A stretch of 64,000 bases of DNA from Pseudoxanthomonas sp. PXM02 (lineage in GTDB: Bacteria; Pseudomonadota; Gammaproteobacteria; Xanthomonadales; Xanthomonadaceae), in NCBI RefSeq assembly GCF_014851805.1, contig NZ_JACVAK010000001.1:372001-436000 (forward strand), given 5' to 3'. The position numbers and the translations under genes are program-made. The notes beneath the pieces were generated by a model that did no database searches, was not told where the DNA came from, and worked only from the letters and a program-made list of their open reading frames with translations. Of this stretch, positions 1 through 64,000 are shown piece after piece. Each line of letters begins with the position of its first letter. Positions within the stretch are counted from its first letter, which is position 1.

Positions 1-393
1 CAGGAACTGGTTGATGCGCGCGCGATCGATGTCCACCGCGTTGTCCGCGCGCATCTCGCGCCCGGTGCGCTGCAGCGACTGCAGCGTGGCGTCGTAATCG
101 TTCTGTCCCAGTTCCAGCGTGGCCCTATCCGGATGCGCACGCGCCCAGGTCTGGTAGCTGTCCAGCAGGTCGCGCGCCACGTCGGGATGCTGTCCCAGAT
201 CGATCTGCAACGTGCCGAACGAGTAACCGCTGTTGGCCACCGGTTCCATGCGCCCGCCCGCGCCGACGTTGCCGGCGAAGCTCAGGCGGTACGCGACATC
301 ACGGCCCGCGATGCTGCCTTCCGAGGTGACGCCCACCGCGAAGTACGCCGCGGCCTGCAGTTCGTTGTCGGTCAGGGGATTCGGATTGGTCAT
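1..393 (-). CDS. N-terminal part of putative antibacterial effector (partial, runs off the window)
   Basis: The first 131 codons are visible and the gene continues past base 1. The ATG at 393 has a clear AAAGGAG Shine-Dalgarno seven bases upstream and overlaps the stop of the upstream lipoprotein gene as ATGA, so the two are translationally coupled. The fragment has no signal peptide. It opens with a short acidic-polar stretch, then AAYFAVGVTSEG, and a glycine-rich NSGYSFGTLQIDLGQHP segment that looks like the start of a muramidase-like fold. In Xanthomonas, type IV secretion effectors (X-Tfe) are cytoplasmic proteins encoded next to a lipoprotein immunity gene and carry a C-terminal XVIPCD export domain. 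That C-terminus would lie outside the window, so the assignment is inference from gene order and the N-terminus. An unrelated peptidoglycan-binding protein is the alternative. Confidence 0.6.
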   Translation of the reverse strand, partial: MTNPNPLTDNELQAAAYFAVGVTSEGSIAGRDVAYRLSFAGNVGAGGRMEPVANSGYSFGTLQIDLGQHPDVARDLLDSYQTWARAHPDRATLELGQNDYDATLQSLQRTGREMRADNAVDIDRARINQFL

Positions 394-977
394 GATCCCG
401 CTCCTTTGGGGGCCACGTCAGGGTCGCGCGCCAGGCATGCCTGCATCCACGGTTCCGCCTGCAAGGCGACGCGTGCTTCGTCGGCCAGCGGCACGGACTG
501 GTAGTCGGCGAAGCAGCTGCCATCGGCGCGCGTCATGTCGCCGAGCTTGCCATCGCAAATCCGCAACGGCTTATCGACGGTCTGCCAGCCGTTTTCGCAT
601 TCGGTATCGGTCTCGGAGCCGGGACGACCGCACACGTGCGTGCGCTTCGCCTCTGTGGGCGACGTGGCACGCGCGATGATCCTGCCTGAGTAACTTTTTC
701 CGGTTGCGAAATAGGACCAGGTGCCGCAGATGCGGTCACCCTGTTGCAGCAGCACGTAGCGGCCGCATTCCTCGGGCGCGTTCGTGCCTTCGCACGCTTC
801 CCATTGCCCTGCGAACGCACCGCCCGCTTGCGGTGTTTCAGGTACCGCGTCGGGTACGGCGGCGACTTCCTGCGCCACGGGTTCCGCGGATGTTTCCGCT
901 TCACTCCCCGCCTGTCCGTTGCCGGCGCCCGTACAGGCCACAAGACCCAGCAACATCACCATCATCGAACTACGCAT
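390..977 (-). CDS. Putative immunity lipoprotein (X-Tfi-like)
   Basis: A 195-residue lipoprotein. The signal peptide ends in a LVAC lipobox (Cys15), so it is probably anchored in the outer membrane facing the periplasm. A linker rich in Ala, Glu and Pro follows to about residue 50. The conserved domain then begins with FAGQWEACEG and carries several cysteines (CEG, ECGRY, RICGTW, HVCGR, RICDGK, SCFADY, ACLAR), which suggests disulfides. It is the upstream partner of the effector-like gene, sharing an ATGA overlap, the arrangement expected of a cognate inhibitor protecting the producer's periplasm. A paralogue lies at 1653-2153. The catalytic target of the partner is unknown, so the inhibitor role is inferred from context. 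The lipoprotein call itself is firm. Confidence 0.72.
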   Translation of the reverse strand: MRSSMMVMLLGLVACTGAGNGQAGSEAETSAEPVAQEVAAVPDAVPETPQAGGAFAGQWEACEGTNAPEECGRYVLLQQGDRICGTWSYFATGKSYSGRIIARATSPTEAKRTHVCGRPGSETDTECENGWQTVDKPLRICDGKLGDMTRADGSCFADYQSVPLADEARVALQAEPWMQACLARDPDVAPKGAGS

Positions 978-1156
978 CCAGAATCCCTCCCGACCGGCGT
1001 TGACCGATGCTACGACGCGACTACATCACCGACAACCACGTACATTCATGGACGTGATGAGCTGCTTCAGATTGATGATGACGACGACGCGTCGCGACGC
1101 GCGTTGCTGCATGCGTTTACCACGTTGGATGTTTGTCCCTCACGAACACGAGGCAC

Positions 1157-1286
1157 GTAAGGCGGGCCTTGGCCCGCCATCGCGGACCATCCCGCATCGT
1201 GAAAGCTCATCGGCGAACGCGCGCGATGTTCCGCCGACCAACATCGAAACGGACACATCCACATGGCGGGCTTGAGCCCGCTCTAC
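1157..1286. repeat. GTAG-type REP doublet, copy 1
   Basis: Two inverted palindromes face each other about 85 bases apart. The left one starts GTAAGGCGGGCC and folds on itself through GGCCCGCC (1157-1178). The right one is GGCGGGCTTGAGCCCGC followed by CTAC (1265-1286). The head tetranucleotide and inward-facing pair are typical of bacterial interspersed mosaic REP elements mobilised by RAYT transposases. No RAYT gene is in the window. Confidence 0.8.
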
Positions 1287-1349
1287 GCCCGCTGACCCGC
1301 AGGTTGCGACGGATGCGATGGCGTCGCGCATGATCAGGCACTGCGTTCG

Positions 1350-1472
1350 CCCCTCATCCGCCCTCCGGGCACCTTCTCCCCGCATGCGGGGAGAAGGAAC
1401 CAGCAAGACGCATCGGTCGTTCCCTTCTCCCCGTGCAACGGGGAGAAGGTGCCGAAGGCGGATGAGGGGCGC
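1350..1472. repeat. CCTTCTCCCC-family palindrome doublet
   Basis: Two hairpins in opposite orientation: CACCTTCTCCCCGCATGCGG with its closing arm near 1368-1398, and CCCTTCTCCCCGTGCAACGG with its closing arm near 1424-1452. Each is flanked by a GGCGGATGAGGGG-type tail. The same family recurs at 6774-6944 and inside the icmF gene at 11215-11335. Confidence 0.78.
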
Positions 1473-1505
1473 TCTACCGTCCGCGTACGCGATCCACCAG
1501 GTTTC

Positions 1506-1637
1506 GTAGGGCGGGCCTTGGCCCGCCGTCGCGGACACCCCGCCATCAAGATGCCTTGTCGAGAAACGCTGCGGCGATGTTTCGCCCGGCAACACCGCAA
1601 CGGAGGCATCAACACGGCGGGCCAAGGCCCGCCCTAC
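1506..1637. repeat. GTAG-type REP doublet, copy 2
   Basis: Left palindrome GTAGGGCGGGCC with GGCCCGCC at 1506-1527; right palindrome GGCGGGCCAAGGCCCGCC with terminal CTAC at 1617-1637. The spacer between the palindromes resembles those of copies 1 and 3 (shared pieces such as GCGATGTTTCG and GAGGCATCA), so the whole ~130-bp unit seems to move as one element. Confidence 0.82.
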
Positions 1638-1652
1638 ACAGCTGTGTTTACG

Positions 1653-2153
1653 TCACGGCTCGCCCGACAGGCATGCCTGCATCCACGGCTCCGCCAGCAA
1701 GGCATCGTGCGCATCGTCGGCCAGAGGAACGGATTGGTAATAGGCGAAGCAGCTTCCATCGGCGCGCGTGCTGTCGCTGAGTTTTCCATCGCAGATCCGC
1801 AGCGGTTTGTCGATGCGCTGCCAGCCGTCGTCGCATTCGGTATTGGTCTCGACGCTCTTACGACCGCACACGTGCGTGCGTCGCGCCTGCGTGGACGCGT
1901 CCACGTGCGCGACGATCCTGCCGCTGTACTCTTTTCCGGTGGCGAAATGGAACCAGGTACCGCAGATGCGGTTGCCCCGTTGCAGCAGCACGTAGCGGCT
2001 GCACTGATCCGGCGGGGTCTCGCCGTGGCAGGCCGCCCATTCACCGGCGAATGCACCGTTCGACGCGGATGACGCCGCATCGCTACCCGCTTTCGTGCCC
2101 AGTCCCGTGCAGGCCACCAGACCCAGCACCATCACCATCGTCCACGTGCGCAT
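1653..2153 (-). CDS. Putative immunity lipoprotein paralogue (X-Tfi-like)
   Basis: A 166-residue paralogue of the lipoprotein at 390-977. I chose the ATG at 2153 because it begins the signal peptide (LVAC lipobox) and has a GGAAGGGAG Shine-Dalgarno eight bases upstream; the longer in-frame extension has neither. The mature domain matches its paralogue closely: FAGEWAACHG, CSRYVLLQRGNRICGTW, ATGKEYSGRI, THVCGR, DKPLRICDGKLSD, RADGSCFAYYQSVPLADD, AEPWMQACL. The linker after the lipobox is much shorter. No effector gene lies downstream, only repeats, so this looks like an orphan immunity gene or a duplicate that lost its partner. A role in protection against sibling effectors is inference. Confidence 0.72.
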   Translation of the reverse strand: MRTWTMVMVLGLVACTGLGTKAGSDAASSASNGAFAGEWAACHGETPPDQCSRYVLLQRGNRICGTWFHFATGKEYSGRIVAHVDASTQARRTHVCGRKSVETNTECDDGWQRIDKPLRICDGKLSDSTRADGSCFAYYQSVPLADDAHDALLAEPWMQACLSGEP

Positions 2154-2202
2154 ACAGACTCCCTTCCGATCAGCGTTGCCCCATGGTACGTCGCATCGCC
2201 TC

Positions 2203-2308
2203 GTAGGGCGGCCCTTGGCCCGCCATCGTGGTCGATCCGACAACGTGATGCCCCGTCGGGACGTACCGCGGCGGAGGCATCAGGACGGTGGGCCAAGGCC
2301 CACCCTAC
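2203..2308. repeat. GTAG-type REP doublet, copy 3
   Basis: Left palindrome GTAGGGCGGCCCTTGGCCCG at 2203-2223; right palindrome GGTGGGCCAAGGCCCACC with CTAC ending at 2308. It sits between two leftward genes, immediately after the stop codon of the amidohydrolase gene. Confidence 0.8.
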
Positions 2309-2309
2309 G

Positions 2310-3149
2310 TCATCGCCCGAACAGCTTCATCGCATTGCCGCTGCGGATCTTCGCCTTCTCTTCGTCGCTCAGGTCCAGGCGATCCAGCGCCTTGGCGGTG
2401 ACGTCCAGGCCGATCTGCGGATAGTCGGAGCCCAGCAGCACGTGGTCGAGGCCGACGTTGCGCAGGGTCCACAGGAATTCTTCTTCCACCGGCGAATCGG
2501 CCACCACCAGCACGGTGGCGGAGATGTCGAAGTAGAGGTTCTCGAAGCCGAAGCCGTCGGCGGTGCGTGCGAGGGCGAGGATGTTCCAGAAGCGGAAGTT
2601 GAGGCCGCCGATGTGGGCGAGGATGAACTTCGTCTTCGGTACGCGCACGACCAGGTTAAACAGTTTTTCGCTGTCGCCGGGCAGGATGTTGGCGTTGTCC
2701 ATCAGCACGGTGACGCCGAGTTCGCCGGCGCGGCGCGCGAGGGTTTCCACGCGCGGATCGGACACGTCGAAGCCCTGGGTGTGGGCGTGGATCTTCAGCA
2801 CCTTCACGCCGGCCGCGGCCACGCGCGCCAGTTCGGCCAGGGCGTTGTCGCCGTCGTAGGGGTGCACGGTGGCGATGGGCAGCACGTCGGGATGGGCGGC
2901 GGCCAGGGCGATGACGCGGTCGTTGCCGGCGCTGATCTTGGCCAGGTCGCCCTGCCGGGCCTGGTGGGGGCCGCCGAACCACATCACGCCGATGCCGGAC
3001 AGTTCCAGCCCGGCCGCGCGGACGTCGTTGCGGTACTGCTGCAGGGAGGTTTCGCCGTCGCGCAGGTGGACGTGCACGTCGAAGACGGGGTTCGCGGCCA
3101 GGGTGTTGGCGGTGAACAGGCAGAGGGTCAGGGCCAGCAGTCGCCGCAT
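2310..3149 (-). CDS. Exported amidohydrolase-family protein (TIM barrel)
   Basis: A 279-residue protein. The ATG at 3149 begins a classic signal peptide (MRRLLALTLCLFTANTLA), so the enzyme is probably periplasmic; the longer open frame is proline/arginine-rich and non-coding in look. The mature start FDVHVHLRDGE holds the HxH metal-binding pair of the amidohydrolase-2 superfamily. Later hallmarks are KILKIHAHTQGF-like strand 5 (VLKIHAH), the FILAHIGG histidine, and LLGSDYPQ, the catalytic aspartate near the C-terminus. The substrate cannot be told; relatives include decarboxylases and lactonases. The gene stands alone, bounded by a REP doublet on its 3' side and a repeat array upstream. Confidence 0.8.
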   Translation of the reverse strand: MRRLLALTLCLFTANTLAANPVFDVHVHLRDGETSLQQYRNDVRAAGLELSGIGVMWFGGPHQARQGDLAKISAGNDRVIALAAAHPDVLPIATVHPYDGDNALAELARVAAAGVKVLKIHAHTQGFDVSDPRVETLARRAGELGVTVLMDNANILPGDSEKLFNLVVRVPKTKFILAHIGGLNFRFWNILALARTADGFGFENLYFDISATVLVVADSPVEEEFLWTLRNVGLDHVLLGSDYPQIGLDVTAKALDRLDLSDEEKAKIRSGNAMKLFGR

Positions 3150-3310
3150 GCGTCGTCTCACAGGTCTCGGGGTGGGCACAGGGTGCCATGGGGAGCTGTG
3201 AGGGGGTCGTTCGGTGGGCGGTCCGCGGGGGAACGGCAGGTGGGGCAAGGCGCTGCGCGCGGGTGCGGTGCGTGCTGGCGGGCAATGTGAGGTTTACCGG
3301 TCTCGCACGG

Positions 3311-3710
3311 GGCTTTTTTTAATGACGCGAGGCTTTTTGGGCCAGCGTCGGGGCTTTGAGAGCGGCGCGAGAGGCTTTTCGTGCCAGCGTCGGAGCCCGG
3401 TAGAGGCGCGCGCGGCTCTTTTTGCTCCAACGTCGGGGCTCGGTAGAGCCAAGCGAGGCTCTTTTTGCCCGGGCGTTGGGTCTTAGTGAGAGACGGCTGG
3501 CTCTTTTTGCTCCGGCATCGGGGCTTAGTGAGAGACGGCTGGCTCTTTTTGCTACAACGCCGGGGCTCAGTAGAGCCACGGGAGGCTCTTTTTGCTCCGT
3601 CGTTGGGATTTAGTGTGAGACAGCTGGGTCTTTTTGCTCCGGCGATGGGGCTTAGTGAGAGACGGTCGGCTCTTTTTGCTCCGGCGGTGGGGCTTTGTGT
3701 GAGAGGAGGT
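3311..3710. repeat. Tandem 41-43 bp minisatellite, about nine units
   Basis: Units start with GGCTCTTTTTG or a close variant at 3331, 3373, 3414, 3457, 3499, 3541, 3584, 3626 and 3668, with a partial unit at 3311. Spacing is 42, 41, 43, 42, 42, 43, 42 and 42. The unit core reads GCTCCGGC-N-TCGGGGCTTAGT followed by GAGAGACGGCT or TAGAGCC. At least two junctions form hairpins AGAGCC/GGCTCT followed by T5 (3445-3466 and 3572-3593). There are no unique spacers. Confidence 0.85.
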
Positions 3711-3740
3711 CCCTTTGGGCGGACTCAAGCCCCCCTCATA

Positions 3741-3764
3741 TCGGTGTGCCAGGGCCCGCCCTAC
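3741..3764. repeat. Degenerate REP half-palindrome
   Basis: GTGTGCCAGGGCCCGCCCTAC matches the right-hand end of the GTAG-REP doublets (GGCCAAGGCCCGCCCTAC) with several mismatches. No intact left partner is seen. Confidence 0.5.
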
Positions 3765-3840
3765 GCCCCCTCCATCACTACCTCTGCATCCCGGTGAACT
3801 TTCAAGCATAAAGCGGGCTAAAGCCTGCCTTAAGGGCAGG

Positions 3841-3871
3841 AAAAAACTCCAGTAGTCTCAGAACACTACTG
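3841..3871 (-). terminator. Intrinsic terminator of the KAP NTPase gene
   Basis: On the minus strand CAGTAGT pairs with ACTACTG around an 8-base loop and is followed by GAG and six T residues. The stop codon TAG of the ATPase gene lies inside the left arm. Confidence 0.7.
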
Positions 3872-5731
3872 CTCAGCATTCCCCGCATCAGTGCCAGGGA
3901 AATTCCGCTCCATTTCCAGAAAAGCCGCCACGTTACTGTCGAGCGAACGCAGCATCGTTGCCAACTCAATCAGCTGAGACTGCATAAGCGAAAGATCGCC
4001 TTCAGTGGGCAAACCTTTCTCGACTCCTGTTGCTATAGCGCTCAGAAGCGAAACTTCTTGCCTAAGATTTGAACCTACGCCAGCAACCCGGCTACGGGCG
4101 CTCAAAAGCCTCAGAACCTCCTGAATCCTCGCTGGACTCGCGCTCCTAAACGCAGAAATCCATTCTTCGACCTCATCTACAAACAAAGGCGCCAATAACC
4201 ATTCACTCTTCAAATCGACAACGCTATCCGAGTCGCCATCAAGCCACCTTCGAACAGCCTGCCTTTGCTTACTCAAGCTATCCTCCATTGATTCGGCTAT
4301 CTTTTTTCTAACAGCCTCCTCAACATCAACATCCGAGTCGTCCATCTGCTTCTGAAACCAGAATACATCCGTGTCAGCACTCGGATCCAAGAGCTCACCA
4401 GCAGGTATTCCATCAATTGCTGAAATACAAAGCTTGGCAACATCATCAGGGCTCATCGAAATTATCCTTCGTTGAGCCCAATACCTCATCGAGACATAAA
4501 TTCTAACAACCGCACTAACTGACCTAAACTCACTCCCACTGAGCCTTCCTTTAATATAATCAAACTGGGCATCGAACTCAGCCTGAGAGAAATCAAAGGC
4601 GCTGAAACTAAGTACAGACATGCCATCAACTTCTCCCGCAGATTTTACATCCTCACGCGCAGAGCTAATTTCCATGAAGCCATCAATCAACAACTTGGCA
4701 TCGAAAATTCCATTTGCGTAAAAATTGTAAAAAACCAATCCTCCATTAAAATTTATTATCTCAGTTCCCGCATATCGATCGAAAATTATCTCTACAAAAT
4801 CTTTCTCATTTTTATTCCCACTAGAATCCAATCCCTTACTAGTTACAGCCTCGTACGCAACCCTTAGATCCGAATGAGAGAACAGATCAGCGATTCGCAA
4901 CGTACACGAGGCATTCCTCTTTATTTCAAGCAGCCCAACTAGAATGCCCTCAACAAGAACTTCCTTCTTGTAGTTCATTCCATCATAAGAATCACCAATT
5001 AATTCAATAACCTTGCCAATCTCACGAATAGAATGCTTAACCGCACGAAAACTCTTTAAATCAGATTTTGAAACTACGCCTACTAAAGAGTTCCGCAGAG
5101 CCTTGAGTCGGTCAGCAGCGAACTTACTAGCGATCTCGGTTAAAGCAGCATCAACCATGTCCTCGGGAGACGGATTCAATCGGACAGTGCGACCAACGAC
5201 TTTCTCCTTCCACTCACCAAGATAACTAGATGAGCTCAAAAGCTTCTTCTCCGATGAGACGACCACAACATGGATTCCGTTGTTATCCACAAGATCAATT
5301 ACAAAACCAAGGATAATTCGTTGATCGCCAGCAAACCTCTCAATATCATCAACAAAAACAACAACTTTCTCTGAACTAATATCCGCTTTGAGCTTCAGTT
5401 CACTCGGCTCGATATTCACCCAGCGCATGGCAGCCCTTGTAAAAACACCCAGCGCCTCTGCATACCCATTGTCAAGTATAGGAGCTGACGCAAAGAACAG
5501 GGCGCGCTCCAGATCACTTCTACTTTCAAGGCCAGCAACGGAAAAAGAAATACAGCGCTTATTTGCTCGTGCCGCGATCCGAGATCCCCGAGTTCGAAGA
5601 TAATGCGTCTTCCCTGCCCCCCAGTCCCCCTCGATCATCATTGAGACAAATGGGGCCTTCTCATTCAGATACTCAAGAAGTGCCAGATCTATTGGACTCA
5701 GATCGCCCAAGCCATCCACATCCTTCTTCAT
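3866..5731 (-). CDS. KAP-family P-loop NTPase, probable horizontally acquired gene
   Basis: A 621-residue cytosolic ATPase. Walker A is GDWGAGKT (residues 35-42) and Walker B is VVVFVDDIER (123-132), the signature of KAP NTPases within the STAND/AAA-like P-loop group. The C-terminal ~400 residues are helical with no recognised domain and no membrane segment. The ATG at 5731 has GGAGG four bases upstream; an in-frame GTG at 5806 has AGGAGG at seven bases, and the frame stays open to an ATG at 5854. The gene is much richer in A+T than its neighbours (18 G/C among the 60 bases 4741-4800). KAP ATPases occur in phage-exclusion and defence loci, and a lone AT-rich gene next to repeats fits that, but the function here is inference. 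Confidence 0.75.
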   Translation of the reverse strand: MKKDVDGLGDLSPIDLALLEYLNEKAPFVSMMIEGDWGAGKTHYLRTRGSRIAARANKRCISFSVAGLESRSDLERALFFASAPILDNGYAEALGVFTRAAMRWVNIEPSELKLKADISSEKVVVFVDDIERFAGDQRIILGFVIDLVDNNGIHVVVVSSEKKLLSSSSYLGEWKEKVVGRTVRLNPSPEDMVDAALTEIASKFAADRLKALRNSLVGVVSKSDLKSFRAVKHSIREIGKVIELIGDSYDGMNYKKEVLVEGILVGLLEIKRNASCTLRIADLFSHSDLRVAYEAVTSKGLDSSGNKNEKDFVEIIFDRYAGTEIINFNGGLVFYNFYANGIFDAKLLIDGFMEISSAREDVKSAGEVDGMSVLSFSAFDFSQAEFDAQFDYIKGRLSGSEFRSVSAVVRIYVSMRYWAQRRIISMSPDDVAKLCISAIDGIPAGELLDPSADTDVFWFQKQMDDSDVDVEEAVRKKIAESMEDSLSKQRQAVRRWLDGDSDSVVDLKSEWLLAPLFVDEVEEWISAFRSASPARIQEVLRLLSARSRVAGVGSNLRQEVSLLSAIATGVEKGLPTEGDLSLMQSQLIELATMLRSLDSNVAAFLEMERNFPGTDAGNAEQ

Positions 5732-5883
5732 ACATCCTCCATTTCTGTACGATTGTCTTCGGGCTTCTTTACTGCTGCCGCCAGAAGTACCTGATTTTGC
5801 CGGCACTTGCCCGCCTCCTGTATTGTTACGCCTAACCTGATAATTTCCGCTCATATGAAGCGCTCGCCCCCCGACGCCCCAGC

Positions 5884-6759
5884 ATGACCGATGCGCCGAG
5901 CCGCGCGCGCGCGGCGTTGCTACACCCGCTGGACAGGGAAGATCGCCACATCAAGCGGAACGAGCGCAGCATCGCCTCCCTGGTGAGCCTGCTGGTGCAC
6001 CTGCTGTTCGTGGCCGCCCTGCTGTACTCCTCCAAGATGGAACTGGCCCAGCCCGAGAGCGCCAGCGCCGGCGGCGCGCGCGTCAAGGTCGACTTCCTGG
6101 GCGACCCCACCGACGCCACCCCCAACCCGCCCGTTCCCCCGACCGGCACCCGCAACCCCAGCGAACGCCCCAAGCCCCTCAAGCCGCTGGTGACCACCCC
6201 CGTCAAATCGCCCGTCGACACCACCCGCGTGACCGAGGCCGAGAACCCCGTCGCCCCCGACGAATCCCGACCCCAGCCCCCCGCCAGCCAACAGGCCGTC
6301 GCCCCGCCCCAGGACCGCGCCCCCGCCAGCCCACCCGCCTGGCGCCGCTCCGCCCGCTGGGGCCAGCCCCCCGGCATGCTCGCCCAGGACACCGCCCCCG
6401 ATAACTACGGCCCCACCGTCGGCGCCGGCCAACGTCAGGGCAACAACCAGGGCAACGCCGCCAACCCCAGCATGGAAGTGGACGGCCATCAGATCTATTA
6501 CGACCTGCGCAACGAACGGAAGATCGCCGAATGGCAGCTGCAGGGCATGAAGGAAATCTTCTTTCCCCTGCCCGGCCGCAGTGACCTGATGGTCTGCGCC
6601 CTGGAGATCGTGGCCACCCGCGGCTCCGGCGGCTGCCGCCTGGTGCAACCCGGCGACCCGCAACTGGAAACCATCGGCGACGCCCGCGACGTGGTGGACG
6701 TGATGCGCATCTACCGCCGCGGCGAACTGATCTGGCGCGGCCCGGGCATGTACCGCTAG
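5884..6759 (+). CDS. Single-pass inner-membrane protein with proline-rich periplasmic linker (TonB-like architecture)
   Basis: A 291-residue protein. A basic N-terminus (residues 1-27) is followed by one membrane helix (ASLVSLLVHLLFVAALLYSS, about 31-50). A long Pro/Ala/Thr-rich stretch (about 75-165) would span periplasm. A globular C-terminal domain (about 195-291) starts EVDGHQIYYDLRNERKIAEWQLQGMKEIFFPLPG and has two cysteines (VCALEI, GGCRLV). The overall plan resembles TonB or TolA, but there is no Y-P TonB box binder motif and no exbB/exbD nearby. A role as an envelope-spanning linker is inference. It converges on the next gene across a repeat-filled gap. Confidence 0.65.
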   Translation: MTDAPSRARAALLHPLDREDRHIKRNERSIASLVSLLVHLLFVAALLYSSKMELAQPESASAGGARVKVDFLGDPTDATPNPPVPPTGTRNPSERPKPLKPLVTTPVKSPVDTTRVTEAENPVAPDESRPQPPASQQAVAPPQDRAPASPPAWRRSARWGQPPGMLAQDTAPDNYGPTVGAGQRQGNNQGNAANPSMEVDGHQIYYDLRNERKIAEWQLQGMKEIFFPLPGRSDLMVCALEIVATRGSGGCRLVQPGDPQLETIGDARDVVDVMRIYRRGELIWRGPGMYR

Positions 6760-6773
6760 ACACGGCACCGCCT

Positions 6774-6944
6774 TTCCCTTCTCCCCGTGCAACGGGGAGA
6801 AGGTGCCCGGAGGGCGGATGAGGGGCAGAGCGCGGTTCGTCATCGGGCGCCCAACCATCCCCACCCCGTTCGCCCCTCACCCGCCCCCGTATCAAGTACG
6901 GGGCAGGCTCCGGCCACCCTCTCCCCGCTGCGCGGGGCGAGGGG
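6774..6944. repeat. CCTTCTCCCC-family palindromes between convergent genes
   Basis: Two hairpins fill the gap between the convergent genes ending at 6759 and 6967: CCCTTCTCCCCGTGC with its arm CGGGGAGAAGG at 6776-6803, and CCCTCTCCCCGCTGCG with CGGGGCGAGGGG at about 6917-6944. They may act as a bidirectional transcription barrier. Confidence 0.7.
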
Positions 6945-6966
6945 AACGCCGCCGCATCGCATGCCC

Positions 6967-7680
6967 TCAGAACATCAGCTGCACATCCAGCAAGAGCTTC
7001 TCGCTCAGCCTGTCGCGATGGAACTCCGATGGCAGAGGCTGGCAGGGCGGCAGCGAACGTAGCGCCCGCACGAACACCTCATCCCGCTTGGCCTGCTCGC
7101 GCGACGTTCCGTCGGCACGATTGATCGCGTCCGTCGAGGCACCGTAGAGGCGGCCATCGAATCCCAGGTGCACCCACACGCTCAGCACCGCCGTGTCGGG
7201 ACGCGCCACATGCGCCGGCAACGGTGTCACGGCCCAATGCCGCAGGCAGCCACGAACGAACGCCTGGCGCCCGGCTAACACGGCCGGCGACGGCGGCGGC
7301 GGTTGCGCCCGCGGCACGTTGTCGGACGCACGGAACACCAGCTTCAGCTCAGGCACGAACACGACCTCATAGCCGAGATACGGCAAGCTGCCCACCTTGA
7401 CGAGCGCATCTTCGACCGACTGCCGGGCAGCCGCATCGTACGGACAGTCAGGCAGGATCTTGAACCGCTCGATCCGCCCACTCCGCTGCTGCCGCACGAA
7501 CACCGGACAGGCGACGCCCGACATGGCACTGGGCGGCCGTGTCCAGTGACGCCCGATCGCCGCATGGATCGCCTGCACATACTCGGCGCGACGCTCCGTC
7601 AGCGCGTCCTCGGGCACGGTCTGTGCCGACGCCTGCCACGCGATCGCGCATAGCCATGCCATGCCCAGCCACTGCTTCAT
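6967..7680 (-). CDS. Periplasmic protein with tandem TonB/TolA C-terminal-like domains
   Basis: A 237-residue protein with a cleavable signal peptide (MKQWLGMAWLCAIAWQASAQ). The first half matches the TolA/TonB C-terminal pattern: YVQAIHAAIGRHWTRPP, a cysteine pair around MSGVACPVFV and ILPDCPY, then an SVEDALVKVGSLPY helix and a closing strand ELKLVFRAS (to about residue 118). After a PPPP linker the second half repeats the theme: AFVRGCLRHWAV, LSVWVHLGFDGRLYGAS, RALRSLPPCQPLP, LLLDVQLMF. No membrane anchor is present, so this is a soluble or signal-peptide-tethered relative, not a working TonB. Function unknown. Confidence 0.68.
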   Translation of the reverse strand: MKQWLGMAWLCAIAWQASAQTVPEDALTERRAEYVQAIHAAIGRHWTRPPSAMSGVACPVFVRQQRSGRIERFKILPDCPYDAAARQSVEDALVKVGSLPYLGYEVVFVPELKLVFRASDNVPRAQPPPPSPAVLAGRQAFVRGCLRHWAVTPLPAHVARPDTAVLSVWVHLGFDGRLYGASTDAINRADGTSREQAKRDEVFVRALRSLPPCQPLPSEFHRDRLSEKLLLDVQLMF

Positions 7681-7733
7681 GCCTGCCCCCTTTCATGCGC
7701 GACCCCGTTGCACGCGCCGCCCCATGCACAAGA

Positions 7734-7757
7734 AAAACCCCGCTTGCGCGGGGTTTT
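7734..7757. terminator. Bidirectional intrinsic terminator
   Basis: AAAACCCCGC pairs with GCGGGGTTTT around TTGC. It follows the mutase gene remnant and would stop leftward transcription from the beta-lactamase-like gene. It resembles the terminator at 9161-9184. Confidence 0.8.
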
Positions 7758-7772
7758 CTGTTCGCCGGCCTT

Positions 7773-7868
7773 GCATGTCGCGGCGGTACTCCCCGCCCGC
7801 ATCGTACAACGCGTGGCTGATCTGCCCCAGGCTGTGCACCGCTTCGACCAGCGCGGCGAACATGCGGG
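7773..7868 (-). pseudogene. Remnant of the C-terminal end of an IcmF-type mutase gene
   Basis: On the minus strand this stretch encodes [30 protein letters not shown], nearly the last 30 residues of the intact mutase at 9197 ([31 protein letters not shown]). Two codons (KT) are missing in frame, and the stop codon has changed so the frame reads on into the terminator. Nothing upstream of this segment is mutase-like; the beta-lactamase-like gene starts its stop codon 14 bases away. It is therefore a duplicated 3' end or the scar of a deleted mutase copy. Confidence 0.8.
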
Positions 7869-7881
7869 CGCCGGATGACGA

Positions 7882-8970
7882 TCAGCGCGATGCCTGCGCG
7901 CGCAGCATGTCGACGAACGTCGCGTCCGCGCCGATCGCGTCCAGCACCGGCAGCACGGCGCGATACCCGTCCGGGCTGTTGGTCAGGATCACCGTGCCGC
8001 TGCGGGTCGACGGCGTCCAGTAAGCGAGGGCGAACGTGTCTTCGTCCATCCCGGTATGCAGGTAGTACAGGGTGCCGCCGAAGTCGAACAACTCCCAGCC
8101 CAGCGTGAAGCCGGCGTGGTCGGGACAGACATTCACCGGAATGCCGGCGCAGATCTCGTCGCGGCGATCGGCCTGCACACGGCGGCGCTCTGCCTGCAGT
8201 GACGGACTGACGCCCTCGCCCTGCATCACCGACACCACGAACGCGGCGTAGTCGGCGGCGGTGGTCAGCAGGTCATCGGCAGCCGACGGGCGTGCGCGGA
8301 AAACCGGCGTATGCCATTGGCCCTCCCGCCTGCTGCTGGCGATATCGGCGGCGTCCGTACCGGTGGCGGTGAACGCGATGGCGCGCAGGCCCAGCGGCCC
8401 GAACACCAGCCGTTGCGCCTGCTGATCGAGACGGTCGCCGGTCAGCGCCTGAGCGTAGTGCGCGACGTACTCGTAGCCTTCGCCCGAATAGCCCGGCGCA
8501 CCGCCGGGATCGGCGATGAAGGCCAGCCCGGACGGACCGCGCCAGTTCGGGAATCCGGTCTGGTGGGCCAGCGCGAAACGCGGCGTCAGCAGCGCATGCC
8601 GGGGATCGCGGGCGATGTCCGGATCGACCCAGGCATCGGCCATGCGGTCGTCGAGCGAGAACCGTCCTTCGGAGGCGAGCCGCAGCACCACCTCGGCGGC
8701 GACGGGCTTGGTCAGCGATGCGACGTTGTAGCGGGTGGCACGGGTCGCCGCCTGACCGGCCGCGCGTTCGCCCGCCACGCCCACCGCGACGATCCTGCCG
8801 CCCTCGATGCGGGCCACCGACACGCTGGGCACGCCCGTGTCCTTCACGATCGCGGACAGCGTGGCGTCGAGATCGGCATCACGGGAGGTGGTTACCGGGG
8901 ATGCACTTGCGCAAGCCGCACTGGTGGCAGCAGCCAGCACGATGGCGCAACGCAGGAAGGAGAACGACAT
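7882..8970 (-). CDS. Exported serine beta-lactamase-like hydrolase (class C / PBP4-like family)
   Basis: A 362-residue protein. The ATG at 8970 starts a signal peptide (MSFSFLRCAIVLAAATSAACASA), with a possible but imperfect lipobox at SAAC. The catalytic SxxK is SLTK (Ser85, Lys88) in RYNVASLTKPV. The second motif region is YSGEGYEYVAHYAQ, where the Tyr-Xaa-Asn of class C enzymes appears as Y-E-Y. The third motif is LHTG in place of KTG, as in many esterase-like or transpeptidase-like relatives. This set fits the broad beta-lactamase/D-aminopeptidase/esterase family, so antibiotic hydrolysis should not be assumed. Its 3' flank carries the mutase gene remnant and its terminator. Confidence 0.85.
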   Translation of the reverse strand: MSFSFLRCAIVLAAATSAACASASPVTTSRDADLDATLSAIVKDTGVPSVSVARIEGGRIVAVGVAGERAAGQAATRATRYNVASLTKPVAAEVVLRLASEGRFSLDDRMADAWVDPDIARDPRHALLTPRFALAHQTGFPNWRGPSGLAFIADPGGAPGYSGEGYEYVAHYAQALTGDRLDQQAQRLVFGPLGLRAIAFTATGTDAADIASSRREGQWHTPVFRARPSAADDLLTTAADYAAFVVSVMQGEGVSPSLQAERRRVQADRRDEICAGIPVNVCPDHAGFTLGWELFDFGGTLYYLHTGMDEDTFALAYWTPSTRSGTVILTNSPDGYRAVLPVLDAIGADATFVDMLRAQASR

Positions 8971-9160
8971 GGAAAGCCTCGGACAATTAGCAGACGGGAT
9001 CGGGACGCGCTGGAGACGCGTGCTGCGGCGTAACGTACAGACGCACACCCGACGCGGACAGGCCGGCGCGCCGAACGGCCATCACCGCCGACAGAACCCC
9101 GGAATGGCGGCGCGAACCCTAAGCCCGTCCGCGCGTCGCGGCCCGCTGCCGCGCCATAAA

Positions 9161-9184
9161 AAAACCCCGCCGAGGCGGGGTTTT
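9161..9184. terminator. Intrinsic terminator of the mutase gene
   Basis: AAAACCCCGCC pairs with GGCGGGGTTTT. On the minus strand it lies 12 bases after the mutase stop codon and ends in a T-run. Confidence 0.85.
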
Positions 9185-9196
9185 CGTCGATGCGGA

Positions 9197-12100
9197 TTAC
9201 ATGTTCCGTCGGTACTCGCCACCCACGTCGTACAACGCGTGGCTGATCTGCCCCAGGCTGTGCGTCTTCACCGCTTCGACCAGCGCGGCGAACACGTTGC
9301 GGCGCTCGCGCGCCGTGCGCTGAAGGTAGGCCAGGCCGTGGCCATCATGCACTTCCGGCTCGGCGTGTTCTTCCAGCGCCGAGGCGTGGCTGTGGTCGGT
9401 CTCGCCTTCCGGTGCCAGCGCGTTGCGCGAGGCCTGCCATGCGCGGACGTTGGCGATCTGCTGGCCTTTCTCTTCCTCGGTCGAACGGATCAGTTCGATC
9501 TCGGTGGCGATCTCGCCGCCGTGCTCGCGCGGCAGGAAGGTGTTCACGCCCACCAGCGGCAGGCTGCCGTCGTGCTTCTTGTGCTCGTAGTACAGCGACT
9601 CTTCCTGGATCTTGCCGCGCTGGTACATGGTGTCCATCGCGCCGAGCACGCCACCGCGCTCGCTGATGGCCTCGAACTCCTTGTAGACCGCCTCTTCCAC
9701 GATGTCGGTCAGCTGATCGACCACGAAGCTGCCCTGCCACGGGTTCTCGTTGAAGTTCAGCCCCAGCTCCTTGTTGATGATCATCTGGATGGCGACCGCG
9801 CGGCGCACGCTCTCTTCCGTGGGCGTGGTGATCGCCTCGTCATAGGCATTCGTGTGCAGGCTGTTGCAGTTGTCGAACAGCGCATACAACGCCTGCAGCG
9901 TGGTGCGGATGTCGTTGAACTGGATCTCCTGCGCGTGCAGCGAACGGCCGGAGGTCTGGATGTGGTACTTCATCATCTGGCTGCGCTCGTTGGCGCCGTA
10001 GCGCTCGCGCATGGCGCGCGCCCAGATGCGGCGGGCGACGCGGCCGATGACGGTGTACTCCGGGTCCATGCCGTTGCTGAAGAAGAACGACAGGTTGGGC
10101 GCGAAGTCGTCGATCTTCATGCCACGCGCCAGGTAGTACTCGACGATGGTGAAGCCGTTGGACAGCGTGAAAGCCAGCTGGCTGATCGGATTCGCCCCGG
10201 CCTCGGCGATGTGGTACCCGCTGATGCTCACCGAGTAGAAATTGCGCACCGCGTGGTCGACGAAGTACTGCTGGATGTCGCCCATCATGCGCAGGGCGAA
10301 CTCGGTGCTGAAGATGCAGGTGTTCTGCGCCTGGTCTTCCTTCAGGATGTCGGCCTGCACGGTGCCGCGCACGGTGGCCAGCGTCTCGGCCTTGATGCGG
10401 GCGTAGGTTTCCTCATCCAGCAACTGCTCGCCGGTGATGCCCAGCAAGCCGAGGCCAAGCCCGTTGTTGGTGGGCGGCAGCTCGCCGTGGTACTGCGGCC
10501 GCGCACGGCCTTCGAAGAACGCATCGATCTTCGCCTGCGCTTCGGTCCAGCGCGCGTCGTCGGCCTTCAGGTACTTCTCCACCTGCTGGTCGACGGCGGT
10601 GTTCATGAACATCGCGAGGATGATCGGCGCGGGACCATTGATGGTCATCGACACCGAGGTGGTGGGCGCGCACAGGTCGAAGCCGGAGTACAGCTTCTTC
10701 ATGTCGTCCAGCGTGGGGATGTTGACGCCGGAGTTGCCGATCTTGCCGTAGATGTCCGGGCGCGGCGCCGGGTCCTCGCCGTACAGCGTGACGCTGTCGA
10801 ACGCGGTGGACAGGCGCGCGGCCGGCTGGCCGACCGACAGATAGTGGAAGCGGCGGTTGGTGCGTTCCGGTGTGCCCTCGCCCGCGAACATGCGGATGGG
10901 ATCCTCGCCGGTGCGGCGGTACGGATACACGCCGCCAGTGTACGGATAGCTGCCCGGCAGGTTTTCCTTCTGCAGGAAGGTCAGCAGTTCGCCCCAGCCC
11001 TGGTACGGCGGCGGCGCGATCTTCGGGATCTGCTGGTGGCTGAGCGATTCGCGGTAGTTCTCGATGCGGATGATCTTGCCGCGCACCTGGTACTCGTTGA
11101 CCGGATCGGTCACGGCTTTGTGGCGTGCGGGCCATTCGCGCAGCAGCTTCAAGGCTTCGGACGACAGCGACTGGATGGCGTCGTTGTAGCGCTGGCGCAG
11201 GGTCAGCAGGGAGCGGTCGACGTGCCCTGCCCCTTCCCCCGCCTGCGGGGGAAGGCTGGGATGGGGGCCTGCGTCATCGCGCGCACCCCCATCCGCCCTT
11301 CGGGCACCTTCCCCCGCAAGCAGGGGAAGGAGGCTGTCGGCCGAGTACAGCTCCAACGCCTTCGGCAACGCCGCATCCTCAAGATCCTTCAGCGCATTCC
11401 AGTAATGCTGGGCGCGGCTGGCGGTCTCGGCTTCGGTCTCGATGCGGCGGTTGATGCCGCGGCCCTGTTCGGCGATCTCGGCCAGGTAGCGCACGCGGCT
11501 GCCGGGGATCAGCACGGTGGCGCGCGGTTCTTTCAGCTCGGTGTCGAGCGCGGGCGTCCACTTCTCCGCGGGGAGCTGCAGCTTCTCGCGCAGCAGGCGG
11601 CACAGGTTGGCGAACATCCAGCTGACGCCGGGGTCGTTGAACTGGCTGGCGATGGTGGGATAGACCGGCACCTCGGCGTCCGGCGTCTGGAACGCCACGC
11701 GGTTGCGCTTCCACTGCTTGCGCACGTCGCGCAGGGCGTCTTCGGCGCCGCGCTTGTCGTACTTGTTCAGCACGATCAGTTCGGCGAAGTCGATCATGTC
11801 GATCTTCTCCAGCTGGCTGGCCGCGCCGTAGTCGCTGGTCATCACGTACATGGGGAAGTCGACCAGGTCGACGATTTCCGAATCGCTCTGGCCGATGCCG
11901 GCGGTCTCGACGATCACCAGGTCGAAGCCGAGCGACTTGAGGAAGGCGATGCAGTCCTTCAGCACGGCATTGGTCGCCACGTGCTGGCGGCGCGTGGCCA
12001 TCGAGCGCATGTAGATGCGGTCGCTGCGCAGCGCATTCATGCGGATGCGGTCGCCGAGCAGCGCGCCACCGGTGCGGCGACGGGTGGGATCGACCGAGAT

Positions 12101-12838
12101 CACCGCGATGTGCATCTGCGGGAAGCAGGACAGGAAGCGGTTCATCAGTTCGTCGGTAACCGACGACTTGCCGGCGCCGCCGGTGCCGGTGATGCCGACG
12201 ACGGGCGTGGGCCGCGCGGGGAACGGCGCGTGCGGACCCTTGGCCCACTGCGCGCGCAGCTTCTCCAGTTCGGCCTCGGTGTAGCGGCCGTCTTCGATGG
12301 CGCTGAGCACGCGGCCGATGCCGGATTCGTCGGTGAGCTTGGGTGCGGCCGGTGCGGCGTCGCGATCGGCGGCGCTCTGCACGCGGCCTTCCTCGGCGCG
12401 CTTGACGACATCCTGGATCATTTCCACCAGGCCCATCTTCATGCCGTCGTTGGGGTGGTAGATGCGCTCCACGCCGTAGGCCTGCAGCTCGGCGATCTCT
12501 TCCGGCGTGATGGTGCCGCCCCCGCCGCCGAACACGCGCACATGGCCGGCGCCGCGTTCCTTCAGCATGTCGACCATGTACTTGAAGTACTCGACGTGGC
12601 CGCCCTGGTAGCTGGACAGCGCGATGCCGTCGGCGTCTTCCTGCAGCGCGGCGCGGACGACGTCCTCGACGCTGCGGTTGTGGCCCAGGTGGATGACTTC
12701 GGCGCCCTCGCCCTGGATCAGGCGGCGCATGATGTTGATGGCCGCGTCATGCCCGTCGAACAGGCTGGCGGCGGTGACGAAGCGCAACGGCGTGGCGTCG
12801 GCCTGTGCTGCGGGAAACTGGCTGGCGGGTGTGCTCAC
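9197..12838 (-). CDS. icmF: IcmF: fused B12-dependent acyl-CoA mutase with MeaI-type G-domain
   Basis: A 1213-residue cytosolic enzyme that interconverts isobutyryl-CoA and n-butyryl-CoA or close relatives using adenosylcobalamin. Domain order is B12-binding (residues ~15-160, motif DGHDAAINI with the ligand histidine), a G-protein chaperone like MeaB/ArgK ([12 protein letters not shown], 215-226; NKYD later), then the large TIM-barrel mutase (~560-1213). The GTG at 12838 is chosen because GAGGG lies five bases upstream; an in-frame GTG at 12850 is the alternative. The protein exceeds the usual ~1090 residues. About 41 residues of the excess (502-542) are encoded by a palindromic repeat inserted in frame between G-domain and mutase. 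The role fits the surrounding branched-chain acyl-CoA catabolism; the exact substrate is not proven. Confidence 0.93.
11215..11335. repeat. CCTTCTCCCC-family palindrome doublet inserted inside icmF
   Basis: Two inverted hairpins, CCTTCCCCCGCCTGCGGGGG closing with AAGG, and CCTTCCCCCGCAAGCAGGGG closing with AAGG, in opposite orientation with GGATGGGGG-type tails. This is the same family as 1350-1472 and 6774-6944. It keeps the icmF frame open and encodes peptides such as [16 protein letters not shown] and [10 protein letters not shown]. Confidence 0.88.
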
Positions 12839-12959
12839 GCGTGCCCTCACTCACGTGCTGATAGACCCGGGATTGTAGCGGTTCGCGCGTCAGCACCTCA
12901 CCAAAGGCATACCAGTGGACACGACCCGCACACCCTACGGGGGCGTGCGGTCGCGGGCG

Positions 12960-13889
12960 TCAGCAGAGACCGAACGGCAGGTCGCGCGTGGAAACGACGC
13001 GCTGGCCGACGGTTTCGCCGCGCAGGAAACGCAGCGCGGCATCGAGGGTTTCCGGTGCGATGGTCACGCGGTGGTGGCCCAGCCCGGTGGTGCTGACCAG
13101 CGTGGCCTGCGGCCAGTAGCGTGCATAGCGCTCGCCTTCGCACCACGGCACGTCGGTGTCTTCCAGGTCGTGCACGATCAGTCCCGGCCGCGCGATCTGC
13201 GGCGCGGTCGCCTGCGCGTGCAGGTCGCCGACGTCGTAGGCGGTCAGTTCCTGGTACTCATCGAACAAACGGCGGCTGAGGAACTGCGCCAGCCCCACCA
13301 TGCCGCCGAAACGGCGCGCGGCATCGAAGGGATCGGCAGCGGGCGCGAGCAGGATGGCGCGTTCGGCCTGCAGGCCGCGCGCCATGGCGATGGCGGTGGC
13401 GGCACCGCCCAGCGAATGGCCGACGATGGCCGCGAGCGGGCCGATGCTGTCGGCGACGCGCTGTGCGGCTTCGGCAAACATCGGCAGCGTGGCGCGGCGT
13501 CCGCTGCTGCGGCCATGCGCGGGCTGGTCGAACGTCACTACCGCATAGCCGGCACGACGCAGCGGTTCCACCCACGGCAGGAAGCGCAGGCCGAAGCTGG
13601 ACCAGCCGTGTACGAGCAGCACGATCGGCTGCCGCTGCGGATCGCCCCACGTATAGGTGGCCAGGCGCTCGCGGCCGAAGGCGAGTTCGCCGATGCGGGC
13701 GCCGCCGGTCTCGGCCTGGCGTGCGCGGGTACGGGCGCCGGGCATCGGGGTGCAGAACAAGTGGAAGGCGCGTGCCAGCGTGCTGCGCGGCGCGACCCAG
13801 CTGCCGACGGCGAAGCGGGCGCTGAGCAGGGACAGCATCCATGATTTACGAACGGTCGTGCTATTTCTCGGGACAGAGACAGCGGCCAT
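12960..13889 (-). CDS. Alpha/beta hydrolase
   Basis: A 309-residue alpha/beta-hydrolase. Motifs: oxyanion HGW in VLLVHGWSSFG, nucleophile elbow GHSLGG, acid in EDTDVPW, and catalytic histidine in GLGHHR. There is no signal peptide, so it is likely cytosolic. I chose the ATG at 13889, preceded by GAGG seven bases upstream, over the longer arginine/proline-rich frame; a second in-frame ATG at 13838 is possible. It lies 19 bases after the tetR gene on the same strand and is very probably its co-transcribed target. A sequence like the TetR operator lies within its first codons. Substrate unknown. Confidence 0.83.
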   Translation of the reverse strand: MAAVSVPRNSTTVRKSWMLSLLSARFAVGSWVAPRSTLARAFHLFCTPMPGARTRARQAETGGARIGELAFGRERLATYTWGDPQRQPIVLLVHGWSSFGLRFLPWVEPLRRAGYAVVTFDQPAHGRSSGRRATLPMFAEAAQRVADSIGPLAAIVGHSLGGAATAIAMARGLQAERAILLAPAADPFDAARRFGGMVGLAQFLSRRLFDEYQELTAYDVGDLHAQATAPQIARPGLIVHDLEDTDVPWCEGERYARYWPQATLVSTTGLGHHRVTIAPETLDAALRFLRGETVGQRVVSTRDLPFGLC

Positions 13890-13908
13890 GGCGGAGACCT
13901 CGGGAGAA

Positions 13909-14529
13909 TCAGGCGGGGGTAGAAACAGCGGGGGCGCCGTAGGACGCCAGCAGGCGGTCCAGCGAACGGCGGGCAAGCAACGGCGCCTGGGCGGCGTCGT
14001 AGAGGCGGGCGTCGTGCAGGCCCTGGGCGATGGCGAACAGTTCGAACGCCAGCAGCATGGGATCGGTATCCGACGCGAGTTCGCCGGCATCGATGCACAT
14101 GCCGATCGCCTTGATCAGCTGCTGGCGCAGCTGCAGCAGCCAGTCGACGATGCGGTCATGCAGCAGCCCAGGGCGGGCGTCATATTCGTGGGCGGCGGCC
14201 AGGATCACGCAACCGTCGGGGTTGTCGCAGACCCAGCGGAACCAGTTTTCCATGATGGCCCGCAGGCGCGGCAAGCCGCGCGGCAGGCCGACGACCGGGA
14301 CGATGACGGTTCGGGCATAGCGCTCGGCGGTCCACTCCAGCACGGTCAGCTGCAGGTCCTCGCGCGAGCCGAAGTGGGCGAACACGCCGCTCTTCGACAT
14401 GCCGGCCGCAGTGGCCAGCTCACCGATCGACAGCCCTTCCAGCCCATGCTTGGCGGCAATGTCGTAGGCCCGCGCGACGATCATCTCGCGGGTGGCATTG
14501 CCTTTGTGGGTGGCGGCTTGCGGGGTCAT
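13909..14529 (-). CDS. TetR/AcrR-family transcriptional regulator
   Basis: A 206-residue repressor. The N-terminal helix-turn-helix spans about residues 14-60 (ATREMIVARAYDIAAKHG, LSIGELATAAGMSKSGVFAHFGS). The rest is a helical ligand-binding domain resembling the TetR_C YxaF-like group (WFRWVCDNPDGCVILAAAHEYD). An imperfect palindrome directly upstream of its start (14537-14560) is the likely operator, which implies autorepression and control of the downstream hydrolase. The inducer is unknown. The gene is divergent from leucine dehydrogenase, 221 bases away, so it might also influence that promoter, but nothing in the sequence shows this. Confidence 0.88.
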   Translation of the reverse strand: MTPQAATHKGNATREMIVARAYDIAAKHGLEGLSIGELATAAGMSKSGVFAHFGSREDLQLTVLEWTAERYARTVIVPVVGLPRGLPRLRAIMENWFRWVCDNPDGCVILAAAHEYDARPGLLHDRIVDWLLQLRQQLIKAIGMCIDAGELASDTDPMLLAFELFAIAQGLHDARLYDAAQAPLLARRSLDRLLASYGAPAVSTPA

Positions 14530-14536
14530 GTAAATA

Positions 14537-14560
14537 GGAATAGCACGGTCGTTCTATTCC
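14537..14560. promoter_or_regulatory. Probable TetR operator
   Basis: A 24-bp near-perfect palindrome. Outer arms are GGAATAG and CTATTCC and inner arms ACG and CGT around GT; one pair mismatches. It lies 7 bases upstream of the tetR ATG. The core ACGGTCGT-N-CTATT recurs at 13852-13865, in the hydrolase 5' end. Confidence 0.7.
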
Positions 14561-14750
14561 AGCAATAGGCCGGAGGTCATCCCCCGCCGGCGGGCCCTCG
14601 TCATCTCGCCGCAGACCGATTGGATTAGACTGGCGCCCTGCGACGACCACGGCACGATCCGGAAACGTCGCTTTTTTCTTTTCTGACAACCCGTTAGCCG
14701 CCCAGAAGGCAAGCCCGCGCCGGTCCCCACCCGCGCACCGGAGCCCACCC

Positions 14751-15851
14751 ATGATCTTCGAAACCCTCGACACCTCTGGCCACGAACAGGTCGTCTTCTG
14801 CCACAACCCGGACGCCGGGCTGAAGGCCATCATCGCCATCCACAGCACCGTGCTGGGCCCGGCGCTGGGCGGCGTGCGCATGCGCCCCTACGCCGACAGC
14901 GCGCTGGCGCTGACCGACGCGCTGCGCCTGAGCCGCACGATGACCTACAAGAACGCGCTGGCCGGCCTGAACGTCGGCGGCGGCAAGGCGGTGATCATCG
15001 GCGACAGCAGCGCGGACAAGACCGAGGTGCTGTTCCGCAGCTTCGGCCGTTACGTGGACTCGCTGGGCGGCCGCTACATCACCGCCGAGGACGTCGGCAC
15101 CGACGTCAACGACATGGAGAACGTGTACCGCGAGACCGAGTATGTGGTCGGCGTGCACCAGGTGCATGGCGGTTCCGGCGACCCGGCCCCGTTCACCGCC
15201 TACGGCGCGCTGCAGGGCCTGATGGCCACGCTGAACCGCAAGTTCGGCAACGAGGAGATCGGCAAGTACAGCTTCGCCGTGCAGGGCCTGGGCCACATCG
15301 GCATGGAGTACGTGAAGCTGCTGAAGGAACGTGGCGCCAAGCTGTTCGTCACCGACCTCAACCCGGCGCTGGTCGAGCACGCGGTGGAGGAATACGGCGC
15401 CGAGGCGGTCAAGCCGGACGAGATCTACGACCTGCCGGTCGATGTCTTCAGTCCGTGCGCGCTGGAGTACGCCATCAATGAGCAGACCCTGCCCCGCCTG
15501 AAGGCCAAGGTGATCTGCGGCACCGCCAACAACCAGATGTCGCACGTCACCGGCGTGGAAGCGGCCAAGCGCGGCATCCTGTACGCGCCGGACTACGCGG
15601 TGAACGCGGGCGGCGTGATGAACGTGTCGCTCGAGATCGACGGCTACAATCGCGAACGCGCCATGCGCATGATGCGGACCATCTACCACACGGTCGGAAA
15701 GATCTTCGACCTGGCGGAGAAGGAAAACATCGCGCCGCAGTACGCGGCCGACCGCATCGCCGAAGCCCGCATGACCGCCATCGGCAAGCTCAAGCTACCG
15801 CTGGGCCGCACCGCCCCGCGCTTCATGGGGCATCTGCGCGGCGAGCACTGA
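14751..15851 (+). CDS. ldh: Leucine dehydrogenase (Glu/Leu/Phe/Val dehydrogenase family)
   Basis: A 366-residue cytosolic NAD-dependent enzyme that deaminates leucine, valine or isoleucine to the 2-oxo acid. Catalytic lysines sit in [10 protein letters not shown] (Lys67) and NVGGGKAV (Lys79). The nucleotide fold is VQGLGHIG (Gly179-X-Gly181-X-X-Gly184). TAEDVGT and NAGGVMNV are further family marks. The length matches leucine dehydrogenases, which are shorter than glutamate dehydrogenases (about 420-450). It supplies the first step for the leucine pathway encoded downstream: isovaleryl-CoA dehydrogenase follows after 58 bases on the same strand. Confidence 0.9.
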
Positions 15852-15909
15852 CGCAGGACGTTCCACACACACAACCTGGAAGTTGGGCCGCAATAGGAGG
15901 GAGGACCGA

Positions 15910-17082
15910 ATGCGACCGGATACCGTCAGCGGGTTTCCGCTGGGCGAAGAGTTGGATGCGCTGCGCGAGGCCGTGCAGCGGTTCGCGCAGACCGAGATCG
16001 CGCCGCGGGCGGCGCAGATCGACCACGACAATGCGTTCCCGCAGGACCTGTGGCCCAAGCTGGGCGAACTGGGCCTGCTGGGCATCACCGTGGACCCCGA
16101 GTTCGGCGGCAGCGGCATGGGCTACCTGGCCCACCTGGTCGCGATGGAGGAAATCTCGCGGGCGTCGGGTTCGGTCGGCCTGAGCTATGGCGCGCACTCC
16201 AACCTGTGCGTGTCCAACCTGTACCTCAACGGCAACGCCGCGCAGCGCGCGAAGTACCTGCCGAAGCTGAGCAGTGGCGAGTGGAAAGGTGCGCTGGCGA
16301 TGAGCGAGCCGGGCGCCGGCTCCGACGTGGTCGGCTCGATGAGCTGCCGCGCCGAGCTCAAGGACGGCGTATGGGTCGCCAACGGCAACAAGATGTGGAT
16401 CACCAACGGCCCGGAAGCGGACGTGCTGCTGGTCTACATGCGTACCGCCGGCAAGGACGCGGGCAGCAAGTGCATGACCGCCTTCATCGTCGAGCGCGGC
16501 ATGAAGGGCTTCTCCACCGCGCAGAAACTGGACAAGCTGGGCATGCGCGGCAGCAACACCTGCGAACTGGTGTTCGAGAACTGCGAGATCCCTGCCGAGA
16601 ACGTGCTGGGCGAAGTGAACCAGGGCGTACGCGTGCTGATGAGCGGCCTGAACACCGAGCGCCTGGTGCTGAGCGGTGGCCCGATCGGCCTGATGCAGGC
16701 GGCCCTCGATATCACCCTGCCCTATGTGCGCGAGCGCAAGCAGTTCGACGCGGCCATCGGCACGTTCGGCCTGATGCAGGGCAAGCTGGCCGACATGTAC
16801 ACCGCACTGCAGTCCAGTCGCGCCTTCGCCTACCAGGTGGCGCGCGGCTTCGACGAAGGCCAGGGCTCGCGCGCCGCCGCCGCCGGCTGCCTGCTGCACG
16901 CGTCGGAAGCCGCCGTGCAAGTCACGCTGGAAGCGATCCAGTCGCTGGGCGGCAACGGCTACATCAACGAGTACCCGGCCGGCCGACTGCTGCGCGATGC
17001 CAAGCTGTATGCCATTGGCGCCGGCACCAACGAGATCCGCCGCATGCTGATCGGACGGGAACTGTTCGACGGAAGGGGCTGA
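15910..17082 (+). CDS. liuA: Isovaleryl-CoA dehydrogenase
   Basis: A 390-residue FAD-dependent acyl-CoA dehydrogenase that oxidises isovaleryl-CoA to 3-methylcrotonyl-CoA. The catalytic base is Glu250 in [12 protein letters not shown], the position specific to isovaleryl-CoA and long-chain enzymes. Other marks are [18 protein letters not shown], and the C-terminal [13 protein letters not shown] and [10 protein letters not shown]. The ATG at 15910 has a strong AGGAGGGAGG just upstream; the frame could open earlier at a TTG, which is unlikely. Electrons pass to ETF. It is the second leucine step in this cluster. Confidence 0.94.
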
Positions 17083-17184
17083 GCGGCAGACGCCGCGTGA
17101 CGAACGCCCCTGTACCAACGGCCGATTTGCCCGCCGTCGGGCCGGGGCGGGATAATCGGGATCTCACTCCACGGGAAGTCCCCC

Positions 17185-18360
17185 ATGTCCGACATCGTCA
17201 TCGCCGCCGCCAAGCGCACCGCCATCGGCTCGTTCCTTGGCCAGTTCAACGGCGTCCCCACTCCGACGCTGGGCGCCGCCGCCATCGCCGCGGCGTTGGA
17301 ACAATCCGGCATTCCGGCCGCCGACGTGTCCGAAGTCATCATGGGCTGCGTGCTGCCGGCCAACCTGGGCCAGGCGCCTGCGCGCCAGGCGTCGCGCGCG
17401 GCCGGTATCCCGGATGCCGCTGGCGCCACCACCATCAACAAGGTGTGCGGTTCGGGCATGAAGGCCATCATGCTGGGCCACGACCTGATCAAGGCCGGCT
17501 CGGCCAGCATCATCGTCGCGGGCGGCATGGAATCGATGAGCAACGCCCCGCACATGATCCCCAACTCGCGCACCGGCAACCGCTATGGCAACTTCCAGGC
17601 GGTCGACCACATGGCATGGGACGGCCTGACGAGCCCCTACGATGGTCAGCCGATGGGTGTGTTCGCCGAAGCGACCGTGGACAAGTTCGGCTTCAGCCGC
17701 GAGGAGCAGGACGCGTTCGCCATTGAATCCGTCACCCGCGCGCAGGCCGCACAGGCGTCGGGCGCCTTCAACGACGAGATCGTTCCGGTCAAGGTCGCCA
17801 CCCGCAAGGGCGAGGTCGAGGTCACCACCGACGAGCAGCCGGGCAAGTCCGACATCGCCAAGATCCCGACGCTGAAGCCTGCCTTCAAGAAGGACGGCAG
17901 CGTCACCGCCGCCAGTTCCTCCAGCATTTCCGACGGCGCCGCCGCGACGGTGCTGCTGAGCGCGGACGAAGCAGCCAAGCGCGGCATCCAGCCGCTGGCG
18001 AAGATCGTCGGCCATGCCACCTACTCGCAGGCGCCGGAATGGTTCACCACCGCCCCGGTCGCCGCCATCGACAAGCTGCTCAAGCAGGTCGGCTGGACCG
18101 TGGACCAGGTGGACCTGTTCGAGGTCAACGAAGCCTTCGCCGTCGTCGCCATGGCGCCGATCAAGGAACTGGGCATCCCGCACGCCAAGGTCAACGTCAA
18201 CGGTGGCGCCTGTGCGCTGGGCCACCCGATCGGTGCCTCGGGCGCCCGCCTGGTCGTGACCCTGGTCAATGCACTGCGTGTTCGCGGCGCCAAGCGCGGT
18301 GTCGCCACGCTGTGCATCGGCGGTGGCGAGGCGACGGCGATCGCGGTCGAAATCGTCTGA
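17185..18360 (+). CDS. Acetyl-CoA C-acetyltransferase (thiolase)
   Basis: A 391-residue thiolase. Active residues are Cys88 (NKVCGSGMKA), His347 (GHPIGASGA) and Cys377 (TLCIGGGEA), with NEAFA before them. It cleaves acetoacetyl-CoA or 2-methylacetoacetyl-CoA, or condenses acetyl-CoA. In this cluster it can finish both leucine (acetoacetate branch) and isoleucine degradation. The start ATG is preceded by ACGGGAAG. It lies 102 bases after the dehydrogenase gene with a possible independent promoter, but no clear -35/-10 pair is seen. Confidence 0.93.
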   Translation: MSDIVIAAAKRTAIGSFLGQFNGVPTPTLGAAAIAAALEQSGIPAADVSEVIMGCVLPANLGQAPARQASRAAGIPDAAGATTINKVCGSGMKAIMLGHDLIKAGSASIIVAGGMESMSNAPHMIPNSRTGNRYGNFQAVDHMAWDGLTSPYDGQPMGVFAEATVDKFGFSREEQDAFAIESVTRAQAAQASGAFNDEIVPVKVATRKGEVEVTTDEQPGKSDIAKIPTLKPAFKKDGSVTAASSSSISDGAAATVLLSADEAAKRGIQPLAKIVGHATYSQAPEWFTTAPVAAIDKLLKQVGWTVDQVDLFEVNEAFAVVAMAPIKELGIPHAKVNVNGGACALGHPIGASGARLVVTLVNALRVRGAKRGVATLCIGGGEATAIAVEIV

Positions 18361-18451
18361 TCGTTTTGCGCAGTTTCGGGGGCGGCGCGGTCGGTTTTCG
18401 TTCCGCCCATAGAATTTAACAACGGATTGACAAAGATAACCGGCCAACCGC

Positions 18452-18480
18452 TTGACACGGGTAACGGGCTTGTCATCATG
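18452..18480 (+). promoter_or_regulatory. Candidate sigma-70 promoter for the alanine-rich lipoprotein gene
   Basis: TTGACA at 18452-18457 is followed, after 16 bases, by CATCAT at 18474-18479. A second TTGACA lies at 18427. A 14-bp perfect palindrome (CGCGCAATTGCGCG, 18488-18501) sits between this promoter and the start codon, near the expected transcript start. Confidence 0.5.
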
Positions 18481-18531
18481 TTGCAGGCGCGCAATTGCGC
18501 GTTGCCTAACTAACGACGAGGAAATGCAACG

Positions 18532-18876
18532 ATGACCATGAACAAGGCTCTGATCGCGCTGGCTCTGGGTTTCGCCCTGGCTGCGTGCTCGAACCAGGAA
18601 CAGGCTGCCGACGCCGCTGCTGACGCCGCTGCGACCGCGACCGAAGCCCAGGCTGCCGCTGACGCCGCCGCTGCCGCTGGCGAGACGACCGCCGACGCCG
18701 CCCAGCAGTCGGCCGACGCCGCTGCCACCGCCGCCGACGCCGCTGCCACCGCCGCGACCGACGCTGCTGCCGCCACCACGACGGAAGCCGCTGACGCTGC
18801 TGCCGACGCCGCTGGCCAGGCTGCTGACACGGCCGAAGCCGCGACCGACGCTGCCAAGGAAGCCACCAAGCAGTAA
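18532..18876 (+). CDS. Alanine-rich small lipoprotein (Lpp-like), copy 1
   Basis: A 114-residue lipoprotein. Signal peptide MTMNKALIALALGFALAAC has the lipobox LAAC (Cys19). The mature part is almost only Ala with regularly spaced Asp, Thr, Gln and Glu (ADAAADAAATATEAQAAADA and similar), which should form one long alpha-helix, perhaps an alanine-zipper coiled coil as in Braun's lipoprotein. It ends KEATKQ. GAGGAAA precedes the ATG. A paralogue follows at 19044 and a strong terminator separates the two. An outer-membrane tether role is inference from helix and composition. Confidence 0.82.
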   Translation: MTMNKALIALALGFALAACSNQEQAADAAADAAATATEAQAAADAAAAAGETTADAAQQSADAAATAADAAATAATDAAAATTTEAADAAADAAGQAADTAEAATDAAKEATKQ

Positions 18877-18915
18877 TCTGCTGGTAGCCGCCTTTTTTGG
18901 CGTTACACTGAAGAA

Positions 18916-18940
18916 GCCGCCAGTTCGCTGGCGGCTTTTT
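18916..18940 (+). terminator. Intrinsic terminator
   Basis: GCCGCCAG pairs with CTGGCGGC around TTCG and is followed by five T residues, 40 bases after the stop codon of the first alanine-rich lipoprotein gene. Confidence 0.88.
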
Positions 18941-19043
18941 CTGTATCCGGGTCTGGCTCCCCGGTTCGCCGCCTCACCCGAGGACGAACGGACGTCGCCT
19001 CCCGGCGCCATCTTCTTCCACACTTACCGATTTGGGGATCCAC

Positions 19044-19421
19044 ATGAAGATCAAGACCACCGTCCTGCTGGCCGCCGCCGTCCTGGCCCTGAGCGCCTGC
19101 ACCAAGAGCGAGACCGCCGACCAGGCCGCCGCCGACGCCGCTGCTGCCGCCGACCAGGCCGCCGCTGCCGCGGGTGACGCCGCCTCCGCCGCTGGCGATG
19201 CCGCCGCTGCCGCTGGCGACGCCGCTGCCGCCGCGACCACCGACGCCGCTGCTGCCGCCACCGCCGCCGCTTCGGACGCTGCTGCCGCCACCGAAACCGC
19301 TGCCTCCGACGCTGCCGCTGCCGCCGCTTCGGCCACCGCCGATGCCGCCCAGGCGACCGCCGACAAGGCTGCCGAAGTCGCTGACAAGGCCGAAGCCAAG
19401 GCTGAAGAAGCCAAGAAGTAA
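19044..19421 (+). CDS. Alanine-rich small lipoprotein (Lpp-like), copy 2
   Basis: A 125-residue paralogue of the preceding lipoprotein. Signal peptide MKIKTTVLLAAAVLALSAC carries the lipobox LSAC (Cys19). The mature chain is a continuous Ala-rich helix (AADAAAAADQAAAAAGDAAS and on) and ends in a charged KAEAKAEEAKK tail with a C-terminal lysine pair, similar in kind to the lysine end through which Braun's lipoprotein is linked to peptidoglycan. The ATG at 19044 is preceded by GGGGA. The GCC/GCT-rich DNA is itself repetitive, so copy length may vary between strains. Confidence 0.82.
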   Translation: MKIKTTVLLAAAVLALSACTKSETADQAAADAAAAADQAAAAAGDAASAAGDAAAAAGDAAAAATTDAAAAATAAASDAAAATETAASDAAAAAASATADAAQATADKAAEVADKAEAKAEEAKK

Positions 19422-19446
19422 TCGACTCGCTTCATCGCGAATCGGA

Positions 19447-19477
19447 CAAGGCCCGCGCAAGCGGGCCTTGTTGTTTT
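19447..19477 (+). terminator. Intrinsic terminator
   Basis: CAAGGCCCGC pairs with GCGGGCCTTG around GCAA and is followed by TTGTTTT, 25 bases after the second alanine-rich lipoprotein gene. Confidence 0.88.
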
Positions 19478-19613
19478 CCGGATCACCCAACGCGTCGGCG
19501 ACCTGCTGATCATCGCTACGCAAGCTCGAAACGGCGGCGGCTTTTTTGCAGTGCGGTTTGGCGCATGCGGGGCTTTGTGGTCTTATGCCGCCTTTCCCGT
19601 ATCGACATGCCGC

Positions 19614-21221
19614 ATGCCCGCCATCGCCTCGCAACTCGATCCGCGCTCGCCCGATTTCACCGCCAACGCGGCCTATCACCGCGTGCTGGTGCAGGAACTG
19701 GATCGTCGGCTGGCGCATGCGGCAGATGGTGGCGGTGAGAAGGCCCGCACCAAGCACACCGAGCGCGGCAAGTTGCTGGCGCGCGACCGCATCACTGCCC
19801 TGCTCGACCCCGGCTCTCCTTTCCTCGAGATCGCACCGCTCGCGGCCGAGGACATGTACGAGGGCGCGGCACCTGCCGCCGGCATGGTCTGCGGTATCGG
19901 CCGGGTGATGGGGATCGAGATCGTCGTCGTCGCGAACGACGCGACGGTCAAGGGCGGCACCTACTTCCCGATGACGATCAAGAAGCACCTGCGTGCGCAG
20001 GAAGTCGCACGCGAGAACCGGCTTCCCTGCGTCTATCTCGTCGACTCCGGCGGCGCGTTCCTCCCGCTGCAGGACGAGGTCTTTCCCGACAAGGAGCATT
20101 TCGGCCGCATCTTCTACAACCAGGCCCGGCTGTCCGCCGAGAACATCCCCCAGGTCGCGGTGGTGATGGGCAGCTGTACGGCCGGCGGCGCGTATGTTCC
20201 CGCGATGTGCGACGAAAGCGTGATTGTCAAGGAACAGGGCACGATCTTCCTGGGTGGTCCTCCATTGGTGAAAGCGGCGACCGGTGAGGTCGTCGATGCC
20301 GAAGCCCTCGGCGGCGCGGACGTGCATACCAGCAATTCCGGCGTGGCCGACCATTTCGCCGAGGACGACCGCCATGCGCTGGAGATCGCGCGCGGCATCG
20401 TCGGCCACCTCAACCGCCGCAAGACGCTGCCGGTGACGGTGCGCGATGTCCGCGAGCCGCTGTACGCGGCCGAAGAGCTCTACGGCATCGTGCCCAAGGA
20501 CACCCGTCGTCCGTTCGACATCCGCGAGGTCATCGCGCGCATCACCGACGGCAGCGAACTGGACGAGTTCAAGGCCCGCTACGGCAAGACCCTGGTCACC
20601 GGCTTCGCCCACTTGCATGGGTATCCGGTCGGCATCGTCGCCAACAACGGCATCCTGTTCGGCGAGAGTGCGCTGAAGGGCGCGCACTTCATCGAGCTGT
20701 GCAACCAGCGCGGCATACCGCTGGTCTTCCTGCAGAACATCACCGGCTTCATGGTCGGCCGCAAGTACGAGAACGCCGGCATCGCGAAGGACGGCGCAAA
20801 GATGGTGACGGCCGTGGCCTGCTCCAGCGTACCGAAGTTCACCGTGGTGATTGGCGGCAGCTTCGGCGCCGGCAACTACGCCATGTGCGGCCGCGCGTAT
20901 GGCGCGCGTTTCCTGTGGATGTGGCCGAACGCGCGCATCAGCGTGATGGGCGGCGAACAGGCCGCCAGCGTGCTGGCGACGGTGAAGCGCGACGGCATCG
21001 AAGCCGCCGGCAAGACCTGGAGCCCGGAGGAAGAGGATGCCTTCAAGGCCCCCATTCGCGACCAGTACGAATCGCAGGGCAGTCCGTGGTACGCCACCGC
21101 GCGCCTGTGGGATGACGGCATCATCGACCCGGCGGATACGCGCCGCGTACTGGGCCTGGGTATTTCGGCCTCGCTCAACGCGCCGATCGAACCGGCGAAG
21201 TTCGGCGTCTTCCGGATGTAG
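19614..21221 (+). CDS. liuB: Methylcrotonyl-CoA carboxylase, carboxyltransferase (beta) subunit
   Basis: A 535-residue carboxyltransferase, exactly the length usual for this subunit. It transfers carboxyl from biotin to 3-methylcrotonyl-CoA, giving 3-methylglutaconyl-CoA. Marks: [11 protein letters not shown] near the N-terminus, [17 protein letters not shown], and [16 protein letters not shown] for the oxyanion holes of the two crotonase-like halves. The ATG at 19614 gives the family N-terminus ([10 protein letters not shown]); earlier in-frame codons encode a Cys-rich non-conserved stretch. Its biotin-bearing partner (liuD) is separated from it by about 8.6 kb of other genes, which is unusual. 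Confidence 0.93.
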
Positions 21222-21260
21222 CCGGAACGTCGGAGGCCGTCCCCACAGTGGGTGTAACCG

Positions 21261-21280
21261 GTGGGGGGAGCGCCCCCCAC
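21261..21280. other. Perfect GC-rich hairpin between liuB and bactofilin genes
   Basis: GTGGGGGG and CCCCCCAC pair around AGCG. No T-run follows, so it is not a typical intrinsic terminator. It lies 40 bases after the liuB stop. Confidence 0.55.
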
Positions 21281-21436
21281 TTCAGGCATGTGAGCGACGC
21301 GTAGACAACTCCCTCTGGAAGGTAAACCGGTGCGCGGACGTCCGTCCGTCGTGGCCGTTTGGCAGGCGTGATCACAGCGTGACGTCCCATCGATTGGCGA
21401 TAGTCGGGGACCCTGCCACCCCGGAGCATCCCCTGC

Positions 21437-21970
21437 ATGTCCATCTGGAAAGACCAAGCCCCCGCGAAGAAAGACGGCGCTCCGCCCCCGCCTGAGCCCG
21501 CCGTGGTGCGCGATGCGCCCGCTGCAGCCGACTTCTCACCGGCCGTCACCGCACCGCCCGGCACGCGCCCAGTCGAACGTCCGGCGCCCCAGGAGGCACT
21601 CAAGGAATCGCTGATTGCGGCGGACCTCACCATCGAGGGCAAGATCGAAGGTACTGGCCACATCCGCATCGCCGGCAAGTTCAAGGGCGACGTCAACGTG
21701 CAGGGCGACCTGACCATCGAGACCGGAGCGAAGCTCAACGGCGGCGTGCGCGCGAAGAAGGTGACCATCGCGGGCGAGCTGGAAGGCAACATCGAATCCG
21801 CATCACGCGTCGAACTGCTGTCGTCCGGCGTGCTGGTCGGCGACGTGAAAGCCGGCGCGCTGACCGTCGCGGCGGGTTCGCGCATGCGTGGCAACGCCGA
21901 GTTCGGCTGGGATGAAGCCCCGGCCAAGGGCGGCAAGGGCAATGGCACGGAGCCTGGCACCGCCGCATGA
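21437..21970 (+). CDS. bacA: Bactofilin
   Basis: A 177-residue polymer-forming cytoskeletal protein. A Pro-rich disordered N-terminus (about 1-55) precedes the beta-helical DUF583 core (about 57-155), visible as repeating strands: LTIEGKIEGTGHIRIAGKF, VNVQGDLTIETGAKLNG, VTIAGELEGNIES, VELLSSGVLVGDV. The C-terminus is short and Gly-rich. Bactofilins assemble filaments at the inner membrane without nucleotide and position envelope enzymes. No M23 peptidase gene is adjacent, unlike many bactofilin loci. The next gene starts within the stop codon (ATGA). Confidence 0.9.
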   Translation: MSIWKDQAPAKKDGAPPPPEPAVVRDAPAAADFSPAVTAPPGTRPVERPAPQEALKESLIAADLTIEGKIEGTGHIRIAGKFKGDVNVQGDLTIETGAKLNGGVRAKKVTIAGELEGNIESASRVELLSSGVLVGDVKAGALTVAAGSRMRGNAEFGWDEAPAKGGKGNGTEPGTAA

Positions 21971-22335
21971 GCCACCCCCGCCCGGGCAGTGCCGGCGCCA
22001 CCCGCACCTGCCCGCACTGCAAGGCGACCATTCTGGAGAGCGCGGCGGTCTGTCCGGGCTGCCGCCACCATCTGCGCTTCGAGCCCGGCGCGGGCGTCAA
22101 CGCGGCGCCCGCCCTGACTCCCCTGCGGATCGAAGGCACCCTGCAGCCGCCGGCCGAGGGCGCTGCCTGGGAGTACAGCGTGGTGCTGTCGATCCGCAAC
22201 GACCGTGGCGAGGAAGTCACCCGCCAGGTCGTCGGCGTCGGCGCCATGCAGCCGCACGAACAGCGCAGCTTCGTGCTCTCCGTCGAACTCAATCCCGCCA
22301 CCGGCAAGGCAGCAGGACGACGCACGCGTCATTGA
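21967..22335 (+). CDS. Small zinc-ribbon protein
   Basis: A 122-residue protein. A Cys4 zinc ribbon (CPHC at 15-18 and CPGC at 30-33) is followed by a beta-rich domain (RIEGTLQPPAEG, WEYSVVLSIRNDRGEEV, SFVLSVELNPATG). It overlaps the bactofilin stop codon by ATGA and is therefore translated with it, suggesting a shared function in filament control. The family is otherwise uncharacterised as far as I can tell. Confidence 0.75.
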   Translation: MSHPRPGSAGATRTCPHCKATILESAAVCPGCRHHLRFEPGAGVNAAPALTPLRIEGTLQPPAEGAAWEYSVVLSIRNDRGEEVTRQVVGVGAMQPHEQRSFVLSVELNPATGKAAGRRTRH

Positions 22336-22401
22336 CGCCCTCCCCGCCGGCAGCATGCCCCGTTACACTCGACGCCGACACGGATGCCAGCAGGGGGCTG
22401 G

Positions 22402-24093
22402 ATGATCGTCGGCATCGATCTGGGGACCACGCACTCGCTGGTCGGCTACTACGGACCTGACGGTCCGGTCCTGGTCCCGAACGCGCTGGGTGAACTGCTG
22501 ACGCCATCGGTCGTCAGCGTGGACGCGGACGAGGCGCTGATTGTCGGCCGCCCCGCGGTCGACCGACTGATCACCCACCCGCAGCGCAGCGTCGCCAGCT
22601 TCAAGCGCTGGATGGGCACCAACCGGGTCACCCGCCTCGGCAAGCACTCCCTGCGTCCGGAAGAACTGTCCGCGATCGTGCTGCGCTCGCTGCTGGCAGA
22701 CGCAGCCAGCCATCTGGGGAGTCCGGTAACGGAAGCCGTGATCAGCGTCCCTGCGTATTTCGGCGATGCCCAGCGCAAGGCGACGCGGATCGCCGGCGAA
22801 CTCGCCGGCATCAAGGTCGAGCGCCTGATCAACGAACCGACTGCCGCCGCGATGGCTTACGGCCTTCAGCAGCGCGACGGCGGCCGCTTCCTGGTCTTCG
22901 ACCTGGGCGGCGGCACGTTCGATGTCTCGATCCTGGAGATGTTCGACGGCGTGATGGAAGTGCATGCCAGCGCGGGTGACAACTTCCTGGGCGGCGACGA
23001 TTTCCTCTCCGCGCTGCGCGATGCCTGCCTGCGCGACATCAAGTTCGATCCGCAGCACCTGACGGCCAGCGAGGATGCACAACTGCGGCGCCGCCTGGAA
23101 CTGGCCAAGCGCGAGCTCTCCGTCACCGCGGGTAACCCGCTGACGGTGGAATTCACCCTCGGAGGCGAACCGCGCCAGTGGCAGATCGACGAAACAGGCT
23201 TCGCACGCATCTGCGAACCGCTGGTGCAGCGCATGCGTGCCCCCCTGGAGCGCGCGATGCGCGATGCGCGGCTGGCCCCCGGGCAACTGGACGACATCGT
23301 CCTGGTCGGTGGGGCCTCGCGCATGCCGCTGACCGCGCGCCTGGTTTCGCGCATGTTCGGCCGGCTGCCGTTGCGGCACATCAATCCCGACGAAGCGATC
23401 GCGCTGGGCGCTGCCGTGGCGGCCGGCATGAAAGCGCGCGACGAGAAGCTGGAAGAGATCATCCTCACCGATGTCTGCCCGCACTCGCTGGGCGTCGATA
23501 CTGGGCGCGATGACGGGCATGGCCAGGTCACCACCGGCCTGTTCTCGCCAATCATCCACCGCAACGCCACCGTGCCGGTCAGCCGCGTGGAGCGCTACCA
23601 GCCCATGCGCGACCTGCAGACGCAAGTGGAGTTCAACATCTACCAGGGCGAAAGCCCGCGTGTGGAGAACAACGTCAAGCTAGGCACCATCACGGTGAAA
23701 GTGCCGGCGCGCCCAGCCCACGAAAACCCTGTCGACATCCGCTTCACCTATGACGTCAACGGCTTGCTGCAGGTCGAGGCCACGGTGCTGGCGACCGGCG
23801 AATCGCACGAGGTCATCCTGCAGCAGAATCCCGGCGTGCTGTCGGCCGACGAAATCCGCCAGCGCCTCGCCGCACTGTCTGAGTTGAAGGTCCACCCGCG
23901 CGACCAGCAGGAGAACCTCGCGCTGATCGCGCGTGCGGAACGGCTGTACGAGGAACTGCTGTGGGCACGCCACGACCTGCAGGACGCGCTTGTGAGGTTC
24001 CGCTCGGTCCTCGACGGACAGGACCCGATGCAGATTCGTGAGCATCGCGCGGATTTCGCCCGGATGCTGGAACACATCGAGGCGCAGGCGTGA
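22402..24093 (+). CDS. hscC: Hsp70-family chaperone of the HscC type
   Basis: A 563-residue Hsp70 with the short C-terminus typical of HscC (about 556 residues in E. coli), not the ~640 of DnaK. The ATPase domain begins [17 protein letters not shown], with phosphate loops [12 protein letters not shown] and [10 protein letters not shown]. The substrate-binding beta-domain (about 375-500) includes [10 protein letters not shown] and FNIYQGE. The ATG at 22402 follows AGGGGG; an upstream in-frame ATG at 22384 is less likely. The next two genes encode J-domain partners, as with djlB/djlC of E. coli. Confidence 0.9.
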
Positions 24094-24809
24094 GCCAATG
24101 GCCGTACGACCTGCTTGAGATCGGCGACGACGCGGACGAACGCACCATCAAGCGTGCCTACGCACGGCTGCTGAAGGTCACGCGGCCGGACGAGGATCCC
24201 TCTGGATTCCAACGGCTCAATGAAGCATACGAAGCTGCGCTCCAGCACCTCGCCGGCCACGCCGTCATGGGGCCAGCCGACACGCACGCGTACGCTGGCG
24301 ATAGGCCCGCCTTCCTGATCCTGCCTGCCACGGAGGACATCATCTCCGTGCCGATCAAACGGGATGTCGACACGGCAGGTCGCTCTGCATTCGATGCCCA
24401 TGCTGTCAGTGGTGCACTGATCGCGTGCGCCAGGACCGCGACAACGCCCGACCTGCATCGATGGCTGGCCGAGCACCCCGACCTCATGTCGCTCGATGCT
24501 AAGGATGCAATGGTGGTGGTGGTGATCAGCGAACTGGAACGCGAGGAGCCTCTTCCCACGCCTCAGATCGAAGTGATCCTGGCGTTCTTCGGTATCCATG
24601 AAGTGCTTCACGCCTATCCCACGCTTGCCCGCCGGATCGATGCGCTGCGCACCCGTTCGCGAACCGCTCACCCTACGTGGGCGGACCTGCGCTTCCGCGA
24701 GTCGCCTGCGATGCGACGGCAGAATCCTTTCGTGGAGTCCAGTGCACTCCTGCTTGTCAGCCTGGGGGCACTCATCGGCCTGCTCCGCATGTGCCAAGGT
24801 GCGGGTTGA
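24090..24809 (+). CDS. Membrane-anchored J-domain-like co-chaperone (DjlB/DjlC type), first
   Basis: A 239-residue protein starting at a GTG that overlaps the hscC stop codon (GTGA). The N-terminal J-like domain reads [19 protein letters not shown] with [17 protein letters not shown]; the canonical His-Pro-Asp is Arg32-Pro33-Asp34. A variable middle region follows and a single C-terminal helix ([18 protein letters not shown]) probably anchors it in the inner membrane. It should stimulate the ATPase of the adjacent HscC-type Hsp70. The R for H change is shared with the next protein and may be a feature of this subfamily, not a defect. Confidence 0.8.
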
Positions 24810-24811
24810 TC

Positions 24812-26170
24812 ATGTGGCCCTACGATCTGCTCGGCGTGCCGACGGATGCGGATGAGCGCGCGATCAAGCGCGCTTATGCAAGCCTCCTCAAGACCACACG
24901 GCCAGATCAGGACCCTGTTGGCTTCCAGCGCCTCAACGAGGCCTATCAGGCGGCATTGTCGTACCAGCGTCATCACGAGCACGATCCATCGGAGGACGAT
25001 GCGCGGGTCGACATGGTCTCGCGCATATCGACGTACGAGCCCTCTCCTGCATCGCCCGCCATCGCGCCCAGCGTCGATCCCGTCGCACCGCCCCTCGACG
25101 AAGCCAGACTACGCGACGAGTTGCTGGCACGCGCGGCGCACGAACTTCCCTCAGTGCTGCGACAGCACCTCGCCCACCATCCGGACCTCTATGCGCTGGA
25201 CGTCAAGCGGCGGGTCGGTGCGGAGGTGTTCGATCAGATCGCCTACGAGGACGCGAGCGTCTCTCCCGGCAACCTGATCGTACTGGGCGAGTTCTTCGAC
25301 TTCACCCCGCCGGCGTGGATCGAGCGGCGGACCCGGGTGTTGCGCGCGGTGGAGAGCGAGAACACCGACGCGTTCGATGAGGATCGTCCGCTGACGATCC
25401 GGCAGTTGAAGCGGCCGTTCCGGTGGCCGCTCGCACTGCTGCTGGCCTGCGTGCCCGGTTTCTCGATCCGCGCGGCCCGCCTGTCGCAACGACTGGCGGC
25501 AGACTATGGCGACGATGTCCCCGGACTGGATGCTCGCCAGCAGACCTTCTTCAGCCGGCTGGCGGATCCTTTCTACATCGGCATCTGGCGCTGGGCCTCG
25601 GTGGTGCTCTCTGCGACGACCGCCACGCTGGTGATCGGCGCCCTGTGCCGCCTGACCGACGTTGCACCCGACCGTGCAGCACGGGTGACCGGATTTACCT
25701 TCGCTGCGGTGGCCGGGCTGCTGTGCATCTGGTACGTGATGCTTGCGCTCGCCGCGCTGCGTGAACGACCGGCCACGTCACGCAACCTATGGCTGGCGTT
25801 GATGCCGGTCTGGCTCGCCTTGGCAGGCCTGCTGGTGGCCTTTGCGCTTCCCCAGGTGCCCGCGCTGGCCTTCGCACTGGTGCTGCCGGCGGCCCTGCTG
25901 CATTTCCGCCAGTTCTTCGATGCGTTGCGCTTCGGCGTCGGTACGAGCTGGCTGGTGCAGGCGCTGCCGACACCTCAGGCGCTTTCGCCCTGGCTGGCCG
26001 CGCTGGCAGGCGCTGCGATCGGGGTGACGCTCTGCGACTGGATCTACGCCCGCCGCCATCAGGTCGGGCTTGCGGCCGCCGTCGGCAATCGCTGGACGAC
26101 GATCACCTCGTTCGTCGTGTTCGTCTCGACGGGCTTGTTCGGGGTGAGCCAGTGGCTACTGCGATCCTAG
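24812..26170 (+). CDS. Polytopic J-domain-like membrane protein (DjlB/DjlC type), second
   Basis: A 452-residue protein starting two bases after the previous gene. The J-like domain (MWPYDLLGVPTDADERAIKR onward) again has Arg30-Pro31-Asp32 in place of HPD, followed by [13 protein letters not shown]. The middle is soluble (about 60-230). The C-terminal half carries about six to seven hydrophobic segments (for example WASVVLSATTATLVIGALC, FAAVAGLLCIWYVMLALAAL, LALMPVWLALAGLLVAFAL, ITSFVVFVSTGLFGVSQWLL). It completes an hscC-J-J operon. Its stop codon TAG directly abuts the stop codon of the convergent gene at 26171. Confidence 0.8.
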   Translation: MWPYDLLGVPTDADERAIKRAYASLLKTTRPDQDPVGFQRLNEAYQAALSYQRHHEHDPSEDDARVDMVSRISTYEPSPASPAIAPSVDPVAPPLDEARLRDELLARAAHELPSVLRQHLAHHPDLYALDVKRRVGAEVFDQIAYEDASVSPGNLIVLGEFFDFTPPAWIERRTRVLRAVESENTDAFDEDRPLTIRQLKRPFRWPLALLLACVPGFSIRAARLSQRLAADYGDDVPGLDARQQTFFSRLADPFYIGIWRWASVVLSATTATLVIGALCRLTDVAPDRAARVTGFTFAAVAGLLCIWYVMLALAALRERPATSRNLWLALMPVWLALAGLLVAFALPQVPALAFALVLPAALLHFRQFFDALRFGVGTSWLVQALPTPQALSPWLAALAGAAIGVTLCDWIYARRHQVGLAAAVGNRWTTITSFVVFVSTGLFGVSQWLLRS

Positions 26171-26407
26171 TCAGCCGCAGCCGTCGCATCCGCCGCAGGC
26201 TTTACCGCCCGTCGTGAGACCGGGCGGCGCGATCCAGCGCCCAAGCCCTCGGATCCACGCCGCGCGATCTTCGCGCAACAGCGGCAATGCCAGCGCGACC
26301 CGTGCCTTGCGCAGCGGGCCGGGGAACTGCTTCTTCAGCACCACCCACGCACTGACCATCACCGCGATCACGATGATGGCGTACTGCAGGGTGAGCGACG
26401 CATCCAT
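26171..26407 (-). CDS. FeoB-associated Cys-rich small membrane protein
   Basis: A 78-residue protein. The ATG at 26407 lies 8 bases after the feoB stop, in the same operon. One membrane helix (LQYAIIVIAVMVSAWVVL, about 7-24) is followed by a basic stretch and a C-terminal CGGCDGCG. This layout is that of the small FeoB-associated Cys-rich proteins, which may handle ferrous iron as it leaves FeoB. The longer open frame upstream overlaps feoB and is ignored. Confidence 0.78.
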   Translation of the reverse strand: MDASLTLQYAIIVIAVMVSAWVVLKKQFPGPLRKARVALALPLLREDRAAWIRGLGRWIAPPGLTTGGKACGGCDGCG

Positions 26408-26415
26408 GACGAGGC

Positions 26416-28278
26416 TCAGCCTGCGCCCAGTGCCTTGGCGACCTGATAGGTCACCAGCGAGGCGAGATAGGCCAGCGCGAACAGGTAGAACGTGGAGAAC
26501 GCCATCTGCTTCCACGAGCCCGTCTCGCGCTTGATGGTGGCGAGCGTCGAGATGCACATCGGCGCGTAGATGAACCACACCAGCAGCGACAGCGCAGTGG
26601 CCAACGACCAGCCATCACTGATGACGGGGGTCAGCGCCTGAATGGCAGCGTCGTCATCGGCAGCCGACAGCGCATAGATCGTCGCCAGCGAGGAGACCGC
26701 CACTTCACGCGCGGCCAGACCCGGAATCAACGCAATGCAGATCTGCCAGTTGAAGCCCAGGGGCGCGAAGAACACGGCCATCGCATGGCCGATGCGGCCG
26801 GCGAAGCTGTAGTCGATCGCGGGGCCCACCGCGCCTTCCGGCGGCGCCGGGAAGTTGAGCAGGAACCACAGCAGGATCGTCAGCGCCAGGATGATGCCGC
26901 CGACGCGCTTGAGGAAGATCATCGCGCGCTCGTACAGGCCGATCAGCAGATCGCGCGGGTGCGGGATGCGGTAGGACGGGAGCTCCAGCAGCAGCGCGTG
27001 CTCGCTCTTGTCGCGGCGCCATTTCTTCATCACCCACGACACCAGCAGCGCGCTGGCGATGCCGGCGGCATACAGCCCGAACAGCACCAGACCCTGCTGG
27101 TTGAAGATGCCGACCTTCTCGTCCGGCACGAACGCACCGATCAGCAGCGCATACACGGGCAGGCGCGCCGAGCACGTCATCAGCGGTGCGACGAGGATCG
27201 TCGCCAGGCGGTCGCGCGGGTCCTGGATGCTGCGCGTGGCCATGATGCCGGGGATGGCGCAAGCGAAGCTCGACAGCAGCGGGATGAAGGAGCGGCCCGA
27301 CAGGCCGGCCGACGCCATCATGCGGTCGAGCAGGAACGCAGCGCGCGGCAGGTAGCCGCTCTCTTCCAGCGCCAGGATGAAGGCGAACAGGATCAGGATC
27401 TGCGGCAGGAACACCACCACGCCGCCGAGGCCCTCGATGATGCCCTCGACCAACAGGCTCTTGAGTGGACCTTCGGGCAGCAGGCTGCCGGCCTGTTCGC
27501 CCAGCCAGCCCGTGCCGGCTTCGATCATGTCCATCATCGGCGTCGCCCAGGCATAGACCGCCTGGAAGATGAGGAACATCACCACGATCAGCGCCACCAG
27601 GCCGAACACCGGATGCAGCAGCCAGCGGTCCAGCGCATCGTCGATCTTCGCGGTGCGGGTCGGCATGGTCACCGCGAGCGACAGCAGGCGGCGCGTTTCA
27701 GCGTGCAGGTCGGCACCTTCTGCCAGATGCACGCGAGGCTCGTGGGGCTGCGCCGCGACGGCATCGATGCGCTCGACCAGCGCACGTGCGCCGCCCTGCT
27801 TCACCGCGATCGTCTCGACGACCGGCACGCCGAGTTCCTTCTCCAGCGCGGCCAGGTCGATGGCGATGCCACGGCGCTTTGCGGCATCCATCATGTTGAC
27901 CGCCAGGATCATCGGCTTGCCCAGCTCGCGCACTTCCAGCGCGAAGCGCAGGTGCAGGCGCAGGTTGGTGGCATCCACCACGCAGACCAGTACATCGGGG
28001 GCGGCCTCACCGGGATAGAAGCCCCGGCAGACATCGCGGGTGACGGCTTCGTCCAAGCTGGCGGCATGCAGGCTATAGGCACCCGGCAGATCCAGCACGG
28101 CGTAGCTGCGTCCCGACGCCGACGAATGCAGACGGCCTTCCTTGCGCTCGACGGTGACGCCGGCGTAGTTGGCGACCTTCTGGCGGCTGCCGGTCAGCTG
28201 GTTGAACAGCGCGGTCTTGCCACAGTTCGGGTTGCCGACCAGCGCCAGCCGCAACGTGGATGCATCGGTCGCGCTCAT
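26416..28278 (-). CDS. feoB: Ferrous iron transporter FeoB
   Basis: A 620-residue inner-membrane Fe2+ transporter. The N-terminal G-domain has P-loop GNPNCGKT (15-22), the Thr in VTVERKEG, DLPGAYSL, and NMMD. Two Gate motifs and about eight to ten membrane helices follow (for example FACAIPGIMATR, WILPGLAAREV-like GLAAREVAVSSL). The ATG at 28278 overlaps the feoA stop (ATGA). The length is shorter than E. coli FeoB (773) but usual for this family branch. The operon is feoA-feoB-Cys-rich protein under a Fur box. Confidence 0.95.
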   Translation of the reverse strand: MSATDASTLRLALVGNPNCGKTALFNQLTGSRQKVANYAGVTVERKEGRLHSSASGRSYAVLDLPGAYSLHAASLDEAVTRDVCRGFYPGEAAPDVLVCVVDATNLRLHLRFALEVRELGKPMILAVNMMDAAKRRGIAIDLAALEKELGVPVVETIAVKQGGARALVERIDAVAAQPHEPRVHLAEGADLHAETRRLLSLAVTMPTRTAKIDDALDRWLLHPVFGLVALIVVMFLIFQAVYAWATPMMDMIEAGTGWLGEQAGSLLPEGPLKSLLVEGIIEGLGGVVVFLPQILILFAFILALEESGYLPRAAFLLDRMMASAGLSGRSFIPLLSSFACAIPGIMATRSIQDPRDRLATILVAPLMTCSARLPVYALLIGAFVPDEKVGIFNQQGLVLFGLYAAGIASALLVSWVMKKWRRDKSEHALLLELPSYRIPHPRDLLIGLYERAMIFLKRVGGIILALTILLWFLLNFPAPPEGAVGPAIDYSFAGRIGHAMAVFFAPLGFNWQICIALIPGLAAREVAVSSLATIYALSAADDDAAIQALTPVISDGWSLATALSLLVWFIYAPMCISTLATIKRETGSWKQMAFSTFYLFALAYLASLVTYQVAKALGAG

Positions 28279-28520
28279 GCCGACGCTCCGTTGCGCAATC
28301 GCACGCGGGCCGCTTCGGAACGGCGCAGCGCGAAGCGGGTGAAACCGACCTGCACCAGCAGCGGCTCGGCGCCCAGCGGTCCACTCGCCACGATCTCGAC
28401 CTCTTCGCCATTGACGAAGCCCAGTTCGCGCAGGCGACGGGCAATGTTGTCCTGCGGACCGTGGTCCTCGACGGAGTCGACGATGGCGGGAGTGCGCCGG
28501 GGAAGGTCGGTCAGGATCAC
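28275..28520 (-). CDS. feoA: Ferrous iron transport protein FeoA
   Basis: An 81-residue SH3-like cytosolic partner of FeoB. It begins at a GTG (28520) preceded by AAGGG. Marks are LRELGFVNGEEVEIVASGPLG-like sequence (REYGF/LGF turn followed by a glycine-rich hairpin) and FALRRSEAARVRL at the end. It lies first in the feo operon, translationally coupled to feoB. Confidence 0.92.
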   Translation of the reverse strand: MILTDLPRRTPAIVDSVEDHGPQDNIARRLRELGFVNGEEVEIVASGPLGAEPLLVQVGFTRFALRRSEAARVRLRNGASA

Positions 28521-28532
28521 GCAAAGCCCTTA

Positions 28533-28551
28533 AATGCGAACTGTTCTCATT
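28533..28551. promoter_or_regulatory. Fur box upstream of feoA
   Basis: AATGCGAACTGTTCTCATT is a 19-bp palindrome with eight of nine pairs intact, close to the Fur consensus. It lies 13 bases upstream of the feoA GTG, where bound Fur-Fe2+ would block transcription. Confidence 0.75.
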
Positions 28552-28628
28552 GTAGCATCGCCGCACTGCACGACGGCCGCAACGGACTGTGCCGCTATCA
28601 TTCGGCGACTTTGCAGGGAAAGGCAGGC

Positions 28629-29432
28629 ATGGCGGCATCACCGCAGGAACACCCCCTCGTATTGACCCGCACGGACGCCGTCGCGCGCCTCCGGCTGGAT
28701 CGCCCCGCCCTCCACAACGCCTTCGACGCCGGCCTGATCGCCGCCCTGACGGCGACCCTGGAACAGCTGGCCGTCGACGACGGCATCCGCGCGGTGGTGC
28801 TGGAAGGCAGTGGCGCTTCGTTCTCCGCCGGCGCCGACCTCAACTGGATGCGCGGCATGGCCGCGGCCAGCGAGGCGGTCAACCGTGAGGACGCCCTCGC
28901 CCTCGCCCGCCTGATGCGCACGCTGGACGAGCTGCCGAAGCCCACGATCGCGCGCGTCCACGGCGCCGCGTTCGGCGGAGGCGTGGGCCTGGTCGCGTGC
29001 TGCGACATCGCCATCGGCGTACCGGAAGCGAAGTTCGGCCTGACCGAAAGCAAGCTGGGCCTGCTGCCGGCAGTGATTTCGCCCTACGTCATCGCCGCCA
29101 TCGGGCCACGCGAGGCCAGGCGCTGGTTCGCCACCGCCGAGATCTTCGACGCCGCTACCGCGCTCCGGATCGGGCTGCTGCATGACGTGGTGCCAGCCGA
29201 TGCGCTGGATGCCGCCGTCGAACGCCAGTTGGCGCTGCTGTTGAAGGCGGGCCCGAAAGCCACGGCAGGCGCCAAGCAACTCGTCGCACGTGTCGCCGGT
29301 GGAGTCGATCGCGACCGCCTGGACGCGGACAACGCAGACCTCATTGCCGGTCTACGTGTGTCGCCCGAAGGCCAGGAGGGCTTGTCGGCCTTCCTCGACA
29401 AGCGCCCGCCCGCGTGGACCGGCAAGGACTGA
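28629..29432 (+). CDS. liuC: Enoyl-CoA hydratase, probable methylglutaconyl-CoA hydratase
   Basis: A 267-residue crotonase-fold enzyme hydrating 3-methylglutaconyl-CoA to HMG-CoA. The oxyanion elements are ASFSAGADLNWM and HGAAFGGGVGLV; the catalytic glutamate lies in FGLTESKLGLLP. Divergent from feoA. It begins the operon liuC-VOC-liuD-lipoprotein-liuE-PAS/GGDEF/EAL, all tightly spaced. The specific substrate follows from neighbours that encode the steps before and after. Confidence 0.9.
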   Translation: MAASPQEHPLVLTRTDAVARLRLDRPALHNAFDAGLIAALTATLEQLAVDDGIRAVVLEGSGASFSAGADLNWMRGMAAASEAVNREDALALARLMRTLDELPKPTIARVHGAAFGGGVGLVACCDIAIGVPEAKFGLTESKLGLLPAVISPYVIAAIGPREARRWFATAEIFDAATALRIGLLHDVVPADALDAAVERQLALLLKAGPKATAGAKQLVARVAGGVDRDRLDADNADLIAGLRVSPEGQEGLSAFLDKRPPAWTGKD

Positions 29433-29436
29433 ACGG

Positions 29437-29838
29437 ATGATCGACCACCTGGGCATCGAGGTCGCCGATTACGCGCGCAGCCGTGCCTTCTACGAGCGCG
29501 TGCTTGCCACGCTCGGATACGGCGTCGTCATGGAAGTGACGCGCGAGATGAGCGGCGGCTACGAAGGCTGCGGCTTCGGCCCTCCCGGTAGGCCGCACTT
29601 CTGGGTCGGCAAGGGCAGCGGCGAACCCGGCCGCGGCGCCCACATCGCGTTCACCGCGCAGCGTCGTGCACAGGTGGACGCCTTCCATGCCGCCGCGCTC
29701 GCTGCCGGCGCGCGCGACAACGGCGCCCCGGGGCTCCGTCCGCATTACCACGCCCACTACTACGGCGCCTTCGCCATCGATCCCGACGGCCACAACATCG
29801 AAGCCGTCTGCCACCTGCCTGCGGAAGCACAGCCCTGA
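29437..29838 (+). CDS. VOC-family (glyoxalase/dioxygenase superfamily) protein
   Basis: A 133-residue protein with the paired beta-alpha-beta-beta-beta fold: MIDHLGIEVADYARSRAFYE (metal His at 4), HIAFTAQRRAQVDAFHAAAL, and HYYGAFAIDPDGHNIEAVCH, where the C-terminal Asp-Pro-Asp-Gly-His-Asn-Ile-Glu carries a metal-ligand Glu. It lies 4 bases after liuC and its stop overlaps the liuD start (TGATG). A direct role in leucine catabolism is not known; co-translation suggests a support function. Confidence 0.8.
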   Translation: MIDHLGIEVADYARSRAFYERVLATLGYGVVMEVTREMSGGYEGCGFGPPGRPHFWVGKGSGEPGRGAHIAFTAQRRAQVDAFHAAALAAGARDNGAPGLRPHYHAHYYGAFAIDPDGHNIEAVCHLPAEAQP

Positions 29839-31829
29839 TGTTCTCCAAGATCCTGATCGCCAACCGCGGCGAAATCGCTTGCCGCGTCATCCGCACCTGT
29901 CGCCGGCTGGGCATCCGCACGGTCGCCGTCTACTCGGAAGCCGATGCCGATGCCCAGCACGTGCGCCAGGCCGACGAAGCCTGCCTGATCGGTGGCCCCC
30001 GCCCCGCCGACAGCTATCTGCGCGGCGACGCCATCCTCGAAGCAGCGAAGAAGACCGGTGCACAGGCTATCCATCCGGGCTATGGCTTCCTGTCGGAGAA
30101 CGCCGACTTCGCCGACGCGGTCGCCGCTGCCGGCATGGTGTTCATCGGCCCGTCCGGCACCTCGATGCGCAAGATGGGCAGCAAGGCCGGCGCCAAGGAA
30201 CTGATGGCGGCGGCCCGTGTTCCGGTCGTCCCCGGCTATACCGGCGAGGATCAATCGCCCAACACCTTGTCGCGTGAAGCGGCGCGCATCGGCTTCCCGC
30301 TGATGATCAAGGCCGCGCACGGCGGCGGTGGCAAGGGCATGCGCGTGGTGCATCGCCTGGAGGACTTCATCGCGCAGTTGGAAAGCTGCCAGCGCGAAGC
30401 CGCCAATGCCTTCGGCCGCGATCGCGTGCTGCTGGAGCGCTACGTGCAGTCGCCGCGCCATATCGAGATCCAGGTGTTCGCCGACACCCACGGCCACACG
30501 CTGCACCTCAACGAGCGCGAATGCTCGGCGCAGCGCCGCTACCAGAAGGTGCTGGAGGAGTCGCCCTCGCCGTTCCTCACCCCTGCCCTGCGCACCGCCA
30601 TGGGCGATGCGGCGGTAAAGGCGGCACAGGCCATCGACTACGCCAACGCCGGCACGGTGGAATTCATCGTCGACCCCGACGGCCAGTTCTATTTCATGGA
30701 GATCAACACCCGACTGCAGGTCGAGCATCCGGTCACCGAATTGGTCACCGGCCTCGACCTGGTGGAGTGGCAGCTGCGCGTGGCCGCAGGCGAACCGTTG
30801 CCGCTGGCGCAGGACGCCATCGCGCAGCGCGGCCATGCCATCGAGGTACGCCTGTACGCGGAGGACCCGGAAGCCGGTTTCCTGCCGGGTTCCGGGCGTC
30901 TGGAATCGCTGGTCCTGCCGGCATCGTCCGCGCAGGTGCGCCTGGACGGCGGCGTGGTGGAGGGCGACCTGGTCACCATCTTCTACGACCCGATGATCGC
31001 CAAGCTGATCGTCTGGGGCGAAGACCGGCCCACCGCGCTCGCGCGACTGCGCGACGCCCTGGCGGACTGCGACATCGTCGGGCCGAAATCGAACATCGGC
31101 TTCCTGGAACAGCTGGCGCGCCACCCGGCCGTGGTCGAGGGACGCATCGATACCGGCTACCTGGACCGTCATCTGGACGAGTTCATGCCGGCGCCGACAC
31201 TGACGCCCGACCTGCAGGTGGCGGCCGCGGTGGCGGTCCTGCTGGACCAGGAGGCCTCCGCCCGCCGTTCCGCCGAGGCGTCGGCCGATCCGGGCTCGCC
31301 CTGGGCGATCGCCGACGGCTGGCGGCTGGGACACGCCGGGCGCCGGCCGCTCGCCTTCCAGCACCGCGACCAGCGCTGGGAAGCGCTGGCGCACGGCCAC
31401 GGCGGCCGCTACGGGGTCGAGGTGGACGGCACGACCCATCGGGTCGAGGGCGCAAGGCTGACCGCTGGACTGCTCGAGTTGCGTATTCATGATCAGGCAC
31501 GGCGCTTCCGCGTCCACCGCCACGGCAGCCGCCTCACCCTGCATGACGGGGAACAGCGCGCCACGCTGGAGACGCTACCGGCCTACCAGCGCACGGCAGG
31601 TGGGGACAGCGGCGGGGACAGCCGCATCATCGCGCCGATGCCGGGACGCGTAGTGGTGGTGAAGACACGAGTGGGGGACAGCGTGGACGCAGGTCAGGAA
31701 CTGCTGGTGATGGAAGCGATGAAGATGGAGCTGGCCGTCAAGGCGCCGCGCGCCGGCGTGGTCGCGGAACTGCGTGCCGCCGCTGGCGACTTCGTCGAGG
31801 CGGACACGGTCCTGGTGACGTTGGAGTGA
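29838..31829 (+). CDS. liuD: Methylcrotonyl-CoA carboxylase, biotin-containing (alpha) subunit
   Basis: A 663-residue subunit. The biotin carboxylase domain (1-~450) has the ATP-grasp loop HGGGGKGMR and the HLNERECSAQRRYQK and EINTRLQVEHPVTE motifs. A linker domain follows, and the C-terminal biotinyl domain carries biotin on Lys629 in EAMKME. With LiuB it carboxylates 3-methylcrotonyl-CoA. The stop codon overlaps the GTG start of the lipoprotein gene. Confidence 0.95.
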   Translation: MFSKILIANRGEIACRVIRTCRRLGIRTVAVYSEADADAQHVRQADEACLIGGPRPADSYLRGDAILEAAKKTGAQAIHPGYGFLSENADFADAVAAAGMVFIGPSGTSMRKMGSKAGAKELMAAARVPVVPGYTGEDQSPNTLSREAARIGFPLMIKAAHGGGGKGMRVVHRLEDFIAQLESCQREAANAFGRDRVLLERYVQSPRHIEIQVFADTHGHTLHLNERECSAQRRYQKVLEESPSPFLTPALRTAMGDAAVKAAQAIDYANAGTVEFIVDPDGQFYFMEINTRLQVEHPVTELVTGLDLVEWQLRVAAGEPLPLAQDAIAQRGHAIEVRLYAEDPEAGFLPGSGRLESLVLPASSAQVRLDGGVVEGDLVTIFYDPMIAKLIVWGEDRPTALARLRDALADCDIVGPKSNIGFLEQLARHPAVVEGRIDTGYLDRHLDEFMPAPTLTPDLQVAAAVAVLLDQEASARRSAEASADPGSPWAIADGWRLGHAGRRPLAFQHRDQRWEALAHGHGGRYGVEVDGTTHRVEGARLTAGLLELRIHDQARRFRVHRHGSRLTLHDGEQRATLETLPAYQRTAGGDSGGDSRIIAPMPGRVVVVKTRVGDSVDAGQELLVMEAMKMELAVKAPRAGVVAELRAAAGDFVEADTVLVTLE

Positions 31830-32455
31830 GGACCGTCGCGCAGACTTTGCCGCGTGTCGCTGCCGTGCTGGCCGCGGCCTGCCTGCTGTCGGGTTGCGTG
31901 ATGTTCGAACAGTCGCCGGCCGCGCTGACATGTGACCCCGCCCTGGTCGGCCGCTGGATCCCGTTGCCTGGAGACCTTTACAAGGTGCCGCTGGAAAACG
32001 ATTACGTCGAAGTGGACGCCACCTGTCGCGCTCGTCTAGCTGATGCAGATGCACCCACTGACGGCGCGCCGGCTTTCAATGCCCGAGGGTTCGAGTTGGA
32101 CGGCGCGCGCTACCTGGTTCTGGGCTTTGACGACATGGAAGGCCTGTTCGGCACCGATAGGGCCGCTACGCCACCGATCCCGAAAGGGATGCCGGCCGGC
32201 GCCGTCACGCTGCTGAAATACCGCATCCGCAACGATACGCTGCAGATCGCAATGCTCGACACGGTGGACATCATGCAACGCGTGCAGCAAGGCTCGCTGA
32301 AGGCGCGCGAGGCCGACGCCAGCACCTACGTCTTCGAGGGGAGCCCCGACCAATTGCGGAAACTGCTGGCCTCCGAGCCCGCCCTGTTCGACGCCTTCGA
32401 CGGCCGCGACAAGACACTGCGCATGCGCCGCGCCAAGACGGAAAAATCTTCATGA
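31826..32455 (+). CDS. Lipoprotein of unknown function embedded in the liu operon
   Basis: A 209-residue lipoprotein. It begins at GTG 31826 (GTGA overlap with liuD). The signal peptide ends LLSGC (Cys24). The mature domain starts QSPAALTCDPALVGRWIPLPGD and shows beta-rich repeats (RYLVLGFDDMEG, YRIRNDTLQIAMLDT, TYVFEGSPDQLRKLL). It overlaps the next gene (liuE) by ATGA as well. A periplasmic lipoprotein between two cytosolic enzymes of one pathway is unexpected; I see no functional link. The family is not recognised. Confidence 0.78.
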   Translation: MRTVAQTLPRVAAVLAAACLLSGCVMFEQSPAALTCDPALVGRWIPLPGDLYKVPLENDYVEVDATCRARLADADAPTDGAPAFNARGFELDGARYLVLGFDDMEGLFGTDRAATPPIPKGMPAGAVTLLKYRIRNDTLQIAMLDTVDIMQRVQQGSLKAREADASTYVFEGSPDQLRKLLASEPALFDAFDGRDKTLRMRRAKTEKSS

Positions 32456-33366
32456 CTGCCCTGCCCGCCTCTTCCACCGATTTCGTCCGCATCGTCGAGG
32501 TCGGCCCACGCGATGGTCTGCAGAACGAGAAGGCGCTCGTCGCCACCGCGGACAAGGTGGAGCTGATCGACCGGCTGTCGCGCACCGGCCTGCTCAGCAT
32601 CGAAGCGACCAGTTTCGTCAGTCCGAAGTGGGTGCCGCAGCTGGCCGACGCCGCCGAGGTCTTCACTGCCATCCAGCGACGCCCCGGCACGGCTTACCCC
32701 GTGCTGGTGCCGAACGAGACCGGCTACGACCGCGCGCGTGCGGTCGGCGTCGAGGAGGTTGCGGTCTTCACAGCGGCCTCCGAAGCCTTCACCCGCAAGA
32801 ACATCAACGCGTCCATCGACGAATCCATCGAGCGCTTCCGTCCGGTGCTGGAACGCGCCGCCGCCGATGGCGTGAAAGTGCGCGGCTACGTCTCCACCGT
32901 ACTGGGATGTCCTTACCAGGGCGAGGTGCCGGTGACGGACGTGGTGCGCGTGGCGCGCCAGTTGCACGCGATGGGCTGCTACGAGATTTCGCTGGGCGAC
33001 ACCATCGGCGTGGGTACCCCGCACAAGGCCGCCGAGATGCTGAAGGCCGTGGCCGCGGACGTGCCGATGCCGGCGCTGGCCGTGCATTTCCACGACACCT
33101 ACGGCCAGGCACTCGCGAACATCCTGTCCTGCCTGGAAGTAGGCGTGCGGGTAGTCGACTCCGCGGCGTCCGGTGCCGGCGGCTGTCCCTACGCCAAGGG
33201 CGCCAGCGGCAACGTGGCCAGCGAGGACGTGGTGTATCTGCTGCATGGACTGGGCCTGCGCACCGGCGTGGACCTGGACCTGCTGGCGGACACCGGCCGC
33301 TGGCTCGCCTCGCGGCTGGGGCGCGAAACCGGCAGCCGCGTCGGCAAGGCCCTGGCGGCCGCATGA
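32452..33366 (+). CDS. liuE: Hydroxymethylglutaryl-CoA lyase
   Basis: A 304-residue TIM-barrel enzyme splitting HMG-CoA into acetyl-CoA and acetoacetate, the last step of leucine breakdown. N-terminal EVGPRDGLQNE binds metal and acyl-CoA. The signature GGCPYAKGASGNVASED carries the catalytic cysteine (near 245), and HFHDTYGQA the metal histidines. Overlaps both neighbours by ATGA. Confidence 0.95.
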   Translation: MTALPASSTDFVRIVEVGPRDGLQNEKALVATADKVELIDRLSRTGLLSIEATSFVSPKWVPQLADAAEVFTAIQRRPGTAYPVLVPNETGYDRARAVGVEEVAVFTAASEAFTRKNINASIDESIERFRPVLERAAADGVKVRGYVSTVLGCPYQGEVPVTDVVRVARQLHAMGCYEISLGDTIGVGTPHKAAEMLKAVAADVPMPALAVHFHDTYGQALANILSCLEVGVRVVDSAASGAGGCPYAKGASGNVASEDVVYLLHGLGLRTGVDLDLLADTGRWLASRLGRETGSRVGKALAAA

Positions 33367-35915
33367 GCCAGCGCCCGGCCAGCGACGTCGATGTGATGGC
33401 GCTGGCCGCCGCACTCGAACGTGCGGCCGCGGCGGACGCCACCCATGCCGACCTGCTGCGTGAGGCACGCGACGCGCTGCTGGCCAAGCAGCGCGAAGCC
33501 GACACCGAGCGCTCGCGCTACCGCAACCTGTTCGACGCCGTGCCGGATCCGGTCAGCGTCATCGCCGAGGACGGCACCATCCTCGACCTCAACAAGGCAG
33601 GGATGCAGGCGTACAAACGCCCGCGCGAGGAAATCGTCGGACGCAACATCAACGTCCTCAACCCCGACCTGCCGCGCGACCACCTGGTGCCGGTCTGGGA
33701 AACGCTGAACCGCGGCGAGACCTACGTCATCGAGGTCACCAACATGCGCGGCGACGGCACCCGCTTCCCCGTCGAAGTGCACTCGGCCAACATCAGCTTC
33801 GACGGACGCAAGAGCATCGTCGCCGTCGCCCGCGACATCAGCAGCCGCCGGCTGGCGGAGCTGCGCTACCGCGAGCTGATGGAAACCATCGACAAGGGCA
33901 TCGTGGTGCACAACCGCGACCTGGAGGTGCAGTACTGCAATGGCGCGGCGATGCGCATCTTCGGCATCCGCGAAGACCAGCGCGCCGACCAGGAACTGGC
34001 GCTGGGCCGCTGGCATATCGTCGACGAGCATGGCCGCGAAATGGCGCGCCACGAACTGCCCGCGCAGCGTGCGCTGGATACCGGCCAGATGGTCGAAAGC
34101 GTGCTGCTGGGCCTTTACCACCGCGAGAAGAAACAGCTGCTGTGGCTCACCGCCACGTCCGTACCGCAGTTTGCCCCGGGCGCCAGCGTACCGGCCCAGG
34201 TCAGCACGCTGTTCAGCGACGTCACCGAACTCAAGCGCGACAGCGCGCTGTTCGATCGTGCGCAGTCGCTCGCCCACATCGGCGGCTGGGAATGGGACCT
34301 CGGCCGCGACCGCATGTACCTGACCGACGAGGCCCAGCGCATCCTCGGCGCGGCACGACCGCTGGTCACGCTCAACGACATGCTGTCGTGCCTGCGCGAC
34401 GCTGATCGCCGACGGCTGCGCAGTGCGCTGGACCTGATCACCGCCGGTGGCCAGGGCTTCGATCTGGAGTTGCAGGGAACGCAGGCCGACGGTCATCCGT
34501 TCTGGATCCGTGTGATCGGCGATGCCGAACCGGGCGATCCCGGCGCCTCGCGCATCACCGGCACCATGCAGGACATCTCGCAGGACAAGCAGGCCGAGGA
34601 GATGCTGCGCATCCAGGCGCGCACGGATCCACTGACCGGACTGATGAACCGCGACGCCGTGCTGACCGAACTCGGTGCACGGCTCGCCGACCCCGAGCGC
34701 GCACGCGTCGCAGTGCTCTACATCGACCTCGACCGCTTCAAGATGGTCAACGACGTGCTGGGGCACAACGCGGGCGACGAACTGCTGGTGCAGGCGTCGG
34801 ACCGCATCCGCGGGGCCGTCGGTACGGACGGCATGATCGCGCGCTTCGGCGGCGACGAATTCCTGGTGATCTGCGACGCAGGCGAAGATCCCCACCTGCC
34901 GGAAGCGATGGCGCATGCCGTGCTTGGCGCGTTCGCCGATGCGTTCCGCTTCGGCAAGGACGAATTCGCCATCACTGCCAGCATCGGCCTGGCGATCGCG
35001 CCCGGTGACGGCCTGCGCCCGCAGCAGCTGATCCAGAACGCCGACATCGCGATGTACGACAGCAAGCATCGCGCGCGCAACGGCTGGCAGAGCTTCACCC
35101 AGGAACTGGCGCAACGGCAGCAGGACCGCCTGCAGATCGAAACGCAGCTGCGCCGCGCAGTGGACAACGAGGAATTCCGACTCGTCTACCAGCCGCAGGT
35201 CGATCTGCGCAACGGCCGCATCATCGCCGGCGAGGCCCTGATCCGCTGGCAGAACCACCAGCTGGGCGAACTGCGCCCGGACGTCTTCATCAGCCACGCG
35301 GAAACCACCGGCGACATCGTGCGCATCGGCAGTTGGGTGCTGCGCGAAGCCTGCCGGCAGGTGGCCGCGTGGCGCGACATGGGTCTGGGCATCGTGCGCG
35401 TAGCGGTCAACGTCTCATACCGGCAGTTCGCCGGCGACGATCTCGCCGACCGCGTGCGCGCCATCCTGGCCGAATTCGACCTGCCTGGCAGCGCGCTGGA
35501 GCTGGAGTTCACCGAACGGGTCCTGATCGAAGACGCGCCTGCAACCCTGCGCACCTTCGCCGACCTGCGCCAGTTGGGCGTGCTGCTGACCATCGACGAT
35601 TTCGGCGAAGGCTACAGCGCACTGAACTACCTGCGCCGCCTGCCGATCCACGGCCTGAAACTGAGCCCGCTGTTCACCGAAGGCGTGCCGAACAACCGCT
35701 CCGACGTCGCGGTCTGCCAGGCAGTGTCGGCCATCGCACGCAGCCTGGGGCTGGGGCTGGTCGCCGAAGGCGTGGAATCCGAAGCCCAGCGCCAGTTCCT
35801 GCTCAACCTGGGCGTGCCGGTCGGCCAGGGCTTCCTGTTCGCGCCGGGCCTGTCGCCGGACGAGTTCGCACGCCGGCTGGCCGACGCCCCGCTGGAACGG
35901 GCGCTGCACGCCTGA
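33363..35915 (+). CDS. PAS-GGDEF-EAL cyclic-di-GMP signalling protein
   Basis: An 850-residue cytosolic protein with no membrane segment. Order: short coiled coil (about 12-52), three PAS domains (about 52-165, 178-290, 300-405), GGDEF (about 420-575, with intact G496GDEF) and EAL (about 590-840, EAL at 624; TIDDFGEGYSAL; VAEGVES). Both catalytic signatures look intact, so it may make and degrade c-di-GMP. The product-inhibition RxxD is absent before GGDEF (GTDG there). It starts at an ATG overlapping the liuE stop, so it is co-translated with leucine degradation enzymes. The PAS ligand is unknown. Confidence 0.92.
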   Translation: MSQRPASDVDVMALAAALERAAAADATHADLLREARDALLAKQREADTERSRYRNLFDAVPDPVSVIAEDGTILDLNKAGMQAYKRPREEIVGRNINVLNPDLPRDHLVPVWETLNRGETYVIEVTNMRGDGTRFPVEVHSANISFDGRKSIVAVARDISSRRLAELRYRELMETIDKGIVVHNRDLEVQYCNGAAMRIFGIREDQRADQELALGRWHIVDEHGREMARHELPAQRALDTGQMVESVLLGLYHREKKQLLWLTATSVPQFAPGASVPAQVSTLFSDVTELKRDSALFDRAQSLAHIGGWEWDLGRDRMYLTDEAQRILGAARPLVTLNDMLSCLRDADRRRLRSALDLITAGGQGFDLELQGTQADGHPFWIRVIGDAEPGDPGASRITGTMQDISQDKQAEEMLRIQARTDPLTGLMNRDAVLTELGARLADPERARVAVLYIDLDRFKMVNDVLGHNAGDELLVQASDRIRGAVGTDGMIARFGGDEFLVICDAGEDPHLPEAMAHAVLGAFADAFRFGKDEFAITASIGLAIAPGDGLRPQQLIQNADIAMYDSKHRARNGWQSFTQELAQRQQDRLQIETQLRRAVDNEEFRLVYQPQVDLRNGRIIAGEALIRWQNHQLGELRPDVFISHAETTGDIVRIGSWVLREACRQVAAWRDMGLGIVRVAVNVSYRQFAGDDLADRVRAILAEFDLPGSALELEFTERVLIEDAPATLRTFADLRQLGVLLTIDDFGEGYSALNYLRRLPIHGLKLSPLFTEGVPNNRSDVAVCQAVSAIARSLGLGLVAEGVESEAQRQFLLNLGVPVGQGFLFAPGLSPDEFARRLADAPLERALHA

Positions 35916-35935
35916 AGCCACTATGGGAGGGTGGG

Positions 35936-36004
35936 TGTGGGAGCGACGTCAGTCGCGATGGGCCTTCCCTTTAACGCTTCATCGCGACTGACGTCGCTCC
36001 CACA
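35936..36004. repeat. Long inverted repeat (GAGCGACGT family), copy 1
   Basis: Perfect 25-bp arms: TGTGGGAGCGACGTCAGTCG followed by CGATG (35936-35960), and the complement at 35980-36004, around a 19-base loop. It lies after the PAS-GGDEF-EAL gene and may end its transcript. Related copies occur at 51601-51715 and 61281-61346. Confidence 0.88.
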
Positions 36005-36078
36005 GGGATTGACCGGGTCGCCGGCGCCTCCCCCCGCCATCGCGTAAAATGCGGCCCTTTCCGCAGCAGGTTCACCGC

Positions 36079-36849
36079 ATGCAGCTTTCCGATACCCGCG
36101 CCGTCATCACCGGCGGCGTCTCCGGCCTGGGCCTGGCCGTCGCCCGCCACCTGGTTGCCCACGGCGGCAAGGCCGCGCTGTTCGACGTCAACGACGACAA
36201 GGGCGCTGCTGCCGTCGCCGAACTTGGCGAAGCGAACGTCCGCTACTTCCGCACTGACGTGACCGATGAGGCTGGCGTGGCGGCGAATGTCGCCACAGCG
36301 AAGGACGTCCTCGGCGGCCTGAATGCGGCGATCAACTGCGCCGGCATCCTGGGCGCCGGCCGTGTGCTGGGCAAGGAGGCGCCGATGCCGCTGTCCACCT
36401 TCCAGGCCACCGTGATGGTCAACCTGGTCGGCAGCTTCAACGTGGCCAAGGCCGCCGCGGACCTGATGCAGCACAACGCACCGAACGCCGATGGCGAGCG
36501 CGGCGTGATCGTCAACACCGCCAGTGTGGCGGCGTACGAAGGCCAGATCGGCCAGGCCGCGTATTCGGCCTCGAAGGGCGGCGTGGTCGGCATGACCCTG
36601 CCGATGGCGCGCGAACTGTCGCGCTTCGGTATCCGTGTGCTGACCGTGGCGCCGGGCATCTTCTGGACGCCGATGGTCGATGGCATGCCGGAAGCCGTGC
36701 AGCAGTCGCTGAGTGCCTCGATCCCCTTCCCGTCGCGCCTGGGCAAGCCGGAGGAGTTCGCCGACCTGGTCGCCTACATCCTCGGCAATACCTACCTCAA
36801 CGGCGAAACCATCCGCCTGGACGGTGCCGTGCGCCTGGCGCCGAAGTAA
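36079..36849 (+). CDS. Short-chain 3-hydroxyacyl-CoA dehydrogenase (HSD10 type)
   Basis: A 256-residue SDR enzyme. Cofactor loop TGGVSGLG (11-18); catalytic Ser149, Tyr162 and Lys166 (YSASK). It resembles HSD17B10 proteins, which oxidise 2-methyl-3-hydroxybutyryl-CoA in isoleucine degradation. The ATG at 36079 is preferred over the upstream frame because it gives the usual N-terminus just before the Rossmann strand. It stands apart from the liu operon behind the inverted repeat. Confidence 0.88.
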   Translation: MQLSDTRAVITGGVSGLGLAVARHLVAHGGKAALFDVNDDKGAAAVAELGEANVRYFRTDVTDEAGVAANVATAKDVLGGLNAAINCAGILGAGRVLGKEAPMPLSTFQATVMVNLVGSFNVAKAAADLMQHNAPNADGERGVIVNTASVAAYEGQIGQAAYSASKGGVVGMTLPMARELSRFGIRVLTVAPGIFWTPMVDGMPEAVQQSLSASIPFPSRLGKPEEFADLVAYILGNTYLNGETIRLDGAVRLAPK

Positions 36850-36892
36850 GTCCGCGCCATCCCTCTTCCAATTCCACAGACACGGTTGATCC

Positions 36893-37459
36893 ATGAAGGC
36901 TTTCGACATCAAGAAGGGCAACGTCGTTGAACACAACGGCGGCGTGTACCAGATCCGCGACATCGAGCGCAGCTCGCCGCAGGGCCGCGGCGGCAACGTG
37001 CGCTTCCGCTTCATCATGTACAGCGTGCCGGGCGGCAACAAGCTGGATGCCAGCTTCGATGCCGACGACAACCTGAGCGAAGTGGAGCTGCTGCGCCGTC
37101 AGGCGACGTACTCGTACAAGGACGGCGATGCGTTCGTGTTCCTCGACGACGAGGACTACACGCCCTACACGCTGGACGCCAATGTCATCGGCGATGACGC
37201 CGGCTACATCACCGATGGCCTCAGCGGCTGCTACGTGCAGGTCATCGACGAGCTGCCGGTCGCGCTGCAGCTGCCGCAGCATGTGACGCTAGAAGTGGTG
37301 GAAACGCCGCCGGAACTGAAGGGCGGCACCGCCACCAAGCGTCCGAAGCCGGCCAAGCTGAGCACCGGCATCGAGATCATGGTGCCGGAGTACATCACCA
37401 ACGGCGAACGCATCCTGGTCAACACGACCACCGGCGAGTTCGGCGGTCGCGCCGACTGA
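36893..37459 (+). CDS. efpL: Elongation factor P-like protein EfpL (YeiP)
   Basis: A 188-residue translation factor that relieves ribosome stalling on proline-containing nascent chains. The three-domain EF-P fold is visible: KOW-like N-domain, then two OB folds ([35 protein letters not shown]). The tip loop SSPQGRGGN carries Arg32 where EF-P has the modified lysine, and the loop is longer, as in EfpL. Single gene, followed by convergent transcription. Confidence 0.92.
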
Positions 37460-37466
37460 GTTCCGG

Positions 37467-39290
37467 TTACGACGCGCCTGCCGCATCCAATACGCGCAGG
37501 CGCGCACCGATCGTTTCGAGATTCGCCTCGATACCCCGCAGGACCTCGCGCTGGTCGGCGGGCAACCAACGCTCCAGTTGGTTTCGCAACGCTCCATCCT
37601 GCTCACGCAGGCGCGTCACGCGGGCCCGCGCTTCCTCCGCGATGCGCATGCGCTCATCGGTCTGCGGCAGTCCGTAGCCATCCGGCACCAGTTCCGATGG
37701 CCGACTGACAAAGCCGGTATCTCCCAGCCAGGCACGCAGGGCCTGTAGGGCCTGTGCGATGTCGTCGGGTGCGTTGCGGCCCAGGTAGCGCCGCTTCAGC
37801 TCGTCGCGCAGCAGCAGTTGCTGCCGGCGCTGCGCCGCGTTCTCCAGTACCAGCAGGGCTGCACTGGTGCGCAGGTCGGCCTGCGGCAACCAGGTGGCGC
37901 GTTCGGTCGGCGACAACGACAGCCAGGTCTGCGCATCTGTCTGCGGCAGCGACAGCGCCTCGCGTGCGACGTCGAACAATGCGTCGTAGCGCGCGCTCAT
38001 CGGCTCGAAGTAGTGACCGAGCCGGCGCGCTTCGTCCCCATCGTCCAGCACGCGGCGATCTGCGATGCCGCGGCGCGCCAGCTTCTCGAGCAGTCCGGTG
38101 GGCGTGATGCTGGCCAACCGCTCGGCACCCAGTCGCGGTACGCCATCGTGCAGCAGCTTCCACGTCTCCACTGCGCAGTTGTTGCTGATGAAGTAGTAGC
38201 GCCCGTCGTAGCTCCAGTGCAGCTGCGCGGCGCGCTCCAGCAGCCCAGCGATCTCTGCATGTTCCAACCGCAGCGGAATCGACTGCAGGCCTCGCAGTTC
38301 GACGCGGGTGTACTCCTCGATCACCTGGTCCAGCGGCAGCAGGAACAGCCGTGAAGGATACGAACCGGTCAGGCCGCGCCAGCCCGAGATCTGCACATCG
38401 CCGACGAACGCACGGAACGACAGCACGCGGTGATGCGTCAGGTCGAAGCGGCAATCGGGCCCCGGCGTGCGGCCGGGAGCACAGATGACCAGTCGCAGCA
38501 TGCTGTGGCCCCAGCGGCTCATCGCCTGCGTGTTGCCTTCAGCCAGCAGGTAGTCGATCGCATAGACGCGTGACGGGTCGAGCGCCAGCAACGATGCATC
38601 ACCCGCTTCTGCGTCCGCATCCAGGAACGGCAGACCGGGGGCGCACGCCGTCATCGTGGCCGGAACGTTGAAGTGGGCAGCGAAATGCCGGTGCAATGCC
38701 GGACGCCTGCACCCGTAAGTGGGATCGAGGACGAAATGCTCCAGGTTCACCGCTACGAATTCGGACGGACGCTCCAGTTCGTACGGATCGGGCGTGCGCG
38801 CAACGAAGTCGTTACGCGAACGGCGTCCAGCGAGTGGCAACACGCTGCGCTGCCATCCCGCCAGATCGCGCAGGCGTGCGTCGCCTGACAAGGCATTGCC
38901 GTGTGCTCGGTCATAGCTGTGCGCCAGCTCATGCACCAGCGCCTGGCGCACGGCGAGCAAGGAGGCATCATCGGCCACCACGGCATCGCGCGCCTGCCAC
39001 GCCTGCAGAAGCCGGCGCGGCAGCAGGATTCGACCACCGGTACGCCGCCCAGCGACATGCGGCGGCAGATCATCACGCCATTGCAGGATCAGCCCGGATG
39101 GCAGGCCTTTTCGCCACATCTCGGGGAGGCGCGGCAGTACGTCATCGACAAGTGCGTGCGTGGCCGCGATGTCAGCGGGCGCCAGGCCCGCCGCATCGAC
39201 TTCGAGCGCCGACGCCGTAGCGACCGGCCCCAGCCACGCTCCCAACAGGAGCACGGCGATGCGCCGGCCCCAGGGCCGACGCAGCGACAT
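37467..39290 (-). CDS. Periplasmic DUF4105 protein with N-terminal HExxH segment
   Basis: A 607-residue exported protein (signal peptide to about residue 29). An N-terminal domain has a zinc-peptidase motif HELAH (120-124) in ALVHELAHSYD. The DUF4105 domain (about 240-420) includes GHSMLRLVICAP and FISNNCAVETWKLL, whose histidine and cysteine resemble an NlpC/P60-type catalytic pair. A helical C-terminus follows. The start overlaps the stop of the DUF2388 gene (TGATG). Metalloprotease and cysteine-hydrolase activities are both inferred from motifs only. Confidence 0.82.
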   Translation of the reverse strand: MSLRRPWGRRIAVLLLGAWLGPVATASALEVDAAGLAPADIAATHALVDDVLPRLPEMWRKGLPSGLILQWRDDLPPHVAGRRTGGRILLPRRLLQAWQARDAVVADDASLLAVRQALVHELAHSYDRAHGNALSGDARLRDLAGWQRSVLPLAGRRSRNDFVARTPDPYELERPSEFVAVNLEHFVLDPTYGCRRPALHRHFAAHFNVPATMTACAPGLPFLDADAEAGDASLLALDPSRVYAIDYLLAEGNTQAMSRWGHSMLRLVICAPGRTPGPDCRFDLTHHRVLSFRAFVGDVQISGWRGLTGSYPSRLFLLPLDQVIEEYTRVELRGLQSIPLRLEHAEIAGLLERAAQLHWSYDGRYYFISNNCAVETWKLLHDGVPRLGAERLASITPTGLLEKLARRGIADRRVLDDGDEARRLGHYFEPMSARYDALFDVAREALSLPQTDAQTWLSLSPTERATWLPQADLRTSAALLVLENAAQRRQQLLLRDELKRRYLGRNAPDDIAQALQALRAWLGDTGFVSRPSELVPDGYGLPQTDERMRIAEEARARVTRLREQDGALRNQLERWLPADQREVLRGIEANLETIGARLRVLDAAGAS

Positions 39291-39589
39291 CAGCGGGCCA
39301 GGATGGCCTGCGCCAGCTGCATGTCGCTGGCCGTGCGCGCCGCTTCATCCGTCTCGCGCAGGTGGCGCAGCGCGGCTTCCAACTGTGCACCGCGGATGCG
39401 GCCGTTGCTGGCGACGAAGCTGGCGGCGTCTTCGCGCGCCTGCACGACGATCTTGTCGTCGCCGGACGAGCTGTCGGACGAGGCCGACGAACCAGCGGAC
39501 GAAGCACCAGCGGAGGAGCCGGCGAAACTGCCGGCGAGCGCCGGCACGGAGAACGCCAGCAACACGCCGGCCAGGATCAATCGGGACAT
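39290..39589 (-). CDS. DUF2388 small exported protein
   Basis: A 99-residue protein with signal peptide MSRLILAGVLLAFSVPALA. A Ser/Ala/Gly-rich mature N-terminus leads to the family core IVVQAREDAASFVASNGRIR and GAQLEAALRHLRE. The ATG at 39589 begins the signal peptide. The translational overlap with the DUF4105 gene suggests a functional pair. No activity is known. Confidence 0.85.
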   Translation of the reverse strand: MSRLILAGVLLAFSVPALAGSFAGSSAGASSAGSSASSDSSSGDDKIVVQAREDAASFVASNGRIRGAQLEAALRHLRETDEAARTASDMQLAQAILAR

Positions 39590-39679
39590 GGAGATTTCCA
39601 CACGGGGGAACGCCGTGAGCGGCGCGGTGCGCAAAGACTACCTGCAATCGATGCGGCGAGGCTGAATCCGCGACTATTT

Positions 39680-41068
39680 TCAGCTGTCGAACAGCTTGCC
39701 CGGATTCATCAGTCCGTTCGGATCCAGCACCTGCTTGATGCCTCGCATCACCGCGATTTCTTCGGCGCTGCGCGTGCTTTCCAGGTAGCCCTTCTTGACC
39801 AGGCCGATGCCATGCTCGGCGGAAATGCTGCCGTTGTGTCGCTTCAGCGACGCTGCCAGCAACTTGGTGACCTGCTCGCACTGGGTGACGAAGTCCGCGT
39901 TCTCCATGCCATCCGGCTTCAGCACGTTGATATGCAGGTTGCCGTCGCCGATGTGGCCGAACCACACCACCTCGAACTGCGGATAGGCGTCGCCCAGCAG
40001 CGCCTGCGTCTCGGCCAGGAACGCCGGCATCGCCGAGATGCGGACCGACACGTCGTTCTTGTACGGCACGTAGCGTGCCAGCGATTCGGTGATGCCTTCG
40101 CGCAGGCGCCACAGTTGCGCGGCCTGGGCATCGGACTGGCTGATCACGCCGTCGCTGACCCAGCCCTGCTCCATGCACGCCTCGAAGGCCGCCATCGCCG
40201 CCGTTTCCTTCGCCTCGTCGCCGATCGCGAATTCGGTGACCACGTAGTACGGGTGCACCTCGTCGAACGGCTTCTGCGCACCATGCGCCAGCACGTGGTG
40301 CAGCGCGCGGTCGGTGAAGAATTCGAATGCTTCCAGTTGCAGCCGCTCACGGAACGCGGAAAACACCTGCATCAACACTTCGAACGACGGAAGTGCCAGC
40401 AGCATGACGTTGGTCGGCGGCGGCGGATCGGTCAGGCGTACTGTGGCTTCGACCACGATACCGAGCGTGCCCTCCGATCCGATCCACAGATGGCGCAGGT
40501 CGTAGCCGCTGGAGTTCTTGATCAGCGCCTTGTTGAGTTCCAGCACGTCGCCGGCACCGGTGACCACCTTGAGACCCGCGATCCACTCGCGCGTGTTGCC
40601 GTAGCGGATCACGCGGATGCCGCCGGCGTTGGTGGCAATGTTGCCGCCGATGGCGCAGGACCCGCGTGCGGCGAAATCCACCGGATACACCAGCCCATGG
40701 TCGCGCGCCGCGTTATGCACGGCTTCCAGCGGCATGCCGGCCTGCACGGTCAGCGTGCGGTCCACGGCATTGAAGTCCAGCGCCTGGTTCATGCGCTCCA
40801 GGCTCAGCACCAGTTCGCCGTTTGCCGCCACAGCGCCACCCGACAGACCCGTGCGACCGCCCGACGGCACGATGGCAACGCGATGTTCGTTGGCCCAGCG
40901 CACCACGGCCTGCACCTCTTCGACCGTGGCCGGCAGCGCGATCGCCAGCGGGCTCGGTGTCCAGCGGCGGGTCCAGTCGCGACCGTAGTGTTCCAGGTCG
41001 GCAGGATCGGTCTTCAGGCGCAGCGCCGGGACGGCGTGCTGCAGGGCTTCCAGGCGCGGATCGCTCAT
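39680..41068 (-). CDS. FAD-linked D-2-hydroxyglutarate dehydrogenase (or D-lactate dehydrogenase)
   Basis: A 462-residue flavoprotein of the VAO/GlcD family. FAD domain marks: PSGGRTGLSGGAVA, AARGSCAIGGNIATNAGGI, GSEGTLGIV. C-terminal: WFGHIGDGNLHINV and SAEHGIGLVKKGYL. It is divergent from serA. In Pseudomonas, D-2-hydroxyglutarate dehydrogenase removes the D-2-hydroxyglutarate made by SerA and so drives serine synthesis; the gene pairing here favours that substrate over D-lactate. ATG 41068 is the conserved start. Confidence 0.87.
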   Translation of the reverse strand: MSDPRLEALQHAVPALRLKTDPADLEHYGRDWTRRWTPSPLAIALPATVEEVQAVVRWANEHRVAIVPSGGRTGLSGGAVAANGELVLSLERMNQALDFNAVDRTLTVQAGMPLEAVHNAARDHGLVYPVDFAARGSCAIGGNIATNAGGIRVIRYGNTREWIAGLKVVTGAGDVLELNKALIKNSSGYDLRHLWIGSEGTLGIVVEATVRLTDPPPPTNVMLLALPSFEVLMQVFSAFRERLQLEAFEFFTDRALHHVLAHGAQKPFDEVHPYYVVTEFAIGDEAKETAAMAAFEACMEQGWVSDGVISQSDAQAAQLWRLREGITESLARYVPYKNDVSVRISAMPAFLAETQALLGDAYPQFEVVWFGHIGDGNLHINVLKPDGMENADFVTQCEQVTKLLAASLKRHNGSISAEHGIGLVKKGYLESTRSAEEIAVMRGIKQVLDPNGLMNPGKLFDS

Positions 41069-41261
41069 TGCGGAGGGCAGGACTTTCGGGGGCGCCCAGC
41101 GTGCCAGCGATGCCGTGTGGCGTCCAGCCGATGCCACGCTTGGTTTCAGGGGCAACCAAGCGGGAAAACAACAACCGAGCTTTCCATGGCGCGCCGCACC
41201 ATCGGCGTCTTCCATCTGGCATAGTGACGGCCCTTTCCCCTCCGCTGCGACCTTTCCGGCA

Positions 41262-42503
41262 ATGTCGATCAAGAAGACCTCGTACCCGAAGCAGGACATC
41301 CGCGTGCTGTTGCTGGAAGGGGTCAGTCAGACGGCGATGGAGACGTTCCGCGCGGCGGGTTACACGCAGATCGAGTTCCATGAGAAGTCGCTGCCGGAAG
41401 ACGAACTGAAGCGCCGCATCGCCGAGGCGCACATCGTTGGCATCCGCTCGCGCACCCACCTGACCGAAGACGTGCTGGCGCAGGCGCGCCGCCTGATCGC
41501 GGTGGGCTGCTTCTGCATCGGCACCAACCAGGTGGACCTGGACGCGGCGGAACTGGCCGGCATTCCGGTCTTCAACGCGCCCTACTCCAACACCCGCAGC
41601 GTGGCGGAACTGGTCATCGCGCAGGCCATCCTGCTGATGCGCGGCGTCCCGCAGAAGAACGCCGAGTGCCACCGCGGCGGCTGGAGCAAGTCGGCGGCCG
41701 GCAGCCATGAGGTGCGTGGCAAGACGCTGGGCATCATCGGCTATGGCCACATCGGCACCCAGGTCGGCGTACTCGCCGAAGCCCTGGGCATGCAGGTGCT
41801 CTTCCACGACATCGAGACCAAGCTGTCGCTGGGCAATGCGCGTCCCGCCATCAGCCTGGACGACCTGCTGGAACTGAGCGACGTGGTGACGCTGCACGTC
41901 CCGGAAACCGCGGCGACCAAGGACATGTTCGGCGCGGCGCAGATCGCGAAGATGAAGCCCGGCGCGCACCTGATCAACGCGTCGCGCGGCACTGTCGTCG
42001 ATATCGATGCGCTGGCCGACGCCCTGAAGTCCGGCAAGGTGGGCGGCGCCGCGGTGGACGTATTCCCCGTCGAACCCAAGGGCAATGCGGAATCGTTCGA
42101 ATCGCCGCTGCGCGGACTGGACAACGTCATCCTGACGCCGCATGTCGGCGGTTCGACGCTGGAGGCGCAGGACAACATCGGCATCGAGGTCGCGGCCAAG
42201 CTGGTGCGCTACAGCGACAACGGCAGCACGCTGTCGGCGGTGAACTTCCCCGAAGTCACCCTGCCCGGCCACGACGGCAGCCGCCGCATCCTGCACATCC
42301 ATCGCAACGTGCCGGGTGTGCTGTCGCAGATCAACGACATCTTCCGCGACCGCGGCATCAACATCGATGGCCAGTTCCTGCGTACCGACCCCAAGGTCGG
42401 CTACGTCGTCATCGATGTCACCGCCGACGAGGAGCAGACCGCCAGCCTGCGCGATGCGATGGCGGCGATCCCGGGCACGCTGCGCGTGCGCGTGCTGTAC
42501 TGA
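41262..42503 (+). CDS. serA: D-3-phosphoglycerate dehydrogenase
   Basis: A 413-residue NAD enzyme that begins serine synthesis. Cofactor motif GIIGYGHIGTQVG; catalytic Arg, Glu and His fall in NASRGTVVD, PVEPKGN and TPHVGGST. The C-terminal ACT domain (about 340-413, ILHIHRNVPGVLSQINDIF) would bind serine. The length matches the E. coli-type enzyme without the long intervening domain. Start ATG 41262 is in the 193-base gap shared with the divergent dehydrogenase. Confidence 0.95.
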   Translation: MSIKKTSYPKQDIRVLLLEGVSQTAMETFRAAGYTQIEFHEKSLPEDELKRRIAEAHIVGIRSRTHLTEDVLAQARRLIAVGCFCIGTNQVDLDAAELAGIPVFNAPYSNTRSVAELVIAQAILLMRGVPQKNAECHRGGWSKSAAGSHEVRGKTLGIIGYGHIGTQVGVLAEALGMQVLFHDIETKLSLGNARPAISLDDLLELSDVVTLHVPETAATKDMFGAAQIAKMKPGAHLINASRGTVVDIDALADALKSGKVGGAAVDVFPVEPKGNAESFESPLRGLDNVILTPHVGGSTLEAQDNIGIEVAAKLVRYSDNGSTLSAVNFPEVTLPGHDGSRRILHIHRNVPGVLSQINDIFRDRGINIDGQFLRTDPKVGYVVIDVTADEEQTASLRDAMAAIPGTLRVRVLY

Positions 42504-42514
42504 GGCGGACTTGA

Positions 42515-42537
42515 GGGTGGGCCAAGGCCCACCCTAC
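42515..42537. repeat. Single GTAG-REP palindrome between convergent genes
   Basis: On the minus strand GTAG is followed by GGTGGGCC and GGCCCACCC. It lies between serA and the NUDIX gene. The head tetranucleotide supplies the NUDIX stop codon TAG. Confidence 0.8.
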
Positions 42538-43085
42538 GGACGCGCGCTCCGCGCCAGCCACTTGCGCGCCATGCGACTGAGCGATTCGTCGGCATCTTCG
42601 GCCATCGGCGCGATCTCGCGCCACGCCAGGGCCAGCGACTCTTCACTGACCACGTAGTCTTCGTTGCCACTGGCGCGCACGATGTAGCGCACGTCGTAGT
42701 GCCAGTGCCCCGGCACATCCTTGCGCTCGGGAATCCAGTGCCGGTCCAGGTCGAAGATGCTGCCCTCCACCGACAGGTCCGGCAGACCGGATTCCTCCTC
42801 TGCCTCCTTCAACGCCACCCGCGCCATGTCGGTGTCGCCATCGGCGTGCCCGCCGAGCTGCAGCCAGCGGTCCAGCTTGCGATGGTGGGTGAGCAGCGTG
42901 CGCCGACCGTCGGCGCTGACCAGCCATGCGCCGCCGGTGAGGTGGCCTTCCAGACGCTCTCGAACGAAGGGATCGGCCGGATCGTCGAGCAGCGCCAGGA
43001 AGTCCGCCGCGACCCCATGCTCGTCGGGCCAGCGACGGCCGTAGTCGGCGAGTTGTTCGCGCAGGAAAGCGTAAGCGGCTGACAC
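42534..43085 (-). CDS. NUDIX hydrolase
   Basis: A 183-residue protein. The Nudix box is GGHADGDTDMARVALKEAEE-ESGL: glycines and EExxG are kept, but the usual E and R of GX5EX7REUXEE are D and K, so activity needs checking. I chose GTG 43085 (AAAGGAAA upstream, family-like start VSAAYAFLREQL) over a TTG further upstream. The final codon is the TAG inside the REP head, so the last residues may have been altered by the repeat's insertion. Substrate unknown. Confidence 0.82.
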   Translation of the reverse strand: MSAAYAFLREQLADYGRRWPDEHGVAADFLALLDDPADPFVRERLEGHLTGGAWLVSADGRRTLLTHHRKLDRWLQLGGHADGDTDMARVALKEAEEESGLPDLSVEGSIFDLDRHWIPERKDVPGHWHYDVRYIVRASGNEDYVVSEESLALAWREIAPMAEDADESLSRMARKWLARSARP

Positions 43086-43273
43086 GGCGTGGTTTTTCCT
43101 TTTGAGGTACGGCAATCGCGGGGCGATTATCGCCGTTCATGCTGCAACCGCGCTTGTGATCCCCGGTCCGCTTTGGCAAGGTACGGCCTTCCGTGGGGAC
43201 CGTCCCCATGACAGTCGCCACCGCCCGACGGACGCTCTCCGCCGGCACTCAGTCATCTCAGGGGACGCTGCGA

Positions 43274-44746
43274 ATGCTCAAAGCTCTGTTCAGGGTCAAG
43301 CCGGTTGCGCCGGCAGGCCACGTCGATGCCGGTGAACCCTTCGAAGGCAGCCTGGACGGCGAAGCCACCCTGAAACGGACGCTGACGGCCAAGCATCTGG
43401 TGATGCTGGGTGTGGGTGCGGTGATCGGCGCGGGCATCTTCGTGCTGACCGGCCAGGCCGCGGCCAACCACGCCGGCCCGGCGATCATGCTGAGCTTCGT
43501 CATGGCCGGCTTCGCCTGCGCACTGGCCGGCCTGTGCTACGCGGAGTTCTCCGCGCTGATGCCGGTCTCCGGCAGTGCGTATTCGTATTCCTATGCGACG
43601 CTCGGCGAATTCGTTGCCTGGTTCATCGGCTGGTGCCTGGTGCTGGAGTACCTCTTCGCCTCGGCCACCGTGGCGGTGGGCTGGTCCGGCTACCTGATCA
43701 GCTTCCTGACCACGACGCTGCACCTGCCCTTCCCAGCAGAACTCGCGCAGGCGCCGATCAACTGGGATGGCAGCAACTTCGTTGCCACCGGCTCGATCCT
43801 CAACCTGCCGGCCATCGCCATCGTCGCCGCCATCAGCGGCCTGTGCTACGTAGGCATCACGCAGTCGGCTTTCGTCAATGCCATCGTGGTGGCGATCAAG
43901 GTCACCGTGATCGTGCTGTTCATCGGCATCGGCGCGACCTACATCGATCCGTCCAACTGGACGCCCTTCATTCCTGCGAACGAAGGGCCCGGCAAGTTCG
44001 GCATGGAAGGCGTGACGCGCGCGGCCGCCATCGTGTTCTTCGCCTACATCGGCTTCGATGCCGTATCGACTGCCGCCGGCGAAGCCAAGAACCCGCAACG
44101 CGACATGCCGATCGGCATCCTCGGTTCGCTGGCGATCTGCACGGTCATCTACATCGTGGTGTGCGCGGTGCTGACCGGCATGACCAACTACACGCTGCTC
44201 GGCACCGCCAAGCCGGTCGCCACGGCGCTGGAACCCTACCCGGGACTGGCCTGGCTGAAGACCGCCGTGGAAATCGGCGCGATCGCCGGCCTGTCGTCGG
44301 TCATCCTGGTGATGCTGATGGCGCAGCCGCGCATTTTCTACAGCATGGCGAAGGACGGCCTGATGCCGAAGTTCTTCGGCAAGGTGCACCCGAAGTTCCG
44401 CACGCCTTACGTCGGCACGATCATCGTCGGCGTGCTGGCCGCCGCGCTTGCGGGCCTGATGCCGTTGAACGTGCTGGGCGAACTGGTGTCGATGGGCACC
44501 CTGCTGGCGTTCGCCACGGTCTGCGCCGGCGTGCTCGTGCTGCGCTATACGCGCCCCGAGATGCCTCGCCCGTTCAAGGTGCCGGCCGCCATCGTTATCT
44601 GCCCGCTGGGCGTGCTGGCCTGCCTCTACCTGTTCTGGCAGCCCTTCGTCGAGCACTGGAAGATCTTCGTGGGCTGGACGATCCTGGGCTTGGTGGTCTA
44701 CTTCACTTACGGCTTCTGGAACAGCAAGCTCAGGCAGCAGGCCTGA
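43274..44746 (+). CDS. APC-family amino-acid permease, first of two
   Basis: A 490-residue inner-membrane permease with about 12 to 14 helices. A soluble N-terminus (1-36) precedes TLTAKHLVMLGVGAVIGAG and IFVLTGQAAANHAGP, the unwound TM1 region that binds the substrate's amino and carboxyl groups. It belongs to the cationic amino-acid transporter-like branch. The ATG at 43274 is chosen because the next codons match its paralogue at 44821. A strong terminator separates the two genes. Substrate not determined. Confidence 0.88.
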   Translation: MLKALFRVKPVAPAGHVDAGEPFEGSLDGEATLKRTLTAKHLVMLGVGAVIGAGIFVLTGQAAANHAGPAIMLSFVMAGFACALAGLCYAEFSALMPVSGSAYSYSYATLGEFVAWFIGWCLVLEYLFASATVAVGWSGYLISFLTTTLHLPFPAELAQAPINWDGSNFVATGSILNLPAIAIVAAISGLCYVGITQSAFVNAIVVAIKVTVIVLFIGIGATYIDPSNWTPFIPANEGPGKFGMEGVTRAAAIVFFAYIGFDAVSTAAGEAKNPQRDMPIGILGSLAICTVIYIVVCAVLTGMTNYTLLGTAKPVATALEPYPGLAWLKTAVEIGAIAGLSSVILVMLMAQPRIFYSMAKDGLMPKFFGKVHPKFRTPYVGTIIVGVLAAALAGLMPLNVLGELVSMGTLLAFATVCAGVLVLRYTRPEMPRPFKVPAAIVICPLGVLACLYLFWQPFVEHWKIFVGWTILGLVVYFTYGFWNSKLRQQA

Positions 44747-44754
44747 TCCTCTTC

Positions 44755-44784
44755 AAGGCCGGCGGACGCACCGCCGGCCTTTTT
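44755..44784 (+). terminator. Intrinsic terminator between permease genes
   Basis: AAGGCCGGCGG pairs with CCGCCGGCCTT around ACGCA and is followed by T residues, 8 bases after the first permease stop. Confidence 0.9.
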
Positions 44785-44820
44785 GGTTGTACCCATCGAT
44801 AACGTCCCGAGATCAGCACG

Positions 44821-46251
44821 ATGCTCCGACAGCTCCTGGCCACCAAGCACCCCCACGCCGCCCACGATGAAGCCGAAGGCCTCAGCCTGCGCCGCACGCT
44901 CGGCCCATGGGGCCTGACCGCCCTCGGCATTGGCGCGGTGATCGGCGGCGGCATCTTCGTCATCACCGGCCAGGCCGCCGCCAACCACGCGGGCCCCGCG
45001 ATCATGCTGTCGTTCGTGCTGGCTGCCCTGTGCTGCACGTTCTGCGCCTTGGCCTACGCGGAATTCGCCGCGATGGTGCCGGTGTCCGGCAGCGCCTACA
45101 CCTATACCTACGCCACGCTGGGCGAACTGGCGGCGTGGTTCATCGGCTGGATGCTGGTGCTTGAATACGGGGTGTCCGCCTCAGCGGTGGCGGTCAGCTG
45201 GACAGGCTACCTGCTGAGCCTCCTCGAACACGCCAACATCTATTTGCCAGAGGCCTTCGTCAGTGCACCACTGGACGCCCAGTTGCGACCCACCGGCGCG
45301 ATCGCCAACGTGCCTGCCGCCATCCTGGTGCTGCTGCTGACCTGGCTCTGCTACGTGGGCATCCGCAAGTCGTCGGCGATGAACATGGCGATGGTCGTAC
45401 TGAAGACCGGCCTGATCGTGCTGGTGATCGTCGCCGGCTGGCAGTACGTCGACCCGGGCAACTGGGAGCCGTTCATCCCCGCCAATGAGGGCCCGGGCAA
45501 GTTCGGTTGGGACGGCGTGCTGCGTGGCGCCGCGATGGTGTTCTTCGCGTACATCGGCTTCGAGGCCGTCTCGGTGGCGGCGCAGGAGTCGCATCGTCCG
45601 CAGAAGGACCTGCCGATCGGCATGCTGGCCTCGCTGGTGATCTGCACCATCCTCTACATCGGCATGGCCGCGGTGATGACGGGCCTGGTGCCCTACACCG
45701 CGTTAGGCACTCCCGAGCCGGTCGTCACCGCGGTGGCGGCGCACCCCCAGCTTGGCTGGCTGCGCATCACCGTGGAAATCGGTGCGCTGATCGGCCTGTC
45801 GTCGGTAGTGCTGGTGATGATCATCGGCCAACCGCGCATCTTCATGATCATGGGCCGCGACGGCCTGCTGCCGCCGGTGTTCACCAAGATCCATCCCGAG
45901 TACCGCACGCCGCACATCAACACCGTCATCACCGGTATCGGCATCGCGCTGCTGGCGGCGCTGTTTCCGCTCGACGTGCTGGGCGAATTGACCTCGATGG
46001 GCACGCTGATCGCCTTCGCCTCGGTCTGCGTAGGCGTACTGGTCCTGCGCCGGACCCAGCCCGACCTGCCGCGGCCGTTCCGCATCCCGATGGCCTGGCT
46101 GGTCTGCACGCTGGGCGTGCTGAGCTGCCTGGCGCTGCTGTCGGCGATGACCGCCCACAACTGGATGCTCATGGCCGTATGGACGGCGGTCGGCTTCCTG
46201 ATCTACTTCGTCTACGGCTTCCGCCACAGCCGCCTGCGCAACAAGCGCTGA
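44821..46251 (+). CDS. APC-family amino-acid permease, second of two
   Basis: A 476-residue paralogue of the preceding permease, with the same TM1 motif (LGIGAVIGGGIFVITGQAAA) and the same 12-14 helix plan (for example GAAMVFFAYIGFEAVSVAAQ). The high similarity indicates a local duplication followed by divergence, possibly for different amino acids. It has its own transcription unit after the terminator. Confidence 0.88.
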   Translation: MLRQLLATKHPHAAHDEAEGLSLRRTLGPWGLTALGIGAVIGGGIFVITGQAAANHAGPAIMLSFVLAALCCTFCALAYAEFAAMVPVSGSAYTYTYATLGELAAWFIGWMLVLEYGVSASAVAVSWTGYLLSLLEHANIYLPEAFVSAPLDAQLRPTGAIANVPAAILVLLLTWLCYVGIRKSSAMNMAMVVLKTGLIVLVIVAGWQYVDPGNWEPFIPANEGPGKFGWDGVLRGAAMVFFAYIGFEAVSVAAQESHRPQKDLPIGMLASLVICTILYIGMAAVMTGLVPYTALGTPEPVVTAVAAHPQLGWLRITVEIGALIGLSSVVLVMIIGQPRIFMIMGRDGLLPPVFTKIHPEYRTPHINTVITGIGIALLAALFPLDVLGELTSMGTLIAFASVCVGVLVLRRTQPDLPRPFRIPMAWLVCTLGVLSCLALLSAMTAHNWMLMAVWTAVGFLIYFVYGFRHSRLRNKR

Positions 46252-46284
46252 ATCCCGTCATCGGGCAGGCGGTAGAATGGCGCC

Positions 46285-46932
46285 ATGAACGCCACGCCCC
46301 TGCCCTACGACGCTGACCAGCTGCGCGATCGCGCGCAGTCCATCATTTCCAATGTGCGCGAGCTGGCGCAGCTGGGCTGGACGCCGGCCACCAGCAGCAA
46401 CTTCTCGCAGCGGCTGGACGAACGACACGCAGCCATCACCGTCTCCGGCCGTGACAAGGGCAGGCTGGTAGAGGCCGACATCATGGTGGTGGACTTCGAC
46501 GGCAAGGCCGTCGGCAGCGACCACCGCCCATCGGCCGAAACGCTGCTGCATACGCAGCTCTACCGCCGTTATCCCGAGATCGGTTGCGTGCTGCACACGC
46601 ATTCCCTGGTGCAGACGGTCGCCTCGCGGTTGTTCGCCGGTGCCGGTCATGTCCGCCTCGAAGGTTTCGAACTGCTGAAGGCCTTCCACGGCAACAGCAC
46701 GCACGAGATGGCGATCGACGTGCCGGTGTTCGCCAACACCCAGGACATGCCCACGCTGGCCGCGCAGGTGGATGCCCTGCTCGACAACCAACCGCTGTGG
46801 GGCTACCTGATCGACGGCCACGGCCTATACGCCTGGGGCCGCACGATGGCCGAGGCCCGCCGCCACCTGGAAGCCTTCGAGTTCCTGTTCGCCGCCGAAC
46901 TGGAGCTGCGCAAGCTCGGCTGCCGTCGCTGA
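46285..46932 (+). CDS. mtnB: Methylthioribulose-1-phosphate dehydratase
   Basis: A 215-residue class II aldolase-fold enzyme of the methionine salvage pathway. Zinc ligands lie in VLHTHSLV and [12 protein letters not shown]-terminal [18 protein letters not shown] is the family mark. It heads mtnB-mtnD-mtnC-transporter. mtnA and mtnE/K are not in the window. Confidence 0.92.
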
Positions 46933-47027
46933 TAACCACCGGTTATCGCTGCGTTCCGATTCTGCAACAGGGTGTGGGGACCGGGTTTGCTACCCTAGCG
47001 TCCCCCTCGCCGCCTCACGCCACCGCC

Positions 47028-47588
47028 ATGAGCCGCCTGCGCATCTTCAAGGAATCCGACCCGGCCACACCGGAGTTCGCCAGCTACGACCCCGACTTCA
47101 TCGCCACCGAGCTGAAGAAGCTCGGCGTGACGTTCGAACGCTGGAAGGCGACCAAGGCGATCGAGCCTGGCGCGCCGCCGGAAGACGTGATCGATGCCTA
47201 CCGCACCGACATAGACCGGCTGGTCGCGGAGCGCGGCTTCAAGACGGTCGACGTGGTCAGCATCGCGCCGGACAACCCACAGCGCGAGGCCATGCGCGCC
47301 AAGTTCCTCGATGAGCATTACCACAAGGAAGACGAAGTGCGTTTTTTCGTCGCCGGCTCGGGACTGTTCACGCTGCACGTCGGCGACAAGGTCTATGAAA
47401 TCGAGTGCGTCCAGGACGACCTGATCGGCGTGCCGGACAGCACCCTGCACTGGTTCGACATGGGGCCGGAACCCAGCTTCGTCGCGATCCGCTTCTTCAC
47501 CGAGCCGGACGGCTGGGTCGGACATTTCACCGGCACCACGCTCGCCCAGCAGTTCCCCCGCTACGACGGGCTGACCGACGGGCATTGA
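47028..47588 (+). CDS. mtnD: Acireductone dioxygenase
   Basis: A 186-residue cupin that oxidises acireductone to the methionine oxo-acid (Fe form) or off-pathway products (Ni form). Metal ligands: [13 protein letters not shown] (His, His, Glu) and [11 protein letters not shown] (His). It lies 95 bases after mtnB. Confidence 0.94.
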
Positions 47589-47622
47589 GTCCGCGCGCCC
47601 TCCTTTTCGAAGATCCCGTTCC

Positions 47623-48327
47623 ATGCCCGTTTCCGCGATCCTCACCGACATCGAAGGCACCACCAGCAGCATCTCGTTCGTGAAGGACGTGCTGTTCCCG
47701 TATGCGCGCCGCGCCCTGCCCGACTTCGTACGTGAGCATGGCCAGGAACCGGAGGTCCGCCGCTGGCTGGATGTTGTGGCCACCGAGCACGGCAGCATCT
47801 GCAGCGATGACGTCATCGTCGAGACGCTGCAGGGCTGGATCGACCAGGACCGCAAGCACACCGCGCTGAAGGCACTGCAGGGACTGATCTGGGAAGCCGG
47901 CTACCGCGATGCCGATTTCACCGCCCACATCTATCCCGATGCCGCACCCGCCCTGCGCGAGTGGCATGCGCAGGGTTATCCGCTGTACGTGTACTCGTCG
48001 GGTTCGGTACCCGCGCAGAAGCTGTTCTTCGGCCACAGCGATGCGGGTGACCTGACGCCACTGTTCTCGGGCTGGTTCGACACCGAGATCGGCGGCAAGC
48101 GCGACGCGGACAGCTACCGCACGATCGCCGAACGCATCGACGTGGCGCCGGACAAGATCCTGTTCCTGTCCGACGTGGTCGAGGAACTCGAAGCCGCGCG
48201 CGACGCGGGACTGCAGACGCGGCTGGTCGACAGGCTGGACGACTATCCGCAGCCGCGCACTGGCGACGATGCCCGCGGTCACGCACGCGTCGACTCCTTC
48301 GCCGACATCGCGCTGCCTGCCGCGTGA
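47623..48327 (+). CDS. mtnC: Enolase-phosphatase
   Basis: A 234-residue HAD-family enzyme that enolises and dephosphorylates the salvage intermediate to acireductone. HAD motif I is [13 protein letters not shown]; motif II region YVYSSGSV; motif [14 protein letters not shown] and [10 protein letters not shown]. It overlaps the transporter gene by GTGA. Confidence 0.94.
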
Positions 48328-49205
48328 GCGACACCGCCGCGCTGCGCCGGGCCACACTGGTCGGCCTGGTCGCGATCCTGCTGTGGGCATCGCTTGCCCT
48401 GCTGACAACCGCCACCGGCAGCCTGCCCCCGTTCCAGGTGTTGGCGATCGGCTTCGGCATCGCGGCCCTGCTGGGCCTGTCCCGAGCCGCGCTGCGCGGT
48501 AGCGAGGGCTGGCGCGAACTCCGTCAGCCACTGCCTGCGCTCGCGCTGTCGACGCTGGCGCTGTTCGGCTACCACGCGCTCTACTTCATCGCGCTGAAGC
48601 GCGCGCCGGCGGTGGAAGCCAACCTGCTGAACTACATGTGGCCGTTACTGATCGTGGTGTTCGCCGGGCTGATCGGCGGCGTCTCGGTCCGTCCCGGCCA
48701 ATGGCTGGGCACGGCGCTGGGCCTGGTGGCGGCCGTGCTGCTGGTGACGCGTGGACGCAGCCTGCAGGTCGAGCCTACGCATGTTCCCGGATATCTGGCG
48801 GCATTGGGCGCGGCGCTGATCTGGTCGTTGTACTCGGTGCTGAACCGACGCTATGCCAACGTGCCCACCGCCGCCATCACTGTCGCCTGCGCCGGTGTAG
48901 CCGCGTTGGGGGCTGTTGCGCATCTGCTCAGCGAACAGACCGCGGTGCCGACGACCAGCCAATGGATCGTGCTGGTGCTGATGGGCGTCGGTCCGGTGGG
49001 CGCCGCCTTCTGGCTGTGGGACCACGGCACCAAGCGCGGCGACATCGCGCTGCTGGGCAGCCTGTCCTATCTGGCGCCACTGCTGTCCACCCTGCTGCTG
49101 GTAGCCTCGGGACGCGCGCAGGCGCACTGGATACAAGCTGTCGCGATCACGCTGCTGCTTACGGGGGCATGGCTCAGCGTGCGCGCCAGCCGCGCGTCGC
49201 GATGA
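48324..49205 (+). CDS. EamA/DMT-family transporter
   Basis: A 293-residue inner-membrane protein with ten predicted helices in two EamA repeats (first about 8-135, second about 150-288). [21 protein letters not shown] marks the end of repeat one. It starts at GTG 48324 within the mtnC stop region, so it is co-translated with methionine salvage. Export of a pathway-related metabolite or amino acid is inference. Confidence 0.85.
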
Positions 49206-49332
49206 GAGCGATTCGCGTTTCTACATCGCCACGGACAATTGCCTAGACTGCGCGCCACGTCGCCAGCCAGCCATCCGCAAGCCAGCCACGTGAACCTCGC
49301 CCGCCAGCCTTCGCGCGCCCGCCAGGTCCCAG

Positions 49333-49356
49333 AACGCCTCCCGCCGGGAGGCGTTT
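49333..49356. terminator. Bidirectional intrinsic terminator between convergent genes
   Basis: ACGCCTCCC pairs with GGGAGGCGT around GCC, flanked by short A and T runs. It lies between the transporter (ends 49205) and the YdeI-like gene (ends 49370). Confidence 0.75.
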
Positions 49357-49369
49357 CCGTTTCTGCGGT

Positions 49370-49951
49370 TCAGTCGTGGATCTTCTCGCCGCGCCCGAGC
49401 ATCGCGACCAGCTTCTCGACGCGGGCACGCTTCGTCTCCGGCTTCACGGCTGTCTGCACGCGCCAGCACACGGCGTAGCGATTGGTCCTGTCCAGCGTAT
49501 CGAAGAAGGCCTTCGCCTTGCGATGCTTGGCGAGCGCCAGCGCCTTCGCCAGCTCCGGCGGCACCTCCATCGACTTCGCGCCGTCGTAGGCCGCGTCCCA
49601 GCGCCCGTCCGCCTTTGCCACCTCGACTTCGCGCAATCCCGCCGGCCGCATGCGTCCGGCCGCGATGAGGGCATCGATCTTGGCCACGTTGATTTTCGAC
49701 CACGTGCTGCGCGCACGCCGCGGGGTGAAGCGCTGCAGGAAGAACTGCGCGTCGAGACCCTTCTTCTGCCCGTCGATCCAGCCATGGCACAGCGCCACGT
49801 CGAGTGCTTCGGCATAGGTCACCGATGGAATGCCGGCCTCCTTCTTGGCGATCTTCAGCCATAGCCCTGCCGAATCGGGGTGCTGTTCCAGCCAGCGCTC
49901 CCACGCAACCGCGTCGGCGAAATGTTCGATCGGAAGGTCGGGCGTGGCCAT
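49370..49951 (-). CDS. YdeI/OmpD-associated-family protein
   Basis: A 193-residue protein. Marks are GLWLKIAKKEAGIPSVTYAE, ALDVALCHGWIDGQKKGLD, and FLQRFTPRRARSTWSKIN, followed by PPELAKALALAKHRKAKAFF. The family is common in bacteria and sometimes linked to bacteriocin or peptide tolerance, but its function is not settled. It starts 2 bases after the stop of the phosphoesterase gene, in one operon. Confidence 0.85.
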   Translation of the reverse strand: MATPDLPIEHFADAVAWERWLEQHPDSAGLWLKIAKKEAGIPSVTYAEALDVALCHGWIDGQKKGLDAQFFLQRFTPRRARSTWSKINVAKIDALIAAGRMRPAGLREVEVAKADGRWDAAYDGAKSMEVPPELAKALALAKHRKAKAFFDTLDRTNRYAVCWRVQTAVKPETKRARVEKLVAMLGRGEKIHD

Positions 49952-49953
49952 GC

Positions 49954-51537
49954 TCAGGGCTCCGCGGTCTGCAAGCGATAGGTGGTCCTTGCCGTCTTCT
50001 CGCCACGCCAGCGATCGAACGCGCGAACCTCCACGTGGTGCTCGCCTTCGGCGAGGTCGGTCGGCAACGCCGCGCGCCACAGGTGATGCGAGGGTTCGGC
50101 TTCCGGCGAGCGGTCAAAGCCGCGCAGCGCGTCCGCGAGGTCATCGCGCATGTTCTCGGCCAGCAGCGCGGGATCCGGCTGCTCGACACGCTTCATCGGC
50201 TTCCATTCGCCGGCATCGACGCGGAACTCCACGCGCGTATCCGCCTGTCCCATGTAGACGTTGGCGTAGAGGCCCCACGCCGGATACGCGCCCTTGCGCA
50301 ACACCTTGGGCGCGTGGAGGCCGATGCCGCTTTCGTCCTGGCTGCGTGCCGGATGCCACGACAACGCGTAGTCGCCGCCGGCCATCACCCGCAGCCGCGC
50401 ATAGCCGTTCGGGGTGCCATCGGCCATGACCGTGTCGGGAATGCCTTCGGCATCCTTCACGCCCGACCAGTAGGCGCCACACGCGGCACCCACGTTGTAC
50501 TCGTGCAACGGCTGCAGACCGTGCCAGCCGGTGGCGGCATCGTGATACCAGTGCCGCTGCGTATGGGTATGCCCGCTCAGCAGCAACAGGTGCGGGAAAT
50601 CCTTCAGCAGCGCGAACAGCCGGTCGCGGTCCGCGGCACGGAAGCCACGCGGTCCCTCTTCGAAGAACGGGATGTGCACGCCGATCACGAGCAGCCGGTC
50701 CTTGCGGACGGTCGGCAGGTACGCCTGCAGGAAGGCGAACTGGTCCTCGCGCAGGCCTCCGAGATAGGAAGGCGATTTCCCCGGCTGGTAGATGATGTCG
50801 TCCAGCCCGATGAAGGTCACCGCCTCTTCTTCCCACGCGAACGTGTCGGGTCCCAGGTGGTGGCGGAACGTGCGCAATGAATCACCGTCATCCGCCGCAT
50901 CGAAATCGATATCGTGGTTGCCGGGGATGAACAGCCACGGCACCTGCAGGCTCATCGTCGTCCGCAGCAACTCGGGGTACAACGCCAGGTCGTCGTTGGT
51001 TACGTCGCCCAGCGTCAGGCCCAGCGACGCCCCGTGCTTGCCGACCAGCGGCTGCACGATGTCGCGCCAGTAGTAGTCCACGTCCTTCACGGATGCCGTC
51101 TGGCTGTCAGCGAGCAGCAAGGCTTCGAATGCACCATCGCCCGGCGTCGTTTCGCGCGGACGCAGGCCGAAATGCTTGCAGCCCGGCTGACGCTGGGGGA
51201 TGCCGCCATATTTCAAAGCCGGCCCCTTGTGGTACTGCCGGTTGTGCCAGAAATCCGGCATCCCATCCCGCCGCACCGACAGGTCATAGCCGGCCGGCTT
51301 GATGACGAACAGCGTGCGCCCGTCTTCGTAAGGGACATCGTACTCGCCCTGCGCGTTGGTGATGGCGACTTGCGCACCGTCGGAGACCTTGACGCCCGGG
51401 ATGCCGGGTTCGCCCGCGTCACGCACGCCGTTGCCGTTGCGATCCTCGAAGACCACGCCACTGCTGCAGGGCGGTGGCAGCGCATGGGCGGGAACGGCCA
51501 GGCAGGCCAGCAACAGGGCGGTCAGCGATGCGCGCAC
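49954..51537 (-). CDS. Exported calcineurin-like phosphoesterase
   Basis: A 527-residue secreted protein. The GTG at 51537 has GGAG upstream and begins signal peptide VRASLTALLLACLAVPAHA. An N-terminal SdrD/CNA-B-like beta-domain (FEDRNGNGVRDAGEPGIPGV, about 25-110) precedes the metallophosphoesterase core (LLLADSQTAS, LGDVTND, FIPGNHDID, VIGVHIPFF, SGHTHTQ). A C-terminal beta-domain ends in a short Ig-like stretch (HHVEVRAFDRWRGEKTARTT). It resembles the phosphoesterases with calcineurin_N and calcineurin_C domains. The target is unknown. Confidence 0.88.
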   Translation of the reverse strand: MRASLTALLLACLAVPAHALPPPCSSGVVFEDRNGNGVRDAGEPGIPGVKVSDGAQVAITNAQGEYDVPYEDGRTLFVIKPAGYDLSVRRDGMPDFWHNRQYHKGPALKYGGIPQRQPGCKHFGLRPRETTPGDGAFEALLLADSQTASVKDVDYYWRDIVQPLVGKHGASLGLTLGDVTNDDLALYPELLRTTMSLQVPWLFIPGNHDIDFDAADDGDSLRTFRHHLGPDTFAWEEEAVTFIGLDDIIYQPGKSPSYLGGLREDQFAFLQAYLPTVRKDRLLVIGVHIPFFEEGPRGFRAADRDRLFALLKDFPHLLLLSGHTHTQRHWYHDAATGWHGLQPLHEYNVGAACGAYWSGVKDAEGIPDTVMADGTPNGYARLRVMAGGDYALSWHPARSQDESGIGLHAPKVLRKGAYPAWGLYANVYMGQADTRVEFRVDAGEWKPMKRVEQPDPALLAENMRDDLADALRGFDRSPEAEPSHHLWRAALPTDLAEGEHHVEVRAFDRWRGEKTARTTYRLQTAEP

Positions 51538-51600
51538 GGGAACTCCGGCTGGGGCGACCGACGGATTATGGCGCAGCCGCGATGACAGCAACGGCTTCCC

Positions 51601-51715
51601 TGTAGGAGCGACGTAAGTCGCGACCGCACGGCCGAAGAAGTGCGAGTCAGCGCAACGGGCGATGGAACTCCACGTTTTCCCCTGATCCACGATCGCGACT
51701 TACTTCGCTCCTACA
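51601..51715. repeat. Long inverted repeat (GAGCGACGT family), copy 2
   Basis: Arms TGTAGGAGCGACGTAAGTCG plus CGA (51601-51623), and its complement with one mismatch (51693-51715), around a 69-base spacer. It separates the phosphoesterase gene start from the 3' end of the his operon. Confidence 0.85.
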
Positions 51716-51730
51716 TGAAGCGAACCCGGC

Positions 51731-52357
51731 TCATGAGGACGCATGGCGAGCGCGCAAGACCTCAATGGTGTCGGCCAGCGAGAGCCCACGGGACCGGAGC
51801 AGCACGGCCAAGTGGTAAAGCAGGTCGGCACTCTCGCCCAGCAGCGCGGTTTCGTCCTGCGCCACGGCGGCGAGCGCGGTCTCCACGCCCTCCTCGCCCA
51901 CCTTCTGCGCGATACGGCGGACGCCGCCCTCGAACAGGCGTGTGGTGTAGCTGTCTGCCGGCCGTTCGCGTTCGCGCTGCTCGACCAGTGCATCCAGCTC
52001 GGACAGGAACGCCGACGGCGCCGACGGGAAGCAGCTGGGCCGTTGCAGATGGCAGGTCGGGCCTTGCGGTTGCGCGAGCACGAGCAGCGTGTCGTTGTCG
52101 CAATCCACGTCGACCGACACGAGCTCCAGCACATGACCCGAGCTTTCACCCTTGGTCCACAAGCGCTGTTTGCTGCGGCTGAAAAAAGTCACGCGCCGGC
52201 TAGCCAGTGTCGCGTCCAGCGCTTCAAGGTTCATGTAGCCCAGCATCAGCACGCGCAGGTTCGATGCGTCCTGCACGATGACGGGCAGCAGGCCATCGCC
52301 CTTGTTCCAGTCGAGCGAAGCGGAATCGATGCCCGACCGCTGATTCTCAGTTGTCAC
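51731..52357 (-). CDS. hisI: Bifunctional phosphoribosyl-AMP cyclohydrolase / phosphoribosyl-ATP pyrophosphatase
   Basis: A 208-residue fusion (HisIE) for steps 2 and 3 of histidine synthesis. The cyclohydrolase part (about 15-120) has zinc cysteines in [11 protein letters not shown] and GPTCHL. The pyrophosphatase part (about 122-208) has [12 protein letters not shown] and ESADLLYHL. It starts at GTG 52357, overlapping the hisF 3' end by 11 bases. Last gene of the operon. Confidence 0.95.
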
Positions 52358-53123
52358 GCCGCACCTCGATGCCTTGCTCGGCCAATACGCTCTTCAACGC
52401 GGGAATCGCGATATGGCCACTATGGAAAACGCTGGCGGCCAGTGCGCCGTCGACATCCGCCTGCAGGAACACGTCGGCGAAATGCTCCATCTCGCCCGCA
52501 CCGCCGGAGGCGATCAGGGGCACGTCGCATACGGAACGTACCGCCTTCAGTTGCACCAGATCGTAGCCGCGCCGCACGCCGTCCTGATCCATGCAATTCA
52601 ACACGATCTCGCCCGCACCCAGTTCCTGCGCCTGCGACACCCAGTCCAGCGTCCGCAGGCCGGCGCCCTGCATCTTCGACGGGTCGCCGGTGTAGCGGCG
52701 CACGCGCCATTCGCCATCCGCTTCCAGGATCGAGTCCACGCCGACAACCACGCACTGCACCCCGAACGCTTCGGCCAGCTCGCCGATCAGATCAGGCCGT
52801 TCCAACGCCGGCGTGTTGACCGACACCTTGTCGGCGCCGCTGTAGAGCACGCGCCGGGCCGTGTCGACATCACGGATGCCGCCGGCCACGCAGAACGGAA
52901 TGTCGAGCAGGCGCGACACCCGTTCGATCCACGCGTAGTCGACGGAGCGCCCTTCCGGACTCGCACTGATGTCGTAGAACACCAGTTCGTCGGCACCCTG
53001 GTCGCGATAGCGCAACGCGAGATCGGCGATATCGCCCATGTCCACGTGGTCACGGAACTTCACGCCCTTCACCACGCGGCCCTCGCGTACGTCCAGGCAC
53101 GGAATGATGCGCCGGCTCAGCAC
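52347..53123 (-). CDS. hisF: Imidazole glycerol phosphate synthase, cyclase subunit
   Basis: A 258-residue TIM barrel. Catalytic Asp in [15 protein letters not shown]; phosphate-binding ends VAGGIRDV and ASGGAGEM. It works with HisH. Starts at GTG 53123, overlapping hisA by 7 bases. Confidence 0.95.
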
Positions 53124-53854
53124 GCCAATGCCTCCGGCAGCGTGAAGCGACCTTCCAGCAGCGCGCGCCCCAGCACGATGCCCGCGCAGCCGGCATCGCG
53201 GGCTCCGTTGATATCGACCACCGCACTGACGCCTCCCGAGGCCTGCACGGCAAGCGCCGGCACGGTCGCACGCAGATGCGCGTACAGGTCCAGGTTGGGG
53301 CCGGTCAGCATGCCGTCGCGGGCGATGTCGGTGCACAGCAGATGGCGCAGGCCCGCCTCGGCGTAGCGCGTCGCCAGTTCGCCCAGCGTCTCCGACGCCG
53401 TCTCGGTCCAGCCATGCACCGGCAAGCGCCAGATGCCGTCCCCGTCACGACGCGTGTCAAGCGCCACCGTGATTCGGTCACTGCCGAACTCGGCCAGCCA
53501 CGCCAGCACCGTGTCGGGCTCGCGCACCGACAGCGAGCCGATAACCACGCGATCGGCGCCGGCATCGAGGATGCGGGCGACGTCGTCGCGCTGGCGGACG
53601 CCGCCGCCCGTCTGCACCTTCAATGGCGTGTGCCGTGCGATCTCGACCAGCAGCGGCGCCAGCGTGTAGCCGCCGGCGCGCGCGGCATCCAGATCGACGA
53701 GATGCAGCCATTCGGCACCCTGCACGGCATAGCGCAAGGCGACATCCAGTGGCGCGCCTTCGTAGCGCGTTTCACGGGCGTAGTCGCCCTGCGCCAGGCG
53801 TACGACGCGACCTTCGCGCACGTCGATGGCGGGATAAACGGTGAAACCGGTCAT
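53117..53854 (-). CDS. hisA: Phosphoribosylformimino-AICAR phosphate isomerase
   Basis: A 245-residue TIM barrel homologous to His[16 protein letters not shown] at the N-terminus carries the catalytic Asp; [11 protein letters not shown] and ASGGVSAV bind phosphate. Overlaps hisH by ATGA. Confidence 0.95.
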
Positions 53855-54450
53855 TGCAATCCGTACTCGATGAAATTCTTCAGCAGACGCGCGCCGACGG
53901 CGCCCGAACGCTCGGGATGGAATTGCGCACCCGCGACATTGCCCCGCTGCACGACGGCGGCGAAGCGCTGGCCATGCTCGCTACTGCACAGGCAGTCGTC
54001 ATCGACGGGTGCGGCATAGCTGTGGACGAAGTAGGCATGGTCACCGTCCGCGATACCTTCAAGTAGCGACGCGTCACGGTTGCGCTGCAGCGTGTTCCAG
54101 CCCATGTGCGGCACGCGGATCCCCGGCGCCGTGGGGAGCTTGCGTACGCGTTCCGGCAGCAGGCCAAGGCATTCCGTGTCGTCCTCCTCGGAATGCGCAA
54201 ACAGCAACTGCACTCCGACGCAGACGCCCAGCAGCGGCTTGTCCAACGCCCGCAGAACGTCGACCAGATCCAGTTCCCTCAACCTTGCCATGCAGACCGC
54301 CGCTGCACCCACACCAGGAAGGATCACGCGGTCGGCGCTACGGATGACATCGGCGTCGCCGGTCAGCTCCGCCTCGACGCCGAGCCGCTGCAGCGCATAG
54401 CGCACCGACCCGATGTTGGAGCCACCGGCATCCACCAGAACCACGTTCAT
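53851..54450 (-). CDS. hisH: Imidazole glycerol phosphate synthase, glutamine amidotransferase subunit
   Basis: A 199-residue class I amidotransferase. The nucleophile is in [11 protein letters not shown], where the usual GxCxGxQ is kept; His and Glu lie in [11 protein letters not shown]. It feeds ammonia to HisF. The ATG at 54450 overlaps the hisB stop (TGATG). Confidence 0.95.
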
Positions 54451-55523
54451 CACAACGCACCCTTGGTCGATGGCAGTTCCGCGCCTTCGCGCTTGATGGC
54501 CTGGCGGAGCGCACGCGCCAGCGCCTTGAAGCTGGCTTCGACCTTGTGGTGGTCGTTGTCGCCTTCCACCTTGAGGTTGAGGTTCAGTCCGGATGCATCG
54601 CAAAGAGACCGGAAGAAATGCGGCACCAGCTCGGTCGGCAGGTCGCCGACGCGCTCGCGCTTGAACTCGCCGCTGAAGACGAAGTACGGCCGCCCGCTGA
54701 AGTCGAGTGCGGCGCTGGCCAAGGTTTCGTCCATCGGCAGCGTGAAACCGTAGCGGCCGATGCCACGCTTATCGCCCAGCGCTTCCTTCAGCGCCTGGCC
54801 CAGCGCAAGGCCGGTGTCCTCGACGGTGTGATGCTCGTCGATGTGCAGGTCGCCGTCGGCGCGCACGTCCAGCGCGAAACCGCCGTGCTTACCGATCTGC
54901 TCCAGCATGTGGTCGAAGAACGGCAGGCCGGTCTTCGCGACCGGTTCGGCGACGCGATCCAGGTCGACTTCGACTCGGATCTTCGTCTCCTTGGTGTTGC
55001 GCTGGACGACGGCGCGGCGCGGCGCATCCGCCAGTTCATGCGCGATGCCGGCCCAGTCCCACTCACCGCCGAATTGCGCGGTCTTCAACTGAAAGCCGCG
55101 GATCTTCAGATTGTCGGCGAACTGGATGTCGGTCGGCCGGTCGCCGACCATGCCCGAACGCGCCCAATCGATGCTGCGGTCCTGCAGGTACGGGACCATC
55201 AGGCCGATGCCGGGCTTGCGCGTGGGTTTGTTCTCGTGCGGCCAGCTTTCGTCGATCAGCACCTCGCGGAAGCGGATGCCCTGGCTTTCGAACACCTGCA
55301 TCATCAGCGCCTGCGGGCCGTCGAAACTGTCACGCGGATACTGCTCGCTGCCAAGGCCGTCCTGGTTGCTGACGATGACGAACTGGTAACCCGCATCGCG
55401 CAACTTCAGCAGCGCCGGGATCACGCCGGCCACGAAGCGCACCTTTTCGTACGCATCGATCTGGAAGTCCTCGGGCTCCTCGATCAGGGTGCCGTCGCGG
55501 TCGATGAAAAGGATGGGCGTCAC
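54450..55523 (-). CDS. hisB: Bifunctional histidinol-phosphatase / imidazoleglycerol-phosphate dehydratase
   Basis: A 357-residue fusion. The N-terminal HAD phosphatase (1-~165) begins [15 protein letters not shown]. The C-terminal dehydratase (about 170-357) has the metal motifs [22 protein letters not shown] and DNDHHKVEA. Starts at GTG 55523, overlapping hisC by ATGA/GTGA style. This fused form is usual for gammaproteobacteria. Confidence 0.95.
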
Positions 55524-56602
55524 GCGGCCTGCTCCTGCGCGTTGAGGGCCGCAATCACGCGGTCGTTCTGGGTCGGCGACCCGATGGTGATGCGCAAGGC
55601 GTCGCCCAGTTGCGGCGCGGCGCGCTGGTCGCGGACCACGACGCCGGTAGCGAGCAGCGCGCGGAAAGCACCTTCCGCGTCGTCGAAGCGGGCCAGCAGG
55701 TAATTGCCTTGCGACGCGTAGACGCGCCGGACGCCGGCCGTGGTCTCGAGTGCGGTGCGCAGGCGCTCGCGCTCGCTGCGCACCAGCGCAACACGCTCGC
55801 GGGTCTGCGCGAGCGCGGCGTCCGACAGGCCTTCCAGTGCAAGGTCGGCGCATGGCGTCGGCACCGGATACGGCGCCTGGCAGCGCTGCAGCACGGCAAT
55901 CAGGTCCGCATCGCCGATCACGACACCGATCCGTGCCGCTGCCAGCGCATGGGCCTTGGACAGTGTGCGGAGCACGGCGATGTTGGAATGCGCTGTCAGC
56001 AGCGTGGTTGCGGATGCGCTGTCGGCGAACTCGCCATAGGCCTCGTCGACCACGACCAGCGCCTTGCCTTCCAACGCGCGGGCCAGCGACGCGATGGCGT
56101 CGAGCGGAATGGCCGAACCGGCCGGATTCGACGGCGAGCACAGGAAGACCAGCTTGGCGCCCTGCCCCATCGCTGCTTCACGGATCGCGTCGAGATCGGC
56201 GACCAGGCCGTCGTCGCTGTCCAGCAGCGGCACTTCGAGGATCGGGGCGCCTTGCAGCCTCGCGCACACCGCATACATGCCGAACACCGGCGGCGTCACC
56301 ACGATCGCGTCCTGACCCGGCACGCACAGCGCGCGCACCAGCAGGTCGATCGCCTCGTCGCTGCCGCGGCCGACCAGCAGCTGTTCCGGAGAAACCCCAT
56401 AAAGTTGCGCCAACCGCGCACGCAACGCTGGCGGCTGCGGATCGGGATAGCGCCGGCTGCGACCCTGTCCGTCGGCAGGATTCGCCCACGCGGACTCGTT
56501 GGCGTTCAACCAGACATCGCCCCGCAGCGCCTCGCTGCGCGCGGACTTGTAACCGGCGAAATCGCGCAGGTCCGGACGGACGAGAGACAGGACGCCGCTC
56601 AT
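55520..56602 (-). CDS. hisC: Histidinol-phosphate aminotransferase
   Basis: A 360-residue PLP enzyme of fold type I. PLP lysine lies in [13 protein letters not shown]; other marks are [28 protein letters not shown] and [10 protein letters not shown] 56602 overlaps the hisD stop. Confidence 0.95.
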
Positions 56603-57912
56603 GCGGCCGCCTTGCGCAGGCGCAGCGCAACGGCATTGGCGTGCGCATCCAGTCCTTCGGCGCGCGCCAGCGTCAGCGCGCACTCACCGATGGCGGCGAT
56701 GCCCGCGCGATTGGCGGACTGCACGCTGACGAAGTTCTGGAAGCTGGCCACGCTGACGCCGCTGTAGGCACGCGCCGCACCGCTGGTGGGCAGCACGTGG
56801 TTGGTGCCGCTGCAGTAGTCGCCCAGCGCCTCCGGCGTGTAGTCGCCGAGGAACACCGAACCCGCCGCCTCCACGCGATCCAGCCACGCACGCGGCTCGC
56901 GCAACGCGACGATCAGGTGTTCCGGCGCATAGCGGTTGCTGATCGCGAAGGCGTCATCCAGCGAAGCGACCTTGACCAGGCGCGACGCCGACAGCGCCTG
57001 CCGCGCGATATCGGCACGGTCGAGCGCGGCAAGCTGCGTCGCCAGTTCGGCCTGCACCCGTGCGATCAAACCTTCGTCATCGGACAGCAGCAGCACCTGC
57101 GAATCCGGCCCGTGCTCGGCCTGCGACAGCAGGTCGGCCGCGACAAAGCCCGCATCCGCGCCGGCATCAGCGATCACCAGCACTTCGGATGGACCCGCCG
57201 GCATATCGATGGCGGCGGCGCCTGTTTGCGTCACCTGCCGCTTGGCTTCGGTCACGTAACTGTTGCCTGGACCAAACAGTTTGTCGCAGGCCGGCACGCT
57301 GTCGGTGCCGAACGCCATTGCCGCGATTGCCTGCGCACCGCCCAGCTTGAACACGCGGCGCACGCCGGTCAGTTGCGCGGCGACCAGCACCGCCGGATCC
57401 GCCGTGCCATCGCGGCGCGGCGGTGTGCACAGCACTACTTCGCGGCAACCCGCCAGACGCGCGGGGACGCCCAGCATCAGCGCCGTCGACGGCAGCGGCG
57501 CGCTGCCGGCCGGCACGTACAGGCCCACGCGCGGAATCGGGCGGATCACGCGCTCGCAGACCACGCCAGGAGCGGTTTCCACCGCATACGGCTGTGCCAT
57601 GCCAGCGCGGTGGAACGCCTCGATGCGCTCGGCCGCCTCCTGCATCGCATGCCGCAGATCCGCGGGAACGGCGGCGTGCGCAGCGGCGAATTCCTCGGCG
57701 CTGACTTCGAACGTGGCGAGCTCCACGCCGTCGAAACGCGCGGTGACCTCTCGCAGTGCCTCATCGCCGCGCGTCTGCACGTCGTCCAGCAGCGCGGCGA
57801 CGGACTCGCGCGTGCGCTGCGCCACGGTCTGCACCGGACGCGCCAGCAATGCGCTGCGCGCCGCCGCATCCAGTGCGTTCCAGTCGTACACGGGTGCAGG
57901 CGAAGCGCTCAT
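56599..57912 (-). CDS. hisD: Histidinol dehydrogenase
   Basis: A 437-residue zinc enzyme for the last two oxidations. Signature: [29 protein letters not shown], and the metal region [20 protein letters not shown] 57912 overlaps hisG. Confidence 0.96.
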
Positions 57913-58823
57913 GCCAGCGACCTCTCGACCGACAGCACCATCAAACCCTGCGCGCCGGCACGCTGCAGTTCTTCGAGTCGTTGCCAAGTGACCGTGCCGT
58001 GGCACATCGCTTGCAGCGACAGCGGACCTTCCTCGCCGCCCGGCAGGGTGATCAGCCCGTCGCTGTCGCCCAGCAGCCGCGACAGGGCCGGCACGGTGTC
58101 ACGCTCGGCGCGGAACATCAGTAGCTTGCTGTCCTTCAGCTTCAGCACGCCGTCCAGACGGCGCAGCAGCATGTCGGCCAGACCGGCGCGGGCGTCGTCG
58201 AACTCGCGTGCCGGTCCTGCCAGCACCGCCTCGCTGTCGAGCAGGGTTTCAACCGGCTTCAGCTGGTTGGCGGCGAGCGTCGCGCCGCTCGATACCAGAT
58301 CGCAGATCAGGTCGGCCGTGCCGAGCTTCGGCGCGATCTCCACCGAACCGGACAGTTCGACCACCGCAGCGTCGATGCCGCGCGCCTGCAGCCACTGGCG
58401 CAGAACCGACGGATAGCTGGTGGCGATGCGCAGGCCCTGCAGCTGCTGCGGACCTTCCCACTCCCAGCTCTCCGGGATGGCCAGCATCAGACGGCAACTG
58501 CCGAAACCCAGCGGGCGCAGTTCGCGATAGGCGGGCGGCAAGCCGTTGAGGGCACGCTCGCCGGCCTGCTCGTCCAGTTCGTTGCGGCCGACAATGCCGA
58601 AATCGCAGACGCCATCGGCGATCAGCCCGGGGATGTCGTCGTCGCGGACCAGCAGCAGGTCGACCGGCAGGGATTCGCCGTAGCAGAACAGCTTGTCGCG
58701 GCTCTCGCGCCAGCTCAGGCCACAGGCAGCCAACAAGGTGCGCGCAGGCTCGGCCAGCCGACCGCTCTTCTGGATGGCGATGCGCAGACGCTCGCGCGTC
58801 GCGGGGGTCAGGGAGGGACTCAT
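57909..58823 (-). CDS. hisG: ATP phosphoribosyltransferase (long form)
   Basis: A 304-residue enzyme for the committed step of histidine synthesis. [13 protein letters not shown] starts the catalytic part, [12 protein letters not shown] and [18 protein letters not shown] follow, and a C-terminal regulatory domain (about 225-304) gives feedback inhibition by histidine. It is the long, HisZ-independent form. It starts 8 bases after the hisR stop. Confidence 0.95.
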
Positions 58824-58831
58824 GGGAGAAC

Positions 58832-59173
58832 TCAGTGGGAAGCGGAAGCCGTCGCGGCCTGCTGGCGCTGGACGGCGGTGGCGTAACCGCCGGCGCCGCG
58901 TTCCAGCGTGCGGGCGACGCGGCCGATGGTGGTCACGCTGACCTGGGTCAGGTCATGGATCTCGCGGTAAGGGACCCCCTTCAACAGCAGGGGCACCACC
59001 CGCCAGCGGTCGGACATGGCTTCCAGCTCCGCCGGCGTGCAGAGGTCTTCCAGAAACGCCCGCACCTCATCCGCCTGGCCCAGCGCGGCCAGGGCGTCGG
59101 ACAGCGCGAGCAGCGGGCCGGCGGCGGTATCCGAGTCTTCGTTGGGGGAACGGCGCTTCACGGGAAGGGTCAT
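58832..59173 (-). CDS. hisR: TrpR/YerC-family regulator of histidine synthesis (HisR-type)
   Basis: A 113-residue protein of the TrpR superfamily. The core is [20 protein letters not shown] and [20 protein letters not shown], the helix-turn-helix of YerC/YecD proteins. It is first in the his operon. A TrpR-like palindrome overlaps its own promoter, so it likely represses the operon in response to histidine. The start ATG 59173 has no obvious Shine-Dalgarno. Confidence 0.88.
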
Positions 59174-59177
59174 CCAA

Positions 59178-59197
59178 TGTATTAATGCGCTAGTACA
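59178..59197. promoter_or_regulatory. Probable HisR operator
   Basis: TGTATTAATGCGCTAGTACA resembles the TrpR-type box (GTACTAG...CTAGTAC) with arms TGTA-TA and TA-TACA. Flanking AATG/CATT extend the symmetry to 24 bp. It overlaps the end of the -10 element and the expected transcript start. Confidence 0.7.
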
Positions 59198-59223
59198 TTA
59201 ATGCGATTGCTGCGGAGCGTCAA
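59195..59223 (-). promoter_or_regulatory. Sigma-70 promoter of the hisR-his operon
   Basis: On the minus strand TTGACG (59223-59218), a 17-base spacer, then TAATGT (59200-59195). The operator at 59178-59197 overlaps the -10. The leader would be only about 15-20 bases, too short for a histidine attenuator. Confidence 0.7.
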
Positions 59224-59434
59224 GCCGCCGTCATCCGGGCCGCGCCCCTTGCTGGATCGCGTTGCCTGAACCGCACTGTCTGGATACGGGCGCGGATTGC
59301 GTTGTCTTGGGCAGGACAGCACGGGGGACCGCGATGGACTGGAGCGGACACGGACGATGAGTACACTGCCAAGGACGCCTGAACGCCGGACCGGAGACTC
59401 CGACGGCCCTGAGGGCCACCCGGGGGGGACGGGC

Positions 59435-61267
59435 ATGCAGTCACCGCGAAACGCACTCCGCATGGGCCGCCGGCTCGCTGCCCGCGTGTGCTTCCTGTTG
59501 CTGGCGTTCCTTCCCCTGCTGGCCGCCGCCGACACGCCCGCCCGGATCGCCACCGACGCCAGCTACCTGCCGCTGGCGCCGCAGACCACCTACCTGCACG
59601 ACGCCGGCGGCAGCGCGACGCTTGCCGACGCGAAGCGCCTGCTCGACGCCGGGCGTTTCGGTCCGCTCCCCAATGGCGATGCGTCATTCGGCTTCCAGAC
59701 CGGCGCGTTCTGGTTCCACGTGGCCGTGACGAACGAAAACGCACGCGAGCAGCGCTGGCTGCTGGTACAGCAGTACGCCCTGAGCGACCGCATCGACGTG
59801 TATGCGCGCTACCCCGACGGCCGCACGGTACACCACGTCGGCGGCGACACCTTTCCGTTCGAACAGCGCAGCGTCCGCTATCGCCATCCCAACTTCTGGC
59901 TCGACCTGCCGACGGGCCAACAGGTCGACCTGATCGTGCGCGTGCAGAGCCAGAGCTCGATGCAGGTGCCGCTGTTCCTGTACACGCCCGCCGCCTTCGC
60001 CGAACTGTCGCGCGATGGCCAGTTGGGCATCGGCATCTACTACGGCATCCTGCTGGCGCTGTTCTTCTACAACCTGGTGCTGTGGCTGGTGCTGCGCGAC
60101 GGCAGCTACTTCTGGTACCTGTTCCACATCAGCGCGTTCGGGCTGGTGCTGTTCACCCTCAACGGCCTGGGCTTCGAGTACCTGTGGCCGCATTCCACCT
60201 GGCTGGCGGACAAATCGGTACCGCTGTCGGTCTGCCTGGCGCAGATCGGCATGCAGCAGTTCTCGCGTACGTTCCTGGACCTGGGCACGCGATGGCGGCT
60301 GGGCGACCGCATCAGCAAGGCGATCATCGGCTTCTTCGTGCTGCTCGGCATTGCGGCGACCCAGCTGCCGTACCACGTGGCCACGCCGATCGCTTCGGCG
60401 GCGGTGTTCCCCAGCATCGTCTGGATCGCGGTGATCACGCTGATGGTGGTGCGCACCGGCTACCGGCCGGCGAAGGTGTTCCTGCTGGCCTGGGCGATGT
60501 TCCTGTTGGGCACCGGCATCTTCGTGGCATTGGCGTTCGGCCTGCTGCCCAAGACCTTCCTGACCGAGTACGGCGTGCAGATCGGTTCGGCGCTGGAAAT
60601 GCTGCTGCTGTCGGTGGCGCTGGGTTACCGCTACGCCGCCCTGCGCAACGAGAACGAACGCATCGTGCGCGATGCCAAGAATTCGCTCGAAGCGCAGGTG
60701 ATCGAGCGGACCGGCGAACTGCGCCAGGCGATGTCGGAACTGGAGAGCGCTCACCACCGGCTGCGCGAATCCAGCCGCCTCGACGGCCTGACTGATCTCT
60801 ACAACCGCACGCATTTCCGCGAAGCCTTCGAGCACCTGCTGTCGCAGTCGCGCAACTCGCAACGGCCGATCTCGCTGCTGATGATCGACCTGGACCACTT
60901 CAAACGCATCAACGACACCTACGGCCACCTGGTCGGCGACGACTGCCTGCGCTGCACGTCGAACACACTGGCCGAGACGCTGCGCCCGCACGGCGCGCTG
61001 CTGGCGCGATTCGGCGGTGAGGAGTTCATCGCCGCCCTGCCCGGCATGGGCCTGGGCGAAGCCAGCGTGGTCGCCGAAGAACTGCGCCAGGCACTGCGTG
61101 CGCAGCCATGCCGCAGCGGTGAACTGGAGATCGCGGTCTCGGCCAGCATCGGCGTGCACTGCGTCGACCTGGAAGCCCGCGACAGCCTGGAGTCTGCGTT
61201 GCAGGTGGCCGACCAGGCGCTGTATGCCGCCAAGGCCGAAGGGCGGGATTGCGTAAGGACGCTGTAG
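59435..61267 (+). CDS. 7TMR-DISM diguanylate cyclase (membrane GGDEF sensor)
   Basis: A 610-residue protein. Signal sequence, then a periplasmic 7TMR-DISMED2 domain (about 40-190), seven membrane helices (about 195-395), a coiled coil and a GGDEF domain (about 440-610) with intact G527GEEF, so it should make c-di-GMP. No RxxD inhibition site is seen. I chose ATG 59435, preceded by a G-rich stretch and beginning the signal peptide; in-frame ATGs at 59357 and 59462 are alternatives. The periplasmic ligand is unknown. Confidence 0.88.
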   Translation: MQSPRNALRMGRRLAARVCFLLLAFLPLLAAADTPARIATDASYLPLAPQTTYLHDAGGSATLADAKRLLDAGRFGPLPNGDASFGFQTGAFWFHVAVTNENAREQRWLLVQQYALSDRIDVYARYPDGRTVHHVGGDTFPFEQRSVRYRHPNFWLDLPTGQQVDLIVRVQSQSSMQVPLFLYTPAAFAELSRDGQLGIGIYYGILLALFFYNLVLWLVLRDGSYFWYLFHISAFGLVLFTLNGLGFEYLWPHSTWLADKSVPLSVCLAQIGMQQFSRTFLDLGTRWRLGDRISKAIIGFFVLLGIAATQLPYHVATPIASAAVFPSIVWIAVITLMVVRTGYRPAKVFLLAWAMFLLGTGIFVALAFGLLPKTFLTEYGVQIGSALEMLLLSVALGYRYAALRNENERIVRDAKNSLEAQVIERTGELRQAMSELESAHHRLRESSRLDGLTDLYNRTHFREAFEHLLSQSRNSQRPISLLMIDLDHFKRINDTYGHLVGDDCLRCTSNTLAETLRPHGALLARFGGEEFIAALPGMGLGEASVVAEELRQALRAQPCRSGELEIAVSASIGVHCVDLEARDSLESALQVADQALYAAKAEGRDCVRTL

Positions 61268-61280
61268 GACTGGGGATCTC

Positions 61281-61346
61281 AGGTGTGGGAGCGACGTAAG
61301 TCGCGATAGCTTTAAAAAGCTCGCGACTTACGTCGCTCCCACACCT
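61281..61346. repeat. Near-perfect long palindrome (GAGCGACGT family), copy 3
   Basis: Perfect 26-bp arms (AGGTGTGGGAGCGACGTAAG then TCGCGA at 61281-61306; complement at 61321-61346). The 14-base loop itself contains GCTTT-AA-AAAGC, so nearly the whole 66 bases fold. It lies between two convergent genes and is a likely bidirectional terminator. Confidence 0.9.
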
Positions 61347-61361
61347 ACTTTTCCCGACGGC

Positions 61362-63251
61362 TCAGCGATTGCGGACCGCGGCGAGGATCTCGCCTGATTC
61401 CACCAGACGCACCGCGGTAGCCACTTCGCCATCCAGCGCACGGTCGCGATCGAGGAACGGGATCTTCGCGCGGATCGCGGCGTGTGCGGCCGCGACAGCG
61501 TGGCCGGGATGGAAGGCTTCGCTGGATGCCAGCGCGGAGCGCAGGGCTTCGACTTCGGCCAGGAATCCGTCGCGCCCTTCAGCACCCGCCTGCGGACCAC
61601 CCGCGACCTTCACGGCCAGGCCTTCGGCGTCGGTGCGATCCGACAGGGCGCGGGCGGCATTGATCATGTCGCGACGCAGGTCCAGTGCCTGTGCGGCGGT
61701 GTACAGCTCCAGCGCCAGCACCTTGCCCAGGTCCTGCACCATCGCCAGCACGTGGCGTGCTTCGTTGGCGCCCATCGACACATGGTCTTCCGCATTCGCG
61801 CTGGTCGGCACCGAGAACACGCTGGCCGGGTGCGCGCGGCTGGCCAGGTCGTTGACGATGGCCGCCGCCGAGTACTGCACGATCATGTGGCCCGACTCGG
61901 TACCGTCCTCGTTGCCGATCAGGAATGCCGGCAGGCCGTCGTTGGTCGACGGATCGACCAGCTTGTTGAGGCGGCGCTCGGAGATGGAGGCCAGCGTCGG
62001 GATGGCCGCCTTCACGTAGCTCATCGCCAGCGCCAGCGGCATGCCGTGGAAGTGGCCGGCGGAGATCACCTGCTCTTCGACGTGCTCGGACTGTTTGTCC
62101 GGGAACACCAGCGGATTGTCGGTGACCGCGTTGAGTTCGATCTCCAGCACGCGACGCGCCTGCTCGACCGCATCACGCACGGCGCCATGCACCTGCGGGA
62201 TGCAGCGCAGCGAGTAGCTGTCCTGCGGCTGGTGCTTCTTGCCGCCGCGGAACGGCATGAAACGCAGGTAGAACTTCTCGCGACCGTGGCGCTGGTCGGT
62301 CGGCACCCAGTCCCAGCCGATGTCGAAACGCAGCGCCTGCGCCTCGGCGGTGTCCCAGCTGCGCGGCAGCCACGGGCGGAACTTCGGCACCAGGTGATAA
62401 GGAATGTCGGCCAGCGTCGAACCGTCGAGCAGATCGCGCAACCGCCCCGCGACGTGCACCTGGCCCGGATGCGGGCGCAGCGCGTGCACTTCCTCGGCGA
62501 ACGCGCCCAGGCGGCCGGCGAACGCGTCGATCGTCATCGCGGCAGCGAGGTCGGCGGTATCCAGCAGCTGGTCCAGGCGGTACGTGGCCAGCACGCCCAT
62601 CGCCAGCATCTGTGCGGTGCCGTTGTTGAGCGCCAGGCCTTCCTTGTACGACAGGCTGACCGGCGACAGGCCCGCGCGCTTCAGCGCATCAGCACCGGCA
62701 ATGCGCTCGCCTTCATAGAACGCTTCGCCGCCGCCCAGCAGCACGATGGCCAGGTGCGACAGCGGCGCCAGGTCGCCCGAGGCGCCGACCGAACCCAGCG
62801 ACGGCACCACCGGCACGATGCCGGCGTTGAGCATCGCTGCCAGCGCCTGCAGGGTCTCCACGCGGATGCCGGAATGCCCCTTCAGCAGCGTGTTGATGCG
62901 GATGCCGAGCATGGCGCGGACGATCTCCGGCGCCATCGGCTCGCCCACGCACACGGCATGGGTGACGATCAGGTTGTACTGCAGTTCCTCGTGCAGCGAA
63001 CGACCGGACTTCACCGCCCCCGGCAGTTCGTCGCGCAGCGGATGTGCACCGAGCAGCTTGTCGGCGTTGCTGCCGAAGCCGGTGGAGACGCCGTAGATCG
63101 GCTCTTCGCGGCGGACCTGTTCGGCCAGGAAGTCGGCGGCGCGCGCGACGGCCTTCAGCGCGCCCTTGTCCAGTTCGACGCTGGCGCCGAACGCGATCTC
63201 GACCAGCTTGTCGCGGGTCAGCGACTTGCCATCCAGCAGGATCGGCTTCAT
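61362..63251 (-). CDS. Histidine ammonia-lyase-like enzyme with extra segments
   Basis: A 629-residue MIO-dependent lyase. The self-cyclising triad is Ala157-Ser158-Gly159 (GSVGASGDLAPL). Further marks: YGVSTGFGSNAD, LQYNLIVTHAVCVG (the T-H pair resembles the S-H of histidine lyases rather than tyrosine/phenylalanine ones), DSYSLRCIPQVHGA, and the C-terminal IPFLDRDRALD. Histidine ammonia-lyases are about 510 residues. The excess falls in an insertion around 282-341 (rich in W, R and K, before QDSYSLRC) and another around 525-560. No hutU/hutI genes are present. It sits directly behind hisS (1-base gap). Activity on another amino acid is possible. Confidence 0.8.
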   Translation of the reverse strand: MKPILLDGKSLTRDKLVEIAFGASVELDKGALKAVARAADFLAEQVRREEPIYGVSTGFGSNADKLLGAHPLRDELPGAVKSGRSLHEELQYNLIVTHAVCVGEPMAPEIVRAMLGIRINTLLKGHSGIRVETLQALAAMLNAGIVPVVPSLGSVGASGDLAPLSHLAIVLLGGGEAFYEGERIAGADALKRAGLSPVSLSYKEGLALNNGTAQMLAMGVLATYRLDQLLDTADLAAAMTIDAFAGRLGAFAEEVHALRPHPGQVHVAGRLRDLLDGSTLADIPYHLVPKFRPWLPRSWDTAEAQALRFDIGWDWVPTDQRHGREKFYLRFMPFRGGKKHQPQDSYSLRCIPQVHGAVRDAVEQARRVLEIELNAVTDNPLVFPDKQSEHVEEQVISAGHFHGMPLALAMSYVKAAIPTLASISERRLNKLVDPSTNDGLPAFLIGNEDGTESGHMIVQYSAAAIVNDLASRAHPASVFSVPTSANAEDHVSMGANEARHVLAMVQDLGKVLALELYTAAQALDLRRDMINAARALSDRTDAEGLAVKVAGGPQAGAEGRDGFLAEVEALRSALASSEAFHPGHAVAAAHAAIRAKIPFLDRDRALDGEVATAVRLVESGEILAAVRNR

Positions 63252-63252
63252 G

Positions 63253-64000
63253 TCAGCGCCCCGCCAGTACGCGGGCCTGTTCCAGCTCGACCTTCAGGCT
63301 GCTGGCCAGCTCCTCGCGCTTCACTTCGAACTGCTGCTCGCGCACCAGGTCCTTGACCGTCACCGCGCCGCGCGCGAGTTCCTCCTCGCCCGCCAGCACC
63401 ACGAAACGGATGCCCGCACGCGAGGCGTACTGGAACTGCTTGGCCAGCTTGCGGCTTTCCATCTGCACTTCGGTGTTGATGCCGGCCGCGCGCAGGCGGC
63501 GCGCGATATCCAGCGATTCGGCCAACTGGCCGTCGTCCATCAGGGCGACCATCGCCTGCACGCTGCTTTCGTCGCTACCCGCGATCAGGCCGGCTTCGCG
63601 CAGCTGCCAGAACAGGCGGGTCAGGCCGATCGAGATGCCAACACCCGGCAGCTTCGACTTGGTGTAGTGGCTGGCAAGGTCTTCGTAGCGGCCGCCCGAG
63701 CAGATCGAGCCGATCTGCGGGTAACCGTCCAGCTGCGTCTCGTAGACGGTGCCGGTGTAGTAGTCCAGGCCGCGCGCGATGGAGAAGTTCAGGCAGTACG
63801 CGCTCTCGGGCACGCCCAGCGCCTTGACCAGCTCCAGCACCTCGCGCAGTTCGGCGATGCCCTGGTTGAAGGTCTCGCTGCCCTGCCCCAGCGCATCGAG
63901 CTTGGCCAGCGCGTCGGCGTGGCCGGTGCTGCGCATGGCGACGAACTCGAGGATACGGTCGACGCCCTCGACCGACATGCCGAAGCCTTCGCCAGTCAGC
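63253..64000 (-). CDS. hisS: Histidyl-tRNA synthetase, C-terminal part (partial, starts beyond the window)
   Basis: At least 248 codons are visible and the reading frame is open to the edge of the window. The class II motif [13 protein letters not shown] is the histidine-A loop; [11 protein letters not shown] and [13 protein letters not shown] belong to the active site. The C-terminal anticodon-binding domain (about the last 95 residues) reads [20 protein letters not shown] onward. It charges tRNA-His and completes the histidine-related group. Confidence 0.93.

What the first reader, a model, noticed from the sequence alone, without database searches (positions are those of the whole stretch)
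3841..5854. Lone AT-rich KAP NTPase: candidate single-gene defence island
The gene contrasts sharply in base composition with all neighbours, has its own terminator, stands between a repeat array and a conserved gene, and encodes an intact Walker A/B KAP ATPase with a long uncharacterised C-terminal region and no membrane helices. KAP ATPases are known parts of phage-exclusion and defence systems (for example PifA and the Qat system), usually with partners. Here there are none.
Basis: partly seen in the sequence, partly recalled or inferred. Interest (0 to 1): 0.65.

Follow-up and report, generated by a model that had tools for sequence, protein, structure and literature searches.

The report
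Anti-phage gene hotspot holding KAP ATPase
A foreign-looking ATPase gene sits at a chromosomal spot where most related species carry a different probable anti-virus system, so it is very likely one more swappable phage-defence gene, although no activity has been shown.

Summary
An AT-rich (GC 0.46 in a ~0.67 window), intact, partnerless KAP NTPase gene lies at 3866-5731 (-), 621 aa, between a 42-bp tandem array and a TonB/TolA-like gene. It matches the PADLOC single-gene candidate family PDC-S49 over nearly its full length (E 1.3e-44) and is not QatA. Comparison with relatives strengthens the defence reading: the interval between the amidohydrolase gene (2310-3152) and the TonB-like gene (5884-6759) is a defence hotspot. 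Of 16 sites compared (window included), 12 hold defence-type cargo of nine kinds (KAP, PDC-M29, HEC-01, PrrC-like AAA_13, GmrSD, CBASS, NACHT, SIR2, and a less specific HNH nuclease), 3 hold unidentified sequence and 1 is empty. None of 37 other genomes of the genus has an orthologue. A second KAP allele sits at the same site in a probable congener filed as 'Nostoc', with saturated synonymous divergence although the flanking gene is similar. Mechanism is inferred only: a soluble NTPase switch with a helical C-terminal sensor. The distal edge of the cargo is bordered by GTAG-type REP palindromes and, in 10 of 15 genomes, a RAYT-type transposase lies in or near the site. Interest moderate; new member of a known kind.

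The parts
3866..5731 (-). KAP NTPase gene, 621 aa, PDC-S49 family (open frame extends to an upstream ATG at 5854)
5606..5629 (-). Walker A, GDWGAGKT (residues 35-42)
   Evidence: alignment of nine homologues
5336..5365 (-). Walker B and DDIER motif (residues 123-132)
   Evidence: D128, D129, E131, R132 invariant
3850..3871 (-). terminator-like hairpin followed by T-run; statistically weak
3743..3764 (-). GTAG-type REP palindrome (2 mismatches to the pattern) 102 bp beyond the KAP stop: distal edge of the cargo
3333..3704 (.). 42-bp tandem array, about 8.5 copies
2310..3152 (-). amidohydrolase-family gene, one conserved flank of the hotspot
   Evidence: PF04909 E 3.2e-29
5884..6759 (+). TonB/TolA-like gene, other conserved flank of the hotspot (weak family match, below the curated cutoff)
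   Evidence: NCBIfam TolA E 8.7e-4, 18.6 bits, cutoff 59; matched in 37 of 38 genus genomes
5855..5887 (+). short leader ORF overlapping the TonB-like start (MKRSPPDAPA*); near edge of the variable segment
   Evidence: upstream sequences of 15 loci compared by eye
1157..2308 (.). cluster of 10 GTAG-type REP hits (both strands, up to 3 mismatches; some palindromes counted twice) on the distal side of the hotspot

Best explanation
The gene is a single-gene, accessory anti-phage system of the PDC-S49 (KAP NTPase) family, occupying a chromosomal hotspot at which this group of species keeps exchanging one defence system for another. SHOWN: intact KAP motor with conserved Walker residues; no partner gene; presence/absence and replacement by other defence-type genes between fixed flanks; an empty site; a second, anciently diverged KAP allele at the same site and orientation. 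INFERRED: the protein is a soluble NTPase switch. The N-terminal ~240 residues bind and hydrolyse NTP; the helical C-terminal ~380 residues recognise a phage product or phage DNA; nucleotide-driven oligomerisation (as reported for the soluble KAP protein QatA, which binds DNA and forms a 7- or 8-mer) then blocks phage replication or stops the cell, without a separate nuclease or membrane pore. Also inferred: cargo is exchanged by recombination in the conserved flanks rather than by its own integrase.
For: PDC-S49 match over residues 59-622 of the 662-aa frame. Hotspot cargo: PADLOC at E<=1e-5 recognises 8 of the 12 sites submitted to it; Pfam adds G017, G013 and G012; the L033 KAP brings the total to 12 of 16 sites, or 11 if the unspecific HNH gene of G012 is not counted. 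Of 27 conserved flank proteins PADLOC at the same threshold finds one model, an amino-acid-transporter entry, in 2. Synteny control: of 227 gap comparisons in the neighbouring 40 kb of 10 genomes, 10 differ by more than 1 kb and the largest gap is 3.96 kb, against 0.25-13.5 kb at the hotspot. Rarity: 0 of 37 other genus genomes have an orthologue; 7 of 398 in the order (own genome included) have any relative at 1e-10. KAP alleles of window and L033: pS 0.75 and pN 0.256 against pS 0.30 and pN 0.062 for the amidohydrolase. Distant homologues: in G331 the KAP gene is next to a PDC-S06 gene, followed by a type IIG restriction enzyme; in G262 it is 4.5-6.7 kb from SngC/SngB. No integrase or DDE transposase among the 25 Pfam families shown (of 29 found) for 38 further ORFs from 10 of the sites.
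Against: No phage assay exists for this gene, and validation is pending for most PADLOC PDC families (PMC12988326, passages read). Many PADLOC ATPase models hit any ATPase of their class, so single hits are not specific. Three of 16 sites hold sequence that nothing recognised and one is empty. Of 8 neighbour ORFs of KAP relatives scanned, 3 had no PADLOC match; ORFs beside the relatives in G387 and G571 do not look like defence genes by eye (not scanned). The structure model is too poor to use (pLDDT 43.5), so nothing about the C-terminal region beyond 'helical' is supported, and even that weakly. In L033 the Walker A lysine is asparagine, which argues against NTP binding in that allele unless it is a sequencing error. 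The QatA precedent is itself weak: loss of QatA does not abolish Qat defence fully (PMC13279940, passages).
Confidence: 0.72

Rival explanations
1. The KAP gene is the surviving remnant of a multi-gene system such as qatABCD and no longer works alone.
For: Soluble KAP proteins are known as one of four genes in Qat (PMC13279940, passages); the window gene has no partner.
Against: QatA equivalog scores 12.4 bits against a cutoff of 600; the homologue at the same site in L033 is also alone, and homologues in G387 and G040 show no partner ORF common to them (by eye). The frame is intact with a conserved motor.
Confidence: 0.1
2. The gene excludes plasmids or other mobile DNA, or regulates its neighbour, rather than acting against phages.
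For: Defence hotspots also carry anti-plasmid genes (recalled); the gene is divergent from the TonB-like gene with 152 bp between the two starts.
Against: The TonB-like gene is matched in 36 of 37 other genomes, none of which has the KAP orthologue, so the KAP gene is not needed for it; most recognised cargo at the site is anti-phage by family.
Confidence: 0.12
3. The interval is simply a recombination-tolerant spot that collects AT-rich DNA, and the gene is neutral cargo on the way out.
For: Three of 16 sites carry unrecognised sequence, one (L041) with no chosen low-GC ORF over 93 aa next to the TonB-like gene; the L033 allele has an altered Walker A.
Against: Long intact frames of recognisable defence families at 12 of 16 sites, against PADLOC matches in 2 of 27 flank proteins.
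Confidence: 0.06

Closest known systems
PDC-S49 (PADLOC candidate single-gene family)
   Same: near full-length profile match, single gene, KAP motor
   Different: nothing tested; a full-text search for the name returned 0 papers (open-licence papers only)
Tmn (KAP-family transmembrane NTPase defence protein)
   Same: KAP NTPase acting against phages by itself, mechanism unexplored (PMC11846954, passages)
   Different: Tmn has two transmembrane domains; the window protein has none clear. No direct sequence comparison with Tmn was made
QatA of qatABCD
   Same: KAP NTPase with a C-terminal region of unknown homology; reported to bind DNA and form a 7- or 8-mer (PMC13279940, passages)
   Different: only a 37-residue P-loop match, E 0.02-0.045; flanking genes are not qatB, qatC or qatD
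Chromosomal defence hotspots, e.g. of E. coli
   Same: fixed flanks, diverse defensive cargo (PMC10121019, abstract and outline)
   Different: E. coli hotspots are mostly filled by mobile elements according to that abstract; here no integrase was seen and the edge is a REP/RAYT region

Membership tests
PDC-S49 | profile match over most of the model | tested here: met
   PDLC05031 E 1.3e-44, model 13-597 of 624
PDC-S49 | encoded as a single gene | tested here: met
   between the flanks the only other ORFs of 80 aa or more are overlapping shadow frames or lie in the repeat array; also alone in L033
PDC-S49 | anti-phage activity | not testable with these tools
   no assay; 0 papers name it
KAP P-loop NTPase | PF07693 above gathering score, Walker A and B | tested here: met
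   36.4 bits, cutoff 20; motifs
Tmn | two transmembrane domains in a KAP NTPase | tested here: not met
   one marginal hydrophobic stretch only, in the NTPase core
QatA / qatABCD | QatA equivalog score | tested here: not met
   12.4 bits against 600
QatA / qatABCD | qatB, qatC and qatD neighbours | tested here: not met
   seven window proteins between 390 and 9048 scanned with Pfam show no QueC domain; a TatD-nuclease hit to the amidohydrolase is insignificant, E 0.052
chromosomal defence hotspot | conserved flanks with different defence cargo in related genomes and an empty site | tested here: met
chromosomal defence hotspot | cargo brought by an integrative mobile element | tested here: inconclusive
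   no integrase family among the 25 of 29 shown for 38 ORFs of 10 sites; only IS200-type/RAYT transposases; not every ORF of every site was scanned

The most novel reading that the evidence does not exclude
The hotspot is tied to a REP/RAYT module: GTAG-type REP palindromes, mobilised by a resident RAYT transposase, mark the breakpoint and supply short repeated homology that lets one defence system be swapped for another without an integrase. REP/RAYT loci would then be general platforms for immune-gene turnover, and the two unrecognised cargos (G023, G027) would be new defence systems.
Probability: 0.12. Interest if true: 0.8.

Novelty: new member of a known kind. Interest (0 to 1): 0.5.

Why it matters
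It places an unvalidated candidate family (PDC-S49) in a position where relatives mostly keep defence systems, which is stronger evidence than domain resemblance. It also gives a compact hotspot, apparently without an integrase, that can be mined: each further genome of the group may yield one short cargo to test, including at least two that neither Pfam nor PADLOC recognised. The REP/RAYT border makes a concrete hypothesis about how such spots turn over.

Tried and rejected
Structure: an AlphaFold2 model from two sequences (window and L033) reached only pLDDT 43.5; no fold search was run because it would be meaningless. No PDB sequence relative by single sequence (E<=1) or by a profile of nine homologues (E<=0.1). 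Viral contigs: no relative for four KAP queries (this search finds close relatives only); none in plasmid records at 1e-10 or phage records at 1e-5. Rfam: nothing in 1000-7000 at E<=0.1.

Idea that the 42-bp arrays are specific to the hotspot: rejected, since related arrays occur at other loci, e.g. beside a beta-lactamase-like gene in G000 where I saw no defence gene by eye. Related arrays occur in 14 of 38 genus genomes, which are the 15 hotspot genomes without G021, the one with the empty site. Idea that cargo presence follows REP number: not consistent, since G023 has 4 REP hits and a cargo while G021 has 4 and none. QatA and Tmn membership: tested, not met.

Literature searches; no title or abstract in their listings concerned this hotspot or a REP/RAYT-defence link. 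Papers of which I saw passages only: PMC11846954, PMC10952713, PMC13279940, PMC12988326, PMC11514479, PMC8195603, PMC10853773, PMC3733652; of PMC10121019 abstract and outline.

Full report
WHAT IS THERE. The open frame on the minus strand at 3866-5854 is intact. The ATG at 5731 has a GGAGG upstream and coincides with the start of the closest homologue, so the protein is most likely 621 aa. Its GC is 0.46 (GC3 0.44); the 1-kb windows not centred on it are 0.62-0.71. Pfam finds a KAP NTPase domain (36.4 bits, cutoff 20). PADLOC finds the single-gene candidate family PDC-S49 over residues 59-622 (E 1.3e-44; residue numbers of the 662-aa frame). In a nine-sequence alignment G35, W37, G38, G40, D128, D129, E131, R132, R229 and R546 are among the invariant residues; K41 is kept in 8 of 9. 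The array at 3333-3704 is confirmed. The terminator is plausible but not beyond chance.

RARITY. In the 38 genomes of the genus searched, only the own genome has the gene; one other (G023) has a remote KAP relative (30% over residues 54-248) at another place. The TonB-like neighbour is matched in 37 of 38. In 398 genomes of the order 7, own included, have a relative at 1e-10; with the PDC-S49 profile 5 of 369 genomes of the class, own included, at 1e-20. No relative was found in plasmid (1e-10), phage (1e-5) or viral-contig collections (the last finds close relatives only).

THE SITE IS A HOTSPOT. I fetched the region on the KAP side of the TonB-like gene from 18 of the 37 congeners and used the 14 in which that gene is a close match. 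Four (L046, L047, L050, L051; TonB-like gene 42-48% identical, no amidohydrolase found there) were left out of the counts; the remaining 19 congeners were not fetched. With the window and L033 that makes 16 sites. L033 is a 4-kb contig filed as Nostoc sp. CHAB 5824, but its amidohydrolase is 87.5% identical in DNA to the window's and its first 80 bases read, by eye, as the start of the TonB-like gene, so I take it for a contaminating congener.

OCCUPANTS. Window: KAP (PDC-S49). L033: KAP. G018 and G007: an AAA_15/21 ATPase plus a small partner of PDC-M29 type (the ATPases score AriA models slightly higher; the partner of G018 matches only at 2.9e-5). G028: HEC-01A/B. G014: AAA_13, PDC-S06, PrrC-like. 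G019: GmrSD_N (NsnA and PD-T4-2_A models). G030: CBASS with two cyclases and a SLATT-type 2TM effector. G009: SIR2_2 (STAND part below cutoff). G013: SIR2_2 with nSTAND5. G017: NCH1 (3.1e-33) with Mrr_cat just above and NACHT below cutoff. G012: HNH endonuclease, a family not specific to defence. G023 (AAA_22/HHH below cutoffs, plus 253 aa) and G027 (751 + 235 aa): unrecognised. G032: no clear gene. G021: empty. That is 12 of 16 with defence-type cargo (11 without G012). The ORFs scanned were chosen by me as the low-GC ones next to the TonB-like gene. PADLOC was run on 12 of the 16 sites (not on L033, G012, G032, G021) and gave 8 at E<=1e-5; the negatives were G017, G013, G023 and G027. G012 and G030 have no amidohydrolase match in the genome, so there the site is defined by the TonB-like side only.

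CONTROLS. In the next 40 kb beyond the TonB-like gene, 25 adjacent conserved gene pairs in 10 of these genomes gave 227 gaps; 10 differ from the window by more than 1 kb (four of these look like a duplicate-gene mix-up in G028 and G023) and the largest gap is 3.96 kb. Amidohydrolase to TonB-like gaps run from 0.25 to about 13.5 kb. PADLOC at 1e-5 on 27 conserved flank proteins gave one model (an amino-acid transporter) in 2 of 27 (one of the 26 genes was left out and one was entered shortened). PADLOC's ATPase models are broad, so its hits to the ATPases are class-level evidence.

HISTORY OF THE KAP GENE. Window and L033 KAP proteins are 60% identical, with synonymous differences at saturation (pS 0.75) and pN 0.256; their amidohydrolases are 89% identical with pS 0.30 and pN 0.062. 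All 11 other amidohydrolases compared are nearer to the window by pS (0.18-0.28), though not all by pN (0.023-0.082), and none of those genomes has the KAP gene. GC3 differs strongly between the two genes (0.44 against 0.92), so pS values are not strictly comparable, but pN points the same way. The same pattern is seen for the PDC-M29A pair of G018 and G007: 29% identity and pS 0.74 against 91% and pS 0.26 for the amidohydrolase. The simplest reading is repeated independent arrival or exchange of divergent alleles, not vertical descent.

NEIGHBOURHOODS ELSEWHERE. I fetched eleven other regions with KAP relatives (seven, four; ORFs) and scanned eight neighbour ORFs from four of them (G331, G262, G327, G023); five of the eight matched PADLOC. 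G331: PDC-S06 adjacent, then a type IIG restriction enzyme. G262: SngC and SngB 4.5-6.7 kb away (a nearer ORF had no match). G327: an RmrA-like gene 5.7 kb away (the next ORF had no match). G023: no match. The relatives in G331 and G387 are themselves PDC-S49 (7e-44, 6e-41). Those in G387 and G571 have neighbours that do not look like defence genes by eye.

HOW IT MAY WORK. Shown: a conserved KAP motor, no clear membrane segments, no other domain found by Pfam above cutoff, a C-terminal region predicted mostly helical in a poor model. Inferred: a soluble NTP-driven oligomeric switch acting alone. The nearest functional precedents are Tmn, a KAP defence protein with two transmembrane domains and unexplored mechanism (PMC11846954, passages), and QatA, reported to bind single- and double-stranded DNA and to form 7- or 8-mers, although Qat keeps some defence without it (PMC13279940, passages). 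I give the soluble-switch mechanism about 0.35 and the defence role about 0.8.

EDGES OF THE HOTSPOT. On the TonB side the variable segment begins, by eye, within about 100 bp of the TonB-like ATG, just beyond a short leader ORF whose stop overlaps that ATG. On the other side, GTAG-type REP palindromes (up to 3 mismatches) lie 17-176 bp beyond the cargo gene in 10 of 12 loci measured (11 with a set cargo end plus L033; exceptions G007 and G030; in L049 the gene runs the other way; L039, L041 and L043 not measured, L040 empty). These REPs probably share descent, so the loci are not independent. In the own genome 15 of 43 REP hits (reversed-pattern control: 4) fall in 13.6 kb beside the hotspot, or 8 of 29 clusters; this stretch was chosen after seeing the positions. 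In other genomes (listing cut off within G019): G018 20 of 50 within 23 kb, G017 8 of 30 within 23 kb, but G013 only 1 of 21. A RAYT-type gene at 70% identity or more to the G032 copy lies inside the site in G032, G019, G017, G027, G009 and (fragment) G014, and within 12 kb of the amidohydrolase in G000, G018, G028 and G007: 10 of 15 genomes. In G012, G013, G021, G023 and G030 the best copy is 58% identical or less, or absent. Of four copies scanned only the G032 one passes Pfam Y1_Tnp (E 1.6e-5); the RAYT name for the others rests on similarity to it and on flanking REPs, an arrangement described in PMC3733652 (passages). Among 38 further ORFs from 10 sites the 25 Pfam families shown (of 29) include no integrase or DDE transposase. 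Whether the REP/RAYT region causes the exchange is unproven.

NAMES. The window's organism is not given; that it is a high-GC gammaproteobacterium of the Lysobacteraceae type is my recollection of such gene sets, not a result.

Noticed in passing
L033 253-2109: The second KAP allele has asparagine in place of the Walker A lysine (GEWGSGNT); an inactive allele or a sequencing error.
   Followed up: no
window 1157-2308 and G000 C4:362150-375764: Dense cluster of GTAG-type REP palindromes beside the hotspot, with a RAYT-type gene at C4:362304-362801 outside the window.
   Followed up: partly
G029 C5:414573, G005 C3:532499, G010 C4:105127: In three more distant congeners RAYT-type genes (66, 74 and 49% identical) lie 0.2-3.4 kb from the TonB-like gene, on its other side.
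   Followed up: no
window 5855-5887: Short proline-rich leader ORF whose stop overlaps the start of the TonB-like gene; similar ones in many congeners by eye.
   Followed up: no
L042 9890-12149 and L045 3132-6091: Unrecognised low-GC cargo genes at the hotspot (502+253 aa; 751+235 aa): candidates for undescribed defence systems.
   Followed up: partly
L046 7066-9446: A CBASS cyclase and phospholipase pair lies on the same side of a remote TonB-like gene in G005, so the hotspot may reach beyond this clade (left out of the counts).
   Followed up: no
window 3333-3704; L042 9136-9432; L044 8489-8895: Divergent 21/42-bp tandem arrays at the distal side of the cargo in 13 of 15 loci examined; related arrays elsewhere in 14 of 38 genus genomes.
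   Followed up: partly
L045 about 1989-2866: The TonB-like gene of G027 is split over frames, apparently frameshifted.
   Followed up: no
window 390-977 and 1653-2153: Two related small secreted or lipoprotein-like genes of unknown family; relatives lie near the site in many of the congeners examined.
   Followed up: no
L070 7969-11273: G023 has a separate remote KAP gene with a low-GC neighbour that PADLOC did not recognise.
   Followed up: no
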